From the NCBI GenBank assembly GCA_036001465.1, contig DASYUH010000006.1, positions 1 through 64,000 on the forward strand: a stretch of DNA of 64,000 nucleotides, written 5' to 3'. Made by a program: the position numbers and the translations under genes. The number at the start of each line of letters is the position of its first letter. Position 1 is the stretch's first letter. A model generated the notes under the pieces. The model was not told where the DNA came from, did not search any database, and saw only the letters and a list, made by a program, of their open reading frames with translations. Below are positions 1-64,000 of this stretch, in pieces. The stretch is from Candidatus Polarisedimenticolia bacterium (lineage in GTDB: Bacteria > Acidobacteriota > Polarisedimenticolia > Gp22-AA2).

Positions 1-434
<434 letters not shown>

Positions 435-514
435 GCCTGGGAGCCTCCGGCCCGGAGCGGCGTGCTCCGGACCGGCGGCATTCTACGCGATGTGCCACAG
501 GAACGGCCCGGTGG

Positions 515-520
515 TATCCT
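515..520 (+). promoter_or_regulatory. -10 box close to the phosphatase start
   Basis: TATCCT at 515-520 ends 8 nt before the ATG at 529 and no Shine-Dalgarno sequence lies between. If used, the transcript would be leaderless or nearly so. No convincing -35 box was found. Confidence 0.35.
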
Positions 521-528
521 TCCCGGTC

Positions 529-2631
529 ATGAGGCTCCGAAATCAGCTCATCCTGGCGTTCGTCCTCCTGGCCGTCGTGCCTCTGGGCGCCATCACGCTG
601 TACGCCTACCACTCGTCCACGCGCGCGCTCCGCCGTACCGTGGAGGCGGAGTCGGTCCGCGCCGCAGAGGAGATGGAGCGCCGGGTGGCGGCCGTCACCT
701 CCAGCCTCAGCCGGCGCATCGGAGGGCTGGAAGAGATCCCCTTCCCACTCGCGGCCAAGGACCCGTCGACCCCCCCGGAGGACGCCGACCCTCAGATGAT
801 TGGCCGATTGCTGTCGACTCTCGGCGATGCGGCCTCGTTCATCGAGGCGTTCGAATTCCACCCGGAGCCGGGCTCCGGGGCGCCGGCGGCGCCGCGGCAG
901 CCGGGACGGCGCGCGGCGCGGGCGCCGAAGAGCCCCGGGCATCCCGAGGCGCCCACCCCGCCGGGGAAGAGGCAGCCGATCATCGTCCATCTCCCGAAGA
1001 TCGCCGGCGAGCTCACAAAGGATCCAGAAGTGGCGCCGCTCATCCAGGCGGCGATGGCGCTGATCCCGCCGGGTGAAGCAGAGAAGATCCAGAAGGACAT
1101 GATGTCGCGCCTCGGCGAGCAGGGACAGATGATCGCGCGCATCGTGAAGGAGAAGATCGAGGCGTCGCGCGCCGCCAGGCAGGCCGATGCAGAGAAAGCC
1201 GAGATCGAAAGGAACGAACCGGTCCAGGAGAGAGGGCTGCGGCTGAAACAGGAGTTCGCCTGCGAGCTGAAGCGGCACGGGGAACGGGTCGGCAGCCTCA
1301 AGGCGAGGGTGAGCACCGACCGGCTGCTGCGGCAGGTCCTGTCGCAGACGCGGCGGGACCAGGGAGAAATCCCGTTCGCCCGGGACGGAGCCGGCAACCT
1401 GTTCACGCTCGACGCCGCCGACCTGGCCAGGCTGAACGATCTCCACCTCGCGGCCGAGCCCGGGGCGGAGGGCCCGAAACCGGATGAGAATTGGGTGGTC
1501 GTGACCCACGCCGACGAGGCCACCGGCCTGACGTTCGGACTCGCCCGCCCCGTCGGGGAGTCGCTCGGGGAGATCCGGCGCGCCTCGGCGCGCAACCTGG
1601 GGGCCGGCCTCGGTCTCGCGGCGTTCGCCCTGTTCGGCTTCCTCCCCCTGTCGCGGCGAATGACCCAGAACCTGTCCGACCTGACGCGCGGCGCCGAGCG
1701 GCTGGCCGCCGGTCGCCTCGACACCCAGGTGCCGGTGCGCTCGAGCGACGAGCTGGGCCAGCTGGCGCAGGCGTTCAACCGGATGGCGAAGGAGCTGAGC
1801 GCCAACCAGGAACGGCTGGTCGTGCAGGAGCGCCTGCGCAAGGAGCTCGAGCTGTGCCGCAGGATCCAGGCCGAGCTCCTGCCCAAGAAGGCGCTCCACT
1901 ACCCGTTCGCGGAGGTCGAGGGGCTCTCCATCCCGGCCCACGAGCTGGGAGGGGACTTCTTCAACTACTTCGGCCTGCCGGCGGGGGAGGTCGCCCTGCT
2001 GATGGGGGACGTCTCCGGCAAGGGGGTGCCGGCCGCTCTCCTGATGGCGAACCTGCAGGCGACCCTCCGGGCGCGGCTCCCGCTCGAGACCGACCTCGCC
2101 GCGTTCGCGGACCGGCTCGACCGCGAGGTGGATGCGAGCACTCCCGCCGAGGTGTACCTGACCCTGTTCCTGAGCATCCTCGATCCCGAGCGCCGCGAGC
2201 TGCGCTACGTCAACGCCGGGCACGAGAGCCCGTTCCTCCTGCGCCGGGACGGCCGCGTCGAGCGGCTCGACTCCACCGGCCGGCCGATCGGCCTGATGCC
2301 CGGAGGCGGCTACACCGAGCGCCGGGTCGCCATCGGGGCCGGCGACCGGCTCTTCCTGTATACCGACGGCCTGGTGGACGCCGAGAACGAGTCGGGGGCC
2401 GACTTCGGCGCCGGGCGCCTCGAGACCTTGCTGGGGCGCGTCATTGCGGGGGAAGGAGCCGGGCCTCAGGCCCTCCTGGAGAGGGTCGAGCGGGCCTATG
2501 CCGAGCACCGCGGAGCGCGTGAGGCGGCCGACGACGCGACCCTCCTGGTCCTCCGCGTGGGGGAATGGGCCGCCGCTCCCGCCGTCCGACCCGGCAAGGA
2601 CGCCTCGGCGGAGGCGGCCGCGCAGGCATAA
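529..2631 (+). CDS. membrane-bound HAMP-PP2C (SpoIIE/RsbU-type) serine phosphatase
   Basis: A 700-residue signalling phosphatase. An N-terminal membrane helix (about residues 7-27) is followed by a long charged sensor-like region without a recognised fold. A second membrane helix lies at about 357-378, then a HAMP linker (379-432) and a C-terminal PP2C/SpoIIE phosphatase domain. Metal-binding signatures include GGDFFNYF (~471), MGDVSGKG (~492) and YTDGLVDAENE (~609). Such proteins usually dephosphorylate an anti-sigma-factor antagonist (STAS protein) in a partner-switching pathway. No anti-sigma or STAS gene is nearby, so the target is unknown. An upstream in-frame GTG exists at 424, but the ATG at 529 starts exactly at the first membrane helix and is preferred. 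Confidence 0.9.
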   Translation: MRLRNQLILAFVLLAVVPLGAITLYAYHSSTRALRRTVEAESVRAAEEMERRVAAVTSSLSRRIGGLEEIPFPLAAKDPSTPPEDADPQMIGRLLSTLGDAASFIEAFEFHPEPGSGAPAAPRQPGRRAARAPKSPGHPEAPTPPGKRQPIIVHLPKIAGELTKDPEVAPLIQAAMALIPPGEAEKIQKDMMSRLGEQGQMIARIVKEKIEASRAARQADAEKAEIERNEPVQERGLRLKQEFACELKRHGERVGSLKARVSTDRLLRQVLSQTRRDQGEIPFARDGAGNLFTLDAADLARLNDLHLAAEPGAEGPKPDENWVVVTHADEATGLTFGLARPVGESLGEIRRASARNLGAGLGLAAFALFGFLPLSRRMTQNLSDLTRGAERLAAGRLDTQVPVRSSDELGQLAQAFNRMAKELSANQERLVVQERLRKELELCRRIQAELLPKKALHYPFAEVEGLSIPAHELGGDFFNYFGLPAGEVALLMGDVSGKGVPAALLMANLQATLRARLPLETDLAAFADRLDREVDASTPAEVYLTLFLSILDPERRELRYVNAGHESPFLLRRDGRVERLDSTGRPIGLMPGGGYTERRVAIGAGDRLFLYTDGLVDAENESGADFGAGRLETLLGRVIAGEGAGPQALLERVERAYAEHRGAREAADDATLLVLRVGEWAAAPAVRPGKDASAEAAAQA

Positions 2632-2641
2632 GGAGGCTTCC

Positions 2642-3148
2642 ATGCAGCCGCTGGCCGCATTCAACCTCAAGGCCTGGATCGACGAGCACCGGCATCTCCT
2701 GAAACCGCCGGTCGGGAACGTCCTGGTCTTCAAGGACGCGAACTTCCAGGTGATGATCGTCGGCGGGCCGAACCGGCGGAACGACTACCACATCGACGCG
2801 GGGGAGGAGCTGTTCTACCAGCTCGAAGGGGACATCGTCCTCAGGGTCATCGAAAACGGCAAGCCGCGGGACATCCCGATTCGCGAGGGGGACATGCTCC
2901 TCCTGCCCCCGTTCGTGCCGCATTCCCCGCAGCGGCCGGCCGGCACCGTCGGCATGGTGGTCGAGCGGCAGCGCCTCCCCGATGAAGAGGACCGCTTCCG
3001 CTGGTACTGCGAGGGGTGCGGCGCCGTCCTGCACGAGGCGGCGCTCTACGTCACCGACCTCGGAACGCAGCTGAAACCGATCCTCGAGGGATTCAGGAAC
3101 AGTGAGTCGCTCCGCACCTGCAAGTCGTGCGGCAAGGTCTCGTCCTGA
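2642..3148 (+). CDS. nbaC: 3-hydroxyanthranilate 3,4-dioxygenase
   Basis: A 168-residue cupin dioxygenase that opens the ring of 3-hydroxyanthranilate to 2-amino-3-carboxymuconate 6-semialdehyde (ACMS). Iron-binding residues are visible in YHIDAGEELFYQLEG and in the later PFVPHSP segment. The C-terminus carries two Cys pairs (CEGC and CKSC), the rubredoxin-like second iron site of the bacterial form. Length matches the bacterial family. A strong AAGGAGG lies just before the ATG. It is the first gene of the kynurenine operon, 10 nt after the phosphatase stop, and overlaps the decarboxylase gene. Because the next genes decarboxylate and oxidise the product, the role here is catabolic rather than NAD synthesis. 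Confidence 0.93.
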   Translation: MQPLAAFNLKAWIDEHRHLLKPPVGNVLVFKDANFQVMIVGGPNRRNDYHIDAGEELFYQLEGDIVLRVIENGKPRDIPIREGDMLLLPPFVPHSPQRPAGTVGMVVERQRLPDEEDRFRWYCEGCGAVLHEAALYVTDLGTQLKPILEGFRNSESLRTCKSCGKVSS

Positions 3149-4158
3149 AGATTGACGTCCATACCCACATCCTGCCATCCGCGCTTCCCGATCTGGGCGC
3201 GCGATACGGCTCCGGCGGGTTCGTCCGCATGGAGCATCTGCGTCCGGGCTCGGCGCGCCTGACGATCGACGGGGCGTTCTTCCGGGACGTGCCCGAGACC
3301 TGCTACGACCCGGCGCGACGCCTGGAGGAGTGCGACCGTCACGGGGTCGGCGTGCAGGTCCTGTCGACCGTGCCGGTGATGTTCTCCTACCGGGCCCGCC
3401 CGGAGCACGCGCTCGACCTGGCCCGCCTGCTCAACGACCACATCGCGGCGACCGTCAGCGAGCATCCGCGGCGATTCGTCGGGCTCGGTACCCTGCCGAT
3501 GCAGGACCCCGGTGCCGCCGTCCGCGAGCTGGAGCGGTGCGTCCGCGAGCTGGGGCTGGTCGGGGTGCAGATCGGCACGCACGTCAACGCCTGGAACCTC
3601 GATCGGGCGGAGATCTTCCCCGTCTTCCAGAGCGCCAGCGATCTCGGCGCCGCGGTGTTCGTCCATCCCTGGGAGATGCTGGGCTCCGAGCGCATGCCCA
3701 GGTACTGGCTGCCATGGCTCGTGGGCATGCCGGCCGAGCTGGCGCTCGCCCTGTGCTCCCTGATCTTCGGCGGAGTCCTGGAGCGGCTGCCGCGCCTGCG
3801 AATCGCCTTCGCCCACGGCGGCGGCGCCTTCCCGGGGACCCTCGGGAGGATCGAGCGCGGCTTCCACGCCCGCCCCGACCTGTGCGCGGTGGACAACCCG
3901 GTCAGCCCGCGCGCCCACCTGGGCAAGTTCTTCGTCGACTCGCTGGTCCACGATCCCGATACGCTCCGCTTTCTCCTGCGCCTCGTCGGCCCCGACCGGG
4001 TGGCGCTCGGATCCGACTACCCGTTTCCGCTTGGCGAGGAGGTCCCCGGCAGGATGATCGAGACGATGACCGATCTCACCCCCGACGTGAAGGACCGCCT
4101 GCTCGCCGGCACGGCGCTGCAATTCCTCGGGAGGCGGCGCGAGGACTTCCTGCCGTGA
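3127..4158 (+). CDS. nbaD: 2-amino-3-carboxymuconate-6-semialdehyde decarboxylase (ACMSD)
   Basis: An amidohydrolase-superfamily metalloenzyme that decarboxylates ACMS to 2-aminomuconate 6-semialdehyde, diverting it from spontaneous quinolinate formation. The metal ligands appear in order: HTH near the N-terminus, His in FVHPWEM, His in AFAHGGGAFP and Asp in GSDYPFPLGE. Length (~340) is typical. The start is doubtful. The first standard start is GTG 3127, overlapping the preceding gene by 22 nt with no good ribosome site. Homologous ACMSDs begin MKID..., and here a CTG at 3145 directly precedes the KID codons, overlaps the upstream stop as CTGA and has AAGG 7 nt before it. The true start may therefore be CTG 3145. 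The 3' end overlaps kynureninase by 4 bp. Confidence 0.92.
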   Translation: MRQGLVLKIDVHTHILPSALPDLGARYGSGGFVRMEHLRPGSARLTIDGAFFRDVPETCYDPARRLEECDRHGVGVQVLSTVPVMFSYRARPEHALDLARLLNDHIAATVSEHPRRFVGLGTLPMQDPGAAVRELERCVRELGLVGVQIGTHVNAWNLDRAEIFPVFQSASDLGAAVFVHPWEMLGSERMPRYWLPWLVGMPAELALALCSLIFGGVLERLPRLRIAFAHGGGAFPGTLGRIERGFHARPDLCAVDNPVSPRAHLGKFFVDSLVHDPDTLRFLLRLVGPDRVALGSDYPFPLGEEVPGRMIETMTDLTPDVKDRLLAGTALQFLGRRREDFLP

Positions 4159-5429
4159 CGGCGGAAGCCTTCCGACCGGACGAGGCGTTCGCCCGGGAGC
4201 TCGACGCCGCCGATCCTCTGGGGCGGTTCCGCGATGGTTTCGAGATCCCCGCGGGCGCCGACGGGAAGCCGGCCGCCTACCTCTGCGGACACTCTCTGGG
4301 CCTGATGCCGAAGGGGGCCCGCCCGCTCGTCGACTCGGAGATGGAGGACTGGGCCCGCCTGGGTGTCGCGGGACACTTCGCCGCGGGGAACCCCTGGTAT
4401 TCGTACCACGAGCGGTTCCGGGAGAGCGGCGCCCGCCTCGTCGGCGGCCGGCCCGGGGATGTCGTGATGATGAACTCCCTCACCGTCAATCTGCATCTCA
4501 TGATGGCGACCTTCTACCGGCCCGCCGGCGGACGACACGCCATCCTGATCGAGGCGGGGGCCTTTCCCTCCGATCGCTACGCCGTGGCCTCGCAGGTCCG
4601 CCACCATGGCTTCGATCCCGAGGCTTCCCTGATCCTGGCCCGCCCCCGGCCGGAGGAATCGGTCCTCCGGACCGAGGATCTGGAACGGCTGATCGAGGAG
4701 CGCGGCGCGGAGATCGCGCTGGTCCTCCTGCCCGGTGTGCAGTACCGGACCGGAGAAGTCCTCGACACCGGGCGCCTGTCCGCGGCGGCGCGGCGGCAGG
4801 GGTGCCGCGTCGGCCTCGACCTGGCGCACGCGGTGGGGAACGTCCCGCTGCGCCTCGACGAGTGGGGAGTTGATTTCGCGGTCTGGTGCTCCTACAAGTA
4901 CCTGAACGCCGGGCCGGGCGCCGTGGGTGGCTGTTTCGTTCATGCACGGCACGGCGCCGAGCCGACCCTGCCGCGACTCGCCGGCTGGTGGGGGAACGAC
5001 CCGGAGACCCGCTTCGCCATGCCCGACGAGTTCGTGCCGCGCGCCGGGGCCGACGGCTGGCAGGTGAGCAACCCGCCGATCCTGTCGATGGCCCCCCTTC
5101 TCGCGTCGCTGACCCTCTTCGAGGAGGCGGGGCTCGAGTCGTTGAGAGCCCGATCGGTGCGGCTGACCGGCTATCTGCTGTCCCTCATCGATCACGTGGG
5201 GGCCGCTCGCTTCGACGTGCTGACCCCGCGCGAGCCGGCGCGGCGCGGCTGCCAGGTCTCGCTGCGGGTGCGCCGCGGGGCGCGCGACCTGGTCGAGGCG
5301 CTCGCCGCATCGGGTGTCGTGTGCGATTTCCGCGAGCCGGACGTCCTGCGCGTCTCGGCGGCGCCGCTCTACAACCGCTTCCACGACGTCTGGCGGTTCG
5401 CCCAGGTCCTCGGGAGACATGCGGCATGA
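4155..5429 (+). CDS. kynU: kynureninase
   Basis: A PLP enzyme of 424 residues that cleaves kynurenine or 3-hydroxykynurenine to (3-hydroxy)anthranilate and alanine. The PLP lysine lies in the diagnostic WCSYKYLNAGPGA motif. Other conserved segments include YLCGHSLGLMP near the N-terminus and GWWGNDPETRF. The GTG start overlaps the preceding stop as GTGA, a translational-coupling arrangement, and the gene in turn overlaps the monooxygenase by ATGA. With 3-hydroxyanthranilate dioxygenase in the same operon, the physiological substrate is most likely 3-hydroxykynurenine. Confidence 0.95.
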   Translation: MTAEAFRPDEAFARELDAADPLGRFRDGFEIPAGADGKPAAYLCGHSLGLMPKGARPLVDSEMEDWARLGVAGHFAAGNPWYSYHERFRESGARLVGGRPGDVVMMNSLTVNLHLMMATFYRPAGGRHAILIEAGAFPSDRYAVASQVRHHGFDPEASLILARPRPEESVLRTEDLERLIEERGAEIALVLLPGVQYRTGEVLDTGRLSAAARRQGCRVGLDLAHAVGNVPLRLDEWGVDFAVWCSYKYLNAGPGAVGGCFVHARHGAEPTLPRLAGWWGNDPETRFAMPDEFVPRAGADGWQVSNPPILSMAPLLASLTLFEEAGLESLRARSVRLTGYLLSLIDHVGAARFDVLTPREPARRGCQVSLRVRRGARDLVEALAASGVVCDFREPDVLRVSAAPLYNRFHDVWRFAQVLGRHAA

Positions 5430-6784
5430 ACGCGCCTTCGGCCGGAGCGGGGGCGACAGACCGCGGGACGGCCGTCCTGGTCGGCGCCGGCCTGGGCGGG
5501 TCGCTCATGGCGATCCTGCTCGGCCAGGCGGGGTACGCCGTCCGGGTGTTCGAGCGGCGCGCCGATCCGCGCTCGGCGACGATCCAGGCGGGTCGGTCGA
5601 TCAACCTCGCCCTGTCCGCCCGGGGCATCCACGCGTTGAAGCAGGCCGGCATCGACCGGGAGGTCCTGGCGATGGCCGTCCCGATGCGCGGACGGATGAT
5701 CCACGGGACGGGCGGCCGGACCGATTTCCAGCCGTACGGGACGCGCGCCGACCAGGTGAACCACTCGGTCTCCCGGGGGGAGCTGAATCTCGCCCTGGTG
5801 AACGCCGCGGAGAAGTCGGCCGACGTCCGCTTCGCGTTCGGGCGCCGGTGCGAGTCGATCGATCCCGATCGCGGCGAGGTGGTCCTGGCAGGCGGCGCCG
5901 AGGCCGGGCCGAGGACGGAGGCGGGCGGCTTCATCGTCGGGGCGGACGGCGCCTTCTCGGTCGTCCGCCGGGCGCTCATGAGGCAGGACCGGTTCGAGTA
6001 CAGCCAGTCGTTCCTGTCGCATGGCTACAAGGAGCTGACGATCCCGGCGGGGCCCGGCGGGCGCTTCCTTCTGGAGCGGGAGGCCCTGCACATCTGGCCG
6101 CGCGGCGGATTCATGATGATCGCCCTTCCCAATCGCGACGGATCGTTCACCTGCACGCTCTTCCTGCCGTTCGAAGGGGAGAACAGCTTCGCGTCGCTCG
6201 CGGCCGGGGCGGACGTCGAGCGCTTCTTCGCGCGCGTCTTCCCGGATGCCGTGGGGCTCCTGCCCGAAATCGCCGCGCAGTACGTCACGAATCCGACCGG
6301 CTCGATGGTGACGATCCGCTGCAGCCCGTGGCGCCACGCCGGCCGGGTCGTCCTCCTGGGCGACGCCTGCCACGCCGTCGTCCCGTTCCACGGACAGGGG
6401 GCCAACGCCGCCTTCGAGGACTGCGTCGTCCTTCGCGATTGTTTGAGGCGCCATGCGGACGACCCGGAGGCGGCCTTCGGCGCCTTCGAGCGGCTGCGCC
6501 GCGAGAACACCGACGCCCTGGCCGACCTGTCGATCGCCAACTTCGAGGAGATGAAGCACCACACCGGATCGCGCCTGTTCCTGCTGAAGAAGTCGCTCGA
6601 GAAGGGGCTGCACCGCCTGTTTCCCGCGTGGTTCGTGCCCCTCTACATGATGATCTCCTTTACCCTGACTCCGTACGCCGAGGCCCGCCGCCGCGCCCGC
6701 CGCCAGGCGCGCGCCATCGCGCTGGCCGCGGCCTCGGCCCTGTTCGCCGCCGTGGCGTTCGTTCTCTGGCTCTCCCGGGGGTGA
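5426..6784 (+). CDS. kmo: kynurenine 3-monooxygenase
   Basis: A class A FAD monooxygenase of 452 residues that hydroxylates L-kynurenine with NADPH and O2. The Rossmann FAD motif GAGLGGSLMA is at about residues 20-29, and the second FAD motif LLGDACHAVVPFHGQG is near residue 310. A C-terminal hydrophobic segment (about 430-449) could anchor it to the membrane, as in eukaryotic KMO. The start ATG overlaps the kynureninase stop (ATGA). Only 4 nt separate it from tryptophan dioxygenase, so the genes are clearly cotranscribed. Confidence 0.95.
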   Translation: MNAPSAGAGATDRGTAVLVGAGLGGSLMAILLGQAGYAVRVFERRADPRSATIQAGRSINLALSARGIHALKQAGIDREVLAMAVPMRGRMIHGTGGRTDFQPYGTRADQVNHSVSRGELNLALVNAAEKSADVRFAFGRRCESIDPDRGEVVLAGGAEAGPRTEAGGFIVGADGAFSVVRRALMRQDRFEYSQSFLSHGYKELTIPAGPGGRFLLEREALHIWPRGGFMMIALPNRDGSFTCTLFLPFEGENSFASLAAGADVERFFARVFPDAVGLLPEIAAQYVTNPTGSMVTIRCSPWRHAGRVVLLGDACHAVVPFHGQGANAAFEDCVVLRDCLRRHADDPEAAFGAFERLRRENTDALADLSIANFEEMKHHTGSRLFLLKKSLEKGLHRLFPAWFVPLYMMISFTLTPYAEARRRARRQARAIALAAASALFAAVAFVLWLSRG

Positions 6785-6788
6785 TGCG

Positions 6789-7571
6789 ATGGAACTGACC
6801 TACGCGAAATACCTGAGGCTTCAAGAGCTCCTGGACCTCCAGGAGCCGCGCTCCAGTCCTCCGGAGCACGACGAGACGCTGTTCATCGTCATCCACCAGG
6901 TCTACGAGCTCTGGTTCAAGCTGCTCCTGCACGAGTTCGACAAGATCGGCAGGGACTTCGAGGCCGGCGACCTGTTCGGCGCCATCGCCACCTTCAAGCG
7001 GGTCCGGATGATCCTCAAGACCCTGGTGGCGCAGATCGACATCCTCGAGACCATGACCCCGATGTCGTTCCTGGCCTTCCGCGACCGGCTCGAGACCGCC
7101 TCCGGGTTCCAGTCGGCGCAGTTCCGGGAGCTGGAGTTCCTGCTGGGGGTGAAACGTCCGGACATGCTGCGTTACCAGCCGCCCGGCGACGCATCGCGCG
7201 AGCGGCTGGAGAAGCGGCTGGCCGATCGCTCTCTCGTCGATCGCTTCTATCAATTCCTGATGACGCGCGGGGTGGCGATCCCGGCCGCCCTGCGGGCGCG
7301 GGACGTGCGCCAGCCGAACGGGCCGGACCCGGAGATCCAGGAGGGGCTCCTGCGCCTGTACCGGACGCAGCCGGACGCCGCGATCCTCCTCGAGCTGATG
7401 ACCGACTTCGACGAGGGGCTGCAGGAGTGGCGCTACCGCCACGTCAAGATGGTCGAGCGGACCATCGGCAACCAGCGCGGCACCGGCGACTCTCCCGGCG
7501 TCGAGTTCCTGAAGGGATCCCTCTTCCACCCGGTCTTCCCCGACCTCTGGGCGATCAGGAGCCGGGTCTGA
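6789..7571 (+). CDS. kynA: tryptophan 2,3-dioxygenase
   Basis: A haem dioxygenase of 260 residues that opens L-tryptophan to N-formylkynurenine, the entry step of the operon. Conserved elements include YAKYLRLQELL at the N-terminus, the distal HDETLFIVIHQVYELWFK block, and RHVKMVERTIGNQRGTGDS, which holds the proximal His and substrate loop. Size is normal for the bacterial enzyme. It is the last plus-strand gene of the cluster. No kynurenine formamidase gene is present in this operon, so that step must be encoded elsewhere. Confidence 0.95.
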   Translation: MELTYAKYLRLQELLDLQEPRSSPPEHDETLFIVIHQVYELWFKLLLHEFDKIGRDFEAGDLFGAIATFKRVRMILKTLVAQIDILETMTPMSFLAFRDRLETASGFQSAQFRELEFLLGVKRPDMLRYQPPGDASRERLEKRLADRSLVDRFYQFLMTRGVAIPAALRARDVRQPNGPDPEIQEGLLRLYRTQPDAAILLELMTDFDEGLQEWRYRHVKMVERTIGNQRGTGDSPGVEFLKGSLFHPVFPDLWAIRSRV

Positions 7572-7575
7572 GCCA

Positions 7576-7605
7576 GGAGCCTGACCGAGTCCTCGGACAG
7601 GCTCC
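7576..7605. terminator. bidirectional hairpin between convergent kynurenine operons
   Basis: An 8-bp outer stem (GGAGCCTG at 7576-7583 with CAGGCTCC at 7598-7605) continues into an inner CCGAG/CTCGG stem. It lies in the 39-nt gap between two converging genes. There is no U-tract, so it may be a processing or weak termination structure. Its arm resembles a motif found at other gene ends in the window. Confidence 0.6.
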
Positions 7606-7610
7606 CAGGC

Positions 7611-8036
7611 TCAATCGATCGTGGCGATCACCTTCAGCTCGATGGCGATGTCGGTCGGCAGGCGCGTGACCTCGACGGTGGTGCGCGACGGGCGGTCGTC
7701 CTTGAAGTGCTCGGCGTAGATCCGGTTGTACTCCGCGAAATCGTCCATGCTGGTCAGGAAGACCGTCACGTCGACGATTCGGTCCCACGACGAGCCGGCA
7801 TCCTCGAGGACCGTGCGGACGTTCTGGAAAACGGAGCGGCACTGCGCGACGATGTCGTGCGCCACGACCCGCCCGGCGGCGTCGCGCGTCACGCCCGGGA
7901 TCTCCTTCGATCCGCGCGTCCGCGGCCCGATGCCGGACAGGAACAGGAAGCCGCCGGCCCGGCGGGCGTGCGGGTACGGCCCGACCGGCTCCGGCGCCCT
8001 CGGGCTCTGGATCGAGCCGTCCTTCTCACCCTTCAT
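7611..8036 (-). CDS. RidA-family deaminase, probable 2-aminomuconate deaminase
   Basis: A 141-residue RidA/YjgF-fold protein that hydrolyses enamine/imine intermediates. The conserved C-terminal block RTTVEVTRLPTDIAIELKV contains the substrate-carboxylate-binding Arg. In the Pseudomonas 2-nitrobenzoate/kynurenine cluster a protein of this family (NbaF) deaminates 2-aminomuconate. The adjacent aminomuconate semialdehyde dehydrogenase supports that role here. The ATG at 8036 is favoured over a GTG at 8057 because GGGAGGG lies just upstream. It is 21 nt downstream of the dehydrogenase gene, in the same operon. A general RidA housekeeping role cannot be excluded. Confidence 0.85.
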   Translation of the reverse strand: MKGEKDGSIQSPRAPEPVGPYPHARRAGGFLFLSGIGPRTRGSKEIPGVTRDAAGRVVAHDIVAQCRSVFQNVRTVLEDAGSSWDRIVDVTVFLTSMDDFAEYNRIYAEHFKDDRPSRTTVEVTRLPTDIAIELKVIATID

Positions 8037-8057
8037 CGTGAACCCTCCCGGAGGCAC

Positions 8058-9527
8058 TCAATCTCCCGACGCATCGTGCGGGAACTGGATGCAGACGTTT
8101 TTCGGCTCGGTGAAGAAGCGAAGCGCCTCCTCTCCCCCCTCGCGCCCGAGCCCGCTGCGCTTCATGCCGCCGAACGGCACGCGCAGATCGCGCAGCATCC
8201 AGCAGTTGATCCAGACGGTCCCCGAGGCGATGCGTTCGGCCAGGCGGTGGGCCCGCGGCAGGCTCTCGGTCCAGACCGAAGCGGCGAGACCGTAGTCGGT
8301 GCCGTTCGCCCAGGCGACGACCTCGTCCTCGCTCCGGAACGGCGTGATCGTGACGACCGGCCCGAAGATCTCCTCCCGGTTCACGCTCGACGCGACCGGG
8401 AGGTCCGTGATCACCGTCGGCTCGACGAAGAAGCCCCCGCGGCAGCGCTCGCTGACGGCCGTCCTCGGCGGGCCGCCGCCGCACAGGATCCGGCCGCCGT
8501 CCCGTCGGGCCTGCTCGATGTACCCCAGGACCTTGTCGCGGTGGGCGGCCGAGATCAGGGCCCCCTGCTCGGTGTCCGGATCGAGAGGATCGCCGAGGCG
8601 CAGCCGCGACGCCCGGCCCGTGAAGTCCTCGACGAAGCTCCTGTAGGCCTCCTGCTCGACGAACAGGCGGGAGCCGCTCAGACAGATCTCCCCCTGGTTG
8701 GTGAACGCCGCCTTGAGAGCGGCCGCGACCGCCTCGTCGTGGTCGGCATCCGCGAAGATGATGTTCGGGTTCTTCCCCCCCATCTCGAGCGCCACCTTCT
8801 TGAACAGCGGGGCGGCGTTCCTGGCGATGTCCGCCCCGGTCGCGGTGCTCCCGGTGAACGACAGGGTCAGGATCTCCGGGTGGCGCGCGATCGCCGCTCC
8901 GACGCTCGCGCCGCGCCCGTGGACGATGTTGAGGACGCCCGGAGGGAGCCCCGCGTCCCGGGCGATCTCCGCCAGCATGTGGGCGGTCATGGGCGTCAGC
9001 TCGGAAGGCTTCGCCACCGCGGTGTTCCCGACCGCCAGGGCGGGGGCGACCTTCCAGGTCAGGAGATAGAGAGGCAGGTTCCAGGGGGAGATCAGGCCGG
9101 CGACACCGCGCGGCCGGCGCAGCGTGTAGTTGATCGCCTTCCGGTCGGTGGCGTGCGACTCGGAATGATCGTGCAGCGCCGCCGTGGCGAAGAACCGGAA
9201 GTTCCTGGCCGCCCGCGGAATGTCGAGAGCGCGCGCCAGCGCGAGAGGCTTTCCGGTGTCGATGCTCTCGGCGCGCGCCAGGTCCTCGAGACGGGACTCG
9301 ATCCGAGCGGCGATGGCGAGCAGCAGCCTGGCGCGCTCCTCGGCAGGCAGGCCGGACCAGGCCGGGAACGCCCGGCGGGCCGCCTCGACCGCCCGCTCGA
9401 CGTCGCGCTCGTCGCCGTCCCCGACCGACGAGTACGCGGCCCCGGTGGCCGGCTCGAGATTGTCGAGGTACCGGCCGGAGGCCGGCTCCACCAGGGCGCC
9501 GTCGATGTAGTTCGCGATCACAGGCAT
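8058..9527 (-). CDS. nbaE: 2-aminomuconate 6-semialdehyde dehydrogenase (ALDH superfamily)
   Basis: An NAD-dependent aldehyde dehydrogenase of 489 residues. It has the oxyanion Asn in SPWNLP (~150), the general base Glu in LEMGGKN (~250), the catalytic Cys in GEICLSGSRLF (~281) and the EEIFGPVV motif near the C-terminus. By sequence style and neighbours it fits the class that oxidises 2-aminomuconate 6-semialdehyde, the ACMSD product (compare human ALDH8A1 and NbaE/AmnC). The ATG at 9527 overlaps the upstream SDR gene by 10 bp. The substrate is inferred from context; the superfamily is certain. Confidence 0.88.
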   Translation of the reverse strand: MPVIANYIDGALVEPASGRYLDNLEPATGAAYSSVGDGDERDVERAVEAARRAFPAWSGLPAEERARLLLAIAARIESRLEDLARAESIDTGKPLALARALDIPRAARNFRFFATAALHDHSESHATDRKAINYTLRRPRGVAGLISPWNLPLYLLTWKVAPALAVGNTAVAKPSELTPMTAHMLAEIARDAGLPPGVLNIVHGRGASVGAAIARHPEILTLSFTGSTATGADIARNAAPLFKKVALEMGGKNPNIIFADADHDEAVAAALKAAFTNQGEICLSGSRLFVEQEAYRSFVEDFTGRASRLRLGDPLDPDTEQGALISAAHRDKVLGYIEQARRDGGRILCGGGPPRTAVSERCRGGFFVEPTVITDLPVASSVNREEIFGPVVTITPFRSEDEVVAWANGTDYGLAASVWTESLPRAHRLAERIASGTVWINCWMLRDLRVPFGGMKRSGLGREGGEEALRFFTEPKNVCIQFPHDASGD

Positions 9528-10327
9528 GCGATCCGGCCGCCGTCGACGGGCAGGCTGATCCCGGTGATGTAGGCGGCGGCGGGCGTGGCGAGGAACCCGG
9601 CCGCGGCGGCGATCTCGCCCGGCGAGGCGAACCGCCCGAGCGGGATCTCCGCCTTCATCCGGCGCTCCACCTCCTCTTCGGCGAGCCCCGCCGCCCGCGC
9701 CTTCGCCTGGATGAGCGAGCGCAGCCGCTCGGTCGCCGTCGCCCCCGGCAGGACATTGTTCACGGTGATCCCGTGGGGCCCCACCTCCCCCGCCAGAGTC
9801 TTGGCCCAGCCCGCGACCGCCGCCCGGATCGTGTTGCTGACCCCCAGCCCCTCGATCGGCTGCCTCACCGAGGTCGAGACGATGTTGATGATCCGGCCGA
9901 ATCCTTGCTGCCGCATTCCGGGGATGAGCGTCTGGGCCAGGAGCTGGTTGCAGACCAGGTGGGCCGTGAACGCCGCCAGGAACGACTCGGGCGGAGCGGC
10001 GGTAATCGGCCCACCCGGCGGTCCGCCGGTGTTGTTCAGCAGCACCTCGATCGCCCCGGTCCGATCGACATGGTCGGCGACCACGGCGCGCACCGACTCC
10101 GGCTGGGCGAAGTCGGCGCGCAGGAAGTCCGGCCGCTGCGCGCCCAGGCGGGCGATCTCGTCGCTCACCGCGCGCAGGCGCGCCTCGTCGCGCGCCAGGA
10201 GAGTGACCCGCGCGCCGAGACGGGCCAGCTCGAAGGCGCAGGCCCTGCCGATCCCCTGCGTGCCGCCGCAGACCAGGGCCCTCCTGCCGCTCAACGGCCC
10301 CGCGGGCTGTCCCCCCGGCCCGGACAA
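9518..10327 (-). CDS. SDR-fold protein with altered catalytic residues
   Basis: A 269-residue Rossmann protein resembling 3-oxoacyl-ACP reductases. The cofactor motif is CGGTQGIGRA, with NNTGG after strand 4. The catalytic Ser region is present (NIVSTSV, ~150), but the usual YxxxK is replaced by SNTIR (~162-166): Tyr is Ser and Lys is Arg. This matches the BKR-like SDR group known for imperfect active-site motifs. It is the second gene of the minus-strand operon and overlaps the dehydrogenase. It could act on a later intermediate of aminomuconate breakdown or have a non-canonical reaction. No substrate can be assigned. Confidence 0.85.
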   Translation of the reverse strand: MSGPGGQPAGPLSGRRALVCGGTQGIGRACAFELARLGARVTLLARDEARLRAVSDEIARLGAQRPDFLRADFAQPESVRAVVADHVDRTGAIEVLLNNTGGPPGGPITAAPPESFLAAFTAHLVCNQLLAQTLIPGMRQQGFGRIINIVSTSVRQPIEGLGVSNTIRAAVAGWAKTLAGEVGPHGITVNNVLPGATATERLRSLIQAKARAAGLAEEEVERRMKAEIPLGRFASPGEIAAAAGFLATPAAAYITGISLPVDGGRIACL

Positions 10328-10331
10328 GTGT

Positions 10332-10922
10332 CTACGTCCGCACCGGGAAATAACCCGGCTCGTTGCCCGATCTCCACTTGATGTTGCACCCCAGGCTCGG
10401 CTTCTGGTCGGCGTCGACCGGCCGACCGGAGAGGACAGCGTCGAGCGCCGCCCGCAGATCGCGACCGGTCACCGGGCGGCCGCTGTCCGGGCGGCTGTCG
10501 TCCAGCTGCCCGCGGTAGACCAGCCGTCTCGCGGCATCGAAGAGGAAGAAGTCCGGCGTGCAGGCGGCGGTGTACGCCTTCGCGACATCCTGGGTCGCGT
10601 CGTGGCAGAACGGGAACGTGAAGCCGAGTGCGACGGCCATCTCCCGCAGGCTCACGGGACGGTCGTCGGGGAACTCCGACGCGTCGTTCGAGCTGATGGC
10701 CACGATCGCCACGTCCCGGGCCTGGTAGTCGGCCCCGAGGCGCGCCAGCTCCTCCTGGACGTGCTTGACGTAGGGACAGTGGCGGCAGATGAACATCACG
10801 AGGAGCGCCTTGGCGTCCTCGAACGTCTTGAGGGAGATCGTCCGGCCGGAGACGACATCGGGCAGGCTGAAATCCGGCGCCCCGGTGCCCAGCTCCAGCA
10901 TGGTCGACAAGGTCTTCACCAT
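10332..10922 (-). CDS. thioredoxin-fold (AhpC/redoxin-like) protein
   Basis: A 196-residue cytoplasmic thioredoxin-like protein with no signal peptide. It begins GTGAPDFSLPDVVSGRTISL, typical of redoxin domains. The active-site region FICRHCPYVKH carries a CxxC (CRHC) followed by cis-Pro-like features such as ACTPDFFLFD. Length and motif fit the PRX-like group often labelled thioredoxin family protein. It lies 4 nt upstream of the SDR and is probably the first gene of that operon; SD-like GGAGG precedes the ATG. A link to the tryptophan pathway is only positional. Confidence 0.88.
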   Translation of the reverse strand: MVKTLSTMLELGTGAPDFSLPDVVSGRTISLKTFEDAKALLVMFICRHCPYVKHVQEELARLGADYQARDVAIVAISSNDASEFPDDRPVSLREMAVALGFTFPFCHDATQDVAKAYTAACTPDFFLFDAARRLVYRGQLDDSRPDSGRPVTGRDLRAALDAVLSGRPVDADQKPSLGCNIKWRSGNEPGYFPVRT

Positions 10923-10987
10923 GACACGGCCTCCTGTGACAGAGAGACGCCATTCTACCCTGCTCTCGCCGGTGGCGCGGCCGCGGG

Positions 10988-13900
10988 CTACCTGAGGGTG
11001 CGCGGAACGGTGATTTCAACCTGAAGCCGGCTTTCGAGCCCCGCCGCGTCGGTGATCACGTAGCCGAGCCGGTACGCCCGTCCCGGTCCGGCGGCGGAGC
11101 GCTCGGCCCGCAGCAGCACGTCACGGTCGTCCCCCGGATCGACCTCCTGGACGTCCCCGGACGTGCGGCCGTCGCCCCCTCCCGGGGCATCGTCCGGCTC
11201 GCTGCTCGTGGCGCTCTCCAGGCGTACGGCGATCGACGGGGAGCACGTGTCGGACGCCTGGAGGTCGATGTGCACCGGAACGAGCCGATGATCGGGCGGC
11301 CACAGGACGGGCGGCCGCGCGACGGCCGCGGCCACCGGGGGCCGGGTGTCGGCGACGGTCACGGTGAAGCGGGCCTCGTCGATGAGCCCGCCCGTCCCGC
11401 GCACGCGGTGAACCAGGCCGTGCTGGCCCAGGGACAGCAGGACGATGGCGCGCTCCCCGGAGGCAACCGGGCGCACGTCTCCATGGTCTTGCTCCAGGAG
11501 CCACAGGTGCTCGAGCGGCCCGCCGTCGGGATCGAACGACCCGGATCCGTCGAGGGCCACCTCCGTACCCAGGGGGGAGCTGCACTCGACGACGGCGGCG
11601 TCCGGCCGGGCCGCCACGGGCGAATGGCCGAATACCAGGAGCGTCTCGCCCCGCCAGAGGACATCGCGCCGGCCGAACACCTCGGGCGTCCCGCCGTTCG
11701 TGGCGGAAAGGGACAGCGTCACCTCGAGTCCCGGATCGGGGGCCGTTCCGAGCGCCGCCAGAGGGACCGGACCCGGCAGCGCCGACTCCGAGTAGTCCAC
11801 CTTGATCCGGGTGACGTCCTGCTCGGCGGCGAGAATGGCGCGTGCGGGCTCGATCGAGTCGATGCGCAGGTTGAATCGACGGAACGGATCGACGATGGTG
11901 CGGGCGCAGGCCGTGGCGGGCTGCCCGAGACCGTGAAGGGGGAGCGTCGGCCCGAAGAACTGCCCTTCGCTGCCGCAGGCGCCGGCCGCGATCTCGTAGT
12001 CCTGGATGCCGTCGTTGCACGCCAGGATCAGGTCCTGGTCGACGAGCGTCGGCTCTCCCACGGAGGCGTTCAGGTACGCCAGCCCCTCTCCCGGACGTTC
12101 CTCCAGGGGGAGGCCGCGGCCGCAGTCGACGGCGTCGCTCGATGCCTCCGAGCTGGCCGCTTCCAGAAGGACCAGGAGACGCTCTTCGCGCGTCGCCAGG
12201 ATCGCCCTCCCCCGCAGAGGCTGGCCGTCCGGATCGGCCACCCGCGCGCCGGCCGCCAGGACCGGAACCGGATCCCCCTCGATCGCGGCGGCGAACCTCG
12301 CCGGGACGATCGGGTCGAGCGCCACCGTCACCTGGCAGGCATCGCCCGCGCCGTCGGAGTTTCCGTCCTCCTGCCCCGGGTTCGGATCCGCCGGACAGTT
12401 GTCCTGGAACGGGCCCACCCCGTCGCCGTCCTCGTCGAGGGAGGAGAGGACCAGGACCCCGGCGGACGGATTGGCGGCGAGGATGCCGGTTGTGACGGGC
12501 GGGACCTGGGGCGGAATCAGCCGGCCATCGTCCGCGACGCCGAGCGTCGTGATGGTGTTCGAGCCGCGGAAGACCACGTGGAGCCTCCGGCCGGACGGTC
12601 CAAGGGCGAGCCCCGCAGGCGAGTCGGCGCCAGCGCCGAGAAGGAACGGAGATCCCGGCGCGAGCCGCGGGGATCCGGCGGCCGCCCCCTCGATCGCCGC
12701 CACCGCGTCGATCCCGGGGAGCGAAACGAACAGGCGGTCCTTCTCCTCGTCCGGGGCGATGCCCAGCGTCCCCCCCACCCGTCCCAGGTCGAGCGACGAG
12801 ACACCCAGCGGCCCGCCCGGGGCCGCGACCACCAGGGTCACCACCGCCGTCCCGGGAGGCGCCTGCCCCACGGCAAGGAGCCAACCCGCGTCGGGGGCTC
12901 CGGGCGGCGCTGCCGGCTGCACGGCGTGCGGCAGGAAAGCGACCGGCCCCGGTCGCTCGATCCCGGCGACGGCCGCCGGCCATCCGGGGACCGCCTCGAG
13001 CCCCCCCGGCTCCCTGACGGCGAAGAGCGCCACCTTCCCTTCGTCCGGCAGGGCCACGGCGAGAAGGGCCCCGTCGGGCGCCAGGTCCATGCCATCGGGG
13101 ACCCCGCCGATCGGGGTCGGCGCCACAGACAGCGGGGTCAGCCTCCCCGATCGCGCCACGGCGAACGGCACCAGGACGCCGGCCCCCCCCTCGGGAACCC
13201 CCGGCTCGCGGCCGGCGACGTAGAGCGTCTCCCCCGCCGGGTCGATCGAGAGCCCCAGCGCCTCGTCGAGCGGCACGGCGTAGGGGGATCCGATCCCCGG
13301 TGAGAGAACCCCGGAGCCGGCGAGATCGAAGACCGTCACCGAGCGTGAGAGCGGATTGAGCGCCACGAGATGCGCGCCTCGACGGGCGAAGGCCAGCCCG
13401 GGGGCGGACGAAGGGGGCGGGTTGTCCTGTCTCCCCGATCCGAGTGTCAGGTAGGGGGATCCGGGCAACGGCAGGAGCGTCCCGGTCGCCTTGGTCTCGA
13501 AACCGGCCGCCTGGTTCAGGGGCGACAGACCGTTGAGGTAGAGGAAACCCTCCTGCTGGAATCCCTTCTGGCAGGCGTCCCCGCCGTCGGCATGATCCAC
13601 GTCCGCCTGGTCCGGGTTGTACACCGCCACACAGTTGTCGCAGGCGTTGCCGACATGGTCCAGGTCGATGTCCTCCTGCAGCGGGTTGGCCATTCTCGGA
13701 CAGTTGTCGATCGTGGCGCAGCTCCCGTCCCGATCGACGTCGTTGATCGGGTCCCCCGGGCACGCATCGCAGACGTCCGCGACCTGGTCGAGATCGGCGT
13801 CCGTTTCCAGCGGATCGAAATCGAGCGGGCAGGTGTCCAGGGGGGCCAGGAGGCCGTCGCCGTCGGGATCGGGGTCGCAGGCGTTGCCGGCTCCGTCGCC

Positions 13901-16639
13901 GTCGGAGTCCGCCTGCCCGGGGTTCGAAAGCGCGGGACACGTGTCGCAGGCGTCCCCCGCCCCGTCCACGTCGGTGTCCGCCTGGTTCGGGTTCGCGACG
14001 CCCTGGCAGTTGTCGACGTAGGCGTCGATGCCGTCGCCGTCCTCGTCCCCCGAGGGGACGAACACGATGCCGCCGAGCGGCCGCCCGCCGGTCGCCCCGG
14101 TCTTCTCGGCGGGGCCGGTCGGCTCGAGCGCACCATCCGTCCCGATGCGGAAGACGGAGACGCCGTTCGACCCGTCGTTCGCCGCGAACAGGAAGCGTCC
14201 CAGGGAATCGATCGCCATGCCGACGGGGACGCGGGCGAGCGGGGCGTTGGAGAACGGCGTCCCCCGCATCTCGGCCATGGCGCCGGACGCGTCCAGACGG
14301 AAGCCGGAGACGGAGTTGTTCCCCTGGTTCGAGACGTACAGGAACCGGTCCCGGGGCGACACGATCACGCCGTTGGAGTCCAATCCCCCGCCGCTCAGGG
14401 GAGAACGCAGCAAGGGACGCGAGCGCCCGTTCGGATCGACGGCGAACGCCCCGACGATTGCGGGGCCGTTCGAGGAGCTGGCCAGATACATCCGGTTCCC
14501 CGAGGCGTTCCACGCCAGGCCGGCCGCCGTGCCACCGGGATTCCCGACCAGCGAATCGGGGAGGATGGGAAACGGCTCGTGAAAATCCAGAGCCCGCGCC
14601 CCGCCGAAGTCCGGCAGGGAGACCTCGATGAACCCCCCGTGCGCCGGGAACGCCATGCCGCTCACCCTTCCGGGGACCGGAGCGGGAGAGCGGGGAATCT
14701 GAATCAGGTTGAGGTTGAACGACTGGATCTGCAGGAAGGAAATCCGCCCCTGCAGCCCGACGGCGAGGTAGAGAGCGCTCGGATGCACCGCCACCGCCGT
14801 CGGGGAGAACCCGCCCACCTCGCGGGGGAACCCGGAGGCGAGGACCGGCGTCCCATCGGGCTCCAGGCGGAAGGCGCTGACGTCGTGGCTCCCCTCGTTG
14901 GTCGCGAACAGGGTGGGCGGCGCGAGACGCGCGAGCGCCAGGCGCGGCGGAGCGAAAAAGGTCGAGCCGGCCGGCCCGCTGCCACCGGTCGGGAACGGCG
15001 AGCCCTTGAGGCGCCTGAGTCTCCCGAGGGTGTCGACCTCCCACGCGGCGAGCGAGTTCTGGAGAGCGTTGGTCAGGACGTACAGCCGGCCGATGCGGAC
15101 GAACGGCCGGGCGCAGGCGTCCCCTTCGCGATCGCCGTCTTCGTCCTCCTGCCCCGGGTTCGGTGCCGCGGGGCAGTTGTCGCAGGGATCGCCCTGGCCG
15201 TCGCCGTCTGCATCGGTCTGTTCCGGGTCGGCGGCGGCGGGGCAGACGTCCGCGAGGTCGGCGATCCCGTCGCCGTCCCGGTCGTCGTCGCAGGCGTCCC
15301 CCAATCGGTCGCCGTCCTGATCGCGCTGCCCCGGGTTGGCGACGGCGGGACAGTTGTCGCAGGCGTCCCCCCGTCCGTCGCCGTCGCCGTCCGCCTGGGA
15401 TGGATTCGCGACGGCGAGACAATTGTCCGAAGGGGCCTCGACGCCGTCCAGGTCTTGATCCCCGGCCGGCGCGAACGCCACGCCGGCCAGGGGGAGCCCG
15501 TTGACCGTCGTGCGCACGCTGTCGGCCGCCACCTCGAGGCGGCCATCCGGATTGGGACGGAAGACCGAGACCGTCCCCGAGAGCGCGTTCGCGACGTACA
15601 ACAGGCGCCCGAGCGGATCGGACGCCATGCCGGTCGGCGCCAGGCCGAGAGGCGCGTTCTGGAACGGCGAGCCGGGAGCGGGGACCGGCCTGCCGTCGGC
15701 CCCGATGACGAGGCTGGCGATCCGGTTCTGGTTCACGAGCGTGGCGGCGAGCAGGCCACCATCGGGGAAGAGGTGCAGGATGTTGGCGCTCCCGCCAGGG
15801 GCGCCGAATGGCGAGCCCGGCGTTGAACGGAGCGCCCCGTCCTCACCCAGGGAATAGAGGCTGAGCTTGAACCCGGCGGGGTCGGCGTCGGCGACGTAGG
15901 CCGAGGCCCCCCCCCGGCCGAGCGCGATCCCATCCGCGGTCCCGGCATCGGTCGCGAAGGGGGAGGCCGGAACCGGCGCCAGCCCGCCGTCGTGGGCGAT
16001 TCCCAGGACGGCGATCCGCCCCAGCGCGGGCAGCGTGGCGAGAAGGAAGCGCCCATCCGGCGTGACCGTCATGCCGTTGGGCGCCGACTCGACGTCGACG
16101 GGATCGAGCCTGGCAAGGCCCCCGCTGCCGTCCACCGCGAACGGCACGATCGTGCGGCTCTCGGAATGCCCGACGAAGAGGAACCGGCCGTCGGGCGTGA
16201 GGGCGACCCCCTCGGGTCGCGATCCTCCGGAGGCAAAGGGAGAACCCGGCACCGCCTGCAGCGCCCCGTCCCCGGCGATCGTGAAGACCCCGATGTCGTC
16301 GCTCCCCCAGTTCGCGACGACCAGCCGTCCACCGGCGGCGCTGATCCCGATGCGCGGCGACGCCACGAACACCGCCCCGGACGGCCCCGTCCCTCCCGTG
16401 CTCCAGGGAGACCCGGGCAGGACTTCGAGCGAGCCGTTGGCGAACGCCGCCAGCCCCGAGACGACGTTCCCCGCCGCCGCCACGTTGCGGTCCGATGTCC
16501 CTTCGTTGATGTAGATGTAGCCGATCAGTCCGGGGGCCACCAGGGGGGATCGCCTGCCGCGTGGCAGCGCTCCGCCAGCGGCCGCCGCCACGAGAAAGGC
16601 GGCCGCCGTCCACGAGAGGGCCCGGAAGCGCGGCGACAT
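10988..16639 (-). CDS. giant secreted protein: three beta-propellers, TSP3 calcium repeats, PKD-like C-terminal module
   Basis: An exported protein of 1883 residues. A signal peptide (about 1-27, hydrophobic AAAFLVAAAAGGALP) is followed by three homologous YVTN/lactonase-like propeller regions (~35-390, 515-860 and 1030-1400). Each is rich in GSPF and FVANxGSxxVSxF-like strands and each is followed by thrombospondin type 3 calcium repeats of the DxDxDGxGDxCDNCP type (~393-508, 863-1027 and 1400-1437). After ~230 residues without a recognised fold come a PKD-like domain (~1668-1760, LDGSGSFDPDGG) and a final module (~1761-1883, LWPPDHRLV). That C-terminal pair recurs in the protein at 37558-40593. 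No sorting signal is obvious. A surface or extracellular structural role is inferred; no enzymatic residues can be named. Confidence 0.88.
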   Translation of the reverse strand: MSPRFRALSWTAAAFLVAAAAGGALPRGRRSPLVAPGLIGYIYINEGTSDRNVAAAGNVVSGLAAFANGSLEVLPGSPWSTGGTGPSGAVFVASPRIGISAAGGRLVVANWGSDDIGVFTIAGDGALQAVPGSPFASGGSRPEGVALTPDGRFLFVGHSESRTIVPFAVDGSGGLARLDPVDVESAPNGMTVTPDGRFLLATLPALGRIAVLGIAHDGGLAPVPASPFATDAGTADGIALGRGGASAYVADADPAGFKLSLYSLGEDGALRSTPGSPFGAPGGSANILHLFPDGGLLAATLVNQNRIASLVIGADGRPVPAPGSPFQNAPLGLAPTGMASDPLGRLLYVANALSGTVSVFRPNPDGRLEVAADSVRTTVNGLPLAGVAFAPAGDQDLDGVEAPSDNCLAVANPSQADGDGDGRGDACDNCPAVANPGQRDQDGDRLGDACDDDRDGDGIADLADVCPAAADPEQTDADGDGQGDPCDNCPAAPNPGQEDEDGDREGDACARPFVRIGRLYVLTNALQNSLAAWEVDTLGRLRRLKGSPFPTGGSGPAGSTFFAPPRLALARLAPPTLFATNEGSHDVSAFRLEPDGTPVLASGFPREVGGFSPTAVAVHPSALYLAVGLQGRISFLQIQSFNLNLIQIPRSPAPVPGRVSGMAFPAHGGFIEVSLPDFGGARALDFHEPFPILPDSLVGNPGGTAAGLAWNASGNRMYLASSSNGPAIVGAFAVDPNGRSRPLLRSPLSGGGLDSNGVIVSPRDRFLYVSNQGNNSVSGFRLDASGAMAEMRGTPFSNAPLARVPVGMAIDSLGRFLFAANDGSNGVSVFRIGTDGALEPTGPAEKTGATGGRPLGGIVFVPSGDEDGDGIDAYVDNCQGVANPNQADTDVDGAGDACDTCPALSNPGQADSDGDGAGNACDPDPDGDGLLAPLDTCPLDFDPLETDADLDQVADVCDACPGDPINDVDRDGSCATIDNCPRMANPLQEDIDLDHVGNACDNCVAVYNPDQADVDHADGGDACQKGFQQEGFLYLNGLSPLNQAAGFETKATGTLLPLPGSPYLTLGSGRQDNPPPSSAPGLAFARRGAHLVALNPLSRSVTVFDLAGSGVLSPGIGSPYAVPLDEALGLSIDPAGETLYVAGREPGVPEGGAGVLVPFAVARSGRLTPLSVAPTPIGGVPDGMDLAPDGALLAVALPDEGKVALFAVREPGGLEAVPGWPAAVAGIERPGPVAFLPHAVQPAAPPGAPDAGWLLAVGQAPPGTAVVTLVVAAPGGPLGVSSLDLGRVGGTLGIAPDEEKDRLFVSLPGIDAVAAIEGAAAGSPRLAPGSPFLLGAGADSPAGLALGPSGRRLHVVFRGSNTITTLGVADDGRLIPPQVPPVTTGILAANPSAGVLVLSSLDEDGDGVGPFQDNCPADPNPGQEDGNSDGAGDACQVTVALDPIVPARFAAAIEGDPVPVLAAGARVADPDGQPLRGRAILATREERLLVLLEAASSEASSDAVDCGRGLPLEERPGEGLAYLNASVGEPTLVDQDLILACNDGIQDYEIAAGACGSEGQFFGPTLPLHGLGQPATACARTIVDPFRRFNLRIDSIEPARAILAAEQDVTRIKVDYSESALPGPVPLAALGTAPDPGLEVTLSLSATNGGTPEVFGRRDVLWRGETLLVFGHSPVAARPDAAVVECSSPLGTEVALDGSGSFDPDGGPLEHLWLLEQDHGDVRPVASGERAIVLLSLGQHGLVHRVRGTGGLIDEARFTVTVADTRPPVAAAVARPPVLWPPDHRLVPVHIDLQASDTCSPSIAVRLESATSSEPDDAPGGGDGRTSGDVQEVDPGDDRDVLLRAERSAAGPGRAYRLGYVITDAAGLESRLQVEITVPRTLR

Positions 16640-16647
16640 CGTCCCTT

Positions 16648-16677
16648 CTCATACGACTGGCGGGTGGCCCAGGTCAA
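16648..16677 (-). promoter_or_regulatory. sigma70-type promoter of the giant secreted protein gene
   Basis: Read on the minus strand, TTGACC (16677-16672) is followed after 18 bp by TATGAG (16653-16648), which lies 8 nt before the ATG at 16639. Transcription would begin within one or two bases of the start codon, giving an almost leaderless mRNA. Confidence 0.6.
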
Positions 16678-16864
16678 GAAGTCTTCTGCGGATTCTGCCG
16701 GGTAGAGCGTGCGGACGTGTGCAGCCAGCACCGGAACGGTCTCCCGTCGCGACCGCCGGGACCGTCACCCTGCGCCCGGAAGTCGCTGGACGACCGCGGC
16801 TCCAGGCGGGCAGCCAACACCTCGCGTGTCCGAGCGGCCACTCCCTTTCTCGCTTTGGTAGCGC
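16678..16864. other. intergenic segment, no gene seen
   Basis: This lies between the promoter of the giant protein and the VOC gene. No ORF with credible protein features, tRNA or attC-like palindrome was seen. In particular there is no GTTRRRY box that would close the VOC gene as an intact cassette. Confidence 0.5.
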
Positions 16865-17242
16865 TCAGCGAGCCACGGCAGCAGGCTCAAACAATTCCAC
16901 AGGATTCCCATCCGGGTCTTCGGCCAGTATCTGCCTACCCCCGGGTCCGACAACGATGTCATTGCGAAAGTGGACACCAGCCTGTTTCATTTGAGCGACG
17001 CGCGCGGGCAGGTCTTTGACTTCGATAACGAGCCGGTTCCATCCGCCGGGCTCTGGCCGTCGTCCGTCAGGCATAGGGCGAGCAGCTGAACTCTGCGGCC
17101 CACTGAGCCACAGCGTCAGGTCGTCCTTTGAAACGTAAGCAAAAGCCGGACCCATCTTCTGTTGGAGCTTAAACCCACATTTCTCCGTATAAAAAGCTAT
17201 CGCAGCGTCGACGTCCGTGACGAAATATCTGATCGAGGCCAT
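16865..17242 (-). CDS. VOC-family (glyoxalase/bleomycin-resistance-like) protein
   Basis: A 125-residue single vicinal-oxygen-chelate domain. The N-terminal half has MASIRYFVTDVDAAIAFYTE; the C-terminal half ends with DPDGNPVELFEP, the classic VOC metal-ligand strand with a terminal Glu. The ATG at 17242 has GGAG about 9 nt upstream. Proteins of this kind are frequent passengers of integron cassettes. Base composition is lower in GC than the flanking operons. An attC-like site lies on its 5' side (17301-17339), but none was found on its 3' side, so it may be the terminal cassette with a lost attC, or a resident gene. The substrate is unknown; it is often annotated as a resistance or lyase protein. 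Confidence 0.85.
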   Translation of the reverse strand: MASIRYFVTDVDAAIAFYTEKCGFKLQQKMGPAFAYVSKDDLTLWLSGPQSSAARPMPDGRRPEPGGWNRLVIEVKDLPARVAQMKQAGVHFRNDIVVGPGGRQILAEDPDGNPVELFEPAAVAR

Positions 17243-17300
17243 TTCGTATGCTCCGCGTAGATGTTTGATGGTCCAATCTTGCCACCGTGGCAGGTGGCCC

Positions 17301-17339
17301 GCCCAACGCTCCGGCTAAGCTCCGGTCAGCTGGTTGGGC
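17301..17339 (-). repeat. attC-like site 1 (short)
   Basis: Outer boxes GCCCAAC (17301-17307) and GTTGGGC (17333-17339) are perfect complements enclosing only 25 nt, so this site is unusually short for an attC. It follows the DUF4386 gene and may be a degenerate or trimmed site. Confidence 0.6.
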
Positions 17340-17369
17340 GGCGACTCGTTCACGCTCGAACCACGCCCC

Positions 17370-18074
17370 CTAGTCCGGCTGCCATTTCTGCACGTTGACA
17401 CCCCTCACCAGGAGCCACAGGGCAAGCGACAGTTCCGCGATAAAGGCCGGAACCAGAACGGCGATGTTCACGAGTGTGGGCGCCAGCAGCAGCGCAAAGC
17501 TGTTCGTCAAATAGCTCACGCCCGCAATTTGCATCAGGATGCCAAGAATCTTGGGCAGAAATTGGGACTTGAAAATTAGATACCCAAGTAGAAGGCACTC
17601 GAATCCGAAAAAGATGAGGCTGATATTGAACCCGTACGTGTGCGACCTGTTAGAGAGATACGCAAGAACGTGAAGCTGTTCTGGCGTGAAGGCTTGCAGA
17701 TAGGACGCTTTACCCAATACGAACAAGGATGGAAGGAGGAACAGCTTGCTGGCGGACTCGAGAGTAATTGCGACCACATTGAACAGCACGGCCAGTAGCG
17801 CAAGATCCCGACTGACGGGCCTCAGCAGCACATAGAAGACGAGCGCGAGTGCAACCGAGCACGCCAGATGAAACAGGTTGGCCGCGATACCAAGGCGCCA
17901 GAGAAACTCAAAGGACCTGATGTTGTCGAGGGTGGCCGTTGCGTCGCCGGGCACGACGAGCTTATCCCTGACGAGCAGCTCACCCATCAGGCCGGCAGCA
18001 ATGATGATCAAATAAAGCGCCCCGCCTATCCGTGCATAGGTTTGCGGCGATAGCTCGACGCCACGACCTGTCAT
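17370..18074 (-). CDS. DUF4386-family membrane protein (cassette gene)
   Basis: A 234-residue integral membrane protein with about six hydrophobic helices, beginning near YARIGGALYLIIIAAGLMGE and ending with a helix before VRGVNVQKWQPD. The order of helices and the YLIIIAAG and NRSHTYGFNISLIFFGFECLLLGY segments match the DUF4386 family, whose function is unknown. A longer reading from GTG 18101 would begin inside the attC box at 18093-18099, so the ATG at 18074 is preferred; AAG lies just upstream. It is the only gene of its cassette, with its stop 31 nt from attC site 1. DUF4386 genes are common cassette passengers. Confidence 0.85.
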   Translation of the reverse strand: MTGRGVELSPQTYARIGGALYLIIIAAGLMGELLVRDKLVVPGDATATLDNIRSFEFLWRLGIAANLFHLACSVALALVFYVLLRPVSRDLALLAVLFNVVAITLESASKLFLLPSLFVLGKASYLQAFTPEQLHVLAYLSNRSHTYGFNISLIFFGFECLLLGYLIFKSQFLPKILGILMQIAGVSYLTNSFALLLAPTLVNIAVLVPAFIAELSLALWLLVRGVNVQKWQPD

Positions 18075-18092
18075 CTTGTCCTCTTCGTCGCC

Positions 18093-18187
18093 GCCCAACA
18101 CTCCCGGTCAGCCGCGGCTGGCGGATACCCCGTGTGATGCGGCCACCCAACCTGCCGCCCGCCAGCGGTTGGAGCGGGTTGTCGGGC
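18093..18187 (-). repeat. attC-like site 2
   Basis: A 95-nt imperfect palindrome. Outer boxes are GCCCAAC (18093-18099) and GTCGGGC (18181-18187), one mismatch from perfect complementarity. Inner arms around GTCAGCCGCGGCTGG and CCAGCGGTTGGAGC pair, with an extra base in the right-hand arm. Confidence 0.75.
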
Positions 18188-18200
18188 GCCTTGATCGGTC

Positions 18201-18594
18201 TCAGTTGATGTTGCCTGGACCCTCTGGGGTGTCATTGTTGTAGTCGAAAAAGCAGATCTCCGGATAGCGCGTTGCCTTGTCCTCATGCGGCCGGTGGTCC
18301 TTCGCCCAGATACGGCCTCCCACATTCCAGTCCGGGTTGCGCGCCAAGATGAGGTCCAGATGATCCGGGTGAACATAGGCGTAGAGCAACCCTGGAACCT
18401 AAGACTGGAGGGAAGATCCTTCACGAACAGCATTCCCGCGTACCTTGAAGCATCGGCCCTCTTCTCCTCGATCATCATGCGCGCGGTTTGCACTGCCTGA
18501 CGATCAGGTCATCCGGGCCCGTAAGCGCTCCACATGCTGTAAGGAGAATGGAGCCGATCCCAGCTGAGAACGCGGCCGCCCTGGTAATCGCCAC
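18201..18594 (-). pseudogene. decayed small lipoprotein gene (cassette gene, two frameshifts)
   Basis: Three consecutive reading frames on the minus strand join into one plausible ~130-residue protein. The first, from GTG 18594, is a lipoprotein signal (MAITRAAAFSAGIGSILLTAC, with the lipobox LTAC) running to DDLIVRQ. The second gives VQTARMMIEEKRADASRYAG...LPSSLRFQ. The third gives LLYAYVHPDHLDLILARNPDW and ends PEGPGNIN at 18201. Each junction needs a single missing base. No single frame is longer than about 60 codons of coherent sequence. It could be a pseudogene or carry sequencing errors. No family was recognised. Confidence 0.5.
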
Positions 18595-18619
18595 TGTATG
18601 TCATGCCTCCTCTGAGTCC

Positions 18620-18713
18620 GCCCAACGCTCCCGCTCAGCCGCGGCGGGTGCATGTCGCCGATGAAACCACCGCGCACATGCCGCCCGCCGGCGGCTGCAG
18701 CGGGTAGTTGGGC
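18620..18713 (-). repeat. attC-like site 3
   Basis: A 94-nt palindrome with perfect outer boxes GCCCAAC (18620-18626) and GTTGGGC (18707-18713). Inner arms CCGCTCAGCCGC and GCGGCTGCAGCGG pair except for one extra base in the second, as expected for the attC L boxes. Confidence 0.82.
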
Positions 18714-18720
18714 AGCGCGC

Positions 18721-19128
18721 TCATTTCGGCGTCGGTGCAGACTTCCGCCAGGTACCGTCTGCCTGCTTGCGGTACGTGACTCCAAAGTGCTTCATGCGAG
18801 TCACCGGACCGACCTGAGTCCCGCTCACGACAGCCAAAATCGCAATCATGCTCTGTCCACCTTGCTCGGCCTCGGGCTTGAGTAGCTCTACGAGCTCATC
18901 AGCCGCACGGTTGAACTCGATCGGGTCATTTGCAGCAGAAGCACGATATTTCAGTATGAGGATGCTTCCATCGCTGACAACCGTGGTCTGCTTCGAGAAG
19001 ACTTCGTACGTCCGGCCAGATGGTGTAACAAGCTGGGACCCCTTGAGTTCGCCGCGACATCCAGCGATGACGAGCATACTGACGAGTGCATGAATGATTC
19101 GACCGGGACGCGTCAACCCTTGAATCAA
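18721..19128 (-). CDS. small lipoprotein of unknown function (cassette gene)
   Basis: A 135-residue putative lipoprotein. The N-terminus has a basic stretch (LTRPGRIIH), a hydrophobic core (ALVSMLVIAG) and Cys in the lipobox VIAGC. The mature part has a TPSGRTYEVFSKQ segment and ends VTYRKQADGTWRKSAPTPK, which resembles many exported cassette proteins but no family I can name. The TTG at 19128 is chosen because GGAGG lies 6 nt before it; a longer reading to 19161 would start without a ribosome site. The stop is only 7 nt from attC site 3. Confidence 0.7.
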   Translation of the reverse strand: MIQGLTRPGRIIHALVSMLVIAGCRGELKGSQLVTPSGRTYEVFSKQTTVVSDGSILILKYRASAANDPIEFNRAADELVELLKPEAEQGGQSMIAILAVVSGTQVGPVTRMKHFGVTYRKQADGTWRKSAPTPK

Positions 19129-19171
19129 GCACTTCCTCCCGCGGTTACTTGGACTGCCCACTACGAGGTCT

Positions 19172-19273
19172 GCCCAACGCCGCGGCTAAGCTGCGGCGCG
19201 CGTGGCGCGACGCTGGCGTCTTACTGCAAGCGGCGTGACGCGCGGATCCGGCGGCTTCAACCGGTAGTTAGAT
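19172..19273 (-). repeat. attC-like site 4
   Basis: A 102-nt imperfect palindrome with outer boxes GCCCAAC (19172-19178) and GTTAGAT (19267-19273). These do not match each other, but GTTAGAT is the exact complement of ATCTAAC at the next site, the expected signature of a cassette that kept its own core site. Inner arms CGGCTAAGC and GGCGGCTTCAACCGG pair with one extra base. Confidence 0.8.
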
Positions 19274-19288
19274 GTCGTATCGATCGTT

Positions 19289-19933
19289 TCATTCTGCCAA
19301 CGGAAATGGCAACCGTCCACTAAACCAGCGGAGCTCAATGACAACCCTCGTGCTGTCTGGTGCTGGAAAATAGAATTCTCTATCTGCCGCAACAACTACT
19401 TGCCATTTGGGACCAAGCCATAGCCCAGAACCAAGCCCTAGGCCTGCTACTCCACCGATGCCGTGGTCCGGCTCTTTAGTGCGGTACGCCGACCCCAGGC
19501 TGAATCTGCTAAATATACGGACCGGACCCAGAGTTAAGAATGAGAGGTCACCTCCCAACCCAGCGGTCCAGATCTCTTGCTCGCTGCTATCACTCTCACT
19601 CAACCAGAAATATGGGCCGAAAGCGCTCGGGAAGGGTCTCGAGAAGCCGCGTTTGTAGGGATCTTCTTCCCAGCCTCCCCAGCTCAGTCTGAACCCGTCC
19701 AACCGGTCGTGACTCTCCGGACTGCCCTGTTCGGCAAAGGCGACCGAGAGAAACCCGCCGCCCGGCATCGATTGCCAGTAGTGGCGACGATCAGAAGGTG
19801 TTTCGGAAGGCTGCGCACCTTGAGCGAGTAGTTCATTCGGGTCCTCGGACGCCCAGACGTCGTCTGGCAAGCAAAGGAAGCTCGACACCGCGCCCAATAG
19901 AATGCCGAAGATACAGGTGCGAAGTGTACTCAT
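19289..19933 (-). CDS. exported protein, possibly outer-membrane barrel-like (cassette gene)
   Basis: About 214 residues. An N-terminal signal (CIFGILLGAVSSFLCLPDDVWAS) is followed by sequence rich in aromatic and glycine residues in alternating patterns (FRLSWGGWEEDPY, FGPYFWLSE, GGVAGLGLGSGLWLGPKW), ending VVIELRWFSGRLPFPLAE. This suggests antiparallel strands of a small barrel or lipocalin-like fold. No family was recognised. The ATG at 19933 is preferred; an in-frame GTG at 19945 would add four residues and neither has a clear ribosome site. It is the single gene of the cassette bounded by GTTAGAT and ATCTAAC. Confidence 0.7.
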   Translation of the reverse strand: MSTLRTCIFGILLGAVSSFLCLPDDVWASEDPNELLAQGAQPSETPSDRRHYWQSMPGGGFLSVAFAEQGSPESHDRLDGFRLSWGGWEEDPYKRGFSRPFPSAFGPYFWLSESDSSEQEIWTAGLGGDLSFLTLGPVRIFSRFSLGSAYRTKEPDHGIGGVAGLGLGSGLWLGPKWQVVVAADREFYFPAPDSTRVVIELRWFSGRLPFPLAE

Positions 19934-19962
19934 TCGACCATTCACATCAATTGGACCAGAAC

Positions 19963-20057
19963 ATCTAACGCTCCCGCTCAGCCGCGGCGGGCGTACGCCT
20001 TCGTGACTTCAACCCCGTACCTGCCGCCCGCCGTCGGCCTGCAGTGGGTGGTTAGCC
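19963..20057 (-). repeat. attC-like site 5
   Basis: A 95-nt palindrome with outer boxes ATCTAAC (19963-19969) and GTTAGCC (20051-20057). Its inner left arm CCGCTCAGCCGCGGCGGG is nearly identical to site 3. GTTAGCC corresponds to the near-complement GGCTAAAC at 20929-20936, which marks the far end of the last cassette. Confidence 0.82.
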
Positions 20058-20079
20058 GACGCCGTCCCTACTTAGATGC

Positions 20080-20700
20080 CTAGCCTGATCCTGCCGCTCG
20101 CGCCTCTAACCCAGTCAGTTCTACCACGGGAACCGTGAACTCTGAAGATTGGTTCAACCGATTGGCTAGCCTGTTGTATTCCGCCACCCGAGCCGCTACC
20201 TCATGCTCGGCCACGCGCCCGGATCGGGCCAATACTGAAGTTGGCGCAGCCTCGGACTTCACAATCTGCGCCGCCAAGTAGCCGAACTCGAACAGCTCTC
20301 TGAATTCCCGACCTTCAGCGGTCGAAACGAAACCCGACGCGTCACGATCGGCTAATTGGCGGAGAATGGGCATGTCGCGTTCTACTCGCTTCTGTAGTTC
20401 AGTCTGCCACTCTTTGACTCGCTCCAGGTTGGCACCAGGAACCGGGCAGGCTGTGCCCATATAACTTCGTTCGTAGGTGCCGGTGAGGTCGTCCTTGACG
20501 AAGGTCAAGAGCGTGCCGCCGGTCCTGATATTGGCAACCATGGACAGGTCACCTTGGGCGCTCTCTGTCATGCCGAGCTTTTGCACCTGAGCGACATACG
20601 TCTGAAAATCGGCCGGACCTTCCCTGCGGGCCGAAAACTGTTCGCATGACAGACCTGCGATTAAGGCCATCACGAGGATGAGTACGTGCACTCGGGCCAT
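20080..20700 (-). CDS. exported protein of unknown function (cassette gene)
   Basis: A 206-residue protein with an N-terminal signal (VHVLILVMALIAGLSC) whose Cys could be lipidated, although Gly at -3 is not a standard lipobox. The mature part is mainly helical and charged (LERVKEWQTELQKRVERDMP, EVAARVAEYNRLANRLNQ), with an embedded TLLTFVKDDLTGTYERSYMGT segment. No family was recognised. The ATG at 20700 starts exactly at the signal; the same frame runs upstream to 20778 but that part has no signal character. The stop is 22 nt from attC site 5. Confidence 0.75.
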   Translation of the reverse strand: MARVHVLILVMALIAGLSCEQFSARREGPADFQTYVAQVQKLGMTESAQGDLSMVANIRTGGTLLTFVKDDLTGTYERSYMGTACPVPGANLERVKEWQTELQKRVERDMPILRQLADRDASGFVSTAEGREFRELFEFGYLAAQIVKSEAAPTSVLARSGRVAEHEVAARVAEYNRLANRLNQSSEFTVPVVELTGLEARAAGSG

Positions 20701-20966
20701 CTTCCTACCACGGCTCAGATGAAGCCTCTTGTCGGTCAATATACGCCGATGCGGCTGACGGCGACAAGCACACGGCACTATAGCGTCGTCGCGATGGACC
20801 CAGTAGCCCGGGCGGACAGGCGCCGACCGGGCGCGTCAGTTTGTGTGGGGGGAAGTGCGGGGTGAGGGTCAGGTCTCGAGCGTTCGCCGTACTGCATGCT
20901 GACGCTTGAGGGTCCCCGGTCGGCGTAAGGCTAAACGTCGTGGGCCACGGCTGGGTTCCATGGATC
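20701..20966. other. cassette leader and array boundary, no gene seen
   Basis: This holds the 5' leader of the last cassette and a GGCTAAAC (20929-20936) that nearly matches the complement of the core box of attC site 5, so it is the likely outer recombination boundary. No full palindrome, attI or integrase coding sequence was found before the cimA stop. Confidence 0.5.
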
Positions 20967-22784
20967 TCAGGCTCCGATCTCGGAACGTCCTGGATCGACC
21001 TCGTGCAGGATGACGATCGGCAGGCGCCCTTCGCCGCGCGGCTGGAGGCTGACGTTTTCGCCCGAACCGGCGCTGGCCCCTCCGACCTGCGCCTCGCTCC
21101 CGGCCTCCGCTCCGGGCGGACCGGCCTGCAGCGAGCCGGCCGGCAGGAGGCCCGCCGACCGTCGCAGCAGAAGGCCGTATTCGTAGCTCTCGACGATGGC
21201 GTGGAGCGTCGCGGCGATGATGTTCGGATCGACGCCGGTCGTGGCCCAGATCCGCTCGCCGTCTCCCATCTCGACGTGCACGCGGGTGCGGGCGGCGGTG
21301 CCGTCGTGCCCGTCGAGGATGCGCACCTTGAAATCGATGAGGCGCAGATCGCGGATCTCCGGGTAGGCGCCGGCCAGGGCGTTGCGCAGCGCCTGGTCGA
21401 GGGCGTGGGCGGGGCCGACGCCCAGGCTGACCGCGTGGATCTCCTCCTGGCCGACGCGCACGCGCACGGTCGCCTCGGGCGCCCCCGAAGCCGTCAGGAG
21501 GACCCGGTAGTCGACCAGCTCGAAGTAGCGCGGCCTCTTCCCCAGGGCCTCGAGGACCAGGAGGGTGAACGACCCCTCGGCGCTCTCGAACTGGAAGCCC
21601 CTGTACTCCAGCGCCTTGACGCGCTCGACCAGGGCGCGCATGGTTTCGGGCCGCCCCGAAAGATCGATGCCGATGGCGCGCGCCCGGTTCAGGACGTTGC
21701 TCGATCCCATCTGGTCGGAGACCAGGACGCGCGTCGTGTTGCCGACGACGGCCGGGTCGATGTGCTCGTAGGCGCGGCTGGACCTCTCGATGGCGCTGAC
21801 GTGGATCCCCGCCTTGTGCGCGAAGGCGCTCCGGCCGACGAATGGCTGGTGGCTTTGGGGGGAGCGGTTGGCGATCTCGGCGACGTAGCGCGAGGTGGCG
21901 GTGATCCGCTGAAGCCCATCCGGCGGCAGGCAGGACAGCCCCTTCTTCAGCTCAAGGTTCGGGATGACGGAGCACAGATTGGCGTTGCCGCAGCGCTCTC
22001 CGTAGCCGTTGATCGTCCCCTGAACGTGGCGGGCGCCGCCGGTCACGGCCGCCAGGCTGTTGGCCACCGCCAGCTCGCCGTCGTTGTGCGCGTGGATGCC
22101 GAGCGGCACGGGCGCCCCCAGCCGGTGGCGCGCCACCAGGGTCGCGGAGCGCACCTGCTCGGGGAAGGCGCCGCCGTTCGTGTCGCACAGGACGATCCGG
22201 TCGGCCCCCGCCTCGGCCGCCGCCAGGATCGTCAGGATCGCGTATTCGGGGTTCGATCGGCAGCCGTCGAAGAAGTGCTCCGCATCGTAGATGACCTGGC
22301 GTCCCGCCTCCTTCAGGAAGCGGATGCTCTCGGAGATCATGGCCAGGTTCTCTTCGAGCGTCGTGCGCAGCGCCTCGCGCACGTGATAGTCCCATGCCTT
22401 GCCGAACAGGGCCACCCACGGCGTGCCGGCGGACAGCAGGGCCAGGAGCCCTTGGTCCCTGTCGACGCGCCCGCGCACCCGGCGCGTGCTGCCGAAGGCG
22501 ACCAGTCGGGCGCGCGCCAGCGGCTCCCCCGCCGCCCGCGCGAAGAATTCCAGGTCCTTCGGGTTCGCGCCGGGCCAGCCCCCCTCGACGAAATGCACGC
22601 CGAGGCGGTCGAGCGCCCGGAGGATCTTCAGCTTGTCCTCGACCGAGTAGGAGATCTCCTCCGACTGCGCCCCGTCGCGCAGCGTCGTGTCGTAGATCTC
22701 GACCGTCGCGGGGAGCGACTCGCCGCGCCCCTTGCCGTCATACTCCGGCACCGGGGCCGGGATCGGCTTCAGGATCTCAGGCAT
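20967..22784 (-). CDS. cimA: (R)-citramalate synthase (CimA-type)
   Basis: A 605-residue enzyme of the isopropylmalate/citramalate synthase family that condenses pyruvate and acetyl-CoA to citramalate, the first step of threonine-independent isoleucine synthesis. The N-terminal TIM barrel begins [21 protein letters not shown] and contains [10 protein letters not shown], typical of CimA rather than LeuA. The metal-binding HAHND (~220) and GERCGNANL follow. The C-terminal third is a LeuA-dimer/allosteric domain (ELVDYRVLL ... [23 protein letters not shown]). The start overlaps the ilvE stop by 8 bp and it is the last gene of the branched-chain operon. A true 2-isopropylmalate synthase is encoded at the operon head, which supports a separate citramalate role. 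Confidence 0.92.
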
Positions 22785-23747
22785 GGGACAGCCACGTGGC
22801 GCGCCGCGGGTTCCGCCCGCGCACGCTGTCGAAGTAGGCCCGCTGCAGGCGGGCCGTGACGCCGACCTCGGGATGCGGGAGCGGGCGGTCGTCGAGCGCC
22901 GCGACCGGCGTGACCTCGGCCGCCGTTCCGGTCATGAAGACCTCGTCGGCCGCGAACAGATCCTCGGGCCGGAAGGCCCGGATGGTCGTGGGGATGCCGC
23001 CGTCCGCCGCCAGAGTCAGGACCGTGTCGCGGGTGATTCCGGGCAGGATGTTGGAGGCCTGGTCGTTGGTGACCAGCGCGCCGTCCTTGACGAAGAAGAC
23101 GTTCTCCCCCGTCGCCTCGGCCACCGTGCCGTCGGCGTTCAGCAGGATCGCCTCGACGGCCCCCTTCCCGGCCGCTTCCTGGGCCGCCAGGATCGAGTTC
23201 GTGTAATGGCCGCACCCTTTCACGTGGGACGGCAGCATGGTGCGATCGAATTTCTTCCACGACGACAGGATGACCCGGACGCCGCGCGCCAGGCCGTCGT
23301 CCCCCAGGTAGGCGCCGAGCGGGCGCACGGCGATGAGCACCTCGGTCGGGCAGCGGCTCTCGGGTGTCAGGTGGATCGGTCCCTCGCCGAAAAACGCCAG
23401 CGGCCGGATGTACCCGTTCGTCACGCCGTTCCGCCTCACCGTCTCGAGCGCCGCGGCGCACAGGTCCGCGGCCCCGAAGCCCAGGGCCAGCCCGTAGACC
23501 TTCGCCGAGGCCAGCAGGCGCTCCATGTGATCGCGCAGGCGGAAGACCGCCGGGCCGGACGGGGTCTCGTAGCAGCGGATCCCCTCGAACACGCCGCTGC
23601 CGTAATGCAGGGCGTGGGAGAAGTAGTGCGCTCGCAAGTCCTCCGAGCGCACGAACCCGCCGTTGACCCAGACCCAATGGGAGTGGGTCTCCCGCCCCGC
23701 GTGCAGGCGGGACGCCAGAAGCCCCGCCGCCATCAGATCCTGGCCCA

Positions 23748-23748
<1 letters not shown>
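22777..23748 (-). CDS. ilvE: branched-chain amino acid aminotransferase
   Basis: A PLP fold-type IV transaminase of 323 residues that makes the final transfer to leucine, isoleucine and valine. Conserved segments are [27 protein letters not shown], the PLP lysine in [27 protein letters not shown] and [10 protein letters not shown]. The ATG at 23748 overlaps the ilvC stop by one base (TGATG), giving a slightly longer N-terminus (MGQDLMAAG) than typical IlvE; an in-frame ATG five codons in is possible. It is translationally coupled within the operon. Confidence 0.94.
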
Positions 23749-24794
<1,046 letters not shown>

Positions 24795-25354
24795 TCAAAC
24801 CGCGCTGTCCGCCTCCGGCACCACGAGCTCCGGCCCCCTCGTCTCGTCACGTCCCCGCGCCGCGCTGATCCGCGGGATCGCCACCGCCCCGGTCCGCACG
24901 ATGTCCTGGATGCCGAGCGGCTTCAGCAGCCCCAGGAGCGCGTCCACCTTGTCCTGACTCCCGGTGGTCTCGACGGTGATGGCGTCGGGGGCGATGTCGA
25001 TCACCTTGGCGCGGAACACGCCGACCAGGTTCAGCACCTCCTGGCGCTCGGCCGGGTTCCTGGTCTTGACGATCAGGAGAGCCATCTCGCGCTCGACGTG
25101 ATCGACCTCGTTGAGGTCGGCAACTTCGAGGACGCGCACGAGCTTGCCGACCTGCTTGATAATCTGCTCCATGATCGCATCGTTCCCGTTGGTGGTCAGG
25201 ATGATGCGCGAGAAGGCGGGGTCGGGGGTCGGCGCCACGCACAGCGAGTCGATGTTGTAGCCCCGCCCCGAGAACAGCCCGACGATGCGGCAGAGCTCGC
25301 CGAAGCGGTTCTCGACCAGGATCGACAGGATGTGCCGCGCGCCGCCTTCGCCGT

Positions 25355-25358
<4 letters not shown>
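24795..25358 (-). CDS. ilvN: acetolactate synthase small (regulatory) subunit
   Basis: A 187-residue regulatory subunit. An N-terminal ACT domain (HILSILVENRFGELCRIVGL, GRGYNIDSLCVAPT) would bind valine for feedback control, and the C-terminal domain has the usual GVFRAKVIDIAPDAITVE segment. The ATG at 25358 overlaps the ilvB stop as ATGA, so the subunits are translationally coupled. Confidence 0.95.
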
Positions 25359-27234
<1,876 letters not shown>

Positions 27235-27238
<4 letters not shown>

Positions 27239-28344
27239 CGTGTCCCTCCGGCGGCGGGCGCGGTCTCGAGGGCTCGCCGGACCCTCTCCCCCATGGCGCT
27301 CGTCGACAGCACGGTCTCGCCAGGGCGTGCCAGGTCGGCGGTGCGCGCCCCCTCCTGAAGGACGCGGGCGACCTCCGTCTCGATCCGCCCGGCGTCCGCC
27401 TCGCGACCGAACGAGTGGCGCAGGAGCATCGCCACGGACAGGATCGCGGCGAGCGGGTTCGCCACGCCGCGCCCGGCGATGTCGGGGGCCGACCCGTGGA
27501 CCGGCTCGTACAGGCCGGGCCCGTCGCCCAGGCTCGCCGACGGCAGCATCCCGATGCTTCCGGCCAGCATGGCGGCCTCGTCGCTCAGGATGTCCCCGAA
27601 CAGGTTTTCGGTCAGGATCACGTCGAAGTCCCGCGGCCGGGCGACGAGCTGCATGGCGGCGTTGTCCACGAACAGGTGCTCGAGCCGCACGTCGGGGAAT
27701 TCCCGCGACGTCTCCACCACCACCTCGCGCCAGAGCTGCGAGACCTCCAGGATGTTCGCCTTGTCCACCGAGGTCACCTTCTTCCGTCGCGCGCGGGCCG
27801 CCAGAAACGCCACCCTGGCGATGCGCCGGATCTCCCCGGCCGAGTAGGCCATCGTGTTCCGCGCCCGCCGGGCGTCTCCCTGACCCTCGATGCCGCGCGG
27901 CGAGCCGAAGTAGAGCCCGCCGGTCAGCTCGCGCACGATCAGGATGTCCGTGCCGCGCACGATCTCGGCCCGAAGCGGCGACGCCTCCTCCAGGGCCTGA
28001 TGCAGCCGCACCGGGCGCAGGTTCGCGAACACCCCGAGCCCCTTCCTGAGCCCCAGAAGCGCCTGCTCGGGCCGCTTCTCCCGGGGAAGCCCGTCGTAGG
28101 CCGGGCTCCCGACGGCCCCCAGGAGCACCGCGTCGGCGCCGCGCGCGGCGCTCAGCGTCGCCTGGGGCAGCGGCTCCCCCGCCCGATCGATCGCCGCCCC
28201 GCCGGCCGGGTGCTCCACGAGCTCCAGGGCCAGCCCGGAGCGCCGCGCCACAGCCTGCAGCACCTGCGCCGCCTCGGCCACGACCTCCGGGCCGATGCCG
28301 TCGCCCGGCAGAAGGACGACGCGTCCGCGCGTCTTCTCAGGCAC
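27235..28344 (-). CDS. leuB: 3-isopropylmalate dehydrogenase
   Basis: A 369-residue NAD-dependent beta-decarboxylating dehydrogenase of the leucine pathway; it may also act on the citramalate branch. Signature blocks are [34 protein letters not shown], the catalytic Lys in SVDKANILE and [27 protein letters not shown]. The start overlaps the leuD stop by 8 bp. Confidence 0.95.
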
Positions 28345-28840
28345 TCGACGCCCCCGTCGTCTGTCTCAGGACGTAAGGCAGGAGGCCGCCCGCCTCCAGA
28401 ACCTCCATGGCGAACGGGGTGAACGGCACGAACCTGAACGCCTCCCCCGTCGTCAGGTTCCTCACCGCGCTGTTCTGGAGGTCGATCTCGAGGAGATCCC
28501 CGGTTACGGTGCGCTCGACGGCCGCCGGGCACTCCAGGACGAGAAAGCCGTTGTTCAGGGCGTTGCGGAAGAAGGCGCGGGAGAACGAGCGCGCCACGAC
28601 CGCCGCGATCCCCGCGCCCCGCAGCGCCCAGACCGCGTGCTCGCGCGCCGACCCGCAGCCGAAGTCCGAGCCTGCCACCAGGATGTCTCCCCGGCAGACG
28701 CGCTGCGGGAACCCGGCGTCGATCCCGACGAGGGCGTGCTTCCCCAGCTCGCCGGGGTCATCGGTGTTCTGGCAGCGGAGCGGGACGATCTCGTCGCTCG
28801 TGATGCCGGCCCTCGAATGGACGTGCGCCCTGCCTCTCAT
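28337..28840 (-). CDS. leuD: 3-isopropylmalate dehydratase small subunit
   Basis: A 167-residue swivel domain of the aconitase family. Diagnostic motifs are [37 protein letters not shown] and [13 protein letters not shown]. It pairs with a LeuC large subunit to isomerise isopropylmalate (and possibly citramalate). The large subunit gene, normally adjacent, is absent from this window, so the partner must be encoded elsewhere. A 170-nt non-coding gap separates it from leuA. Confidence 0.94.
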
Positions 28841-28873
28841 GGCCCCTTCTCTCCCTCCGCGCCGCGGTCGTTC

Positions 28874-28930
28874 CTGCCGCCGGCGGCCACCACGGGACGG
28901 GCCCGTCGTGGCCTCCCCCACCGGCGGCAG
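28874..28930 (-). other. long GC-rich hairpin between leuA and leuD
   Basis: CTGCCGCCGG (28874-28883) pairs perfectly with CCGGCGGCAG (28921-28930), and inside it GGCCAC-ACGGG pairs with CCCGT-GTGGCC. No U-tract follows on either strand, so it is not a classic terminator. It may stabilise or process the operon mRNA at the only large gap in the operon. Confidence 0.6.
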
Positions 28931-29010
28931 AAAGAACCGCGGGCCGGAGTCCAAAAAAGTAAAGCGCAGGTGTCGCGGTCCGACTGATCCTGAGGCCGGA
29001 CCGGCCTGCG

Positions 29011-30687
29011 CTATACGAGGTGAATCAGTCGAATACGGCCTTCCGAGTCGGCGACCCGCAGGGGGCCGCCCACCGTCTCCTCCTTCTCGTCCTCCCGGGC
29101 CCCCGCCACCTGGGCGCGATCGGCCGGCACCCCGGCCACGCGCGGCAGTACGGGAGAGACCTCGGCCGCGTCCAGGGCGCGCGCCAGGCGCTGCGCCTTG
29201 TTGACCGCGTGCAGGTAGGCCCGGGCGCTCGCATCGACCACGTCGGTCGAGGCGGCCTTGCCGGTGAACGAGCGGCCGCTGAAGTCCACGTGCACCGACA
29301 CCTCGCCGATGGCGTCGCGCCCGCGCGAGACGGCCCGGATCGAATAGTCGAGCAGGCGGCCGCGGCAGCCGATGATCTGATCGATCGCGGTGTAGGCCGC
29401 CGCCACCGGACCGTCGCCGACGGCGCAGGCCACCTTCTCGCGCCCCTCGGTCTCCAGGATGACGGTCGCGGTGGACGGCTTCTGGCTGCCGGCCGTCGCC
29501 TGCAGCATCTTCAGCCGGAACACCTCCGGGACGTCCTTCATGCCGTCGTGCACGATGGCGATCAGGTCCTCGTCGAAGATCTCCTTCTTCTGGTCGGCGA
29601 TCTCGATGAAGCGCGCGTAGGCGCGATCCAGGTCGGGGCGCGACAGCGGGTAGCCCAGATCGGCGAGCTTCCGTCCGAGCGCGTGGCGGCCGGAATGCTT
29701 GCCCAGCACCAGCCGGTTGGTCTTGATGCCGACCGACTCGGGCGTCATGATCTCGTAGGTCCGCCGCTCCTTCAGGACCCCGTCCTGGTGGATCCCCGCC
29801 TCGTGGGCGAAGGCGTTCTTGCCCACCACCGCCTTGTTGGCCTGCACGTGGACGCCGGTGATGCTCGACAGCAGCTGGCTCGACTTGTATATCTCGGTGG
29901 TCGCGATCCCGGTGGTGAACGGCAGGATGTCGCGCCTGACATACAGGGCCATCACGAGCTCTTCCAGGGAGGCGTTCCCCGCCCGCTCGCCGATGCCGTT
30001 GACCGTGCACTCGACCTGCCGCGCGCCGGCCTCGACCGCGGCGAGCGAGTTGGCGACCGCCAGCCCGAGGTCGTTGTGGCAGTGCACCGACAGGACCGCC
30101 CGCTCGATGCCGCGGACCTTCTCGCGGAGGGCGCGGATGATCGTCTGGAACTCGGTCGGCGTGGTGTAGCCGACCGTGTCGGGGACGTTGATCGTCGTCG
30201 CACCGGCCCCGATTGCCGTCTCGACGACCTCGCACAGGAAGCCCGGGTCGCTGCGTGTCGCGTCCTCCGCGGAGAACTCGACGTCGGGCGTGAACGATTT
30301 CGCCAGGCGCACCGCCTCCCCCGCCATGTCGAGGACCTCGGCGCGCGACTTCCTGAGCTTGTGCTGCATGTGCAGATCGGAGGTGGCGATGAAGGTGTGA
30401 AGGCGCGGGCGCGCCGCAGGCTCGATGGCCCGCCAGGCGCGCTCCACGTCGTCCCGCGTGGTGCGCGCCAGCGCGGCGATCACCGGGCGCCGGACCTCCC
30501 TGGCCACGGCGTGCACCGCACGATAGTCGTCCTCGGACGCCATCGGGAACCCCGCCTCGATGACGTCCACCCCGAGGGCGTCGAGCTGGCGGGCCATCCG
30601 GATTTTTTCCTCCAGGTTCATGCTGCAGCCGGGCGACTGCTCGCCGTCCCGCAAGGTCGTGTCGAAGATGGTGATTCGGTGTGACAC
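29011..30687 (-). CDS. leuA: 2-isopropylmalate synthase
   Basis: A 558-residue first enzyme of leucine synthesis. The TIM barrel starts [17 protein letters not shown], with metal-site [21 protein letters not shown] and [14 protein letters not shown]. The linker has [12 protein letters not shown], and a C-terminal regulatory domain (~390-510) would bind leucine. A ~45-residue charged tail follows. The GTG start at 30687 has AGGGGGA about 7 nt upstream. It heads the branched-chain operon, preceded by a ~160-nt leader with an upstream ORF and an operator-like palindrome in the promoter. Confidence 0.95.
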
Positions 30688-30702
30688 GAAGATCCCCCTA
30701 CG

Positions 30703-30795
30703 TCATACGTGCCGGTTGATATACGGGGCAAACTGCACGGCGTCAACAGCTTTCGGGCCACTCTGCATCCCGAGTGCCATATGGTGCAACGTCAT
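30703..30795 (-). CDS. putative upstream ORF in the leuA leader
   Basis: A 30-codon ORF beginning MTLHHMALGMQSG and ending FAPYINRHV. A GGCGGGAAAG sequence lies immediately before its ATG, and it stops 15 nt before the leuA start. It has only two Leu codons, so it is not a classical leucine attenuator. Its location and ribosome site suggest a leader peptide or coupling ORF. Coding status needs comparative support. Confidence 0.35.
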   Translation of the reverse strand: MTLHHMALGMQSGPKAVDAVQFAPYINRHV

Positions 30796-30850
30796 CTTTC
30801 CCGCCTGCGCCGGAGTCGTCATCAGGGGCGTGACCCCAGAACGGACGCGG

Positions 30851-30880
30851 AGTATAACAGACTTACCGACCGGTCGGAAA
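30851..30880 (-). promoter_or_regulatory. leuA-operon promoter with operator-like palindrome
   Basis: On the minus strand TTTCCG (30880-30875) and TATACT (30856-30851) are 18 bp apart. The perfect 12-bp palindrome CCGACCGGTCGG (30866-30877) overlaps the -35 box and spacer, where a TetR-type repressor would block polymerase. No regulator gene is adjacent. Confidence 0.5.
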
Positions 30881-30968
30881 GCCGATCAAGGATCGGAGCC
30901 CGGCGCCCACCCTGATTCACCATGCGCAACGCCAGGGGCCGCCCGCGTTCCGCGCCGCGCGACGCAGG

Positions 30969-30997
30969 TTGACAGGTTCCGGAACGCGTGGTAATTT
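30969..30997 (+). promoter_or_regulatory. promoter of the SAM-riboswitch operon
   Basis: TTGACA (30969-30974, perfect -35) is followed after 17 bp by TAATTT (30992-30997). Transcription would start near 31004, about 50 nt before the SAM-I aptamer. Confidence 0.65.
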
Positions 30998-31053
30998 TCC
31001 AGGGTCTTCATCTTCGAGGAGGGCGGCCGCGCACTAAAAAATACAATCCAGCA

Positions 31054-31177
31054 CTTCCATCTTATCCAGAGTGGGGGAGGGACAGGCCCGACGATCCCAC
31101 GGCAACCGATCCCGGTACGGGAACCCCGGTGCCAACTCCTGCGGGGCTCATCAGCCTCGGCAGATGAGAGACGGAAG
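31054..31177 (+). promoter_or_regulatory. SAM-I (S-box) riboswitch aptamer
   Basis: The conserved S-box core is visible in order: CTTATCCAGAG, GGGGGAGGGACAGGCCCGACGA, CCCACGGCAACC, then GGTGCCAACTCCTGCGG and the closing GATGAGAGACGGAAG. The P1 helix forms between CTTCCATCTTATC at 31054 and GATGAGAGACGGAAG ending at 31177. It is followed 20 nt later by an intrinsic terminator, the normal arrangement for SAM-triggered termination. Confidence 0.93.
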
Positions 31178-31197
31178 GCGAAGGAGTCGTTCCCCCG

Positions 31198-31229
31198 AAC
31201 CTCTTCGACGTCGTCTCGAAGAGGTTTTT
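31198..31229 (+). terminator. riboswitch expression-platform terminator
   Basis: AACCTCTTCGA (31198-31208) pairs perfectly with TCGAAGAGGTT (31216-31226), followed by a T5 tract (31225-31229). Parts of its 5' arm and loop (CTTCG, GTCTC) can instead pair with the P1 3' strand (CGAAG, GAGAC), giving an antiterminator when SAM is low. Confidence 0.9.
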
Positions 31230-31254
31230 CTATTTCAGCGGCAGGAGACGCAGC

Positions 31255-32319
31255 GTGACATCCGGAACGAAGGACGGGAGGGAGCAGCCGGCGGTCGACG
31301 TGCCGGCGCGCTACTCCCGCCAGGTGCTGTTCGAGGAGATCGGGCGCGAGGGGCAGGCCCGCCTGATGGCGTCGCGCGCGGTCCTGGTCGGCTGCGGCGC
31401 CCTGGGGACGGTGCAGGCGTCGCTCCTGGTCCGCGCCGGCGTCGGCACGCTGCGCGTCATCGACCGCGACTTCGTCGAGGAAAGCAATCTACAAAGGCAG
31501 ATCCTCTTCGACGAAGAGGACGTGAAGTCGCTCCTCCCCAAGGCGGTGGCAGCCGAGAAGAAGCTCCGGGCGACCAATTCCCTGGTCCAGGTCGAGGGCC
31601 TGGTCGAGGACCTGAACGCCGCGTCGATCGGCCGCCTGCTCGACGGCTTCGACCTGGTGCTCGACGCCACCGACAATTTCGACGCCCGCTTCCTGCTCAA
31701 CGACTACTGCGTCAAGACCTCGATCCCCTGGGTGTACGGCGCCTGCGTGGGATCGTACGGCCTGACCTTCCCGATCCTTCCCGGAGAGACGGCGTGCCTG
31801 CGCTGCGTGTTCGAGACCGCGCCGCCCCCGGGCCTCTCCCCCACCTGCGACACCGCCGGCGTCCTCGGGCCCATCGTCGGACTGGTGGCATCGCTCCAGG
31901 CGGCGGAGGCGCTCAAGATCCTGGCCGGCCGGCGCGATCGCGTGACCCGGAAGATGTCGGTCACCGACGTCTGGGAGGGGCGCCTGAGCCAGATCGACCT
32001 GCCGCCGCGCAACCCCGACTGCCCGTGCTGCGGCCGTCGCGAGTTCCCCTATCTCGAGGGCTCGCTCGGATCGGACACGGCCACCCTGTGCGGCAGGAAC
32101 GCCGTGCAGATCCGCAGGAAGGACGGGCTGCGGCTCGACCTGGACGAAGTCGCGAAGCGTCTCGGCCACGTCGGCACGGTCGAGAAGAATCGCTTCCTGC
32201 TGCGCGCCGATATCGACGCCTGCCGCCTGACGGTCTTTGCCGACGGCCGCGCCATCATCAGCGGCACGACCGACCCGGCGGTGGCCAAGTCCCTGTATGC
32301 CCGCTACGTGGGCACCTGA
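31255..32319 (+). CDS. E1-like (ThiF/MoeB/HesA) sulfur-carrier adenylyltransferase
   Basis: A 354-residue ATP-dependent enzyme that would adenylate the C-terminal Gly of the MoaD-like protein encoded three genes downstream. Visible features: RYSRQVLFEEIGREGQ, nucleotide motif GCGALGTVQASLLVRAGVG (~47), the Arg-finger/ATP segment ESNLQRQILF, DATDNFDARFLLND, and structural-zinc Cys pairs CLRC (~182) and CPCC (~256). The C-terminal ~70 residues form a small extra domain ending DPAVAKSLYARYVG, common in ThiF-like proteins and without rhodanese motifs. GTG start with AGGAG 8 nt upstream. First gene after a SAM-I riboswitch. The sulfur would come from the following cysteine desulfurase. Confidence 0.92.
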   Translation: MTSGTKDGREQPAVDVPARYSRQVLFEEIGREGQARLMASRAVLVGCGALGTVQASLLVRAGVGTLRVIDRDFVEESNLQRQILFDEEDVKSLLPKAVAAEKKLRATNSLVQVEGLVEDLNAASIGRLLDGFDLVLDATDNFDARFLLNDYCVKTSIPWVYGACVGSYGLTFPILPGETACLRCVFETAPPPGLSPTCDTAGVLGPIVGLVASLQAAEALKILAGRRDRVTRKMSVTDVWEGRLSQIDLPPRNPDCPCCGRREFPYLEGSLGSDTATLCGRNAVQIRRKDGLRLDLDEVAKRLGHVGTVEKNRFLLRADIDACRLTVFADGRAIISGTTDPAVAKSLYARYVGT

Positions 32320-32332
32320 AGCCGGAGCCGCC

Positions 32333-33490
32333 ATGATCTATCTCGACAACGCCGCCACGTCGTTTCCCAAGCCCGAGCCGGTCTACCGGGGCATGGAGGA
32401 GTTCGTGCGCGCCTCCGGGGCCAACCCGGGACGGGGCGGCCACCGGCGCGCCGTCGAGGCCGAGGGGATGATCAACGACACGCGGCGGCTCCTGGCCCGC
32501 CTCCTCGGCGTCCCCCGCCCCGAGCGGATCGTCTTCGGCCATAACGCCACCGACGGGCTGAACATGGCGATCAAGGGGGTGGTGCGTCCGGGCGACCACG
32601 CCATCACCTCGGTCCTCGAGCACAACTCCGTGTCGCGGCCGCTCAACCGCCTCGAGCAGGACGGCGTCATCGCCCTCACGCGCGTGCCCGCGACCTCCGA
32701 CCACCTGATCGACCCGGACGAGATCGCCCGGGCCTTCCGGCCGAACACCCGGCTGGTGGCGCTGACCCAGGCCTCGAACGTCACCGGCACGATCCAGCCG
32801 ATCGCCGCCATCGGCCGGATCGCCCGCCAGCACGGCGCGCTGCTCCTGGTCGACGCGGCGCAGAGCGCCGGAGTCGTGCCGATCGACTGCGAGCGGGACG
32901 GCATCGACCTCCTGGCGTTCACGGGACACAAGGGGCTGCTCGGGCCGACCGGGACCGGCGGGCTCGTGGTCGGCGAGCGCGCCGAGGTCCGTACCTGGCG
33001 GGAAGGGGGCACGGGAGGAGACTCGACCCGCCCGGTGCAGCCCGAGGAGTTCCCGCACCGCCTCGAAGGGGGGACGCCGAACGTCTTCGGCATCGCCGGG
33101 CTGCGCGAAGGGGTGCGGCTCCTCCTGGAGCGCGGCGTCGAGACCGTCCTGGCGCACGAGCGCGGCCTGATCAGGGTTTTCCTCGAGGCACTTCAGCGGC
33201 CCGGTAAGCTGGCCTGGTACGGCGCCGATCGCGTCCTGGCCGATCGCAACGGCGACGGCCGGGTCGGTCTCGTGAGCGTCAACCTGCCGGCCTTCGCCCC
33301 CGCCGAAGTGGGCGCCATCCTGGACGAGCAGTTCGACATCGCCGTGCGCCCCGGCCTGCACTGCGCCCCGTACGCCCACAGGCATCTCGGCACCTTCCCA
33401 CAGGGAACGGTGCGCCTGAGCGCCGGGATCCTGACGACGGCCGACGACATGCGCCGGGCGGCCGCCGCCTTCGACGAGATCAGCGCATGA
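32333..33490 (+). CDS. cysteine desulfurase-like class V aminotransferase
   Basis: A 385-residue PLP protein of the SufS/NifS-related family (the am_tr_V cysteine-desulfurase-like group). YLDNAATSFPKP starts the protein. The PLP Lys is in AFTGHKGLLGPTG (~199) and the persulfide Cys in RPGLHCAPYAHR (~343). RLEGGTPNVFGIAGL is also typical. It likely removes sulfur from cysteine and passes persulfide to the E1/sulfur carrier pair. It lies 13 nt after the adenylyltransferase and its stop overlaps the next start by 4 bp. Confidence 0.92.
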   Translation: MIYLDNAATSFPKPEPVYRGMEEFVRASGANPGRGGHRRAVEAEGMINDTRRLLARLLGVPRPERIVFGHNATDGLNMAIKGVVRPGDHAITSVLEHNSVSRPLNRLEQDGVIALTRVPATSDHLIDPDEIARAFRPNTRLVALTQASNVTGTIQPIAAIGRIARQHGALLLVDAAQSAGVVPIDCERDGIDLLAFTGHKGLLGPTGTGGLVVGERAEVRTWREGGTGGDSTRPVQPEEFPHRLEGGTPNVFGIAGLREGVRLLLERGVETVLAHERGLIRVFLEALQRPGKLAWYGADRVLADRNGDGRVGLVSVNLPAFAPAEVGAILDEQFDIAVRPGLHCAPYAHRHLGTFPQGTVRLSAGILTTADDMRRAAAAFDEISA

Positions 33491-34809
33491 GCTACGTCAA
33501 GAGCCTGAAGTGCAGGGAGTGCGGCGCCGAGTTTCCGGTGGCCCCCCGGGCCATCTGTGAGGAGTGCTTCGGCCCGCTCGAGGTGACGTACGACTACGCG
33601 GCCCTGCGCCGCTCCTTCGGTCCGGACGCGATCGCCGGGCGGGCCCGCTCGATGTGGCGCTACCGCGAGCTCCTTCCGGTCGACGGCGGGGACATACTCG
33701 GCCTTGAAGTCGGCTGCACGCCGCTCGTCCGGGCCGATCGGCTGGCGCGGACCCTGGGGGTCGACGAGCTGTACGTCAAGAACGACGCGGTGAACTTCCC
33801 CACCCTGTCGTTCAAGGACAGGGTCGTGTCGGTCGCCTTGACCAAGGCGCGCGAGTTCGGCATGACCACCGTCGGCTGCGCCTCGACCGGCAACCTGGCG
33901 AACGCCGTCGCCTCCCAGGGGGTGCGCCACGGCTTCGAGACCTGCATCCTGGTGCCCGAGGACCTGGAGGCCGCGAAGATCCTCGGCACCACGGTCTACG
34001 GCGCCCGCCTGGTCGGCGTGCGGGGGGACTACGATCAGGTCAACCGGCTGTGCAGCCAGATCGCCGACCGCTTCGGCTGGGGAATCGTCAACGTCAACCT
34101 GCGTCCCTTCTACGGCGAGGGCTCCAAGACCGTCGGGTACGAGATCGCCGAGCAGCTCGGCTGGAAGCTCCCCGCCAGCCTGGTCTGCTGCATGGCGGGG
34201 GGATCGCTGCTGACCAAGATCGGCAAGGCGTTCGACGAGCTTCGGCTCCTCGACATCATCGACGACGGCCCGACCAGGCTGTACGGCGCGCAGGCGCGGG
34301 GCTGCAACCCGATCGTCGCGGCCGTCCAGGACGGCACCGGCGAGATCCGCCCGGTGAAGGCGCGCACCATCGCCCGGAGCCTTGCCATCGGCAATCCGGC
34401 GGACGGCTATTACGCGGCGCGCGCCATCAGGGAGAGCGGCGGCTGGGCGGAGGACGTCACCGACGACGAGATCGTCGAAGGCATCCGCCTGCTGGCCGGG
34501 ACCGAGGGGATCTTCGCGGAGACGGCCGGCGGTGTGACCGTCGCCGCGGCGCGAAAGCTGATCGCGAGCGGCCGCATAGAGCGACACGAGCCGATCGTCC
34601 TGGTGATCACCGGCAATGGACTGAAAACGACCGACGCGCTCGCCGCGACCGCCCCCGCCTACCCGGTCATCGAGCCGAGGCTCGAGGCCTTCGAGGGGGT
34701 TCTGGCGGCCACGGCGGCCGATCGTTCCGGGAGCGTCGCCACCGGCGCGTTCCCTTCATCCGGGCGCTCCGCCCCCGCGGCGCCCCTTTCATCGATCCGG
34801 ACGTTGTGA
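33487..34809 (+). CDS. threonine synthase-like PLP enzyme, candidate thiocarboxylate-dependent sulfhydrylase
   Basis: A 440-residue fold-type II PLP protein. It starts with a zinc-ribbon (CRECG ... CEECFG), then LEVGCTPLVRADRLA, the PLP Lys in FPTLSFKDRVV (~112), STGNLANAVASQG and AGGSLLTKIG. This is the long threonine synthase type that uses O-phosphohomoserine. Its operon holds no other threonine genes but does hold a SAM riboswitch, a desulfurase, an E1 enzyme and a MoaD-like protein. I infer it may replace phosphate on O-phosphohomoserine (or a related ester) with sulfur from the carrier thiocarboxylate, as CysM does with CysO. Canonical threonine synthase activity remains possible. ATGA overlap with the desulfurase. 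Confidence 0.88.
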   Translation: MSYVKSLKCRECGAEFPVAPRAICEECFGPLEVTYDYAALRRSFGPDAIAGRARSMWRYRELLPVDGGDILGLEVGCTPLVRADRLARTLGVDELYVKNDAVNFPTLSFKDRVVSVALTKAREFGMTTVGCASTGNLANAVASQGVRHGFETCILVPEDLEAAKILGTTVYGARLVGVRGDYDQVNRLCSQIADRFGWGIVNVNLRPFYGEGSKTVGYEIAEQLGWKLPASLVCCMAGGSLLTKIGKAFDELRLLDIIDDGPTRLYGAQARGCNPIVAAVQDGTGEIRPVKARTIARSLAIGNPADGYYAARAIRESGGWAEDVTDDEIVEGIRLLAGTEGIFAETAGGVTVAAARKLIASGRIERHEPIVLVITGNGLKTTDALAATAPAYPVIEPRLEAFEGVLAATAADRSGSVATGAFPSSGRSAPAAPLSSIRTL

Positions 34810-34834
34810 CGTCCGGCCGCAACGGGAGACCTTC

Positions 34835-35110
34835 ATGCCAGTGCAGGTGAGAATTCCTTCGGTCCTGCGCCGCCAGACCGGCGGCGACGAATCGGTCCAG
34901 CTCGACGGCGCCACGCTCGGCGACATCCTCGACGGGCTCGAAACCCGCTACGAAGGCCTGCGCGGCAAGCTGCGCGGACCGAAGGGGGAGATCCGCCGTT
35001 TCGTCAACATCTACGTCAACGACAGCGATGTCCGCCTGCTCGAGGGATCCACCACCCCGGTCACCGACGGCGACGAGGTGATCATCATTCCGGCCGTGGC
35101 GGGGGGCTAG
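34835..35110 (+). CDS. MoaD/ThiS-like ubiquitin-fold sulfur carrier
   Basis: A 91-residue beta-grasp protein (PVQVRIPSVLRRQTGG ... DGDEVIIIPAVAGG) ending exactly in Gly-Gly, the residues adenylated and thiocarboxylated by E1 enzymes. TLGDILDGLETRYEGL is the typical helix. It is the last gene of the SAM-regulated operon, 25 nt after the threonine-synthase-like gene. CysO of Mycobacterium and HcyS of Wolinella are known examples of such carriers feeding amino-acid biosynthesis. A molybdopterin role is unlikely, as no moa genes are nearby. Its stop overlaps the convergent peptidase gene. Confidence 0.92.
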   Translation: MPVQVRIPSVLRRQTGGDESVQLDGATLGDILDGLETRYEGLRGKLRGPKGEIRRFVNIYVNDSDVRLLEGSTTPVTDGDEVIIIPAVAGG

Positions 35111-37401
35111 AGGCCTGTCCGAGCATCGGGCGTGGCGGTGATCGACAGCAGCCCCTCGGCCCGGTGCAGGTGGGCGGTCGCCTCGTCGAGAGCCTGGGTG
35201 TAGAGGTCCACCTGCCTCAGGAGGGTCCCCTCCTGGTCCAGCTCCAACGGCCAGCGCAGGCCCGGGAGGCGCGCCTCGGTGAGCCCGGGGACGGGGCGCG
35301 GCGGCGCCACCCAGAGGCCCCTGTACCACGGATGGCCCGGCAGCCCGTTCTCGGAAAAAAAGGCCTTCTCCGCCTCGGACACCTCGCGGTTGACGGCGGC
35401 GAGCCGCTCGGGGAGGGGGCGAAGCGGCCAGTCCTGGACGGTCAGGATCTCGTCGCGCTCGCGGGCGAACGATTCGGCCGCGTCGCGGAAGCGCCTGAGC
35501 GCACGCTCCACCGGCCGCAGGAGCTTGGGCGAGGCGTGGCGCTCTCCGGCCCGCTCTTCCAGGTCCTCGAACGCCCGGCCCCAGGCCGCCGCCGTGCCGT
35601 CCGGATCGAGCGGCAGGACCGGGGCCATCGCGAGCCGCAGGCCGAGGCGCCCCTGGAATTCCGCCATCATGCGGTGCAGCCGGAACTGCGGATCGACGAC
35701 CGTCGTCATCCAGTGCCGGTTCTCATACAGCGAGTGATACATGCCGTAGTCGGCGCCGTAGTACATGTCGCTGCCCGGCAGCGCCAGGAACTCCACGAAC
35801 GGCGTCTGGTCGTCCCCCAGCGGCACGTCGTCGATCTGCGGCTCCACGAGCGGCTTCTCCGCCGTCCCGCCGATCTCGAAGGCATCCACCGAGGGGACCC
35901 CGCGGAGCTTGTTCTGCAGCCGGACCCACTCGTCGAACAGGCTCCCCTTTCCCGTGGGCCCGGGAACGTCCGCCGCGGTCTCCCGGAACAGCCGGTGCAG
36001 GCAGGGGCTGGCCCCGACGTACAGCGGCCGCTCGCCGTTGAACACGGCGGAGTCCATGTTGATCACCGCCGCCCCCTTGCGCCTCAGGACCTCGGCATTC
36101 GCCTCCGCCCACTCGGTCGATCCCCCCAGGTTCATCTCCTCGGCGTCCCAGAACGCGACGACGATCGTGCGGCGCGGCTGCCAGCCGAGCCCCTGCATCC
36201 TGCCGAACGAGCGCAGGATTTCGAGGAGAGCCGCCGTTCCGCTGGACGGATCCCCGGCGCCGTAGATCCAGGCGTCATGATGGTTCCCCAGGATCACCCA
36301 CGAGTCGGGCTCCTCCTTCCCCGGGATGCGCACCAGGACGTTGCGGATGGTATCGGTCCGCCGCTGCATCTCGACCGACAGCCTGACTCTCGCCGGACCA
36401 GGGCCGAGGCGATAGGACTCGACCAGCGTGACGTCACGCGGCGCGCCGGCCGCAGCGGCCCCTCCCGGCCGTTTCCTCAGCCCTCCCTGCATCCGCCCCG
36501 GCGCCTCGGGGCCTTCCAGGTGCGTGAGGATCAGCGCCGCGTCGCGATAGGAGATCGGCAGCACCGGGATCCTCGGCAGCCCCTCGACCTTCTTCGGATC
36601 GAGGCGCTTCGCCCCCGGGACGGACGCCCACCCCGGGCTCAGTGGATCCCCCTCGTAGGGCGTGTCGACGAGCGTGCGCCGCATGATCGATCCGGGCGGG
36701 CGCCAGCCGCCCTGCGGATAGACCGGCCCGTGGATGAAGCCGTCCTCCTGGGGATCGGCGTAGAGGATCGCTCCCACGGCCCCCTTCTCCTGGGCCCGCA
36801 GGACCTTGCGCCCCTCCCCTTCGCCGAAGTAGCGCATCAGGACGATGCGCCCCTTGAGATCGATGCCGCGCTCCTCGAGGGCGCGGAATTCGGCCACCGT
36901 TCCCTGGCCGGCGTACACCACCTCCCCTTCCGCGGTGCCCGATCCGCTGTAGGCGCAGAACGCCAGGTGGTCCCCGGTGCGCTGCGCGAACGGATCGCCG
37001 GGGACGACGTCCTCCGCCAGCGACAGGGGTTTTCTGATCGGCGCCGTCAGGGCAATCGACCGGGTCCCCGGATGAGATCCATAGAACAGGTAGGGGGTGA
37101 CCTCCGGCTTGAAACCGGCCTTCTCCGCTTCCTGCCTGATGAACAGGGCGATGCGCCGCGATCCTTCGGTGCCGGCGCGGTGCGGCTCTTTGGTCAGCTC
37201 CTGGTGCGTGCGGGAGATGCGGCTGCGATCGAGGTGCGACACGAACTGCTTCTCGATCGATCGCTCCTCGTCCCAGGCGGGGCTGCTGAAGCCCAGAGGC
37301 AGCGAGTCCCGCTCCGGCTCTCTGCCGAGGACGGAGCCGCCCGGCGCGACGAGGGTGCCCGCGGCTGCCAGGCAGAGGGCCAGGAGATGGGTGCGCTGCA
37401 T
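35107..37401 (-). CDS. secreted M28 zinc peptidase, glutamate carboxypeptidase II (NAALADase)-like
   Basis: A 764-residue exported peptidase. A signal peptide (HLLALCLAAAGTLVAPGG) precedes a PA-domain region (GQGTVAEFRALEERGIDLKG; RAQEKGAVGAILYADP), an M28 catalytic domain with Zn ligands in GNHHDAWIYGAGDPSSGTA (~375) and the catalytic Glu in FWDAEEMNLGGSTEW (~417), and a transferrin-receptor-like dimerisation domain at the C-terminus. PGSDMYYGADYGMYHSLYEN carries the last His ligand. Domain order and length match GCPII/PSMA homologues. It probably trims peptides in the periplasm or outside. It converges on the MoaD-like gene with a 3-bp tail overlap and is not part of that operon. Confidence 0.92.
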   Translation of the reverse strand: MQRTHLLALCLAAAGTLVAPGGSVLGREPERDSLPLGFSSPAWDEERSIEKQFVSHLDRSRISRTHQELTKEPHRAGTEGSRRIALFIRQEAEKAGFKPEVTPYLFYGSHPGTRSIALTAPIRKPLSLAEDVVPGDPFAQRTGDHLAFCAYSGSGTAEGEVVYAGQGTVAEFRALEERGIDLKGRIVLMRYFGEGEGRKVLRAQEKGAVGAILYADPQEDGFIHGPVYPQGGWRPPGSIMRRTLVDTPYEGDPLSPGWASVPGAKRLDPKKVEGLPRIPVLPISYRDAALILTHLEGPEAPGRMQGGLRKRPGGAAAAGAPRDVTLVESYRLGPGPARVRLSVEMQRRTDTIRNVLVRIPGKEEPDSWVILGNHHDAWIYGAGDPSSGTAALLEILRSFGRMQGLGWQPRRTIVVAFWDAEEMNLGGSTEWAEANAEVLRRKGAAVINMDSAVFNGERPLYVGASPCLHRLFRETAADVPGPTGKGSLFDEWVRLQNKLRGVPSVDAFEIGGTAEKPLVEPQIDDVPLGDDQTPFVEFLALPGSDMYYGADYGMYHSLYENRHWMTTVVDPQFRLHRMMAEFQGRLGLRLAMAPVLPLDPDGTAAAWGRAFEDLEERAGERHASPKLLRPVERALRRFRDAAESFARERDEILTVQDWPLRPLPERLAAVNREVSEAEKAFFSENGLPGHPWYRGLWVAPPRPVPGLTEARLPGLRWPLELDQEGTLLRQVDLYTQALDEATAHLHRAEGLLSITATPDARTGL

Positions 37402-37557
37402 GGTTGTGGCGCGTCCGCGGCGCGCCGCCGAGGCTCGATCGGCTTCGGGAACGGACGGGAACGTCCCCGGCCGGCGGCGCTGGCGGGGGAGTCTAGCAGA
37501 TCGTGGCGGGAGGAGCCCGGCCCAATGCTCGGACTGGCTGCCGGAGCGGACTTCCGA

Positions 37558-40500
37558 CTAGCGCCCGCGGTCGTGGGGGACGAAGACGGCCGCTGCCGCC
37601 GTGGCGAGGTTGCCGGAATGGTCGAGGGCCCCGTACGTGACGAGGTAGGTGCGTCCCGGGCCGGTGCCCGATCGATCGGCGCGCAGCCCGACCTGCCGAT
37701 CGTCGATTCCGATCGCGGCCCCGGTGAACTGCAACCCGGGCCGGCCCCCGGAAGGCTCGCTGCTCGCGACCTCCAGAAGCGCAATCTGCGGAGCGGGGTC
37801 GCACAGGTCCGAGGCGGCGACGGAGAACGACACGTCGACGAGCCGCCCGTCCGGGGGCCAGAGCAATCCGGAGGCGGCGAGGGCGGCGATCTGGGGCGGC
37901 CGTGTGTCGCGCACGACGATCTGCACGGCATCCGGCTCGGAGACGACCTCCCCGTCGTCCACCACCAGGGTCACGGTCGATGCGCCGAGCGGCAGGGGCA
38001 CGGTCGGCTGGGCCCCCTCGATCTGCCCGAACGGTCCCGACCAGTGATAACGCAGCGTGTCCCCTTCCGGATCGGACGAGGCACGGCCGTCGAGGATGAC
38101 GTCGGCGCCGGACGGGCGGGCGCACTCGACGACCTGGCCGGGGCCGGCGTCGGCGACGGGGGGAGAGTTGGAATTCCCGAACTGGATGATCGCCTCGGGC
38201 CCTGCGGTGGTCGAAGCCGCCAAAGCGAGACCGCCGTGTCCGTCCGTCCCGAGACGCGGAGGGCTTCGCCGTCCGGGCTGGAACGAGACGTAGACGCCGC
38301 CATCAGGGGACGCCAGGTCGGTGGCCGCCAGCACGATCGGATCCGGGCCGGCATCCGGGTGACGGAGGAGGACCGCCTCTTTTCCGTCGAACAGGCTGAC
38401 TCCGTATGCCAGGCCGCCGTCCCCTGTGAACACCAGCTGCGGCGACACCAGCAGCACGAAGCCGAGATCGAGGATGGGATCGAAGCGCGCCGCGAACCTG
38501 CCGGCCGGCCCCAGATCGCGCAGGAAGTCGGCGAAATCGAACTCCTCGCTGAAGATCGACTGGAAGGCGAGCCGGCCGGAGGCCTCCCGGTCGAAGGCCT
38601 GCAGCTCGAAGGGGGACAGGCGCCCTCCCTCGACCTCGTCGCCGAGACCGAGCACGCGCTCGGGCGGTCCGCCGGCCCCCGGCGCGAGGCGCGCCGAGAA
38701 GAGCGCGGAATCGCCGCCCTGGGTCTGGGCTCCGAAGAGCACGGTTCCGTCGTCCCCCAGGACGGGCGCAATCGGCTGTCCGGTGAACAGCGACCCGGTG
38801 AACGTCGACGTGAAGGCGTCGCCCCCGGGTGCCGTGTCCCCCGGCCCCGCGACGCGGGAGAGGCTCACTCCGTCGTAAGCCATGAGAACCGAGGTGCCGT
38901 CCGGCTCCCGGATCGTGACGGCGATCTGCCCGGGGCCGTTGACCCGGGACGGCACCGCCTCGACCCGGTCCCCCGCGCTGCCTCCGGGGGCGATCGTCGG
39001 CTGCGTGTCGATCACCTTCCGGATCGGGTCGCCGTCGAGACCGCCGTAGAACAGCGAGTAGGTCGGCGACGCCGGTCCACCCACGATCGAACCGAGGAAT
39101 GCGAAGGTCCCCGAGGCGTTGATCGTATGGAAGGCGAAGCGCTCGCCGTCGAAACGGCCGCCGCCCGGGGCGTCGTCCCCGTCCAGGGCGACGGGGACGA
39201 TGCGCCCGTCACGGTCGCGCGCGAACAGGCCGCGCGATCCTCCCGTTAGGCGCGCGTCGAAGATCATCAGGCCGCCGGGCGCCAGCGCCGGGCCTCCTCC
39301 CATGAACGGGACGCGGGTGTCGATGAAGGAGGCGAAGCGCGCCCCCTCGATCGGATCGCCGGACCGCACTTCGAGGCCGATCTCCTGCCCCGTGGCGCGG
39401 AACAGGCCGCCGGCCGACGTCCCCTCGGCGGCGAAGTGGAGCGTCCCGGCCGCATCCAGGGCCGCGGCCTCGAGCGGCTGCCGCACCTCGATCCGATCCA
39501 GGACCCCCGCGTCCCCGGCCGCCATGCCGGTTTCCGCGAGCCGCGTGAGCGAGGTGCCCGCCAGGTAGAACCCCCGGCGGCCATTCGAGCGCAGGGCGCC
39601 GAAGAACACCCGGCCGAGCGCGTCGAAGCCAGGCTGGACGTCGGTGATTTCCGAAAACGTTCCTCCGCCCGGGGCCGGCGTTCCCGGCCCCGCGACGTTG
39701 AATCCGAAGCCGTTCTCGAATTGACGGAGCCGCATCTGCCCGCGGTCGACGAAGAAGAAGGCGATCTGCCCGCCGTCACCGACGGCGGGCGAGGCGAAGG
39801 CGACGAACGGCGATTGCGAGGTGAGGGGAACCGGAAGGAGGAACAGGACGGCCGGCTGCCCGCCCGGCGGGATGGCGAGCACCGCCGTGCCGCCCGATTC
39901 GAGGCCCGCGGAAACCGCGATCCGGCCCGTCGCATTGACCGCCGGTGCGGCCAGCAGCGACCAGAACACCTCCTCTCCTATCGGGTCCCCCGTCTTCAGA
40001 ACGATCTCCGGCGCCGACGAGCGACCGTATCGGACCACCGCCATCGATCCGTCGAAGAGCTGCAGCCCCGCCACCACGGCCCCCTCGCCGTCCACCGCGG
40101 GCTCATAGAGGGACGCGATGGTCAGCTCCCCCTCTCCCAGGTCGAGGGTGGCTCCGGTGACGACCACTTCCTCGGGGGCCGAGCGGTCCGGACCGATCCG
40201 GTAGATTCCCTGGCGGGAGTCGGGCAGGCCCGCCAGGAAGGCCAGGGTCCCGTCGCCGCCGGCGGCCACTCGCGACAAACCGGCCAGCCGCGCCCCTCCG
40301 GCCACCTCCTGTCCGCTGAAGGCGAGGGTCCGGACGCCCTGTGGTCCCTTGAGGAAGAGGGCGGTACGCCCCCGATCGATGAACGCCAGGCCATCGGGCG
40401 CCACGGCGATGCTGTCGTACGCGCTCCCGAACCGGGCGGACGCGGGGGCGGGATCTCCGGAGCGCACCAGGACCCGTCCGGTCGGGATGCCGGGGGCGGA

Positions 40501-40593
40501 CGGCTGCTGGCCGCCCGCGGGGAGGGTCAGTCCAAGGGACAGGACGAGGGCGAACAGGGACCACCGGAACGGCTCGCGGCGCGGCGTATACAT
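37558..40593 (-). CDS. secreted NxxGxxAF-repeat protein with PKD-like and shared C-terminal module
   Basis: A 1011-residue exported protein. A signal peptide (WSLFALVLSLGLTLPAGGQQ) is followed by ~780 residues of repeats in which INASGTFAFLGS, VNATGRIAVSAG and similar segments match the NxxGxxAF choice-of-anchor repeat, probably propeller-like. A PKD-like domain (~808-893, ADAGPGQVVECARPSGADV) and a C-terminal module (~894-1011, LWPPDGRLVDVSFSV ... SEPSG) follow. The last two domains are homologous to the end of the 1883-residue protein at 10988-16639. No catalytic residues are evident. Probable surface or extracellular function. Confidence 0.85.
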   Translation of the reverse strand: MYTPRREPFRWSLFALVLSLGLTLPAGGQQPSAPGIPTGRVLVRSGDPAPASARFGSAYDSIAVAPDGLAFIDRGRTALFLKGPQGVRTLAFSGQEVAGGARLAGLSRVAAGGDGTLAFLAGLPDSRQGIYRIGPDRSAPEEVVVTGATLDLGEGELTIASLYEPAVDGEGAVVAGLQLFDGSMAVVRYGRSSAPEIVLKTGDPIGEEVFWSLLAAPAVNATGRIAVSAGLESGGTAVLAIPPGGQPAVLFLLPVPLTSQSPFVAFASPAVGDGGQIAFFFVDRGQMRLRQFENGFGFNVAGPGTPAPGGGTFSEITDVQPGFDALGRVFFGALRSNGRRGFYLAGTSLTRLAETGMAAGDAGVLDRIEVRQPLEAAALDAAGTLHFAAEGTSAGGLFRATGQEIGLEVRSGDPIEGARFASFIDTRVPFMGGGPALAPGGLMIFDARLTGGSRGLFARDRDGRIVPVALDGDDAPGGGRFDGERFAFHTINASGTFAFLGSIVGGPASPTYSLFYGGLDGDPIRKVIDTQPTIAPGGSAGDRVEAVPSRVNGPGQIAVTIREPDGTSVLMAYDGVSLSRVAGPGDTAPGGDAFTSTFTGSLFTGQPIAPVLGDDGTVLFGAQTQGGDSALFSARLAPGAGGPPERVLGLGDEVEGGRLSPFELQAFDREASGRLAFQSIFSEEFDFADFLRDLGPAGRFAARFDPILDLGFVLLVSPQLVFTGDGGLAYGVSLFDGKEAVLLRHPDAGPDPIVLAATDLASPDGGVYVSFQPGRRSPPRLGTDGHGGLALAASTTAGPEAIIQFGNSNSPPVADAGPGQVVECARPSGADVILDGRASSDPEGDTLRYHWSGPFGQIEGAQPTVPLPLGASTVTLVVDDGEVVSEPDAVQIVVRDTRPPQIAALAASGLLWPPDGRLVDVSFSVAASDLCDPAPQIALLEVASSEPSGGRPGLQFTGAAIGIDDRQVGLRADRSGTGPGRTYLVTYGALDHSGNLATAAAAVFVPHDRGR

Positions 40594-40684
40594 ATGATGG
40601 AGCCCGGAAATATACCGCGAGCCGCCGCTCCGTCGAGCGAAATCAGCGTGCCACGGACCCGGGATACGGATTGGTGATCGGGGG

Positions 40685-40924
40685 TCAGGCCTCCGGGGGC
40701 TCGCAGCAGGATCGGCCGGCGCGGCACGATACGACCGTGACGTACCCCTCGTCGGGGCCGACGACGCGCATCGTCCGCAGGCACCAGAACTGGGCGGTCG
40801 TCGACAGCTCGGCGACCTCGAGCACCTCGTCGGTCGAGCCGTAGTAGTAGCGCTTGGTGCGCAGGTGCCGGCAGAGCCCCGGCAGCCCCTCGGCGGGGAG
40901 CCTGTCTTCCGGGGCCCGGCTCAT
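40685..40924 (-). CDS. small Cys-rich protein coupled to the molybdenum hydroxylase genes
   Basis: A 79-residue protein with five Cys, placed in LCRHLRTKRYYYG, QFWCLRTM and SCRAGRSCCEPP, a layout suggesting metal or Fe-S binding or disulfide bridges. It has no signal peptide. The ATG overlaps the stop of the FAD-subunit gene (ATGA), so it is expressed with the aldehyde oxidoreductase. I do not recognise a named family. A maturation or electron-transfer accessory is possible but unproven. Confidence 0.7.
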   Translation of the reverse strand: MSRAPEDRLPAEGLPGLCRHLRTKRYYYGSTDEVLEVAELSTTAQFWCLRTMRVVGPDEGYVTVVSCRAGRSCCEPPEA

Positions 40925-41934
40925 GCCGGCCCGGGCTCGCGGCCGCGGCCCGACAGCTCGAGGATCGCCCTCTGAACGAGGGCCTTCGCCAGCGGCACCT
41001 TGTAGCCGTTGTGCGGCATGGGAGAGGCGCCGGCGAGCGCCGCCTCGGCCGCCTGCGCGGCCGTGGGGAGGTCGATCGGCTTCCCCGTCACGGCCTTCTC
41101 GGCCTCCGCGGATCGCCACGGCACCGGCGCCACGCCCCCCAGGACGATGCGGGCCGCGGTGCAGGTCGCGCCGTCCATCTTGAGGGTGGCCGCGACGCTC
41201 ACCAGGGCGAAATCGAACGACTCCTTCTCCCTGAACTTGAGAAAGAGGCCGCGCGCGCCGGAGGCGGCGGCCAGTGGAGGGGGCACCACCACCTCCGTCA
41301 CGATCTCCCCCGGGGCGAGGATCGTCTCGTGATCCAGACGCACGCTCGGCAGGACGTAGAACTTCTCGAGCGGCACCTCGGTCCTGCCGGCGACGCCGAC
41401 CACGATGATGCGCGCGTCGCAGGCGATGAGCGCCGGCGCCAAGTCGGAGGGGTGCACGATGAACGACGGCCCTCCCCCGAGGATCGCGTGGTAGCGGCTG
41501 TCCCCCTGGATCGTGAAGCACACGTCCCCCCCCTTCTTCAGGCATGTGTGGAGGGCGGATCGGTAGTACCAGCAGCGCGGCCTCTGGCACAGGTTGCCGC
41601 CGACCGTGCCGACGTTTCGGATCTCGACCGAGCCGACGCTCAGGGCGGCCTGGGCCACGCCCGGGAATTCGCGCCGCACGCGCTCGTTCTCGCCGACCTC
41701 CGTCAGGGTGGCCAGCGCCCCGAGGCGCAGCGTGCCGTCGGAATCGAAGCGGACGTAATCCAGCTCGCGGATCGCCTTGAGGTTGACGAGCGTCTCGGGC
41801 TCGACGAGATGGTCCTTCAGCTCGCCGAGCAGGTCGACGCCGCCGGCGATCGGCATGGCGCGCGCCTTCCGGTCGGCCAGGATTCCGGACGCCGCGGCGA
41901 GCGAGGCGGGATCGACGTAGGCGAACGGACGCAT
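40921..41934 (-). CDS. molybdenum hydroxylase FAD subunit with Fe-S insertion (PaoB/CoxM-like)
   Basis: A 337-residue FAD-binding middle subunit of the xanthine dehydrogenase family. MPIAGGVDLLGELKDHLVEP and VGTVGGNLCQRP are FAD motifs. An insertion with CQRPRCWYYR ... TCLKKGGDVC matches the Cys-rich loop that holds an extra 4Fe-4S cluster in E. coli PaoB and 4-hydroxybenzoyl-CoA reductase. The C-terminal CO-dehydrogenase flavoprotein domain follows. It lies 21 nt after the Mo subunit gene and overlaps the Cys-rich gene. Confidence 0.93.
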   Translation of the reverse strand: MRPFAYVDPASLAAASGILADRKARAMPIAGGVDLLGELKDHLVEPETLVNLKAIRELDYVRFDSDGTLRLGALATLTEVGENERVRREFPGVAQAALSVGSVEIRNVGTVGGNLCQRPRCWYYRSALHTCLKKGGDVCFTIQGDSRYHAILGGGPSFIVHPSDLAPALIACDARIIVVGVAGRTEVPLEKFYVLPSVRLDHETILAPGEIVTEVVVPPPLAAASGARGLFLKFREKESFDFALVSVAATLKMDGATCTAARIVLGGVAPVPWRSAEAEKAVTGKPIDLPTAAQAAEAALAGASPMPHNGYKVPLAKALVQRAILELSGRGREPGPA

Positions 41935-41955
41935 GGGCTTCCTTTCCGTCCTCTC

Positions 41956-44265
41956 TCAGGCCTTCGGGGCTCTTCCCAGGAGCGTCAGGACGCGGGCCGG
42001 GGTGATCGGCAGGTCGCGCACCCGGACCCCCAGGGCGTTGCTGACCGCGTTGGCGATCGCCCCCGCGGTCGGAACGATCGGCGGCTCTCCCAGCCCCTTG
42101 ACGCCCACGTTGTTGGCGATGTCGTAAGCGTCCACCATGATCGGCACGATCTCCGGCATCTCCCGGGTGCCGGCGATCTTGTAGTCGCCGAGGTTGGCGT
42201 TCATGACGTGGCCGGTGTTCGGGTCCATGACGCGCGCCTCGAGCAGGGCGCCCGACAGCCCCATGATCACCCCGCCGTTGACCTGGCTCTCGGCGGTCAG
42301 GCGGTTGATCGTCCGCCCGGCGTCGTGCGCCGCGACGATCTTCAGGACGCGCACCTGCCCGGTCTGGGTGTCCACCTCGACCTCGGCGAACTGGGCCCCC
42401 CAGGATTCTCCCCCCATGCCCGGGTAGTTCTCCACGCGCGACGCCTGAGCCGACACCAGCGCCGATTTCAGCCGCGCCGCCGCCTGCGCGAATCCAACCG
42501 ATTTTCCCCCGTCCCGGGTCGCTATCCGGCCGTCCTTCAGCTCCAGATCGCCCGGCTTCGCGCCCAGGCCGGGCGCGGCCGCCTGCAGGAGCTTCTCCCT
42601 GGCCCCCTCGGCCGCCGAGCGCACCGCCGGAAGGATCGAGGTCAGGGTCACGCTGCCGCCCGAGGCCGGAGAGTACATGCCGGTGGCGGTGTCCCCGAGG
42701 ACGACCTTCACCTCCGCGGGCTTCAGGCCGAGGACCTCGGCGGTGACGATCGCCATGGCCGTGCGCGTTCCGGTGCCGATGTCCTGCGTGCCGCAGACGC
42801 ATTCCACCCTGCCGTCCGATCCGATCCGGACGGTCACGTCGGCGGGCGGCCCGCCGTACATCCCCCAGACGGCAGTCCCCATTCCGAAGCCGCGGCGCAC
42901 GCCGCTCTTCTCCGGGACGGCGGGCGTCGGCGCGCGGCGCGACCAGCCGATCTCCCTGGCCGCCACCTCGTACTCCTGCAGCAGGGCCTTCCCCTGCTGC
43001 TCCCGGTGGTTCTTCCGGCGGAGCTCGAGCGGGTCGACGCCGATCCGGTCCGCCACCTCGTCGAGGGCCGACTCGAGGGCGAAGGAGCCCTGCGGGAACC
43101 CGGGGGCCCGGAACGGCATGGCGAAGCCGGCGTTCGTCATGACGTCCTGCTCTTCGGTCTTCACGTTCGGGCAGGCGTACGCCATGCGCACCGGGCCCGA
43201 CACTCCGGCGCCGCCGGCGATCCCCCCGGTGCCGTACGACCTCAGATGGATGGCGGTCAGGGTCCCGTCCCGCCTGGCGCCGACCTTGATCCATTGCACC
43301 GAGTCGGGACGGTTGCCGGTCGCCAGGTTCTCCTCCTGACGATCGAGCATGAGCTTCACCGGCGCCATCGCCTTCTTCGCCAGGAGCGCCGCCACCACGC
43401 CGACGACCCCGGCGCCGAACTTGGCGCCGAAACCGCCCCCCAGGTACTCGCTGATGACGCGCACGTCGGCGGGCGGGATTTTGAAGAACTTCGCCAGGTC
43501 GTCCCGGAACCCGAACACGCCCTGGGTCGAGGCCCAGACGGTGAGCCTGCCCCCCTCCCAGCGGGCCACGGCCCCGTGCGTCTCCAGCGCGTTGTGCAGC
43601 GCGACCGGCGTCGTGTACGTCCCCTCGACCACGACATCGGCCTCCCGGAAGCCTGCCTCGACGTTCCCCTTCTCCCGGACGGCGGCCGGCGGCAGGTTCC
43701 CCGTGGGATAGACCTTCGGCGCCCCGGGCTTCCGCGCCTCCTCGAGATGGACGACGAACGGCCGGGGCTCGTAGCGGACCTCGATGAGGCGTGTGGCATC
43801 TTCGGCGATCTCGGGCGTGGTCGCCGCCACGGCGGCGACCTCCTCGCCGGCGAAGAGGACCTGCCGCGTCTTCGGCGCGCCGCCCTTCGCGGCGCCGGAG
43901 TCGACCGGTTTCCCCGACTCGTCGGTCTCGCCCAGGGCCGCGAAGAAGTCGGGCGCCTCGAACGTCACCACCGCCTTGACGCCCGGCGCCTTCGCGGCCT
44001 TGGACACGTCGATCGACACAATGCGCGCGTGCGGGTGGGGGCTTCTGAGAATCCTGCCGTGCAGAAGGCCGGGGAGGCTGATGTCGTAGGTGTAGCGCGC
44101 CCGCCCCGTGACCTTGGCCTCGCCGTCGAGGCGCGGCACCGGCCGGCCCACCACCCCCAGGCTCGTTCCCGCGTCCCAGATCGGCGGCTCCGTCTCGGGG
44201 AGCTGGACCTCGACCTCCTGCGGCCTGCCGGGCGGCCCGATGCGGATCGTCCGTTTGACCGCCAT
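41956..44265 (-). CDS. molybdenum hydroxylase Mo-binding subunit (PaoC/YagR-like)
   Basis: A 769-residue large catalytic subunit of the xanthine dehydrogenase/aldehyde oxidase family. The a/b hammerhead domain (ARYTYDISLPGLLHGRILRSP) is followed by molybdopterin-binding segments, including GGGFGAKFGAG, AYACPNVKTE, FRAPGFPQGSFALESALDE, GTQDIGTGTRT and the C-terminal VKGLGEPPIVPTAGAIANA, whose Glu is the catalytic base. Subunit layout suggests a Tat-exported periplasmic aldehyde oxidoreductase like PaoABC. The substrate cannot be read from the sequence. Confidence 0.94.
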   Translation of the reverse strand: MAVKRTIRIGPPGRPQEVEVQLPETEPPIWDAGTSLGVVGRPVPRLDGEAKVTGRARYTYDISLPGLLHGRILRSPHPHARIVSIDVSKAAKAPGVKAVVTFEAPDFFAALGETDESGKPVDSGAAKGGAPKTRQVLFAGEEVAAVAATTPEIAEDATRLIEVRYEPRPFVVHLEEARKPGAPKVYPTGNLPPAAVREKGNVEAGFREADVVVEGTYTTPVALHNALETHGAVARWEGGRLTVWASTQGVFGFRDDLAKFFKIPPADVRVISEYLGGGFGAKFGAGVVGVVAALLAKKAMAPVKLMLDRQEENLATGNRPDSVQWIKVGARRDGTLTAIHLRSYGTGGIAGGAGVSGPVRMAYACPNVKTEEQDVMTNAGFAMPFRAPGFPQGSFALESALDEVADRIGVDPLELRRKNHREQQGKALLQEYEVAAREIGWSRRAPTPAVPEKSGVRRGFGMGTAVWGMYGGPPADVTVRIGSDGRVECVCGTQDIGTGTRTAMAIVTAEVLGLKPAEVKVVLGDTATGMYSPASGGSVTLTSILPAVRSAAEGAREKLLQAAAPGLGAKPGDLELKDGRIATRDGGKSVGFAQAAARLKSALVSAQASRVENYPGMGGESWGAQFAEVEVDTQTGQVRVLKIVAAHDAGRTINRLTAESQVNGGVIMGLSGALLEARVMDPNTGHVMNANLGDYKIAGTREMPEIVPIMVDAYDIANNVGVKGLGEPPIVPTAGAIANAVSNALGVRVRDLPITPARVLTLLGRAPKA

Positions 44266-44276
44266 CGCCTCCCCCC

Positions 44277-44942
44277 TCAGCTCTTCGAGGCGGGGACGTG
44301 CCCCGCGGCCGCAAGCACCGCCTCGAAGATGCGCGGGTAGGTGCCACAGCGACAGAGGTGCCCTCCGAGCGCCTCACGCACCTGATCCAGGCTCGGCCGC
44401 GGGTTCCGGTCGAGGAGCGCCTTGGATGCGACCACGAAGCCGGGCGTGCAGAAGCCGCACTGCAGCGCATCCTTGTCGATGAACGCCTGCTGCACCGGGT
44501 GCAGTCCGCCCCGGGGCGCGATCCCCTCGATGGTCGTGATGGCGCGGCCGCGGGCGTCGACCGCCAGCATCATGCAGGCGAACGCGGGCCGGCCGTCGAG
44601 CAGGACGGTGCAGCCGCCGCATTCGCCGCGGTCGCAGATTTTCTTCGTCCCGGTCAGGTCGATCCGGTCCCGGAGGACGTCGAGGAGCGTCACGCGCGGC
44701 TCGACGCGCACGGTTTTCGACTGGCCATTGACATTCAGCGTGAGCGGGAAGGCCCCCGGCCCGAGGGTCGTTCCGGGGCTCGGTGCCGGGGGCGCCACGG
44801 CGGGCGCCGCTCCGGCCGCGAGGAGTGAGGCGCCGAGGGCCCCGGAGCCGAGGCCGATCCCCTTCAGGAAGGCGCGCCGCGTGAACGAGCCCGCGGTTTT
44901 TTTTCTCTTTTTCAGGTTCGACTTCCCGGACGGTCGGGCCAT
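44277..44942 (-). CDS. molybdenum hydroxylase 2Fe-2S subunit with Tat signal (PaoA-like)
   Basis: A 221-residue small subunit. The N-terminus has a twin-arginine signal (SFTRRAFLKGIGLGSGALGAS), so the whole complex is probably exported folded. The plant-type 2Fe-2S cluster motif is CDRGECGGCTVLLDGRPAFAC and the second cluster motif CGFCTPGFVV ... CRCGTYPRI. It lies 11 nt upstream of the Mo subunit. The order Fe-S, Mo, FAD differs from E. coli paoABC (Fe-S, FAD, Mo). Confidence 0.95.
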   Translation of the reverse strand: MARPSGKSNLKKRKKTAGSFTRRAFLKGIGLGSGALGASLLAAGAAPAVAPPAPSPGTTLGPGAFPLTLNVNGQSKTVRVEPRVTLLDVLRDRIDLTGTKKICDRGECGGCTVLLDGRPAFACMMLAVDARGRAITTIEGIAPRGGLHPVQQAFIDKDALQCGFCTPGFVVASKALLDRNPRPSLDQVREALGGHLCRCGTYPRIFEAVLAAAGHVPASKS

Positions 44943-44970
44943 CGGTCGTCGTACCTTCCTGGAGCCTGTC

Positions 44971-45606
44971 TCAGTTCAGCTGCCGCCGGGGATCGATCGC
45001 CCCGAGGTCCACGGGTGAGTTCAGGTTCAGCAGGACGCCCGCGTCGTCCCAGGGGAGCTGCAGGACGCGGCCCGGATGTCTCCGCACGACCGCCTTGAGA
45101 CCGGAGGTCTCTTCGCAGATTCCCAGCAGCTCGCCGAAGAGGTTCGCGGAGAACAGGACCGGGTGCCCGGGCCTCCCGTGGAAGGCCGGCACGATGATCG
45201 TGCGCCTGCCGGCCGCCTCGCACCGATCCCACTCCGCCTCGGCCGCCCGGTGGAGCGCGTTGAGCAGGCGCGCGTCGAGCGGCTGGTCGACCGACGCGAT
45301 CAGGATCCCGTCCGGAGGGGCCGGAAGCGCCGCCAGTCCGGCTTCGATCGACGCGCACTTGCCGTCGCGGTAGCGGGGGTTGTACACCGAGCGCGCCTTC
45401 CATCCCGGACGCATCGGCGAGTTCACCAGCCTCTCGAGGCGCGCCGCGTCCTTCCCCAGGACGACGACGCACTCTCTCAGGCGGCTCTTCTGAATCTGCT
45501 GCAGCTGGTGCGACAGGAGTGGCTGGCCATGCCAATCGAGGAGCGCCTTGGGGGCGCCCATGCGCTCGGATTCGCCGGCCGCGAGGAGCAGTGCGACGAC
45601 ATCCAT
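44971..45606 (-). CDS. molybdenum cofactor cytidylyltransferase (MocA-like)
   Basis: A 211-residue nucleotidyltransferase of the MobA/MocA family. The N-terminal motif LLLAAGESERMGAPKALLDW binds NTP and SVDQPLDARLL carries the metal-binding region. FHGRPGHPVLF is typical of MocA rather than MobA. It would convert Mo-molybdopterin to the cytosine dinucleotide form used by PaoABC-like enzymes, and it lies 28 nt upstream of the Fe-S subunit gene. Confidence 0.9.
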   Translation of the reverse strand: MDVVALLLAAGESERMGAPKALLDWHGQPLLSHQLQQIQKSRLRECVVVLGKDAARLERLVNSPMRPGWKARSVYNPRYRDGKCASIEAGLAALPAPPDGILIASVDQPLDARLLNALHRAAEAEWDRCEAAGRRTIIVPAFHGRPGHPVLFSANLFGELLGICEETSGLKAVVRRHPGRVLQLPWDDAGVLLNLNSPVDLGAIDPRRQLN

Positions 45607-45672
45607 CGGGACGTTCCTCCAGGAACGGCCGGGGCGCCCAGGGTCTCTCGGGCGTGCCCGGCGGGACCGACG

Positions 45673-46062
45673 CTAACCGGCAGGGACGGCTGTTGCGTTC
45701 GCCTCCTTCGACTTGGGATTCACGTCCAGCTCGGGGCTGTATGGCACGTAGGTCACCTGGGGAGCCGCGTCCCAGGCCTCCTCGAAGTTGTACATGGTGA
45801 TCGCTTCCCAGGGGCAGACCTCGGCGCACAGCGCGCAGCCGATGCACTTGTCGTACTCGATGATCGCCAGGTTGTTCGGAGCGTCCGGGGACGAGACGTA
45901 GCGGATGGCGTCCACCACCTGGTCCTTGACCGTGACGGTCTCGCAGAACGCGACGCAGGCCGGCGAGTTGGCGCACCCGGAGCAGCTGTTCTGATCGACG
46001 ACGGCCAGACGTTTGGGCGGCTTCTTGAGGAACTGATTCTTGTAGTCCGTCGGCGCCGGCAT
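45673..46062 (-). CDS. ferredoxin with two 4Fe-4S clusters
   Basis: A 129-residue ferredoxin. Cluster motifs are CSGCANSPACVAFC (CxxC x5 C x3 C, one longer loop) and CIGCALCAEVCPWEAI. N- and C-terminal extensions flank the core. No signal peptide was seen. It sits between the molybdenum hydroxylase genes and citrate synthase and could carry electrons for either oxidative metabolism or 2-oxoacid enzymes; the partner is not evident. Confidence 0.9.
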   Translation of the reverse strand: MPAPTDYKNQFLKKPPKRLAVVDQNSCSGCANSPACVAFCETVTVKDQVVDAIRYVSSPDAPNNLAIIEYDKCIGCALCAEVCPWEAITMYNFEEAWDAAPQVTYVPYSPELDVNPKSKEANATAVPAG

Positions 46063-46147
46063 GGATTGGGATCCTCCAGGGAACGATCGATCCTCTCACA
46101 TCATTCCGGCGCCGGACAAGTCCCCGTCGCGGCCGGCGGTACCGGAA

Positions 46148-47269
46148 TCAGACCCGCCGGTCGAGAGCCACGTACGGCCGCTCCGGGGGACCGATGTACT
46201 CCTCGAGCGGCCGGATCAGGCGGTTGTCGGTGTGCTGCTCGATGACGTGTGCGATCCAGCCCGGGGCCCGGCTGCACGCGAAGATCGGCGTGAACAGATC
46301 CATCTCGAAGCCGAGCAGGTAGTACACCGAAGCCGCGTAGAAATCGACGTTCGGATTGAGGTTCTTGAGCTCCTTGCAGGTCTTCTCGATCACCACCGAC
46401 ATCTGCGACCATTTTTCCTGTCCCCGCGCCTTGCCGAGCCTCTCCGACAACGAGCGCAGATGGATGGCGCGCGGATCGATGGTCTTGTAGACCCGGTGCC
46501 CGAAACCGGGGATCTTCTTTTTCTGCAGGAGCTCCGTGCGCACGTACTCGGCCGCCCGGTCCACTTCGCCGATGGTCCGGAGCATCACCATCACGTCGTG
46601 GTTGGCTCCGCCATGCAGGGGCCCCTTCAGGGTGCCGATGGCGGACGTGACCGCGGCGTGCAGGTCGGCCAGCGTCCCCGCCGTGACCCGGGCCGCGAAG
46701 GTCGAGGCGTTGAGCCCGTGGTCCATCTGCAGGATCATCGCCACGTCCAGCGCCCGCGTGCCCAGGTCGTCCGGCTTCCTGCCGTGGAGCATGTAGAGGA
46801 AGTTGGCGGCGTGGCCCAGGCCGGGGTCCGGTGGAATGGGATCCTGGCCCTTGCGCAGCCTCTCGTGCGCCGTGACGATCGTGGGCAGCTGCGCCGTCAG
46901 CCGGATTCCCTTGCGCAGGTTCGCCTCGCGCGTCGACTCGTGCACGTCCGGGTCGTGCACCGCCAGGGCGGACACGACGGTCCGCATCATGTCCATGGGG
47001 GAGGCGTCGCGCGCGAAACGCCTCAGCAAATCTTGCGCGTCCGGGTGCAGGGCCCGCTGGGAGGAAAGGTCCTGGCGCGTCTGCTCGAGCTGGCCCTTGG
47101 TCGGCAGCTCGCCATACCACAGAAGGTGCACCACCTCCGTGAAGGTGGAGTGCTCGGCCAGGTCGTGGATCGAGTATCCGCGGTAGCTGAGACGGCCCTT
47201 CTCGCCGTCGATCAGGCTCAGCCCGGTGCGCGCTGCGACGACCCCCTCCAGCCCTTCCTTCGCAAACAC
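46148..47269 (-). CDS. citrate synthase
   Basis: A 373-residue enzyme condensing oxaloacetate and acetyl-CoA. Catalytic segments include LHGGANHDVMVML (His), GFGHRVYKTIDPRA (His) and FTPIFACSRAPGWIAHVIEQ (near Asp/Arg). RLSYRGYSIHDLAEHSTF marks the short Gram-positive/archaeal-type (also methylcitrate-like) form. The GTG at 47269 has GGAGG 7 nt upstream; the same frame extends further upstream without coding character. A -10 TATAAT lies at 47314-47309. A 2-methylcitrate synthase activity cannot be excluded. Confidence 0.92.
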   Translation of the reverse strand: MFAKEGLEGVVAARTGLSLIDGEKGRLSYRGYSIHDLAEHSTFTEVVHLLWYGELPTKGQLEQTRQDLSSQRALHPDAQDLLRRFARDASPMDMMRTVVSALAVHDPDVHESTREANLRKGIRLTAQLPTIVTAHERLRKGQDPIPPDPGLGHAANFLYMLHGRKPDDLGTRALDVAMILQMDHGLNASTFAARVTAGTLADLHAAVTSAIGTLKGPLHGGANHDVMVMLRTIGEVDRAAEYVRTELLQKKKIPGFGHRVYKTIDPRAIHLRSLSERLGKARGQEKWSQMSVVIEKTCKELKNLNPNVDFYAASVYYLLGFEMDLFTPIFACSRAPGWIAHVIEQHTDNRLIRPLEEYIGPPERPYVALDRRV

Positions 47270-47308
47270 GGGACCACCTCCCCGCGATTCCGCGGCGTGA
47301 TGCACCTC

Positions 47309-47314
47309 ATTATA
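47309..47314 (-). promoter_or_regulatory. -10 box of the citrate synthase promoter
   Basis: On the minus strand a perfect TATAAT (47314-47309) lies about 40 nt before the GTG start. A weak GGACAC-type -35 is upstream. The leader contains the GGAGG ribosome site. Confidence 0.55.
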
Positions 47315-47470
47315 GGGCCTGCGCCTGGGAGTGTGTCCGGGTAATAGCATGGCTCGGGCACACGGCCGCGCGATCGGGGGCGGGGCCGCCCGCAAACCGC
47401 CCCGGGCCTTGTCCGGCCGGCCGGGACTGGGAGAAGATAGGGGCCCTCTCAAGCAAGGAGCGTGCGGCTC

Positions 47471-48454
47471 GTGACGACCGATGCCGGGTTCGAGAAGGAA
47501 GGGCTGGCCCCCGCCGATCTGCGGGAGGCGCGCCCGCGCGTCGCCCGCAATGCGCGGGTCACTCCCCTGCTCGTCTCGGAGAGCCTCTCCGAGCGCGCCG
47601 GCGGCAGGGTGGCGCTCAAGTGCGAGAACCTCCAGGTGGGCGGCGCCTTCAAGATGCGGGGAGCGACCAACTTCATCGCGCGCCTTCATCCGGACGAGAG
47701 GGGGCGCGGCGTGATCACCTATTCGTCGGGCAACCACGCCATCGCCGTGGCGCATGCCGCACGCCGATCCGGGACGGCCGCGGTCGTCGTCATGCCGAAG
47801 ACCGCTCCCGCACTGAAGCTCGAGCGCGTGCGTGGCCTGGGAGCCGAGGTGCACCTGGCCGGCACCACGTCGCTGGAGAGGAAGGAGCGCGCCGAGGCGC
47901 TGCAGAAGGAGCGCGGGCTCGCCATGGTGCCTCCCTTCGACCACCCGTGGATCATCGCCGGACAGGCCTCCTGCGGGGTCGAGATCCTCGAGCAGATGCC
48001 GGACGTCGGCACGCTCCTGGTGCCCGTCGGAGGCGGCGGTCTGGTCTCCGGGGTTGCGCTGGCCTGCGCCTATCACAGGGCCGGCATCCGGGTGATCGGC
48101 GTCGAGCCCGAGGGGGCCGCCAAGATGTCGTCGTCGCTCAAGGCCGGTGCGCCTCAGACCCTGCCCTCGGCCCGATCGATCGCCGACGGGCTGATCCCGT
48201 CCCGCCCGGGCGACCTCACCTTCGAGATCATCCGGTCCCTCGTGGCGGATGTCGTGACCGTGCCGGACGACGCGATCCGGGAGGCGGCGCTGTTCCTCCT
48301 GAAGACCGAGCACCTGCTGGTGGAGTGGAGCGGCGCGGTCGGCGTTGCGGCGCTGCTCTCGGGCGTCGCCCGCACCTCCGACGTCCCGACGGCGGTGGTG
48401 CTGAGTGGGGGGAACGCCGACCCGGCGGCTCTCCTCGGCCGCGTCGGGACCTGA
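47471..48454 (+). CDS. threonine dehydratase-like PLP enzyme (serine/threonine ammonia-lyase family)
   Basis: A fold-type II PLP protein of 327 residues. The PLP Lys is in GGAFKMRGATNFI, with YSSGNHAIAVAHAA and the glycine loop PVGGGGLVSG. There is no C-terminal ACT domain, so it is a short catabolic or racemase-like form. It probably deaminates threonine to 2-oxobutyrate or acts on serine; serine racemase is an alternative. GTG 47471 is chosen because AAGGAG ends 10 nt upstream; an in-frame GTG at 47462 is too close to that site. With cimA also present, two sources of 2-oxobutyrate are encoded. Confidence 0.88.
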   Translation: MTTDAGFEKEGLAPADLREARPRVARNARVTPLLVSESLSERAGGRVALKCENLQVGGAFKMRGATNFIARLHPDERGRGVITYSSGNHAIAVAHAARRSGTAAVVVMPKTAPALKLERVRGLGAEVHLAGTTSLERKERAEALQKERGLAMVPPFDHPWIIAGQASCGVEILEQMPDVGTLLVPVGGGGLVSGVALACAYHRAGIRVIGVEPEGAAKMSSSLKAGAPQTLPSARSIADGLIPSRPGDLTFEIIRSLVADVVTVPDDAIREAALFLLKTEHLLVEWSGAVGVAALLSGVARTSDVPTAVVLSGGNADPAALLGRVGT

Positions 48455-48564
48455 GCGGTTCCTAGACGGTCGGACCGATTGTTCCGTATTGGGGACGAGA
48501 CACCGGCCCCTGATGGCACCGGGCCGCGTGCTAGACTAGCGCGTTTTCTGGAGGGAGCCACGGC

Positions 48565-49056
48565 ATGCGGTCGCCGGAATCACGGACGTCGAACCCGAGG
48601 AATGCCAGGCGGATGCAGGCCGGCTTCACCCTCATCGAGCTTCTGATCGTCGTCGCGATCATCGGCCTGATCGCCGCAATCGCCATCCCGAACCTCCGGA
48701 GCGCCATGAACAAGGCCAAGCAGGGGCGCACGCTGGCGGACATGCGGGCGATCGGCTCCGCCCTGGAAACCTACGCCGTGGACAACAATCTCTACCCGCG
48801 GGGCCTGAGCGACGCCAACGCCGCCGTCCTCAGCAGCTACCTGTCGCGCTACCTGCGCTCGGTCCCGCCCAACGACGGCTGGAACAATCCGTGGCACGTC
48901 GACACGAACTCCGCGGGAACGGTCTACACGATCACGAGCCACGGCGCGGACGGCGTCGCGGGCAGCAATCCCGGCGGGGCGACCACCGATTTCAATTGCG
49001 ACATCATCTACACGAACAACGCCTTCTACCAGTATCCCCAGGGGGCGCAGCAGTAG
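48565..49056 (+). CDS. type IV pilin-like / type II secretion pseudopilin (GspG-like)
   Basis: A 163-residue prepilin. The class III signal AG-FTLIELLIVVAIIGLIAAIAIP (cleavage before Phe) follows a 20-residue leader. Then come NLRSAMNKAKQGRTLADMRAIGSALETYAVDN, a GspG-like helix, and the YPRG ... DGWNNPW core strands. GGAGG lies 8 nt before the ATG, and a TAGACT -10 is at 48532-48537. It is a lone gene with no pilus or secretion machinery adjacent, so its assembly system must be encoded elsewhere. Confidence 0.9.
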   Translation: MRSPESRTSNPRNARRMQAGFTLIELLIVVAIIGLIAAIAIPNLRSAMNKAKQGRTLADMRAIGSALETYAVDNNLYPRGLSDANAAVLSSYLSRYLRSVPPNDGWNNPWHVDTNSAGTVYTITSHGADGVAGSNPGGATTDFNCDIIYTNNAFYQYPQGAQQ

Positions 49057-49066
49057 CGTGGCCGGC

Positions 49067-49738
49067 TCACCCGGCCTGGCCCTCGTCGCCCGCCCAGGCC
49101 ATGTCCCAGAAACGGACCTCGTGTTCGCTGGCGGTCATGAAGATCTCCTCCAGCCGCCGCTCCTCCGCCCCCGAGAGGGATTCGGACAGGAGGTCGAGGA
49201 GCCCGCGCAGCCAGTCGGCGTAGGCGGAGAACTCCGGGGAGGAGTAGGTCCGGATCCACTCCCGATACCGGTCGCCGGCCGGCGGCTCCAGGCGGGCCGC
49301 CAGGCGGGCGGCGATTTCGGCATAGCCCCAGGCGCACGGCAGGAGGGCGGCGACGATCGCCGCCAGGGGTCCCTCGTAGGCCGTGCGCACGAGAAAATCC
49401 GTGTAGGCGCGGGTCTGGGGCAGCGGCACCGCGGCCTCCAGGTCATCGACGCTGACGCCGAACTGCCCCGCATAGCGGCGGTGCAGATCCATTTCGGTCT
49501 TGAGGGTCGACTGCAGCAGGTCGGCGAAGCGTCCCATGCTCTCGAGATCTTCCGCGCGCGCCACGGCCAGGGCGATCACGCGTCCGTACTCGATCAAGAA
49601 CAGGTAGTCCTGACGCAGCCACGCCCGGAAGCGCGCCTCGTCGAGCGTGCCGTCGCCAAGCCCCTGGACGAACGGGTGCGAGAACTCGCGCTCCCACACG
49701 CCCGCCGCCCGCTCCCGCAGCCTCCCGCTCAGGCTCAT
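49067..49738 (-). CDS. tenA: TenA-family thiaminase II / aminopyrimidine aminohydrolase
   Basis: A 223-residue all-helical protein that hydrolyses aminopyrimidine breakdown products of thiamin. HPFVQGLGDGTLDEARFRAWLRQDYLFLIEYGR is the typical N-terminal block. The nucleophile Cys is in LLPCAWGYAEIA, and the C-terminal Glu region is TASEHEVRFWDMAW. The same frame runs to 49834 but GGGAGGA precedes the ATG at 49738. It converges on the pilin gene with 10 nt between stops. No TPP riboswitch was seen. Confidence 0.92.
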   Translation of the reverse strand: MSLSGRLRERAAGVWEREFSHPFVQGLGDGTLDEARFRAWLRQDYLFLIEYGRVIALAVARAEDLESMGRFADLLQSTLKTEMDLHRRYAGQFGVSVDDLEAAVPLPQTRAYTDFLVRTAYEGPLAAIVAALLPCAWGYAEIAARLAARLEPPAGDRYREWIRTYSSPEFSAYADWLRGLLDLLSESLSGAEERRLEEIFMTASEHEVRFWDMAWAGDEGQAG

Positions 49739-49921
49739 CGTGGCATCCTCCCGGGGGGGATTGTAGCGCGTCGGGCGCCGGGCCAGACCGGGCAGCCGCG
49801 GCGCGCTGCGGCCCGCCTCCCGGGGACAGGGCATCGTTCTCCTTGCCTGCAGGGTCGCTTCACGGTAAGGTGTCGCTGGTCCGGATGCAGGACATCACGC
49901 TGTGCGAGGGAGGAACCTTCC

Positions 49922-50257
49922 ATGCTTGAACCCACGAGTCGGGCGGGCCGGCTGTCCATCTTCCTGATCGCCGGTATCGTCCTGTGCGGCGTGCCGGTCG
50001 CGCCGGCCCCGGCGCGGGCGGGCGAGTGCCTCGACGCGCTCATCACCGCCGGCGTCAAGGCGCGCATCATGGCGGACGACGTCGTCGGCGCGTTCAAGAT
50101 CAACGTGGACACCGACGAGTGCGTGGTCACGCTGAACGGCTGCGTCGATTCGAAGGATCAGATCAAGCGGGCGCGCAACCTGGCGAGGCGGGTCAAGGGG
50201 GTCCATGCGGTCAAGAGCAACCTGACGATCTGCCCCGCCGAGGGCGAGGACGACTAG
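49922..50257 (+). CDS. exported BON-domain protein
   Basis: A 111-residue protein. A signal peptide (LSIFLIAGIVLCGVPVAPAPARA) is followed by one BON domain (ITAGVKARIMADDVVGAFKI ... VVTLNGCVDSKDQIKRARNLARRVKGVHAVKSNL), a small periplasmic fold thought to bind phospholipid or other envelope components. Three Cys in the mature part may form a disulfide. GGAGGAACC precedes the ATG. It lies 4 nt before the ParB-like gene, implying cotranscription. Confidence 0.88.
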   Translation: MLEPTSRAGRLSIFLIAGIVLCGVPVAPAPARAGECLDALITAGVKARIMADDVVGAFKINVDTDECVVTLNGCVDSKDQIKRARNLARRVKGVHAVKSNLTICPAEGEDD

Positions 50258-50261
50258 CCCC

Positions 50262-51176
50262 GTGGCGTCCCTGCGGTTCACCGTCCATCCCGAGGACAAG
50301 GAGCCGCCGCCCGAGGTGCTGCGGCTCGCCGAGTCGATCGAGAAGGACGGCGGCAGCGCGCTCGCCGCCTACCGCGAGCCGGTCGGCGATCACTGGCAGA
50401 TCTTCGCCCTTCTGCCGGCCGCCCTGGTGCAGCCGACCCCCTACCAGCGCGACCTGTCGAAAGCGCACGCCGAGCGGCTGCTGCGCGTCGTCCGGAAGAT
50501 CGATCGGTTCGTCGACCCGGTCGTGGCCGTCCGCACCGACGGCGTGTACTGGACGCCGAACGGCAACCATCGCCGCCACGTCCTGGAGAAACTGAAGGCC
50601 GCGTTCGTCCCCGCCATCGTCATCCCGGAGCCCGAGGTTGCGTTCCAGATCCTGGCCCTCAACACCGAGAAGGCGCACAACCTCAAGGAGAAATCGCTCG
50701 AGGTGGTCCGGATGTACCGGGGGCTGATCGGGCAGGGAGTGAAGCGCGACGAGGAAGAGTACGCCTTCCAGTTCGAGGAGCCCTACTTCATCACCCTGGG
50801 GCTGCTTTACGAGAAGTTCCCCCGTTTCGCCGGAGGCGCCTTTTCCCCGATCCTCAGGCGCGTCGACCGCTTCCTGAAGTCGAGCCTGAAGCCGGCCTAC
50901 GCCACCCGGCAGGAGCGGGCCGGCCGCGTGGAGGAGGCGGACGGCCACCTCAAGAAGATCGTCGAGCGGTTGAAGCGGCGCGGGATCAGCCACCCGTTCG
51001 TCAAGAACTTCGTCATGGCGCGCTGCAATCCTCTGACCCGCGCGCGCAAGACGATCCCGACGTTCGATCAGGCGATGGACAAGCTGATCGCCGCCCTCGA
51101 ATCGTTCGATGTCGACAGAATCCGCCAGGAGGACATCGCCCGCTCGGCGGCGTATTCCGCGCCCTCACCGTCCTGA
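50262..51176 (+). CDS. ParB/Srx-fold N-terminal domain protein, not a partition ParB
   Basis: A 304-residue protein. The region VQPTPYQRDLSKAHAERLLRV ... DPVVAVRTDGVYWTPNGNHRRHV matches the ParB-like nuclease/CTPase fold, with the GNHRR motif in place of GERR/GxHR. The C-terminal half is helical (VEEADGHLKKIVERLKRRG) and lacks a recognisable ParB helix-turn-helix or ParA partner. The GTG start is 4 nt after the BON gene. Possible roles include nucleotide-dependent binding or nuclease activity; none can be assigned. Confidence 0.8.
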   Translation: MASLRFTVHPEDKEPPPEVLRLAESIEKDGGSALAAYREPVGDHWQIFALLPAALVQPTPYQRDLSKAHAERLLRVVRKIDRFVDPVVAVRTDGVYWTPNGNHRRHVLEKLKAAFVPAIVIPEPEVAFQILALNTEKAHNLKEKSLEVVRMYRGLIGQGVKRDEEEYAFQFEEPYFITLGLLYEKFPRFAGGAFSPILRRVDRFLKSSLKPAYATRQERAGRVEEADGHLKKIVERLKRRGISHPFVKNFVMARCNPLTRARKTIPTFDQAMDKLIAALESFDVDRIRQEDIARSAAYSAPSPS

Positions 51177-51188
51177 CGAGCGAGGGGC

Positions 51189-51217
51189 GGCGCCGGAGGG
51201 CGGCCCCCCCCGGCGCC
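51189..51217. terminator. hairpin between convergent ParB-like and DUF1326 genes
   Basis: GGCGCCGG (51189-51196) pairs with CCGGCGCC (51210-51217) around a C-rich loop in the 56-nt gap between converging genes. A short TTTCT follows on the plus side. Confidence 0.5.
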
Positions 51218-51232
51218 TTCCGGCCCGAGTTT

Positions 51233-51964
51233 CTAGCGGCCCGCCTTGGCTCCCGACGCGGAGTCCTTCGAGCTCTGGTCGATCGTGATCATGAAGCCAT
51301 TGGTGCCCTTGAACTCGAACGCCTTGTCGCCCGCCCGGTAGGCCTCCACGACGTTCGGCATCAGGATGAAGCCGTCGTTACGCGGCACGCCCCAGTACTT
51401 CAGGTTCTTGATGACGATCGGGTCGCTGGTGTTCCCCTGGTACCTCTTGAGCGACACTTCGGCGGTCTTGCCGCCGTCGAGCAGGGCGCGGGCCTCGTCC
51501 TTCGTGGCCGTCCAGGACATGTCCCCCTCGGCGGTGGTCAGGGAATTCCACTTCACCGGATAGACGCTTCCGAGGATCGTGGCGATCGCGTCCCGCTGTT
51601 CCTTGCTGGTCGCACGGTCGAACGTCACGACGGCCCAGTCCATCATCCCGGTGGAGAAATCGCCGCCCAGATCCCCGGCGACCCAGAACTTGGCCCCGTC
51701 GAGCTTCACGGCGCCGTAGGACCCCCTGTTGACCTTGAAGGCGTTGTTGAATCTGCAAAAGTGTCCGCCGGCCTCCCCGTGCTGACCGGCCGGATGACTG
51801 TTGAAATAGCACTGGCAGAACATCGGGCAGGAGCACGCCTCGATGATCGTGGCGTTCATGTTCCAGTTGGCGGCGGGGGCCGCGGCCGGCTGCGCCGGTG
51901 TCCCCGCGATCGCAACGACGGCTGACGACAGGACGACGGCAATGACAAGAGCCAGACGTTTCAT
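51233..51964 (-). CDS. secreted DUF1326 protein
   Basis: A 243-residue protein with a signal peptide (LALVIAVVLSSAVVAIAG) and one DUF1326 domain. The family signature is the Cys cluster IIEACSCPMFCQCYF near the N-terminus, with a further Cys in GGHFCRFNN. The function is unknown; the Cys cluster suggests metal or redox chemistry. AGGGGGG lies 5 nt before the ATG. It is a monocistronic gene, divergent from the glycosyltransferase. Confidence 0.88.
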   Translation of the reverse strand: MKRLALVIAVVLSSAVVAIAGTPAQPAAAPAANWNMNATIIEACSCPMFCQCYFNSHPAGQHGEAGGHFCRFNNAFKVNRGSYGAVKLDGAKFWVAGDLGGDFSTGMMDWAVVTFDRATSKEQRDAIATILGSVYPVKWNSLTTAEGDMSWTATKDEARALLDGGKTAEVSLKRYQGNTSDPIVIKNLKYWGVPRNDGFILMPNVVEAYRAGDKAFEFKGTNGFMITIDQSSKDSASGAKAGR

Positions 51965-52050
51965 GAGCCCCCCTTGTGTAGAGTGAGATCCTGGACCACC
52001 CCGGCCCTAGTTAAATCCAACGCCCGACCGGAGTCAAGTATCCTACGCCC

Positions 52051-53304
52051 GTGACCCCGGGCGTTGCGCCTCTCGCGATCTCATCCGCCCTTCTCTCCAT
52101 GGCGTGGACCGGCTTCGGCATCCTCCTGCGCCGGGCGGCGCGCAATCTCCCCACTCTCCTGGACACGCTCGATGCGGGGGCGCCCCGGCCCGCGCCGTCT
52201 CCCCTGCCGTCGCTTTCGATCGTGGTCACCGCCCGGGACGAGGCCGCCGGCATCGAGTCGACCGTCAGGCGGCTCCTGGCGCAGCGCTACCCGGGGCTCC
52301 AGATCGTCGTGGTGGACGACCGCTCCTCCGACGGGACGGCCGCCATCCTCGATTCCCTGAAGGCGACGGTTGGCGGCGCGGACCTGGAGGTCATCCACAA
52401 CCGCGACCTGCCTCCCGGGTGGCTCGGGAAGTGCCACGCCTGCCACCTGGGGGCCGCGCGGGCCCGGGGGGACTGGATCCTGTTCATGGACGGCGACGTC
52501 GAGCTGGCCCGGGACGACCTCCTGGCCCGGGTCGTCGCCCTCGCGCAGGAGCGCCGGCTCGATCACGTCGCGCTCGTCCCGGATCAGCGCCCGGTCTCCC
52601 CGTTGCAGGCGGCCCTTCTCCTGGTCTTCGCGCAGATGTACCTGCTCGCCTCGCGCCTGCACGAAATGGATCGGGACAGGCGGCGCGGCGGCGGGGGCAT
52701 CGGGGCGTTCAACCTGGTGCGTCGTGCGGCCTACGACAGGATCCACGGGCACCTGCGCTTGAAGATGGATCCGGCCGACGATTTCAAGCTCGGCCGGCTC
52801 CTGAAGGAGAGCGGTGCGCGCCAGCGGTTCTTCGACGCGGTCGGGCTGGTGCGCTGCCCCTGGCACAAGGGGACCCTGAACGTGGCGCGCGGCCTGGAGA
52901 AGAACTTCTTCGCCGGATTCAACTATTCCCTCCTCGAGCTGGTCGCCCACACGGTGCCGGGGCTGGCCCTGGCGTTCGGCCCGGCCGCCACCGCGATCGC
53001 CGGGAGCCTGCTCGCCGCGGCCTCGCCGTCCCGGCCGACGGTCCTCCTCGCCGGCTGGCTACCCCTGGTCGTGCAGGCCCTGGTCGTCTGGAGCGGATCG
53101 CGCGTCCACACCCGACGGCAGGGAGGGAGCCCGCTCCTGCTCTCGGCGCTCTACCCGGCCGCCATCCTGATCCTCCTGGCCGCGGCCTGGAACTCGGCGA
53201 TCCGGATCCTGTCCCGCGGCGGGGTCGTGTGGCGCGACACCTTCTATGCGCTCGACGAGCTGCGCGCGGGGCTGGTGCCCAAGGGGGTCGGCCGCCGGTT
53301 GTGA
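52051..53304 (+). CDS. membrane-associated family 2 glycosyltransferase
   Basis: A 417-residue protein. One N-terminal hydrophobic segment is followed by a GT-A domain with VVVDDRSSDGT, FMDGDVELARDD (DxD-type metal site) and MDPADDFKLGRLLKESG, then three to four C-terminal membrane helices. The layout resembles processive or lipid-linked GT2 enzymes. The sugar and acceptor are unknown. The GTG at 52051 is preceded by TATCCT ending 6 nt upstream and no ribosome site, suggesting a leaderless transcript. Confidence 0.88.
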   Translation: MTPGVAPLAISSALLSMAWTGFGILLRRAARNLPTLLDTLDAGAPRPAPSPLPSLSIVVTARDEAAGIESTVRRLLAQRYPGLQIVVVDDRSSDGTAAILDSLKATVGGADLEVIHNRDLPPGWLGKCHACHLGAARARGDWILFMDGDVELARDDLLARVVALAQERRLDHVALVPDQRPVSPLQAALLLVFAQMYLLASRLHEMDRDRRRGGGGIGAFNLVRRAAYDRIHGHLRLKMDPADDFKLGRLLKESGARQRFFDAVGLVRCPWHKGTLNVARGLEKNFFAGFNYSLLELVAHTVPGLALAFGPAATAIAGSLLAAASPSRPTVLLAGWLPLVVQALVVWSGSRVHTRRQGGSPLLLSALYPAAILILLAAAWNSAIRILSRGGVVWRDTFYALDELRAGLVPKGVGRRL

Positions 53305-53328
53305 CCTCGCGCTCCCCCCTGCTATGAT
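53299..53328 (+). promoter_or_regulatory. promoter of ispG, leaderless type
   Basis: TTGTGA (53299-53304) and TATGAT (53323-53328) are 18 bp apart. The -10 ends 6 nt before the GTG (53335) and 9 nt before the ATG (53338), placing the transcription start on the initiation codons. Confidence 0.6.
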
Positions 53329-53337
53329 TGCCGCGTG

Positions 53338-54501
53338 ATGTCCGACACCAGAGTCCTGCCGCGAAATCCCACGCGGGCCGTGCGCATCGGACGCACGACC
53401 ATCGGCGGTGGCCACCCGATCGCCGTCCAGAGCATGTGCGCCACCAAGACCTGGGACGTCGAGGCGACCGTGGGACAGATCCGGGACCTGCAGCGCGCCG
53501 GCGCCGACGTCATCCGCATCGCGGTCGACAGCCCCCGGGACGCCGCCGCTCTCCCCGCCATCCGGGCCCGCACCAACGCCAGCCTGTCCGTCGACCTGCA
53601 GGAGAACTACCGCCTGGCCGAAGCGGTCGCCCCGCACGTCGACAAGATCCGCTACAACCCCGGGCACCTGTACCATCACGAGAAGCGCCGGCCGGTGCGC
53701 GACAAAGTGGCGTTTCTCGCCGGCGTGGCCGAGAAGCACGACTGCGCCATCCGGGTGGGCGTGAACTGCGGCTCGATCGACCCGGAGAAGGCGGGGCGAT
53801 TCGGCGAGGACTCGGTCGCGGAGATGGTCGAGTCGGCTCTCGAGCACGCGGCGCTTCTCGACGGGCTCGGCTTCACGCGCTACTGCGTGTCGCTCAAGGA
53901 CTCCGACCCGATGAAGGTGATCGACGCCAACCGGCGCTTCGCGGCCGCCCGTCCGGACGTGCCCCTGCACCTCGGCGTCACCGAGGCCGGCCTCCCTCCC
54001 GAGGGGATCCTCAAGACGCGCATCGCCTTCGAGCAGCTCATCGCGCGCGGCATCGGCGACACGCTGCGCGTCTCCCTCACCGTCCCGAACGACCGCAAGG
54101 GGGAGGAGATCGCCGCGGGCCGGACGATTCTCGACGACATCGCCCACGGCCGATTCCGCTCGGTGCCCGAGAACCTCGGGAAGAGCCTCAATATCATCTC
54201 CTGCCCTTCCTGCTCGCGGGTGGAGAACGAGGCCTTCGTCGACCTGGCCGAGAGAGTGCGGGAGTTCACGGCCTACGCCCGCGACCACGCCATCACGATT
54301 GCGATCATGGGATGCCGGGTGAACGGCCCCGGCGAGACGGACGACGCCGACCTGGGGCTGTGGTGCGCCCCGACGCACGTTAATCTGAAAGCCAAGGCGG
54401 AGACCATCGGGACGTTCGGCTACGACGAAGTGCTGGTCCGCCTGAAGAGCGAGCTCGATCGCCTCATCGAGTCGCGGCGAGTCACGCCGGGGACCGCCTG
54501 A
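53338..54501 (+). CDS. ispG: 4-hydroxy-3-methylbut-2-en-1-yl diphosphate synthase
   Basis: A 387-residue 4Fe-4S enzyme of the MEP isoprenoid pathway. The TIM barrel begins [22 protein letters not shown]; the C-terminal Fe-S domain has [12 protein letters not shown] and [13 protein letters not shown], whose Cys and Glu bind the cluster. A GTG codon directly precedes the ATG (GTGATG), and either could start. Standalone gene with a promoter ending just before it. Confidence 0.96.
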
Positions 54502-54513
54502 AGCTCCCTGCCG

Positions 54514-56040
54514 TCAGGCGAACACCGGCGCGGCGAAGGTCTTGAGGACCTCGGCCGAGGCGGCCTGGACGTCGGCGTGCAGCGAGTGGCCGGCGGCATC
54601 CATGGTGACGATCGCCGGGAAATCCTTGACGCGCACGTGCCACATCGCCTCGGGGAGACCGAACTCGAGCAGGTCGACCCCCTCCACCGCCTCGATGCAG
54701 CGGGCGTAGTACTGCGCCGCGCCGCCGATCGCGTTGAGATAGACGGCGCCGTGCTCCTTCAGCGCCGCGAGGGTCTTCGCGCCCATGCCCCCCTTCCCCA
54801 TCACCGCGCGCAGACCGTAGCGGCCGATGACGTCGGCCTCGTACGGCTCTTCGCGGCTGCTGGTGGTGGGACCGGCGGCGGTCATGCGCCAGCCGTCCCC
54901 TTCCTTGAGGACGACCGGGCCGCAGTGGTAGAGGATCTGGCCGCGCAAATCCACAGGAGGCGCGTGGCGCATCAGGTGATGGTGCACGGCGTCCCGCCCG
55001 GTGTGGAGCACGCCGCTGATCAGGACCACGTCCCCGACCTTGAGCCGGCGCACGTCGGCCTCGGCGAGGGGCGGGCGCAGCGGAATCTCCTTTCCGCCTA
55101 GCGGAAAGCCCTCGCGGCTCGTCATGGGCTCGACCGGAGCCTCGTCCCTATAGAGCCAGCGCTTGATGGCCCCGCTCCGGGCGTCGAGAACGACGCCCAG
55201 CCGCCGGAAGGCCCAGCAGTCGTAGGCGACGGTGACGAAGAACGACGCCGGCAGGCGATTGATCGCGCCGATCTTGCAGCCGATCAGCGTCACACCCCCC
55301 CCGAAGCCCATGGTGCCGATGCCGAGGGCGTTCGAGGTCCTCAGGACGTAGTCCTCCAGCTCCCGCAGCCTGGGGTCGGGATTGGTGTCGTCCAGCGTCC
55401 GGAAGAGCTGCATCTTGGCGTGCTCGTAGCCGGAGGTCCGGTCGCCGCCGATGCAGACGCCCAGGGCACCGACGCTGCAGCCGTGCCCCTGCGCCTGCCA
55501 GACGGCGTGCAGGAGGCATTTGCGCACGCCGTCGAGGTCGCGATCGGCCCGGCCGAGATTCGGGAGCTCCGTCGGCACCGAGTACTGGATGTTCTTGTTC
55601 TCGCACCCGCCCCCCTTGAGGAGAAGCCGCACCTCGATCTCGCCGGATTCCGGCCACTGGCTGAAATGGACGGTCGGCGTCCCCGGGCCGAGATTGTCGC
55701 CGCTGTTCTTGCCGGTGAGCGAGTCGACCGAGTTCGGGCGGAGCTTGCCGCGCCTCGTCGCCTCGGCGATCGCCTGCCTGATCGCGTCCTGGACGCGCAT
55801 CTGGTCGGTCCCGACCGGGGTCTTGACGAGGAACGTGGGCCAGCCGGTGTCCTGGCAGATCGGCCCCTCGCAGCCGGCCGCCATGTCGATGTTGCTGGCG
55901 ATCACCTGGAGGGCCTGGGACGATCGGGTCCCGGGGTCTTCCGTCTGGAGCGCCCGGGCCATCGCCCGGCGCACGTCCGGCGGCAGGTTGGTGGAAGTCT
56001 CGACCACCAGGGCGAGCAGGCTCTCCTGCAGCCTTTCCAT
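54514..56040 (-). CDS. class I fumarate hydratase (iron-sulfur type)
   Basis: A 508-residue fused alpha-beta class I fumarase (FumA/FumB type). Cluster Cys segments lie in AAGCEGPICQDTGWPTFLVK, GCSVGALGVCIGGDR and GTMGFGGGVTLIGCKIG. The beta-part has SGVLHTGRDAVHHHL, AAGPTTSSREEPYEADVI and GRYGLRAVMGKGGMG. It hydrates fumarate to malate and uses an oxygen-sensitive cluster. The ATG at 56040 is preceded by TACAAT ending 7 nt upstream, so the mRNA is probably leaderless. L-tartrate dehydratase is a less likely alternative given the fused length. Confidence 0.93.
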   Translation of the reverse strand: MERLQESLLALVVETSTNLPPDVRRAMARALQTEDPGTRSSQALQVIASNIDMAAGCEGPICQDTGWPTFLVKTPVGTDQMRVQDAIRQAIAEATRRGKLRPNSVDSLTGKNSGDNLGPGTPTVHFSQWPESGEIEVRLLLKGGGCENKNIQYSVPTELPNLGRADRDLDGVRKCLLHAVWQAQGHGCSVGALGVCIGGDRTSGYEHAKMQLFRTLDDTNPDPRLRELEDYVLRTSNALGIGTMGFGGGVTLIGCKIGAINRLPASFFVTVAYDCWAFRRLGVVLDARSGAIKRWLYRDEAPVEPMTSREGFPLGGKEIPLRPPLAEADVRRLKVGDVVLISGVLHTGRDAVHHHLMRHAPPVDLRGQILYHCGPVVLKEGDGWRMTAAGPTTSSREEPYEADVIGRYGLRAVMGKGGMGAKTLAALKEHGAVYLNAIGGAAQYYARCIEAVEGVDLLEFGLPEAMWHVRVKDFPAIVTMDAAGHSLHADVQAASAEVLKTFAAPVFA

Positions 56041-56047
56041 GGGCGCG

Positions 56048-56053
56048 ATTGTA
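56048..56053 (-). promoter_or_regulatory. -10 box of the fumarase promoter
   Basis: On the minus strand TACAAT (56053-56048) ends 7 nt before the ATG at 56040, with no ribosome site between. This is another apparent leaderless start. Confidence 0.55.
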
Positions 56054-56176
56054 TTACAATCCGCCGGCCGAATACTCGGGCACGCCCCTCGGTCGCCGGC
56101 TCGAGGTGAACCCCTGAACCGAACGGACTCCGCCCGCACGACCCTTCCGTCCGACACGCCCCTGGCGCGCGCCGGC

Positions 56177-57529
56177 ATGCTGATCGCCGACGCCTGTGAG
56201 CGATATTTCCCGGATGCCTTCGTGTTCGCGCTGGCCGCGGTCGGCTTCGTGCTTCTCGCCGGATGGGCCCTCGGAGAGACGCCGCAGCGGCTGGTCCAGG
56301 AGTTCGGCGGCGGATTCTGGACCCTGGTCCCGTTCACCATGCAGATGGCGCTGGTCATCATCGGCGGCTTCGTCGTGGCCTCGTCACCGCCGCTGGAGCG
56401 CCTGATCCGCCGCCTGGCCCTCCTGCCGAAAACGCCGCGGGGGGCCGTGGCCTTCGTGGCCTTCTTCGCCATGGCATCGTCGCTCCTGTCCTGGGGCCTG
56501 TCGCTGATCTTCACCGGCCTCCTGGTGCGCGAGCTGACGCGCCGGATCGAGGGAATCGATTACCGCGCCATCGGGGCGGCGGCCTACCTGGGCCTCGGGA
56601 GCGTTTGGGCCCTCGGGCTCTCGTCGTCGGCCGCGCTGCTGCAGGCGACGAAGTCCACGATCCCGGCCGCGCTCCTGCCGGTGACCGGGGTCATCCCCCT
56701 GTCCGAGACGGTCTTCCTGTGGCAGAGCCTGGTCGTCGCCGCCGTCCTGATCGCCGTGTCCGTGGCGATCGCCTACCTCTCCTGCCCCGTCGCGGCCCGC
56801 GCCAGGACCGCCGCGGCGATGGGAGTGCGCTTCGATCCGATCCCGATCGAGGTCCCGGCCCCTCGCACGCCGGCCGAGCGGATGGAGCGCAGCCCGGTCT
56901 GGGGTGTGGCCATCGCCCTGGTGATGCTGGCTTTCCTCCTCCTGCAGCTGCGGGACAAAGGGTTCGTCGCGGCGCTCGATCTGAACAACTTCAACTTCGC
57001 CTTCCTGGCGCTCGGCCTCCTCCTGCACCGTCGGCCGGCGTCGTTCCTCTCCGCCGTGGCGCGCGCCGTGCCGGCGACCGCCGGTGTCCTGATCCAGTTT
57101 CCGTTCTACGGCGGCATTTTCGGAATCATCTCGAAGACGGCGATCCAGCCGGCGATGGCCGATCTGTTCGTCCGTCTCACGTCCCAGGGCACGTTCCCGC
57201 TCGTCGTCGGAGCCTATTCCGCCGTGCTGGGGATCTTCGTGCCGTCGGGAGGGGGGAAGTGGATCCTCGAGGCGCCGTACGTCATGGCGGCGGCGAACAC
57301 CTGGCAGGTGCACCTGGGCTGGACCGTGCAGATCTACAACGCCGCGGAGGCCCTGCCGAACCTGATCAACCCCTTCTGGATGCTGCCGCTCATGGGGATC
57401 CTGAACGTGCGGGCCCGCGACCTGGCGGGGTTCTCCATCCTGCAGCTTCTCTTCCACGTCCCGATCGTCTTCTTCCTCTGCTGGATGTTCGCGCGGACGC
57501 TCCCCTACGTCCCTCCGGTCCTGCCCTGA
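56177..57529 (+). CDS. AtoE-like short-chain fatty acid transporter
   Basis: A multi-pass membrane protein (450 residues from the ATG) of the short-chain fatty acid uptake family. YFPDAFVFALAAVGF near the start matches the PDxxxFA motif of AtoE, and FVPSGGGKWILEAPYV is the conserved late motif. About 12 hydrophobic helices are visible. The ATG at 56177 gives an N-terminus of typical length. A CTG at 56114 in the same frame has GAGG 7 nt upstream and would add 21 residues (NRTDSARTTLPSD...), so it may be the real start. Confidence 0.9.
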   Translation: MLIADACERYFPDAFVFALAAVGFVLLAGWALGETPQRLVQEFGGGFWTLVPFTMQMALVIIGGFVVASSPPLERLIRRLALLPKTPRGAVAFVAFFAMASSLLSWGLSLIFTGLLVRELTRRIEGIDYRAIGAAAYLGLGSVWALGLSSSAALLQATKSTIPAALLPVTGVIPLSETVFLWQSLVVAAVLIAVSVAIAYLSCPVAARARTAAAMGVRFDPIPIEVPAPRTPAERMERSPVWGVAIALVMLAFLLLQLRDKGFVAALDLNNFNFAFLALGLLLHRRPASFLSAVARAVPATAGVLIQFPFYGGIFGIISKTAIQPAMADLFVRLTSQGTFPLVVGAYSAVLGIFVPSGGGKWILEAPYVMAAANTWQVHLGWTVQIYNAAEALPNLINPFWMLPLMGILNVRARDLAGFSILQLLFHVPIVFFLCWMFARTLPYVPPVLP

Positions 57530-57576
57530 AGGAGCCGCGCGCCTGGGAACCTGCTGGGGGACCGGGCCGGGCCGCG

Positions 57577-57606
57577 TTGCTGCGGCCGACCCCCAGCCTG
57601 TAGACT
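57577..57606 (+). promoter_or_regulatory. promoter of the ABC-F gene, leaderless type
   Basis: TTGCTG (57577-57582) and TAGACT (57601-57606) are 18 bp apart. The -10 ends 6 nt before the ATG at 57613. Confidence 0.55.
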
Positions 57607-57612
57607 GGGCGC

Positions 57613-59652
57613 ATGATTCGGCTGGAAGGTGTTCAGCGGAGCTACGGAGTCCACGAGGTCCTGAAGGGGGTGGACTGGGCGATTCCGCCGCGCGCGCGGG
57701 TCGGCCTCGTCGGCCCGAACGGTGCGGGCAAGACGACGATCCTGAGGCTCGTCGCCGGCGTCGAGGAGCCGGATCGCGGCTCGATCAGCATCCTGCGCGG
57801 CACCTCGCTCGGGTACCTCCCCCAGGAAGGGGCGCGGCTGGCCGAAGGAACCGTGCTCGAGGCCCTTCTGCATCCGTTCTCCGCCATCCTCGAGATGGAG
57901 AAGGAGATGGAACGGCTGCACCACGAGATGGCCACGGCCAGCGGCGAGCGCATGGAGGCCCTCACCCGCAGGGCCGGCGAGGTGCAGCACCGCTTCGAGG
58001 CGGCGGGCGGGTTCGACCTGGAGGCGAGGGCGAAGGTGATCCTGGGAGGCCTCGGGTTCGGCTCGAGTGACCATGCCCGGCCGCTGCGCGAGTTCTCCGG
58101 TGGGTACCGCATGCGCGCCGCGCTCGGCGCCCTCCTCCTGCGCCGCCCCGACTACCTGCTGCTCGACGAGCCGACGAACCACCTCGACCTCGAGGCGGTC
58201 GCCTGGCTGGAGGGGTTCCTGTCGGACATCCCCTCCGCCCTGGTGGTTGTGTCGCACGACCGGACGTTCCTGAACCGGCTGGCGACGTCGATCGCCGAGA
58301 TCCGGGGCGGCAGGGTCACGGTCTGGCCGGGCAACTACGACCGCTATCGCGAGGACAAGGAGAAGGCCCGCGAGCTGGCGGCCAAGAAGGCGGCGAGCGA
58401 GGCGCACCGGGTGGAGGAGGTGGAGCGCTTCATCGAGCGGTTCCGCTACAAGGCGACCAAGGCGCGCCAGGTGCAGAGCCGCATCAAGATGCTGGAGAAG
58501 ATGGAGCGCACGGAGGTGATGGCCGAGGACCAGACGTGGCGTTTCTCCTTCCCGCCCGTGACGCGCTCGGGGCAGCGGGTCGCGCTCCTGTCCGGCGTGC
58601 GCAAGGGCTTCGGCGAGCGGCCGGTTCTCAAGGGGCTCGACCTCGAGATCTGGCGCGGCGATCGCATCGCCCTGGTCGGGCCGAACGGCTGCGGCAAGAG
58701 CACCCTGCTCCAGGTGGTCGCGGGCAGGCTGCCGTCCGAGGACGGCAGGGTGGAGATCGGCGAGAAGGTCGTGCTGCACTATTTCGCGCAGCACGTTCTC
58801 GAGACCCTGACGCGCGGCCGGACCGTGCTCGAGGAGATGCAGGCCTGGGCGCCGTCCAAGGCCCCGGGGCAGCTCCGATCGCTGCTCGGCATTTTCCAGT
58901 TCTCCGGCGACGAGGTGTTCAAGAAGGTCGAGGTCCTGAGCGGCGGCGAGAAGAACCGCCTGGCCCTGGCGCGCCTGACGCTCGATCCCGGAAATTTCCT
59001 GCTCCTCGACGAGCCGACCAACCACCTCGACCTGCCGACGCGCGAAGCGCTGGAGGACGCCCTGGCCGGATTCGGCGGCACCCTGCTGTTCGTCTCCCAC
59101 GACCGCTACTTCATCAACCGTGTGGCGACGCGCGTCGCGGCGTTCGACGACGGGCGGGTGCGGCTGTACGACGGCGGGTACGACGATTACCTGGCGGCCC
59201 TCCGGGCCACGGACCCCGCACGATCCGCGCGCGCGGCCACCGCATCCACGCCCCCGTCGCGTCCTGCTCCCGGCGCCCGCCCCGTGCCTCGCCGGCCGCC
59301 CGGGCTCCCGCCTCGGACGCGCGCGGCCACCGGCAACGCCCCCCCGCCCCGGACGGGGGGAGCTCGCGAGCAGAGGCGAACCGACGCCGAGGCACGCAAC
59401 CTCAGGAATCGCGAGCTGCGGTCGTTCCGCGAGCGGATTGCCGGCCTCGAGGCCGAGATTCTTCCCCACGAGACCCGTCTCAAGGAGATCGAGGCCGCCA
59501 TGTCGTCGCCCGACGTGTACAAGGAGCCGGGACTGGCGCGCAAGCTGGGGGAGGAGAAGAAGGCGCTGGAGATCGAGCTTGCCCACCTGTACGACGACTG
59601 GGACGAAGCCACCACGGAACTGCAGGCTGCAGAGTCACGCCTAGCCCGCTAG
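57613..59652 (+). CDS. ABC-F family ATPase (Uup/EttA-like ribosome-associated)
   Basis: A 679-residue soluble protein with two ABC domains. Walker A motifs are GPNGAGKT (~36) and GPNGCGKS (~356), signatures FSGGYRMR and LSGGEKNR, Walker B LLLDEPTNHLDL in both halves, and an interdomain linker rich in KAARQVQSR-type helices. After a Pro/Arg-rich stretch (~535-590) comes a C-terminal coiled coil (~595-675, RERIAGLEAEILPHETRLKEIEAA), as in Uup. No membrane domain is encoded, consistent with a translation factor. Some ABC-F proteins confer antibiotic resistance, but nothing here marks that. Confidence 0.93.
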   Translation: MIRLEGVQRSYGVHEVLKGVDWAIPPRARVGLVGPNGAGKTTILRLVAGVEEPDRGSISILRGTSLGYLPQEGARLAEGTVLEALLHPFSAILEMEKEMERLHHEMATASGERMEALTRRAGEVQHRFEAAGGFDLEARAKVILGGLGFGSSDHARPLREFSGGYRMRAALGALLLRRPDYLLLDEPTNHLDLEAVAWLEGFLSDIPSALVVVSHDRTFLNRLATSIAEIRGGRVTVWPGNYDRYREDKEKARELAAKKAASEAHRVEEVERFIERFRYKATKARQVQSRIKMLEKMERTEVMAEDQTWRFSFPPVTRSGQRVALLSGVRKGFGERPVLKGLDLEIWRGDRIALVGPNGCGKSTLLQVVAGRLPSEDGRVEIGEKVVLHYFAQHVLETLTRGRTVLEEMQAWAPSKAPGQLRSLLGIFQFSGDEVFKKVEVLSGGEKNRLALARLTLDPGNFLLLDEPTNHLDLPTREALEDALAGFGGTLLFVSHDRYFINRVATRVAAFDDGRVRLYDGGYDDYLAALRATDPARSARAATASTPPSRPAPGARPVPRRPPGLPPRTRAATGNAPPPRTGGAREQRRTDAEARNLRNRELRSFRERIAGLEAEILPHETRLKEIEAAMSSPDVYKEPGLARKLGEEKKALEIELAHLYDDWDEATTELQAAESRLAR

Positions 59653-59925
59653 GAGCCCGGAGCCTGTCCCCCACGGATGTCACATTTCGCGTTCGGAACG
59701 ACAGTTTTGTCAGCGCATGTTACATGGACATGCCGCCAACGCAATGTCTCCATTGCGCCTATCTTGAGACCAAAATTAAACCATTTGGATTGAATAACTT
59801 GCAAATTCAATTACATCCGACGGCTACGAACCCTTGTGGCAGACATCTTGCTAAACCCCAATCTGTACGGGGGATGGAGTGGTGCGCTCTCACGGGGGGG
59901 CTTGTTGGCGACACGCGGGAGGGGC
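59653..59925 (+). other. AT-rich upstream region of the cohesin/dockerin operon
   Basis: Between the ABC-F stop and the operon, 59690-59835 is strikingly AT-rich (for example TTTGGATTGAATAACTTGCAA) in an otherwise GC-rich window. It holds no convincing gene. It begins with the GGAGCCTGTCC motif seen at other gene ends. It could hold promoters or a regulatory leader, or be acquired DNA. Confidence 0.5.
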
Positions 59926-60723
59926 GTGATCGGTGGGAAGCTGGCGGCCATGTTGTCCTGGCTGTTCGTCGCCGTATGGGCCACCCTACCCGCTTCGGCA
60001 GCATCACTAGTCCGGCTTGCCTGGGATGCCAACAGTGAATCGGACCTCGCCGGATACCGGCTTCACTACGGAACCTCGCCCGGCGTCTACAATCAGACAC
60101 AGGAAGCAGGCACGGCCACCAGCCTGGAACTCTGGAGCCTCGATCCCAGCACGACCTATTACTTCGTGGTTCACGCCTTCGACCGTGCGGGCAACGAGAG
60201 CCCGGCGTCCAATGCGGTCAGCGCTCGACCCGTGGTGGTGGTCGGTCCCGCGCCGATCGTGTCCTCGGCCGTGGAGGTCGCGACCCATTCACACTACATT
60301 CTCCAATCCGGAAGGCATACGGTGCGAGTGTCCGGCTCCAATTTCCAGGATGGAGCCCTGATGAATCTCGGTCCCGGGATCGTGCCTGGAGCCACATCCC
60401 TCGCCGATCCGACCGAGCTCACGGCCACGATCGATGTCGCGTCGACTGCGACCCTGGGGCCGCGGACTCTTGTCGTCACCAATCCCGACAGCGTCTCCGG
60501 AAGCAGGCTCGATGCGCTCGCGGTGGTCAAGACGGCCGACATCGTTCGTGACTGCCTGATCGATGGTTCGGATCTCAACATCCTGGCGCGGGCCTGGAAC
60601 ACCCGCAGCGGTGAAGTCGGCTATGTCGCCGAGTCCGACCTGGACGGGGACGATTATGTCGGCCCGGTCGACCTGACCATTTTCGGCGAGTACTTTGGTC
60701 AGAGGCTCACGGTGTGTCCGTGA
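59926..60723 (+). CDS. secreted fibronectin-III / IPT protein with dockerin-like C-terminus
   Basis: About 265 residues. A signal segment (LAAMLSWLFVAVWATLPASA) is followed by an FN3 domain (LAWDANSESDLAGYRLHYG ... TTYYFVVHAFDRAGNESPAS), an IPT/TIG-like domain (RVSGSNFQDGA ... TLVVTNPD) and a C-terminal pair of dockerin-like segments: DCLIDGSDLNILARAWN and SDLDGDDYVGPVDLTIFGEYFG. The second fits the calcium loop-helix well; the first is degenerate. GTG 59926 has GGGAGG just upstream; the same frame runs to an ATG at 59836 through weak sequence. It overlaps the next gene by 10 bp. Confidence 0.8.
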   Translation: MIGGKLAAMLSWLFVAVWATLPASAASLVRLAWDANSESDLAGYRLHYGTSPGVYNQTQEAGTATSLELWSLDPSTTYYFVVHAFDRAGNESPASNAVSARPVVVVGPAPIVSSAVEVATHSHYILQSGRHTVRVSGSNFQDGALMNLGPGIVPGATSLADPTELTATIDVASTATLGPRTLVVTNPDSVSGSRLDALAVVKTADIVRDCLIDGSDLNILARAWNTRSGEVGYVAESDLDGDDYVGPVDLTIFGEYFGQRLTVCP

Positions 60724-61316
60724 CGGCCCGGCGCCGGGGGCGCGCATGGAGGGCGGCGGCCGTCCTGTGCCTGGTTCCGTGTGTCGCGTTCGTCGGCTGC
60801 AGCGGGGGGGAGGGGGACCCCCCGGTCGCGTGCCTGCCGATCAGCTTCACGCCCGCGATCGGCACGATCGCGAGCGGAAGTGTCTTCCTCGGGGAGCTGA
60901 CCTCCACCTGCACCTCGGTCGACGTCGTGGTGATGGTCAACGATCTCTCGGGCATCTTCACCGTGGGGTTCGATCTCGCCTTCCCGGCTTCCGTCCTGAG
61001 TTATGACAGTTACACCGCGGGACCGCTGCTCCTCAAAGGCTCGCCAACCCAGAACCCCTTCTTCGTCGTGATCGATCCCAGTCCCGGGGTCGTTCAGGTT
61101 TCGGCGACCCGCCTCAGCCCGGACCCGAGCGTGGCCGCGGTCGGGAGCGAGATGCTGATGACCCTGAGGTTCAGCAAGGTCTCCAGCGGGACGGGGGCCA
61201 TCGATTTCGACGACGGCTCGGGAAGCCTGGTCGACGAAGTGGTGCTCGACGAAAACGGCGCGACCCGCCCCGCCTCGTTCCAGCCGGATCACGGCGGAAT
61301 CGTCCTGGTGCCCTGA
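60714..61316 (+). CDS. cohesin-domain lipoprotein
   Basis: A 200-residue protein. An Arg-rich N-region and hydrophobic core (AAVLCLVPCVAFVGC) end in the lipobox FVGC. The mature part has a cohesin-like fold (VDVVVMVNDLSGIFTVGFDLAFPASVLSYDS ... LMTLRFSKVSSGTGAIDF). The GTG start overlaps the preceding gene. Cohesins bind dockerins, and a dockerin-like tail is encoded directly upstream, so the two products may interact at the cell surface. No scaffoldin or carbohydrate-active domain is nearby. Confidence 0.82.
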   Translation: MSVTARRRGRAWRAAAVLCLVPCVAFVGCSGGEGDPPVACLPISFTPAIGTIASGSVFLGELTSTCTSVDVVVMVNDLSGIFTVGFDLAFPASVLSYDSYTAGPLLLKGSPTQNPFFVVIDPSPGVVQVSATRLSPDPSVAAVGSEMLMTLRFSKVSSGTGAIDFDDGSGSLVDEVVLDENGATRPASFQPDHGGIVLVP

Positions 61317-62329
61317 TGACCTGGAGAACCTATCAGGCGTTCCTGATCGCCGCCGCCCTCATCGCCGGCTTCCTCCTGGCCCTGCCGGTCTGGGACTGGT
61401 GGCAATACGGACGCATCGTCTCGGAGTCGCCACGGGTGGACTATGCGACCCCGGTCGAATCGGAAGCTCCCCCGACGCATGCGGTCGCAACGGTGCCCAG
61501 CGCTGGCGGGGCCACGCTGGCCGCGGCCATGGTCGTCCCTCAGGTTCAGCGGACCGCGCGATCGATGGATGTCGAGCCGGCGGTTCCCCCTGCCCCCTCC
61601 CGCATCGATCGTGGAGCCGAGCCGAAGAAACCGGCCCCGGCGGCTGTGGACAGGCCCGGGCGCGGCGCGCTCCTGCGCCCGCCGGCCCCGGAGGGGAGAT
61701 CCTCCTCCCTCGAAGGGGGCGGCGCCGCCGGCACCGCTCCGCCACCTTCGAACACGAGTCCACTGGTCTGGGTTCGGAGCCTGCCGATCCAGATCCCCTT
61801 GATCGCCCCCCCCGTGGAACGGCAGCCCCCCCCGGCAGAAGCTCCCGCTCCCGAGACTGGACAGGAATCCTCCAAGCCGCCGGAGGAGCCCAACGATTCC
61901 TCCGAGTCGGGTGGGCTGCGTGTCAGCCTCGTTCCGAGCGTGCCGACGGTCGACTACGGCAAGGTCATGTCGGTCCGCGTCGTTCTGTCCGGCGGTGAGG
62001 GAATCACGAGCGTCCCGTTCCATCTGAAGTTCGACCCGGCCCTCCTTGAATTCCTGGGGGCACGGACGGGATCGGCGTTCCTCTCCAGCTCGCTGAATCC
62101 GCTGCTTCTGGCGTCCGTCAATCCGGAGCGCCCCGGAGATCTGGCCGTCGGTCTCGCTCTCGTCGGTGATTCCCGGACCCTCAACGGCTCGGGGAGCCTT
62201 GTGGTGCTCGATTTTCGCGCCATCGGCCGCGGACGGACCGAACTGACCTTCGAGAACTCGAGCGTGCGCGGAGTCACCAGCGAGCCTCTGCCCGCGGAAT
62301 TCGCCAACACCATCATCCAGGTCGACTGA
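61316..62329 (+). CDS. membrane-anchored cohesin-domain protein
   Basis: A 337-residue protein. An N-terminal membrane helix (YQAFLIAAALIAGFLLALPVW) is followed by a ~150-residue Pro/Ala-rich spacer and a C-terminal cohesin-like domain (RVSLVPSVPTVDYGKVMSVRVVLSGGEGITSVPFHLKFDPALLEF ... GSGSLVVLDFRAIGRGRTELTF). The start overlaps the preceding stop by one base (TGATG). The spacer would hold the domain away from the membrane. Third gene of the operon. Confidence 0.82.
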   Translation: MTWRTYQAFLIAAALIAGFLLALPVWDWWQYGRIVSESPRVDYATPVESEAPPTHAVATVPSAGGATLAAAMVVPQVQRTARSMDVEPAVPPAPSRIDRGAEPKKPAPAAVDRPGRGALLRPPAPEGRSSSLEGGGAAGTAPPPSNTSPLVWVRSLPIQIPLIAPPVERQPPPAEAPAPETGQESSKPPEEPNDSSESGGLRVSLVPSVPTVDYGKVMSVRVVLSGGEGITSVPFHLKFDPALLEFLGARTGSAFLSSSLNPLLLASVNPERPGDLAVGLALVGDSRTLNGSGSLVVLDFRAIGRGRTELTFENSSVRGVTSEPLPAEFANTIIQVD

Positions 62330-62380
62330 CCCCCGGGCCAGGAGCCTGTCCGGGTATCGGGCCGGGCCAGGAGCTCACAC

Positions 62381-64000
62381 CTAGGGCGCGATCAGCCGGT
62401 AGACGCTGTAGGCGTCCCGGTGATAGGCCAGGGAGAGGCAGGGCCATTGGTCCGCGCCGGCCAGAAGAGGGAAGTCCCGCGTTTCCGGCGGCCCCACGAC
62501 CAGGACGGCGATCTCCATCCCTCGCAGGGTGGCACAGGCCGCGGTCGGATCGGAGGTCGAGAATGCCTCGTGCAGAGAGTCCATCCGCCGCGCATAGTCC
62601 TCCGGCTTCGCATAGAACAGGCGTCCCGCCCAGGTGTCCGAAAGGACCGCGGGATGGCCGCTTACGTACACGAGCTCGGGATTGTCGCGGAGCGGGGATC
62701 CCTGCACCAGCCACCCCGGCGGGACCTGGGAGCGGATCCACCGGCCGGCCGCCACTTCGTCGGGTGACAGGGCCGGCTTGGCCACCGCGGCGCCGATCGC
62801 GAACCACGCCACCGAGAGGAAGCCGAGCCCCAGCGCCGCCAGGGTGGCCATCCGGGTCCACCGTTCGTCCTGATTTGGAACCGGATGCGGCGGGAACAGG
62901 CGACTCAGGGCGAGCCCGCTGAAGACGGCAAGGCCGATCCAGAGGAACATCGACATCCGCATCGCCAGGTCGTTGTTCTCGCCGGTTGAAGCCACGAAAC
63001 AGATGGTGGGCAGGCTCACGGCGCCCATCAGGAAAAAGGGGCTCAGCGCGCCCATCCCTTTAGTCTCGCGCCAGGTGGCGATCAGCCCCATCAGCCCCAG
63101 GAGGAGCGCGGGCCCGAATTCCAGGAACACCTGGAACGGGACCAGCAGACCCGGGTGAGCCCAACGGAATTTCTCGACGCCTCCCCCATCCCCCATGTAG
63201 AGATGCAGGACCGGCAGGGCCAGCAGCACCGCGAGGCTTCCGGCCAGGGCGTTCCGGAAGAGGATGTCGCGGCCGATCCGGAACCGGGAGAGGATGAACC
63301 GGGCCAGATCGGGGACTCTCAGCAACACCAGGGTCGCCGCCCCGCCGAGGGCCACATATCCGTTGTAGCCTGCCATCGAGGCGAGGCAGGCGCCCGCCAT
63401 GGCCAACGTCGAGGGGTCCGTCTCGGCTTTGCGGAGGTGCAGGAGAGCAAGGAGGAAGACCACCATGGCTGCGACCGCGTGGGGCACCCAGTAGAAGCTG
63501 GCGAAGAGGCTCGGCGCCAGCATCCCTTGATTCGAGACCCAGCTGTCCACGTTCCAGTGCCTCAGGAGGAATCGCACCGGTGACCCGATGCCGCCCTCCT
63601 TGAGGAGGAGCTGAACGATCATCGGGCTCAGATCGAACCCGCCGACCAGACTGACCAGGGGGAGCGAGAAGAGGGCTATCCGGCCGTCTCCCGTGAGCTC
63701 CGAGACGACGCGGTAGAAGGTGGAGAGGAAGGCGGCGGCGAGCAGGAGGGTGATTGTCGCGATGACCAGGTAGGTGTGGGCTCCTGCTCCGGCGATGACC
63801 AGGACCGCCCCGACGAGGATGTGAAAGAAGGTGTGGTAGTAGAACGGGGAATCGCTCTTCAGGAAGGGGTTGAGCGGAGGCAGGCCGCGGGTGGCGATCG
63901 ACTCCGCGATGGCGAGGTGGTTGTTCAGGTCCCAGCCCTTGACGCACGTCTCTCCCCCGTCGGAAGTCGGGCCGATGGCCAGAGTCGGAGCCAAAAGCAG
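62381..64000 (-). CDS. multi-pass membrane protein, possibly GT-C-like (5' end outside window)
   Basis: At least 539 residues with about ten hydrophobic helices and a C-terminal soluble part (KPALSPDEVAAGRWIRSQVPPGWLV ... VVGPPETRDFPLLAG). The first visible residues include KGWDLNNHLAIAESIATRG and SPFYYHTFFHILVGA, reminiscent of GT-C/PMT-type membrane glycosyltransferases with an early acidic loop, but I cannot name the family. The frame continues past the right edge, so the N-terminus is missing. It converges on the cohesin operon. Confidence 0.7.
   Translation of the reverse strand: MLLAPTLAIGPTSDGGETCVKGWDLNNHLAIAESIATRGLPPLNPFLKSDSPFYYHTFFHILVGAVLVIAGAGAHTYLVIATITLLLAAAFLSTFYRVVSELTGDGRIALFSLPLVSLVGGFDLSPMIVQLLLKEGGIGSPVRFLLRHWNVDSWVSNQGMLAPSLFASFYWVPHAVAAMVVFLLALLHLRKAETDPSTLAMAGACLASMAGYNGYVALGGAATLVLLRVPDLARFILSRFRIGRDILFRNALAGSLAVLLALPVLHLYMGDGGGVEKFRWAHPGLLVPFQVFLEFGPALLLGLMGLIATWRETKGMGALSPFFLMGAVSLPTICFVASTGENNDLAMRMSMFLWIGLAVFSGLALSRLFPPHPVPNQDERWTRMATLAALGLGFLSVAWFAIGAAVAKPALSPDEVAAGRWIRSQVPPGWLVQGSPLRDNPELVYVSGHPAVLSDTWAGRLFYAKPEDYARRMDSLHEAFSTSDPTAACATLRGMEIAVLVVGPPETRDFPLLAGADQWPCLSLAYHRDAYSVYRLIAP

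Follow-up and report, generated by a model that had tools for sequence, protein, structure and literature searches.

An integron cassette array with no integrase gene nearby, located between two chromosomal genes of a Polarisedimenticolia bacterium

Gene cassettes between cimA and a TSP3/lactonase gene

The window analysed in this study comprises bases 1–64000 of contig C6 from a Candidatus Polarisedimenticolia bacterium (Acidobacteriota), whose draft genome amounts to 4.58 Mb in 114 contigs. Six integron gene cassettes lie consecutively in this window between two ordinary chromosomal genes, and the integron integrase gene (intI) resides on a separate contig. The cassette array is real and lies internal to contig C6. 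Both flanking genes are on the minus strand. One (20967–22784), termed cimA here, encodes a citramalate/isopropylmalate synthase-like protein with HMGL-like and LeuA_dimer domains, and the other (10988–16639) encodes a protein with TSP3 repeats and a lactonase propeller, as judged by a family match, and has a homologue in a member of the same genus (G001). The units between attC sites have GC contents of 56–58% (approximately 57% for the entire block) compared with 71–73% for the flanking genes, and all of them are co-oriented, which agrees with a preliminary description of this DNA. An Rfam scan of the window at the gathering threshold yielded a SAM riboswitch (RF00162, 31059–31170, plus strand, 84.6 bits) as its sole match.

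The cassettes are all encoded on the minus strand and are numbered here from the cimA side. Cassette 1 carries a gene (20080–20700) for a protein of 206 amino acids, counted from its ATG, and cassette 3 carries a 146-amino-acid frame (18721–19161), both with lipoprotein-like starts. The 218-amino-acid frame of cassette 2 (19289–19945) has a signal-peptide-like (exported-like) start. Searches of these three proteins against Pfam and NCBIfam yielded zero matches, and no family is assigned to them. Cassette 4 (about 18188–18619) has no intact gene; three-frame translation reveals a 62-amino-acid frame (18201–18389) and a lipoprotein-like start in a different frame, and this cassette probably holds a decayed gene. 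Cassette 5 encodes a DUF4386 membrane protein (17370–18101, 243-amino-acid frame; PF14329, E = 2.2e-53), and cassette 6 encodes a VOC/glyoxalase-superfamily protein of 125 amino acids (16865–17242; PF00903, E = 6.4e-12).

The preliminary description proposed an array of single-gene units with exported or membrane products. With signal-peptide, membrane and lipoprotein calls made by eye, this proposal agrees with cassettes 1, 2, 3 and 5, but the VOC protein exhibits neither a signal nor a membrane segment. The six units include five attC sites, and four units consist of one gene and one attC site, the exceptions being cassette 4, without an intact gene, and cassette 6, without an attC site.

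Few relatives of these genes were found. No homologue of the cassette 1 protein was detected among the other 40 genomes of the class, and none of the decayed cassette 4 gene was found in the class. A plasmid search with the cassette proteins, which gave no homologue for those of cassettes 2 and 3, matched the VOC gene alone (68%, Sinorhizobium plasmid). A distant DUF4386 homologue adjoins attC sites on the intI-bearing contig (C33) of a genome from another genus (G030), and DUF4386 genes may recur as cassettes.

Five attC sites of the genome's own family

Two covariance models were used to evaluate the attC sites. Model R1 included the window sites and therefore cannot test them. Model R2 was built from 23 attC sites on contigs C109, C14, C8, C22 and C88 and contains no window sequence. 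Most of its members were first found with R1, which leaves R2 dependent on that search though not on window letters; the three C109 sites beside intI were picked by eye before any model existed. With R2, whose E-values (like those of R1) are rough, four minus-strand sites score strongly: site C (18620–18713, 94 nt, 85.3 bits, E = 1.3e-20), site E (19963–20057, 95 nt, 80.9 bits, E = 2e-19), site D (19172–19273, 102 nt, 54.5 bits, E = 2.3e-12) and site B (18093–18187, 95 nt, 47.2 bits, E = 2e-10). These end cassettes 3, 1, 2 and 4, respectively. The weakest score is that of site A, also on the minus strand (17301–17339, 39 nt, 20.2 bits, E = 0.0035), which ends cassette 5. The best other R2 match in the 64 kb window, with the reverse strands of A–E set aside, reaches 11.2 bits (E = 0.84), and the model scores the sites far above background. 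Five palindromes had been described as bearing RYYYAAC/GTTRRRY boxes; all five were located, but strict boxes occur in A, C and D only, with site E carrying GGCTAAC and the mutated R'' box of site B reading CGACAAC.

An unpaired central spacer and extrahelical bases of the bottom strand have been described for attC sites (PMC12901181). Site C, the best-preserved site, is predicted to fold on the bottom strand (-40.7 kcal/mol, z = -6.0) into a hairpin whose R box spans 7 bp, whose central spacer is unpaired (3/2) and one arm of which bears single extrahelical (bulged) bases. Extrahelical bases and a central spacer are also broadly present in the predicted fold of site E (z = -3.6). Energy-only prediction gives no attC-type fold for site D, yet this site aligns to the model. 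Site A (z = -3.2) retains both R boxes and the L' arm but is missing its hairpin centre, and its R'' box, extended to 13 nt, is a perfect complement of the opening of cassette 5 at site B. Elsewhere in the genome, another very short attC-like site (32 nt, C22:82582–82613, GCCTAAC...GTTAGAT) resembles site A; it lies within a cassette array, flanked by two full-length sites.

Site C shares 90.4% identity with a site at C14:3007 in the same genome but no more than 75% with any other window site. Site D has its nearest counterparts, at approximately 70% identity, among the attC sites of C8, C14 and C109 and not among the other window sites. The alignment of the 23 sites from outside the window has standard pairs in 95.6% of its cells, and 12 of its 20 arm pairs show covariation in which both partners change. 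By every measure, all 500 shuffles stayed below these values, and pairing fell to 29–41% in slid versions. The window sites and those of the genome's own integron form one attC family.

Each cassette of an array is flanked by a pair of complementary R boxes, one contributed by the attC site before it and the other by the site after it. The matched end stretches of the bounded window cassettes 2 to 5 are 9, 9, 2 and 13 nt, and three of these four cassettes have a GTTRRRY start complementary to a RYYYAAC end; the value of 2 nt belongs to the cassette ending at mutated site B. Averaged over 16 cassettes of four arrays, the matched prefix measures 9.0 nt within a cassette and 4.4 nt for random pairing; none of 20,000 random pairings (permutation test) gave a mean as high as 9.0 nt. 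By comparison, the two boxes of a single site match over a mean of only 4.9 nt. These matched ends provide strong evidence that the cassettes are real.

An uninterrupted locus in a congener

In G001, the cimA protein is 81% identical to that of the window genome and its gene ends at C4:26990, whereas the adjacent TSP3/lactonase gene (62% identity) begins at 27225. The same two flanks are thus about 235 bp apart, and a search of this locus for attC sites found none. On the cimA side, the window can be aligned to G001 as far as 20818; on the TSP3 side, the match picks up again at 16663. These findings indicate that the window block is an insertion, and the gene order, whose conservation in relatives would have spoken against mobile cassettes, is not conserved. 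We consider an insertion in the lineage of the window genome to be more likely than a deletion in G001, because the block has a low GC content and carries attC sites. The complete empty site comes from this one congener; G004, G005 and G006 could not be used for this purpose, as their contigs break off within cimA or the TSP3 gene or shortly past it.

The preliminary description extended the array to 20936, but this limit must be moved inward, since 20818–20966 is alignable to the sequence that follows cimA in G001. The array therefore starts between about 20805 and 20753. A hairpin after cimA (20818–20936) lies outside the array and is found once in the genome. We considered its palindrome (20820–20930) as a sixth attC site and rejected it: it has no R boxes, exists as a single copy in the genome, and has a conserved counterpart following cimA in G001 and, in part, in G006, which is from the same family as the window genome. 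A candidate start of cassette 1, GTCAGCC at 20759–20753, agrees with the expected GTTAGCC at six of seven bases, which is not significant given a chance of approximately 0.15 over the searched stretch (a rough estimate). At the opposite end, a search below 17301 gave no convincing attC match after the VOC gene, and the terminal cassette thus has no recognisable site. A stretch at each junction is unalignable to G001.

An integron platform on another contig

Although no intI is present in the window, as was noted previously, the genome does encode a full-length IntI at C109:102128–103159 (455 bits with the TIGR02249 profile, cut-off 265). Contig C6 has no match to this profile. We also looked for an intI remnant by tblastn across the 64 kb window and dismissed this possibility, as no match was obtained (best E = 1.8). 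The nearest solved structure to the C109 protein is integron integrase 2a3v of Vibrio (E = 2.1e-81). Three attC sites of the same family as those in the window directly follow intI. The C109 cassettes come after the 3' end of intI and are co-oriented with it, and the contig ends inside this array (platform at C109:102128–105261). The attI site presumably also follows the 3' end of intI, a placement based on position only. Genes preceding intI are also present at this locus in G001 and a further genome, G003, as would fit a sedentary chromosomal platform. Across the 41 species genomes of the class, IntI scores above the cut-off in 23 and an R2 match occurs in 25.

Models R1 and R2 locate further attC sites on contigs C14, C88, C8, C22, C66, C26, C37 and C3 of the same genome. 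Those of C14, C88, C8 and C109 are at or near contig ends and may be parts of one array. The attC sites that open contigs C14 and C88 coincide in position (41–137) and in score, which is probably due to an assembly break at a repeated site. The sites on C22, C66, C26 and C3 are internal to their contigs, where single matches constitute weaker evidence. The C22 cluster (C22:81978–83678) and a locus with one attC site in G001 (C54:15417–15510) share a homologous flanking gene, and no cassette DNA aligns between them; the two are possibly an older common cassette locus.

Origin of the array

With at least two attC sites and no integrase nearby, the array matches the published definition of a CALIN (PMC9024848), as the preliminary description had suggested. 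CALINs can arise by off-target insertion of cassettes by an IntI encoded elsewhere, by loss of intI, or by rearrangement (PMC8618304). We favour the first of these routes, with a probability of about 0.62: IntI acting in trans would have placed cassettes from the genome's own pool at a secondary site of the chromosome, where the array later decayed. Off-target insertion fits best because the platform resides at another locus that is shared in the genus, no trace of intI exists here, and the site is uninterrupted in the congener. By this mechanism, the integrase of the C109 chromosomal integron would have inserted cassettes, singly or in groups, between the post-cimA hairpin and the next gene, with the folded bottom strand of attC recombining with a non-attI site. 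Later decay would have removed the hairpin centre of site A, broken the gene of cassette 4 and cost the last cassette its attC site. Signs of decay are apparent in site A, mutated site B, cassette 4 and the missing terminal site. The junctions, with unalignable adjoining sequence and a far end without attC, are too eroded to prove insertion by IntI, and the insertion could be older than the species. Cassettes whose sites are intact (C, D and E) could still be excisable in trans.

The decay seen in the 39-nt site A, the broken cassette gene and the absent terminal attC would also suit a relic of a complete integron at this locus, from which intI was deleted and the cassettes left, and an origin of CALINs by degradation of integrons has been proposed (PMC9024848). 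However, the window retains no remnant of intI, the G001 locus has no trace of an integron, and the genus keeps its platform elsewhere, at a shared locus. We consider this origin unlikely. Improbable as well is the relocation of a piece of the main array by homologous recombination or another rearrangement, without IntI acting here. Large arrays with similar sites do exist, since the breaks of contigs C109, C14, C88 and C8 all coincide with or adjoin cassette arrays, and site C closely resembles a site of the C14 array. Nevertheless, native sequence matching G001 bounds the block on both sides, no attC-like repeat is present at its outer ends to guide an exchange, and tblastn of the six cassette proteins against the genome's other arrays examined gave no match. 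Mis-assembly or chance palindromes in GC-rich DNA can be dismissed almost entirely: draft genomes (here in 114 contigs) inflate CALIN counts by splitting integrons (PMC9024848), but this array is internal to its contig with both flanks following the G001 gene order, and the scores of four sites far above every other window match with an independent model rule out chance palindromes.

Beyond insertion in trans at this one locus, a more speculative and doubtful proposal is that the co-oriented-intI platform of this lineage repeatedly seeds cassettes into chromosomal intergenic spaces, and that attC sites of 32–39 nt (17301–17339 and C22:82582–82613) stay usable substrates.

Comparison with known systems

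This locus adds an example of off-platform cassettes, together with the empty site of a congener, from a little-studied class of Acidobacteriota. With its shared platform and variable satellite clusters, the genus could be informative on the relative frequency of CALIN formation by off-target insertion and by intI loss.

Under the IntegronFinder definition of a CALIN (PMC9024848), the likeness consists of at least two attC sites, co-oriented cassettes and no intI nearby. Nothing essential differs; the 39-nt site and the attC-less terminal cassette look like decay. The intI and attI that would make a complete integron are not found beside the array. Non-classical attG sites as insertion targets (Loot et al. 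2024, as described in PMC12901181 and PMC12444791) would account for cassettes in ordinary intergenic space; in the present case, G001 offers an empty site, with unalignable sequence at each window junction.

The Spirochaetota platforms with reverse intI (PMC9668308) resemble C109, where the 3' end of intI is followed by cassettes of the same direction, but they belong to a different phylum, and the C109 attI is placed by position. The off-platform CALINs of Xanthomonas (PMC12444791) likewise combine an intI at one conserved locus with extra attC clusters at other loci. They too differ in phylum, and the intI of the window genome is co-oriented with its cassettes. Integrons are already known in Acidobacteriota (PMC8618304), published attC-taxa models cover Acidobacteria, and off-platform CALINs with a kept platform have been reported in Xanthomonas (PMC12444791). 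The window array is thus a further case of two published phenomena, acidobacterial attC sites and off-platform CALINs. The short attC sites and the co-oriented intI of this genome are worth a note.
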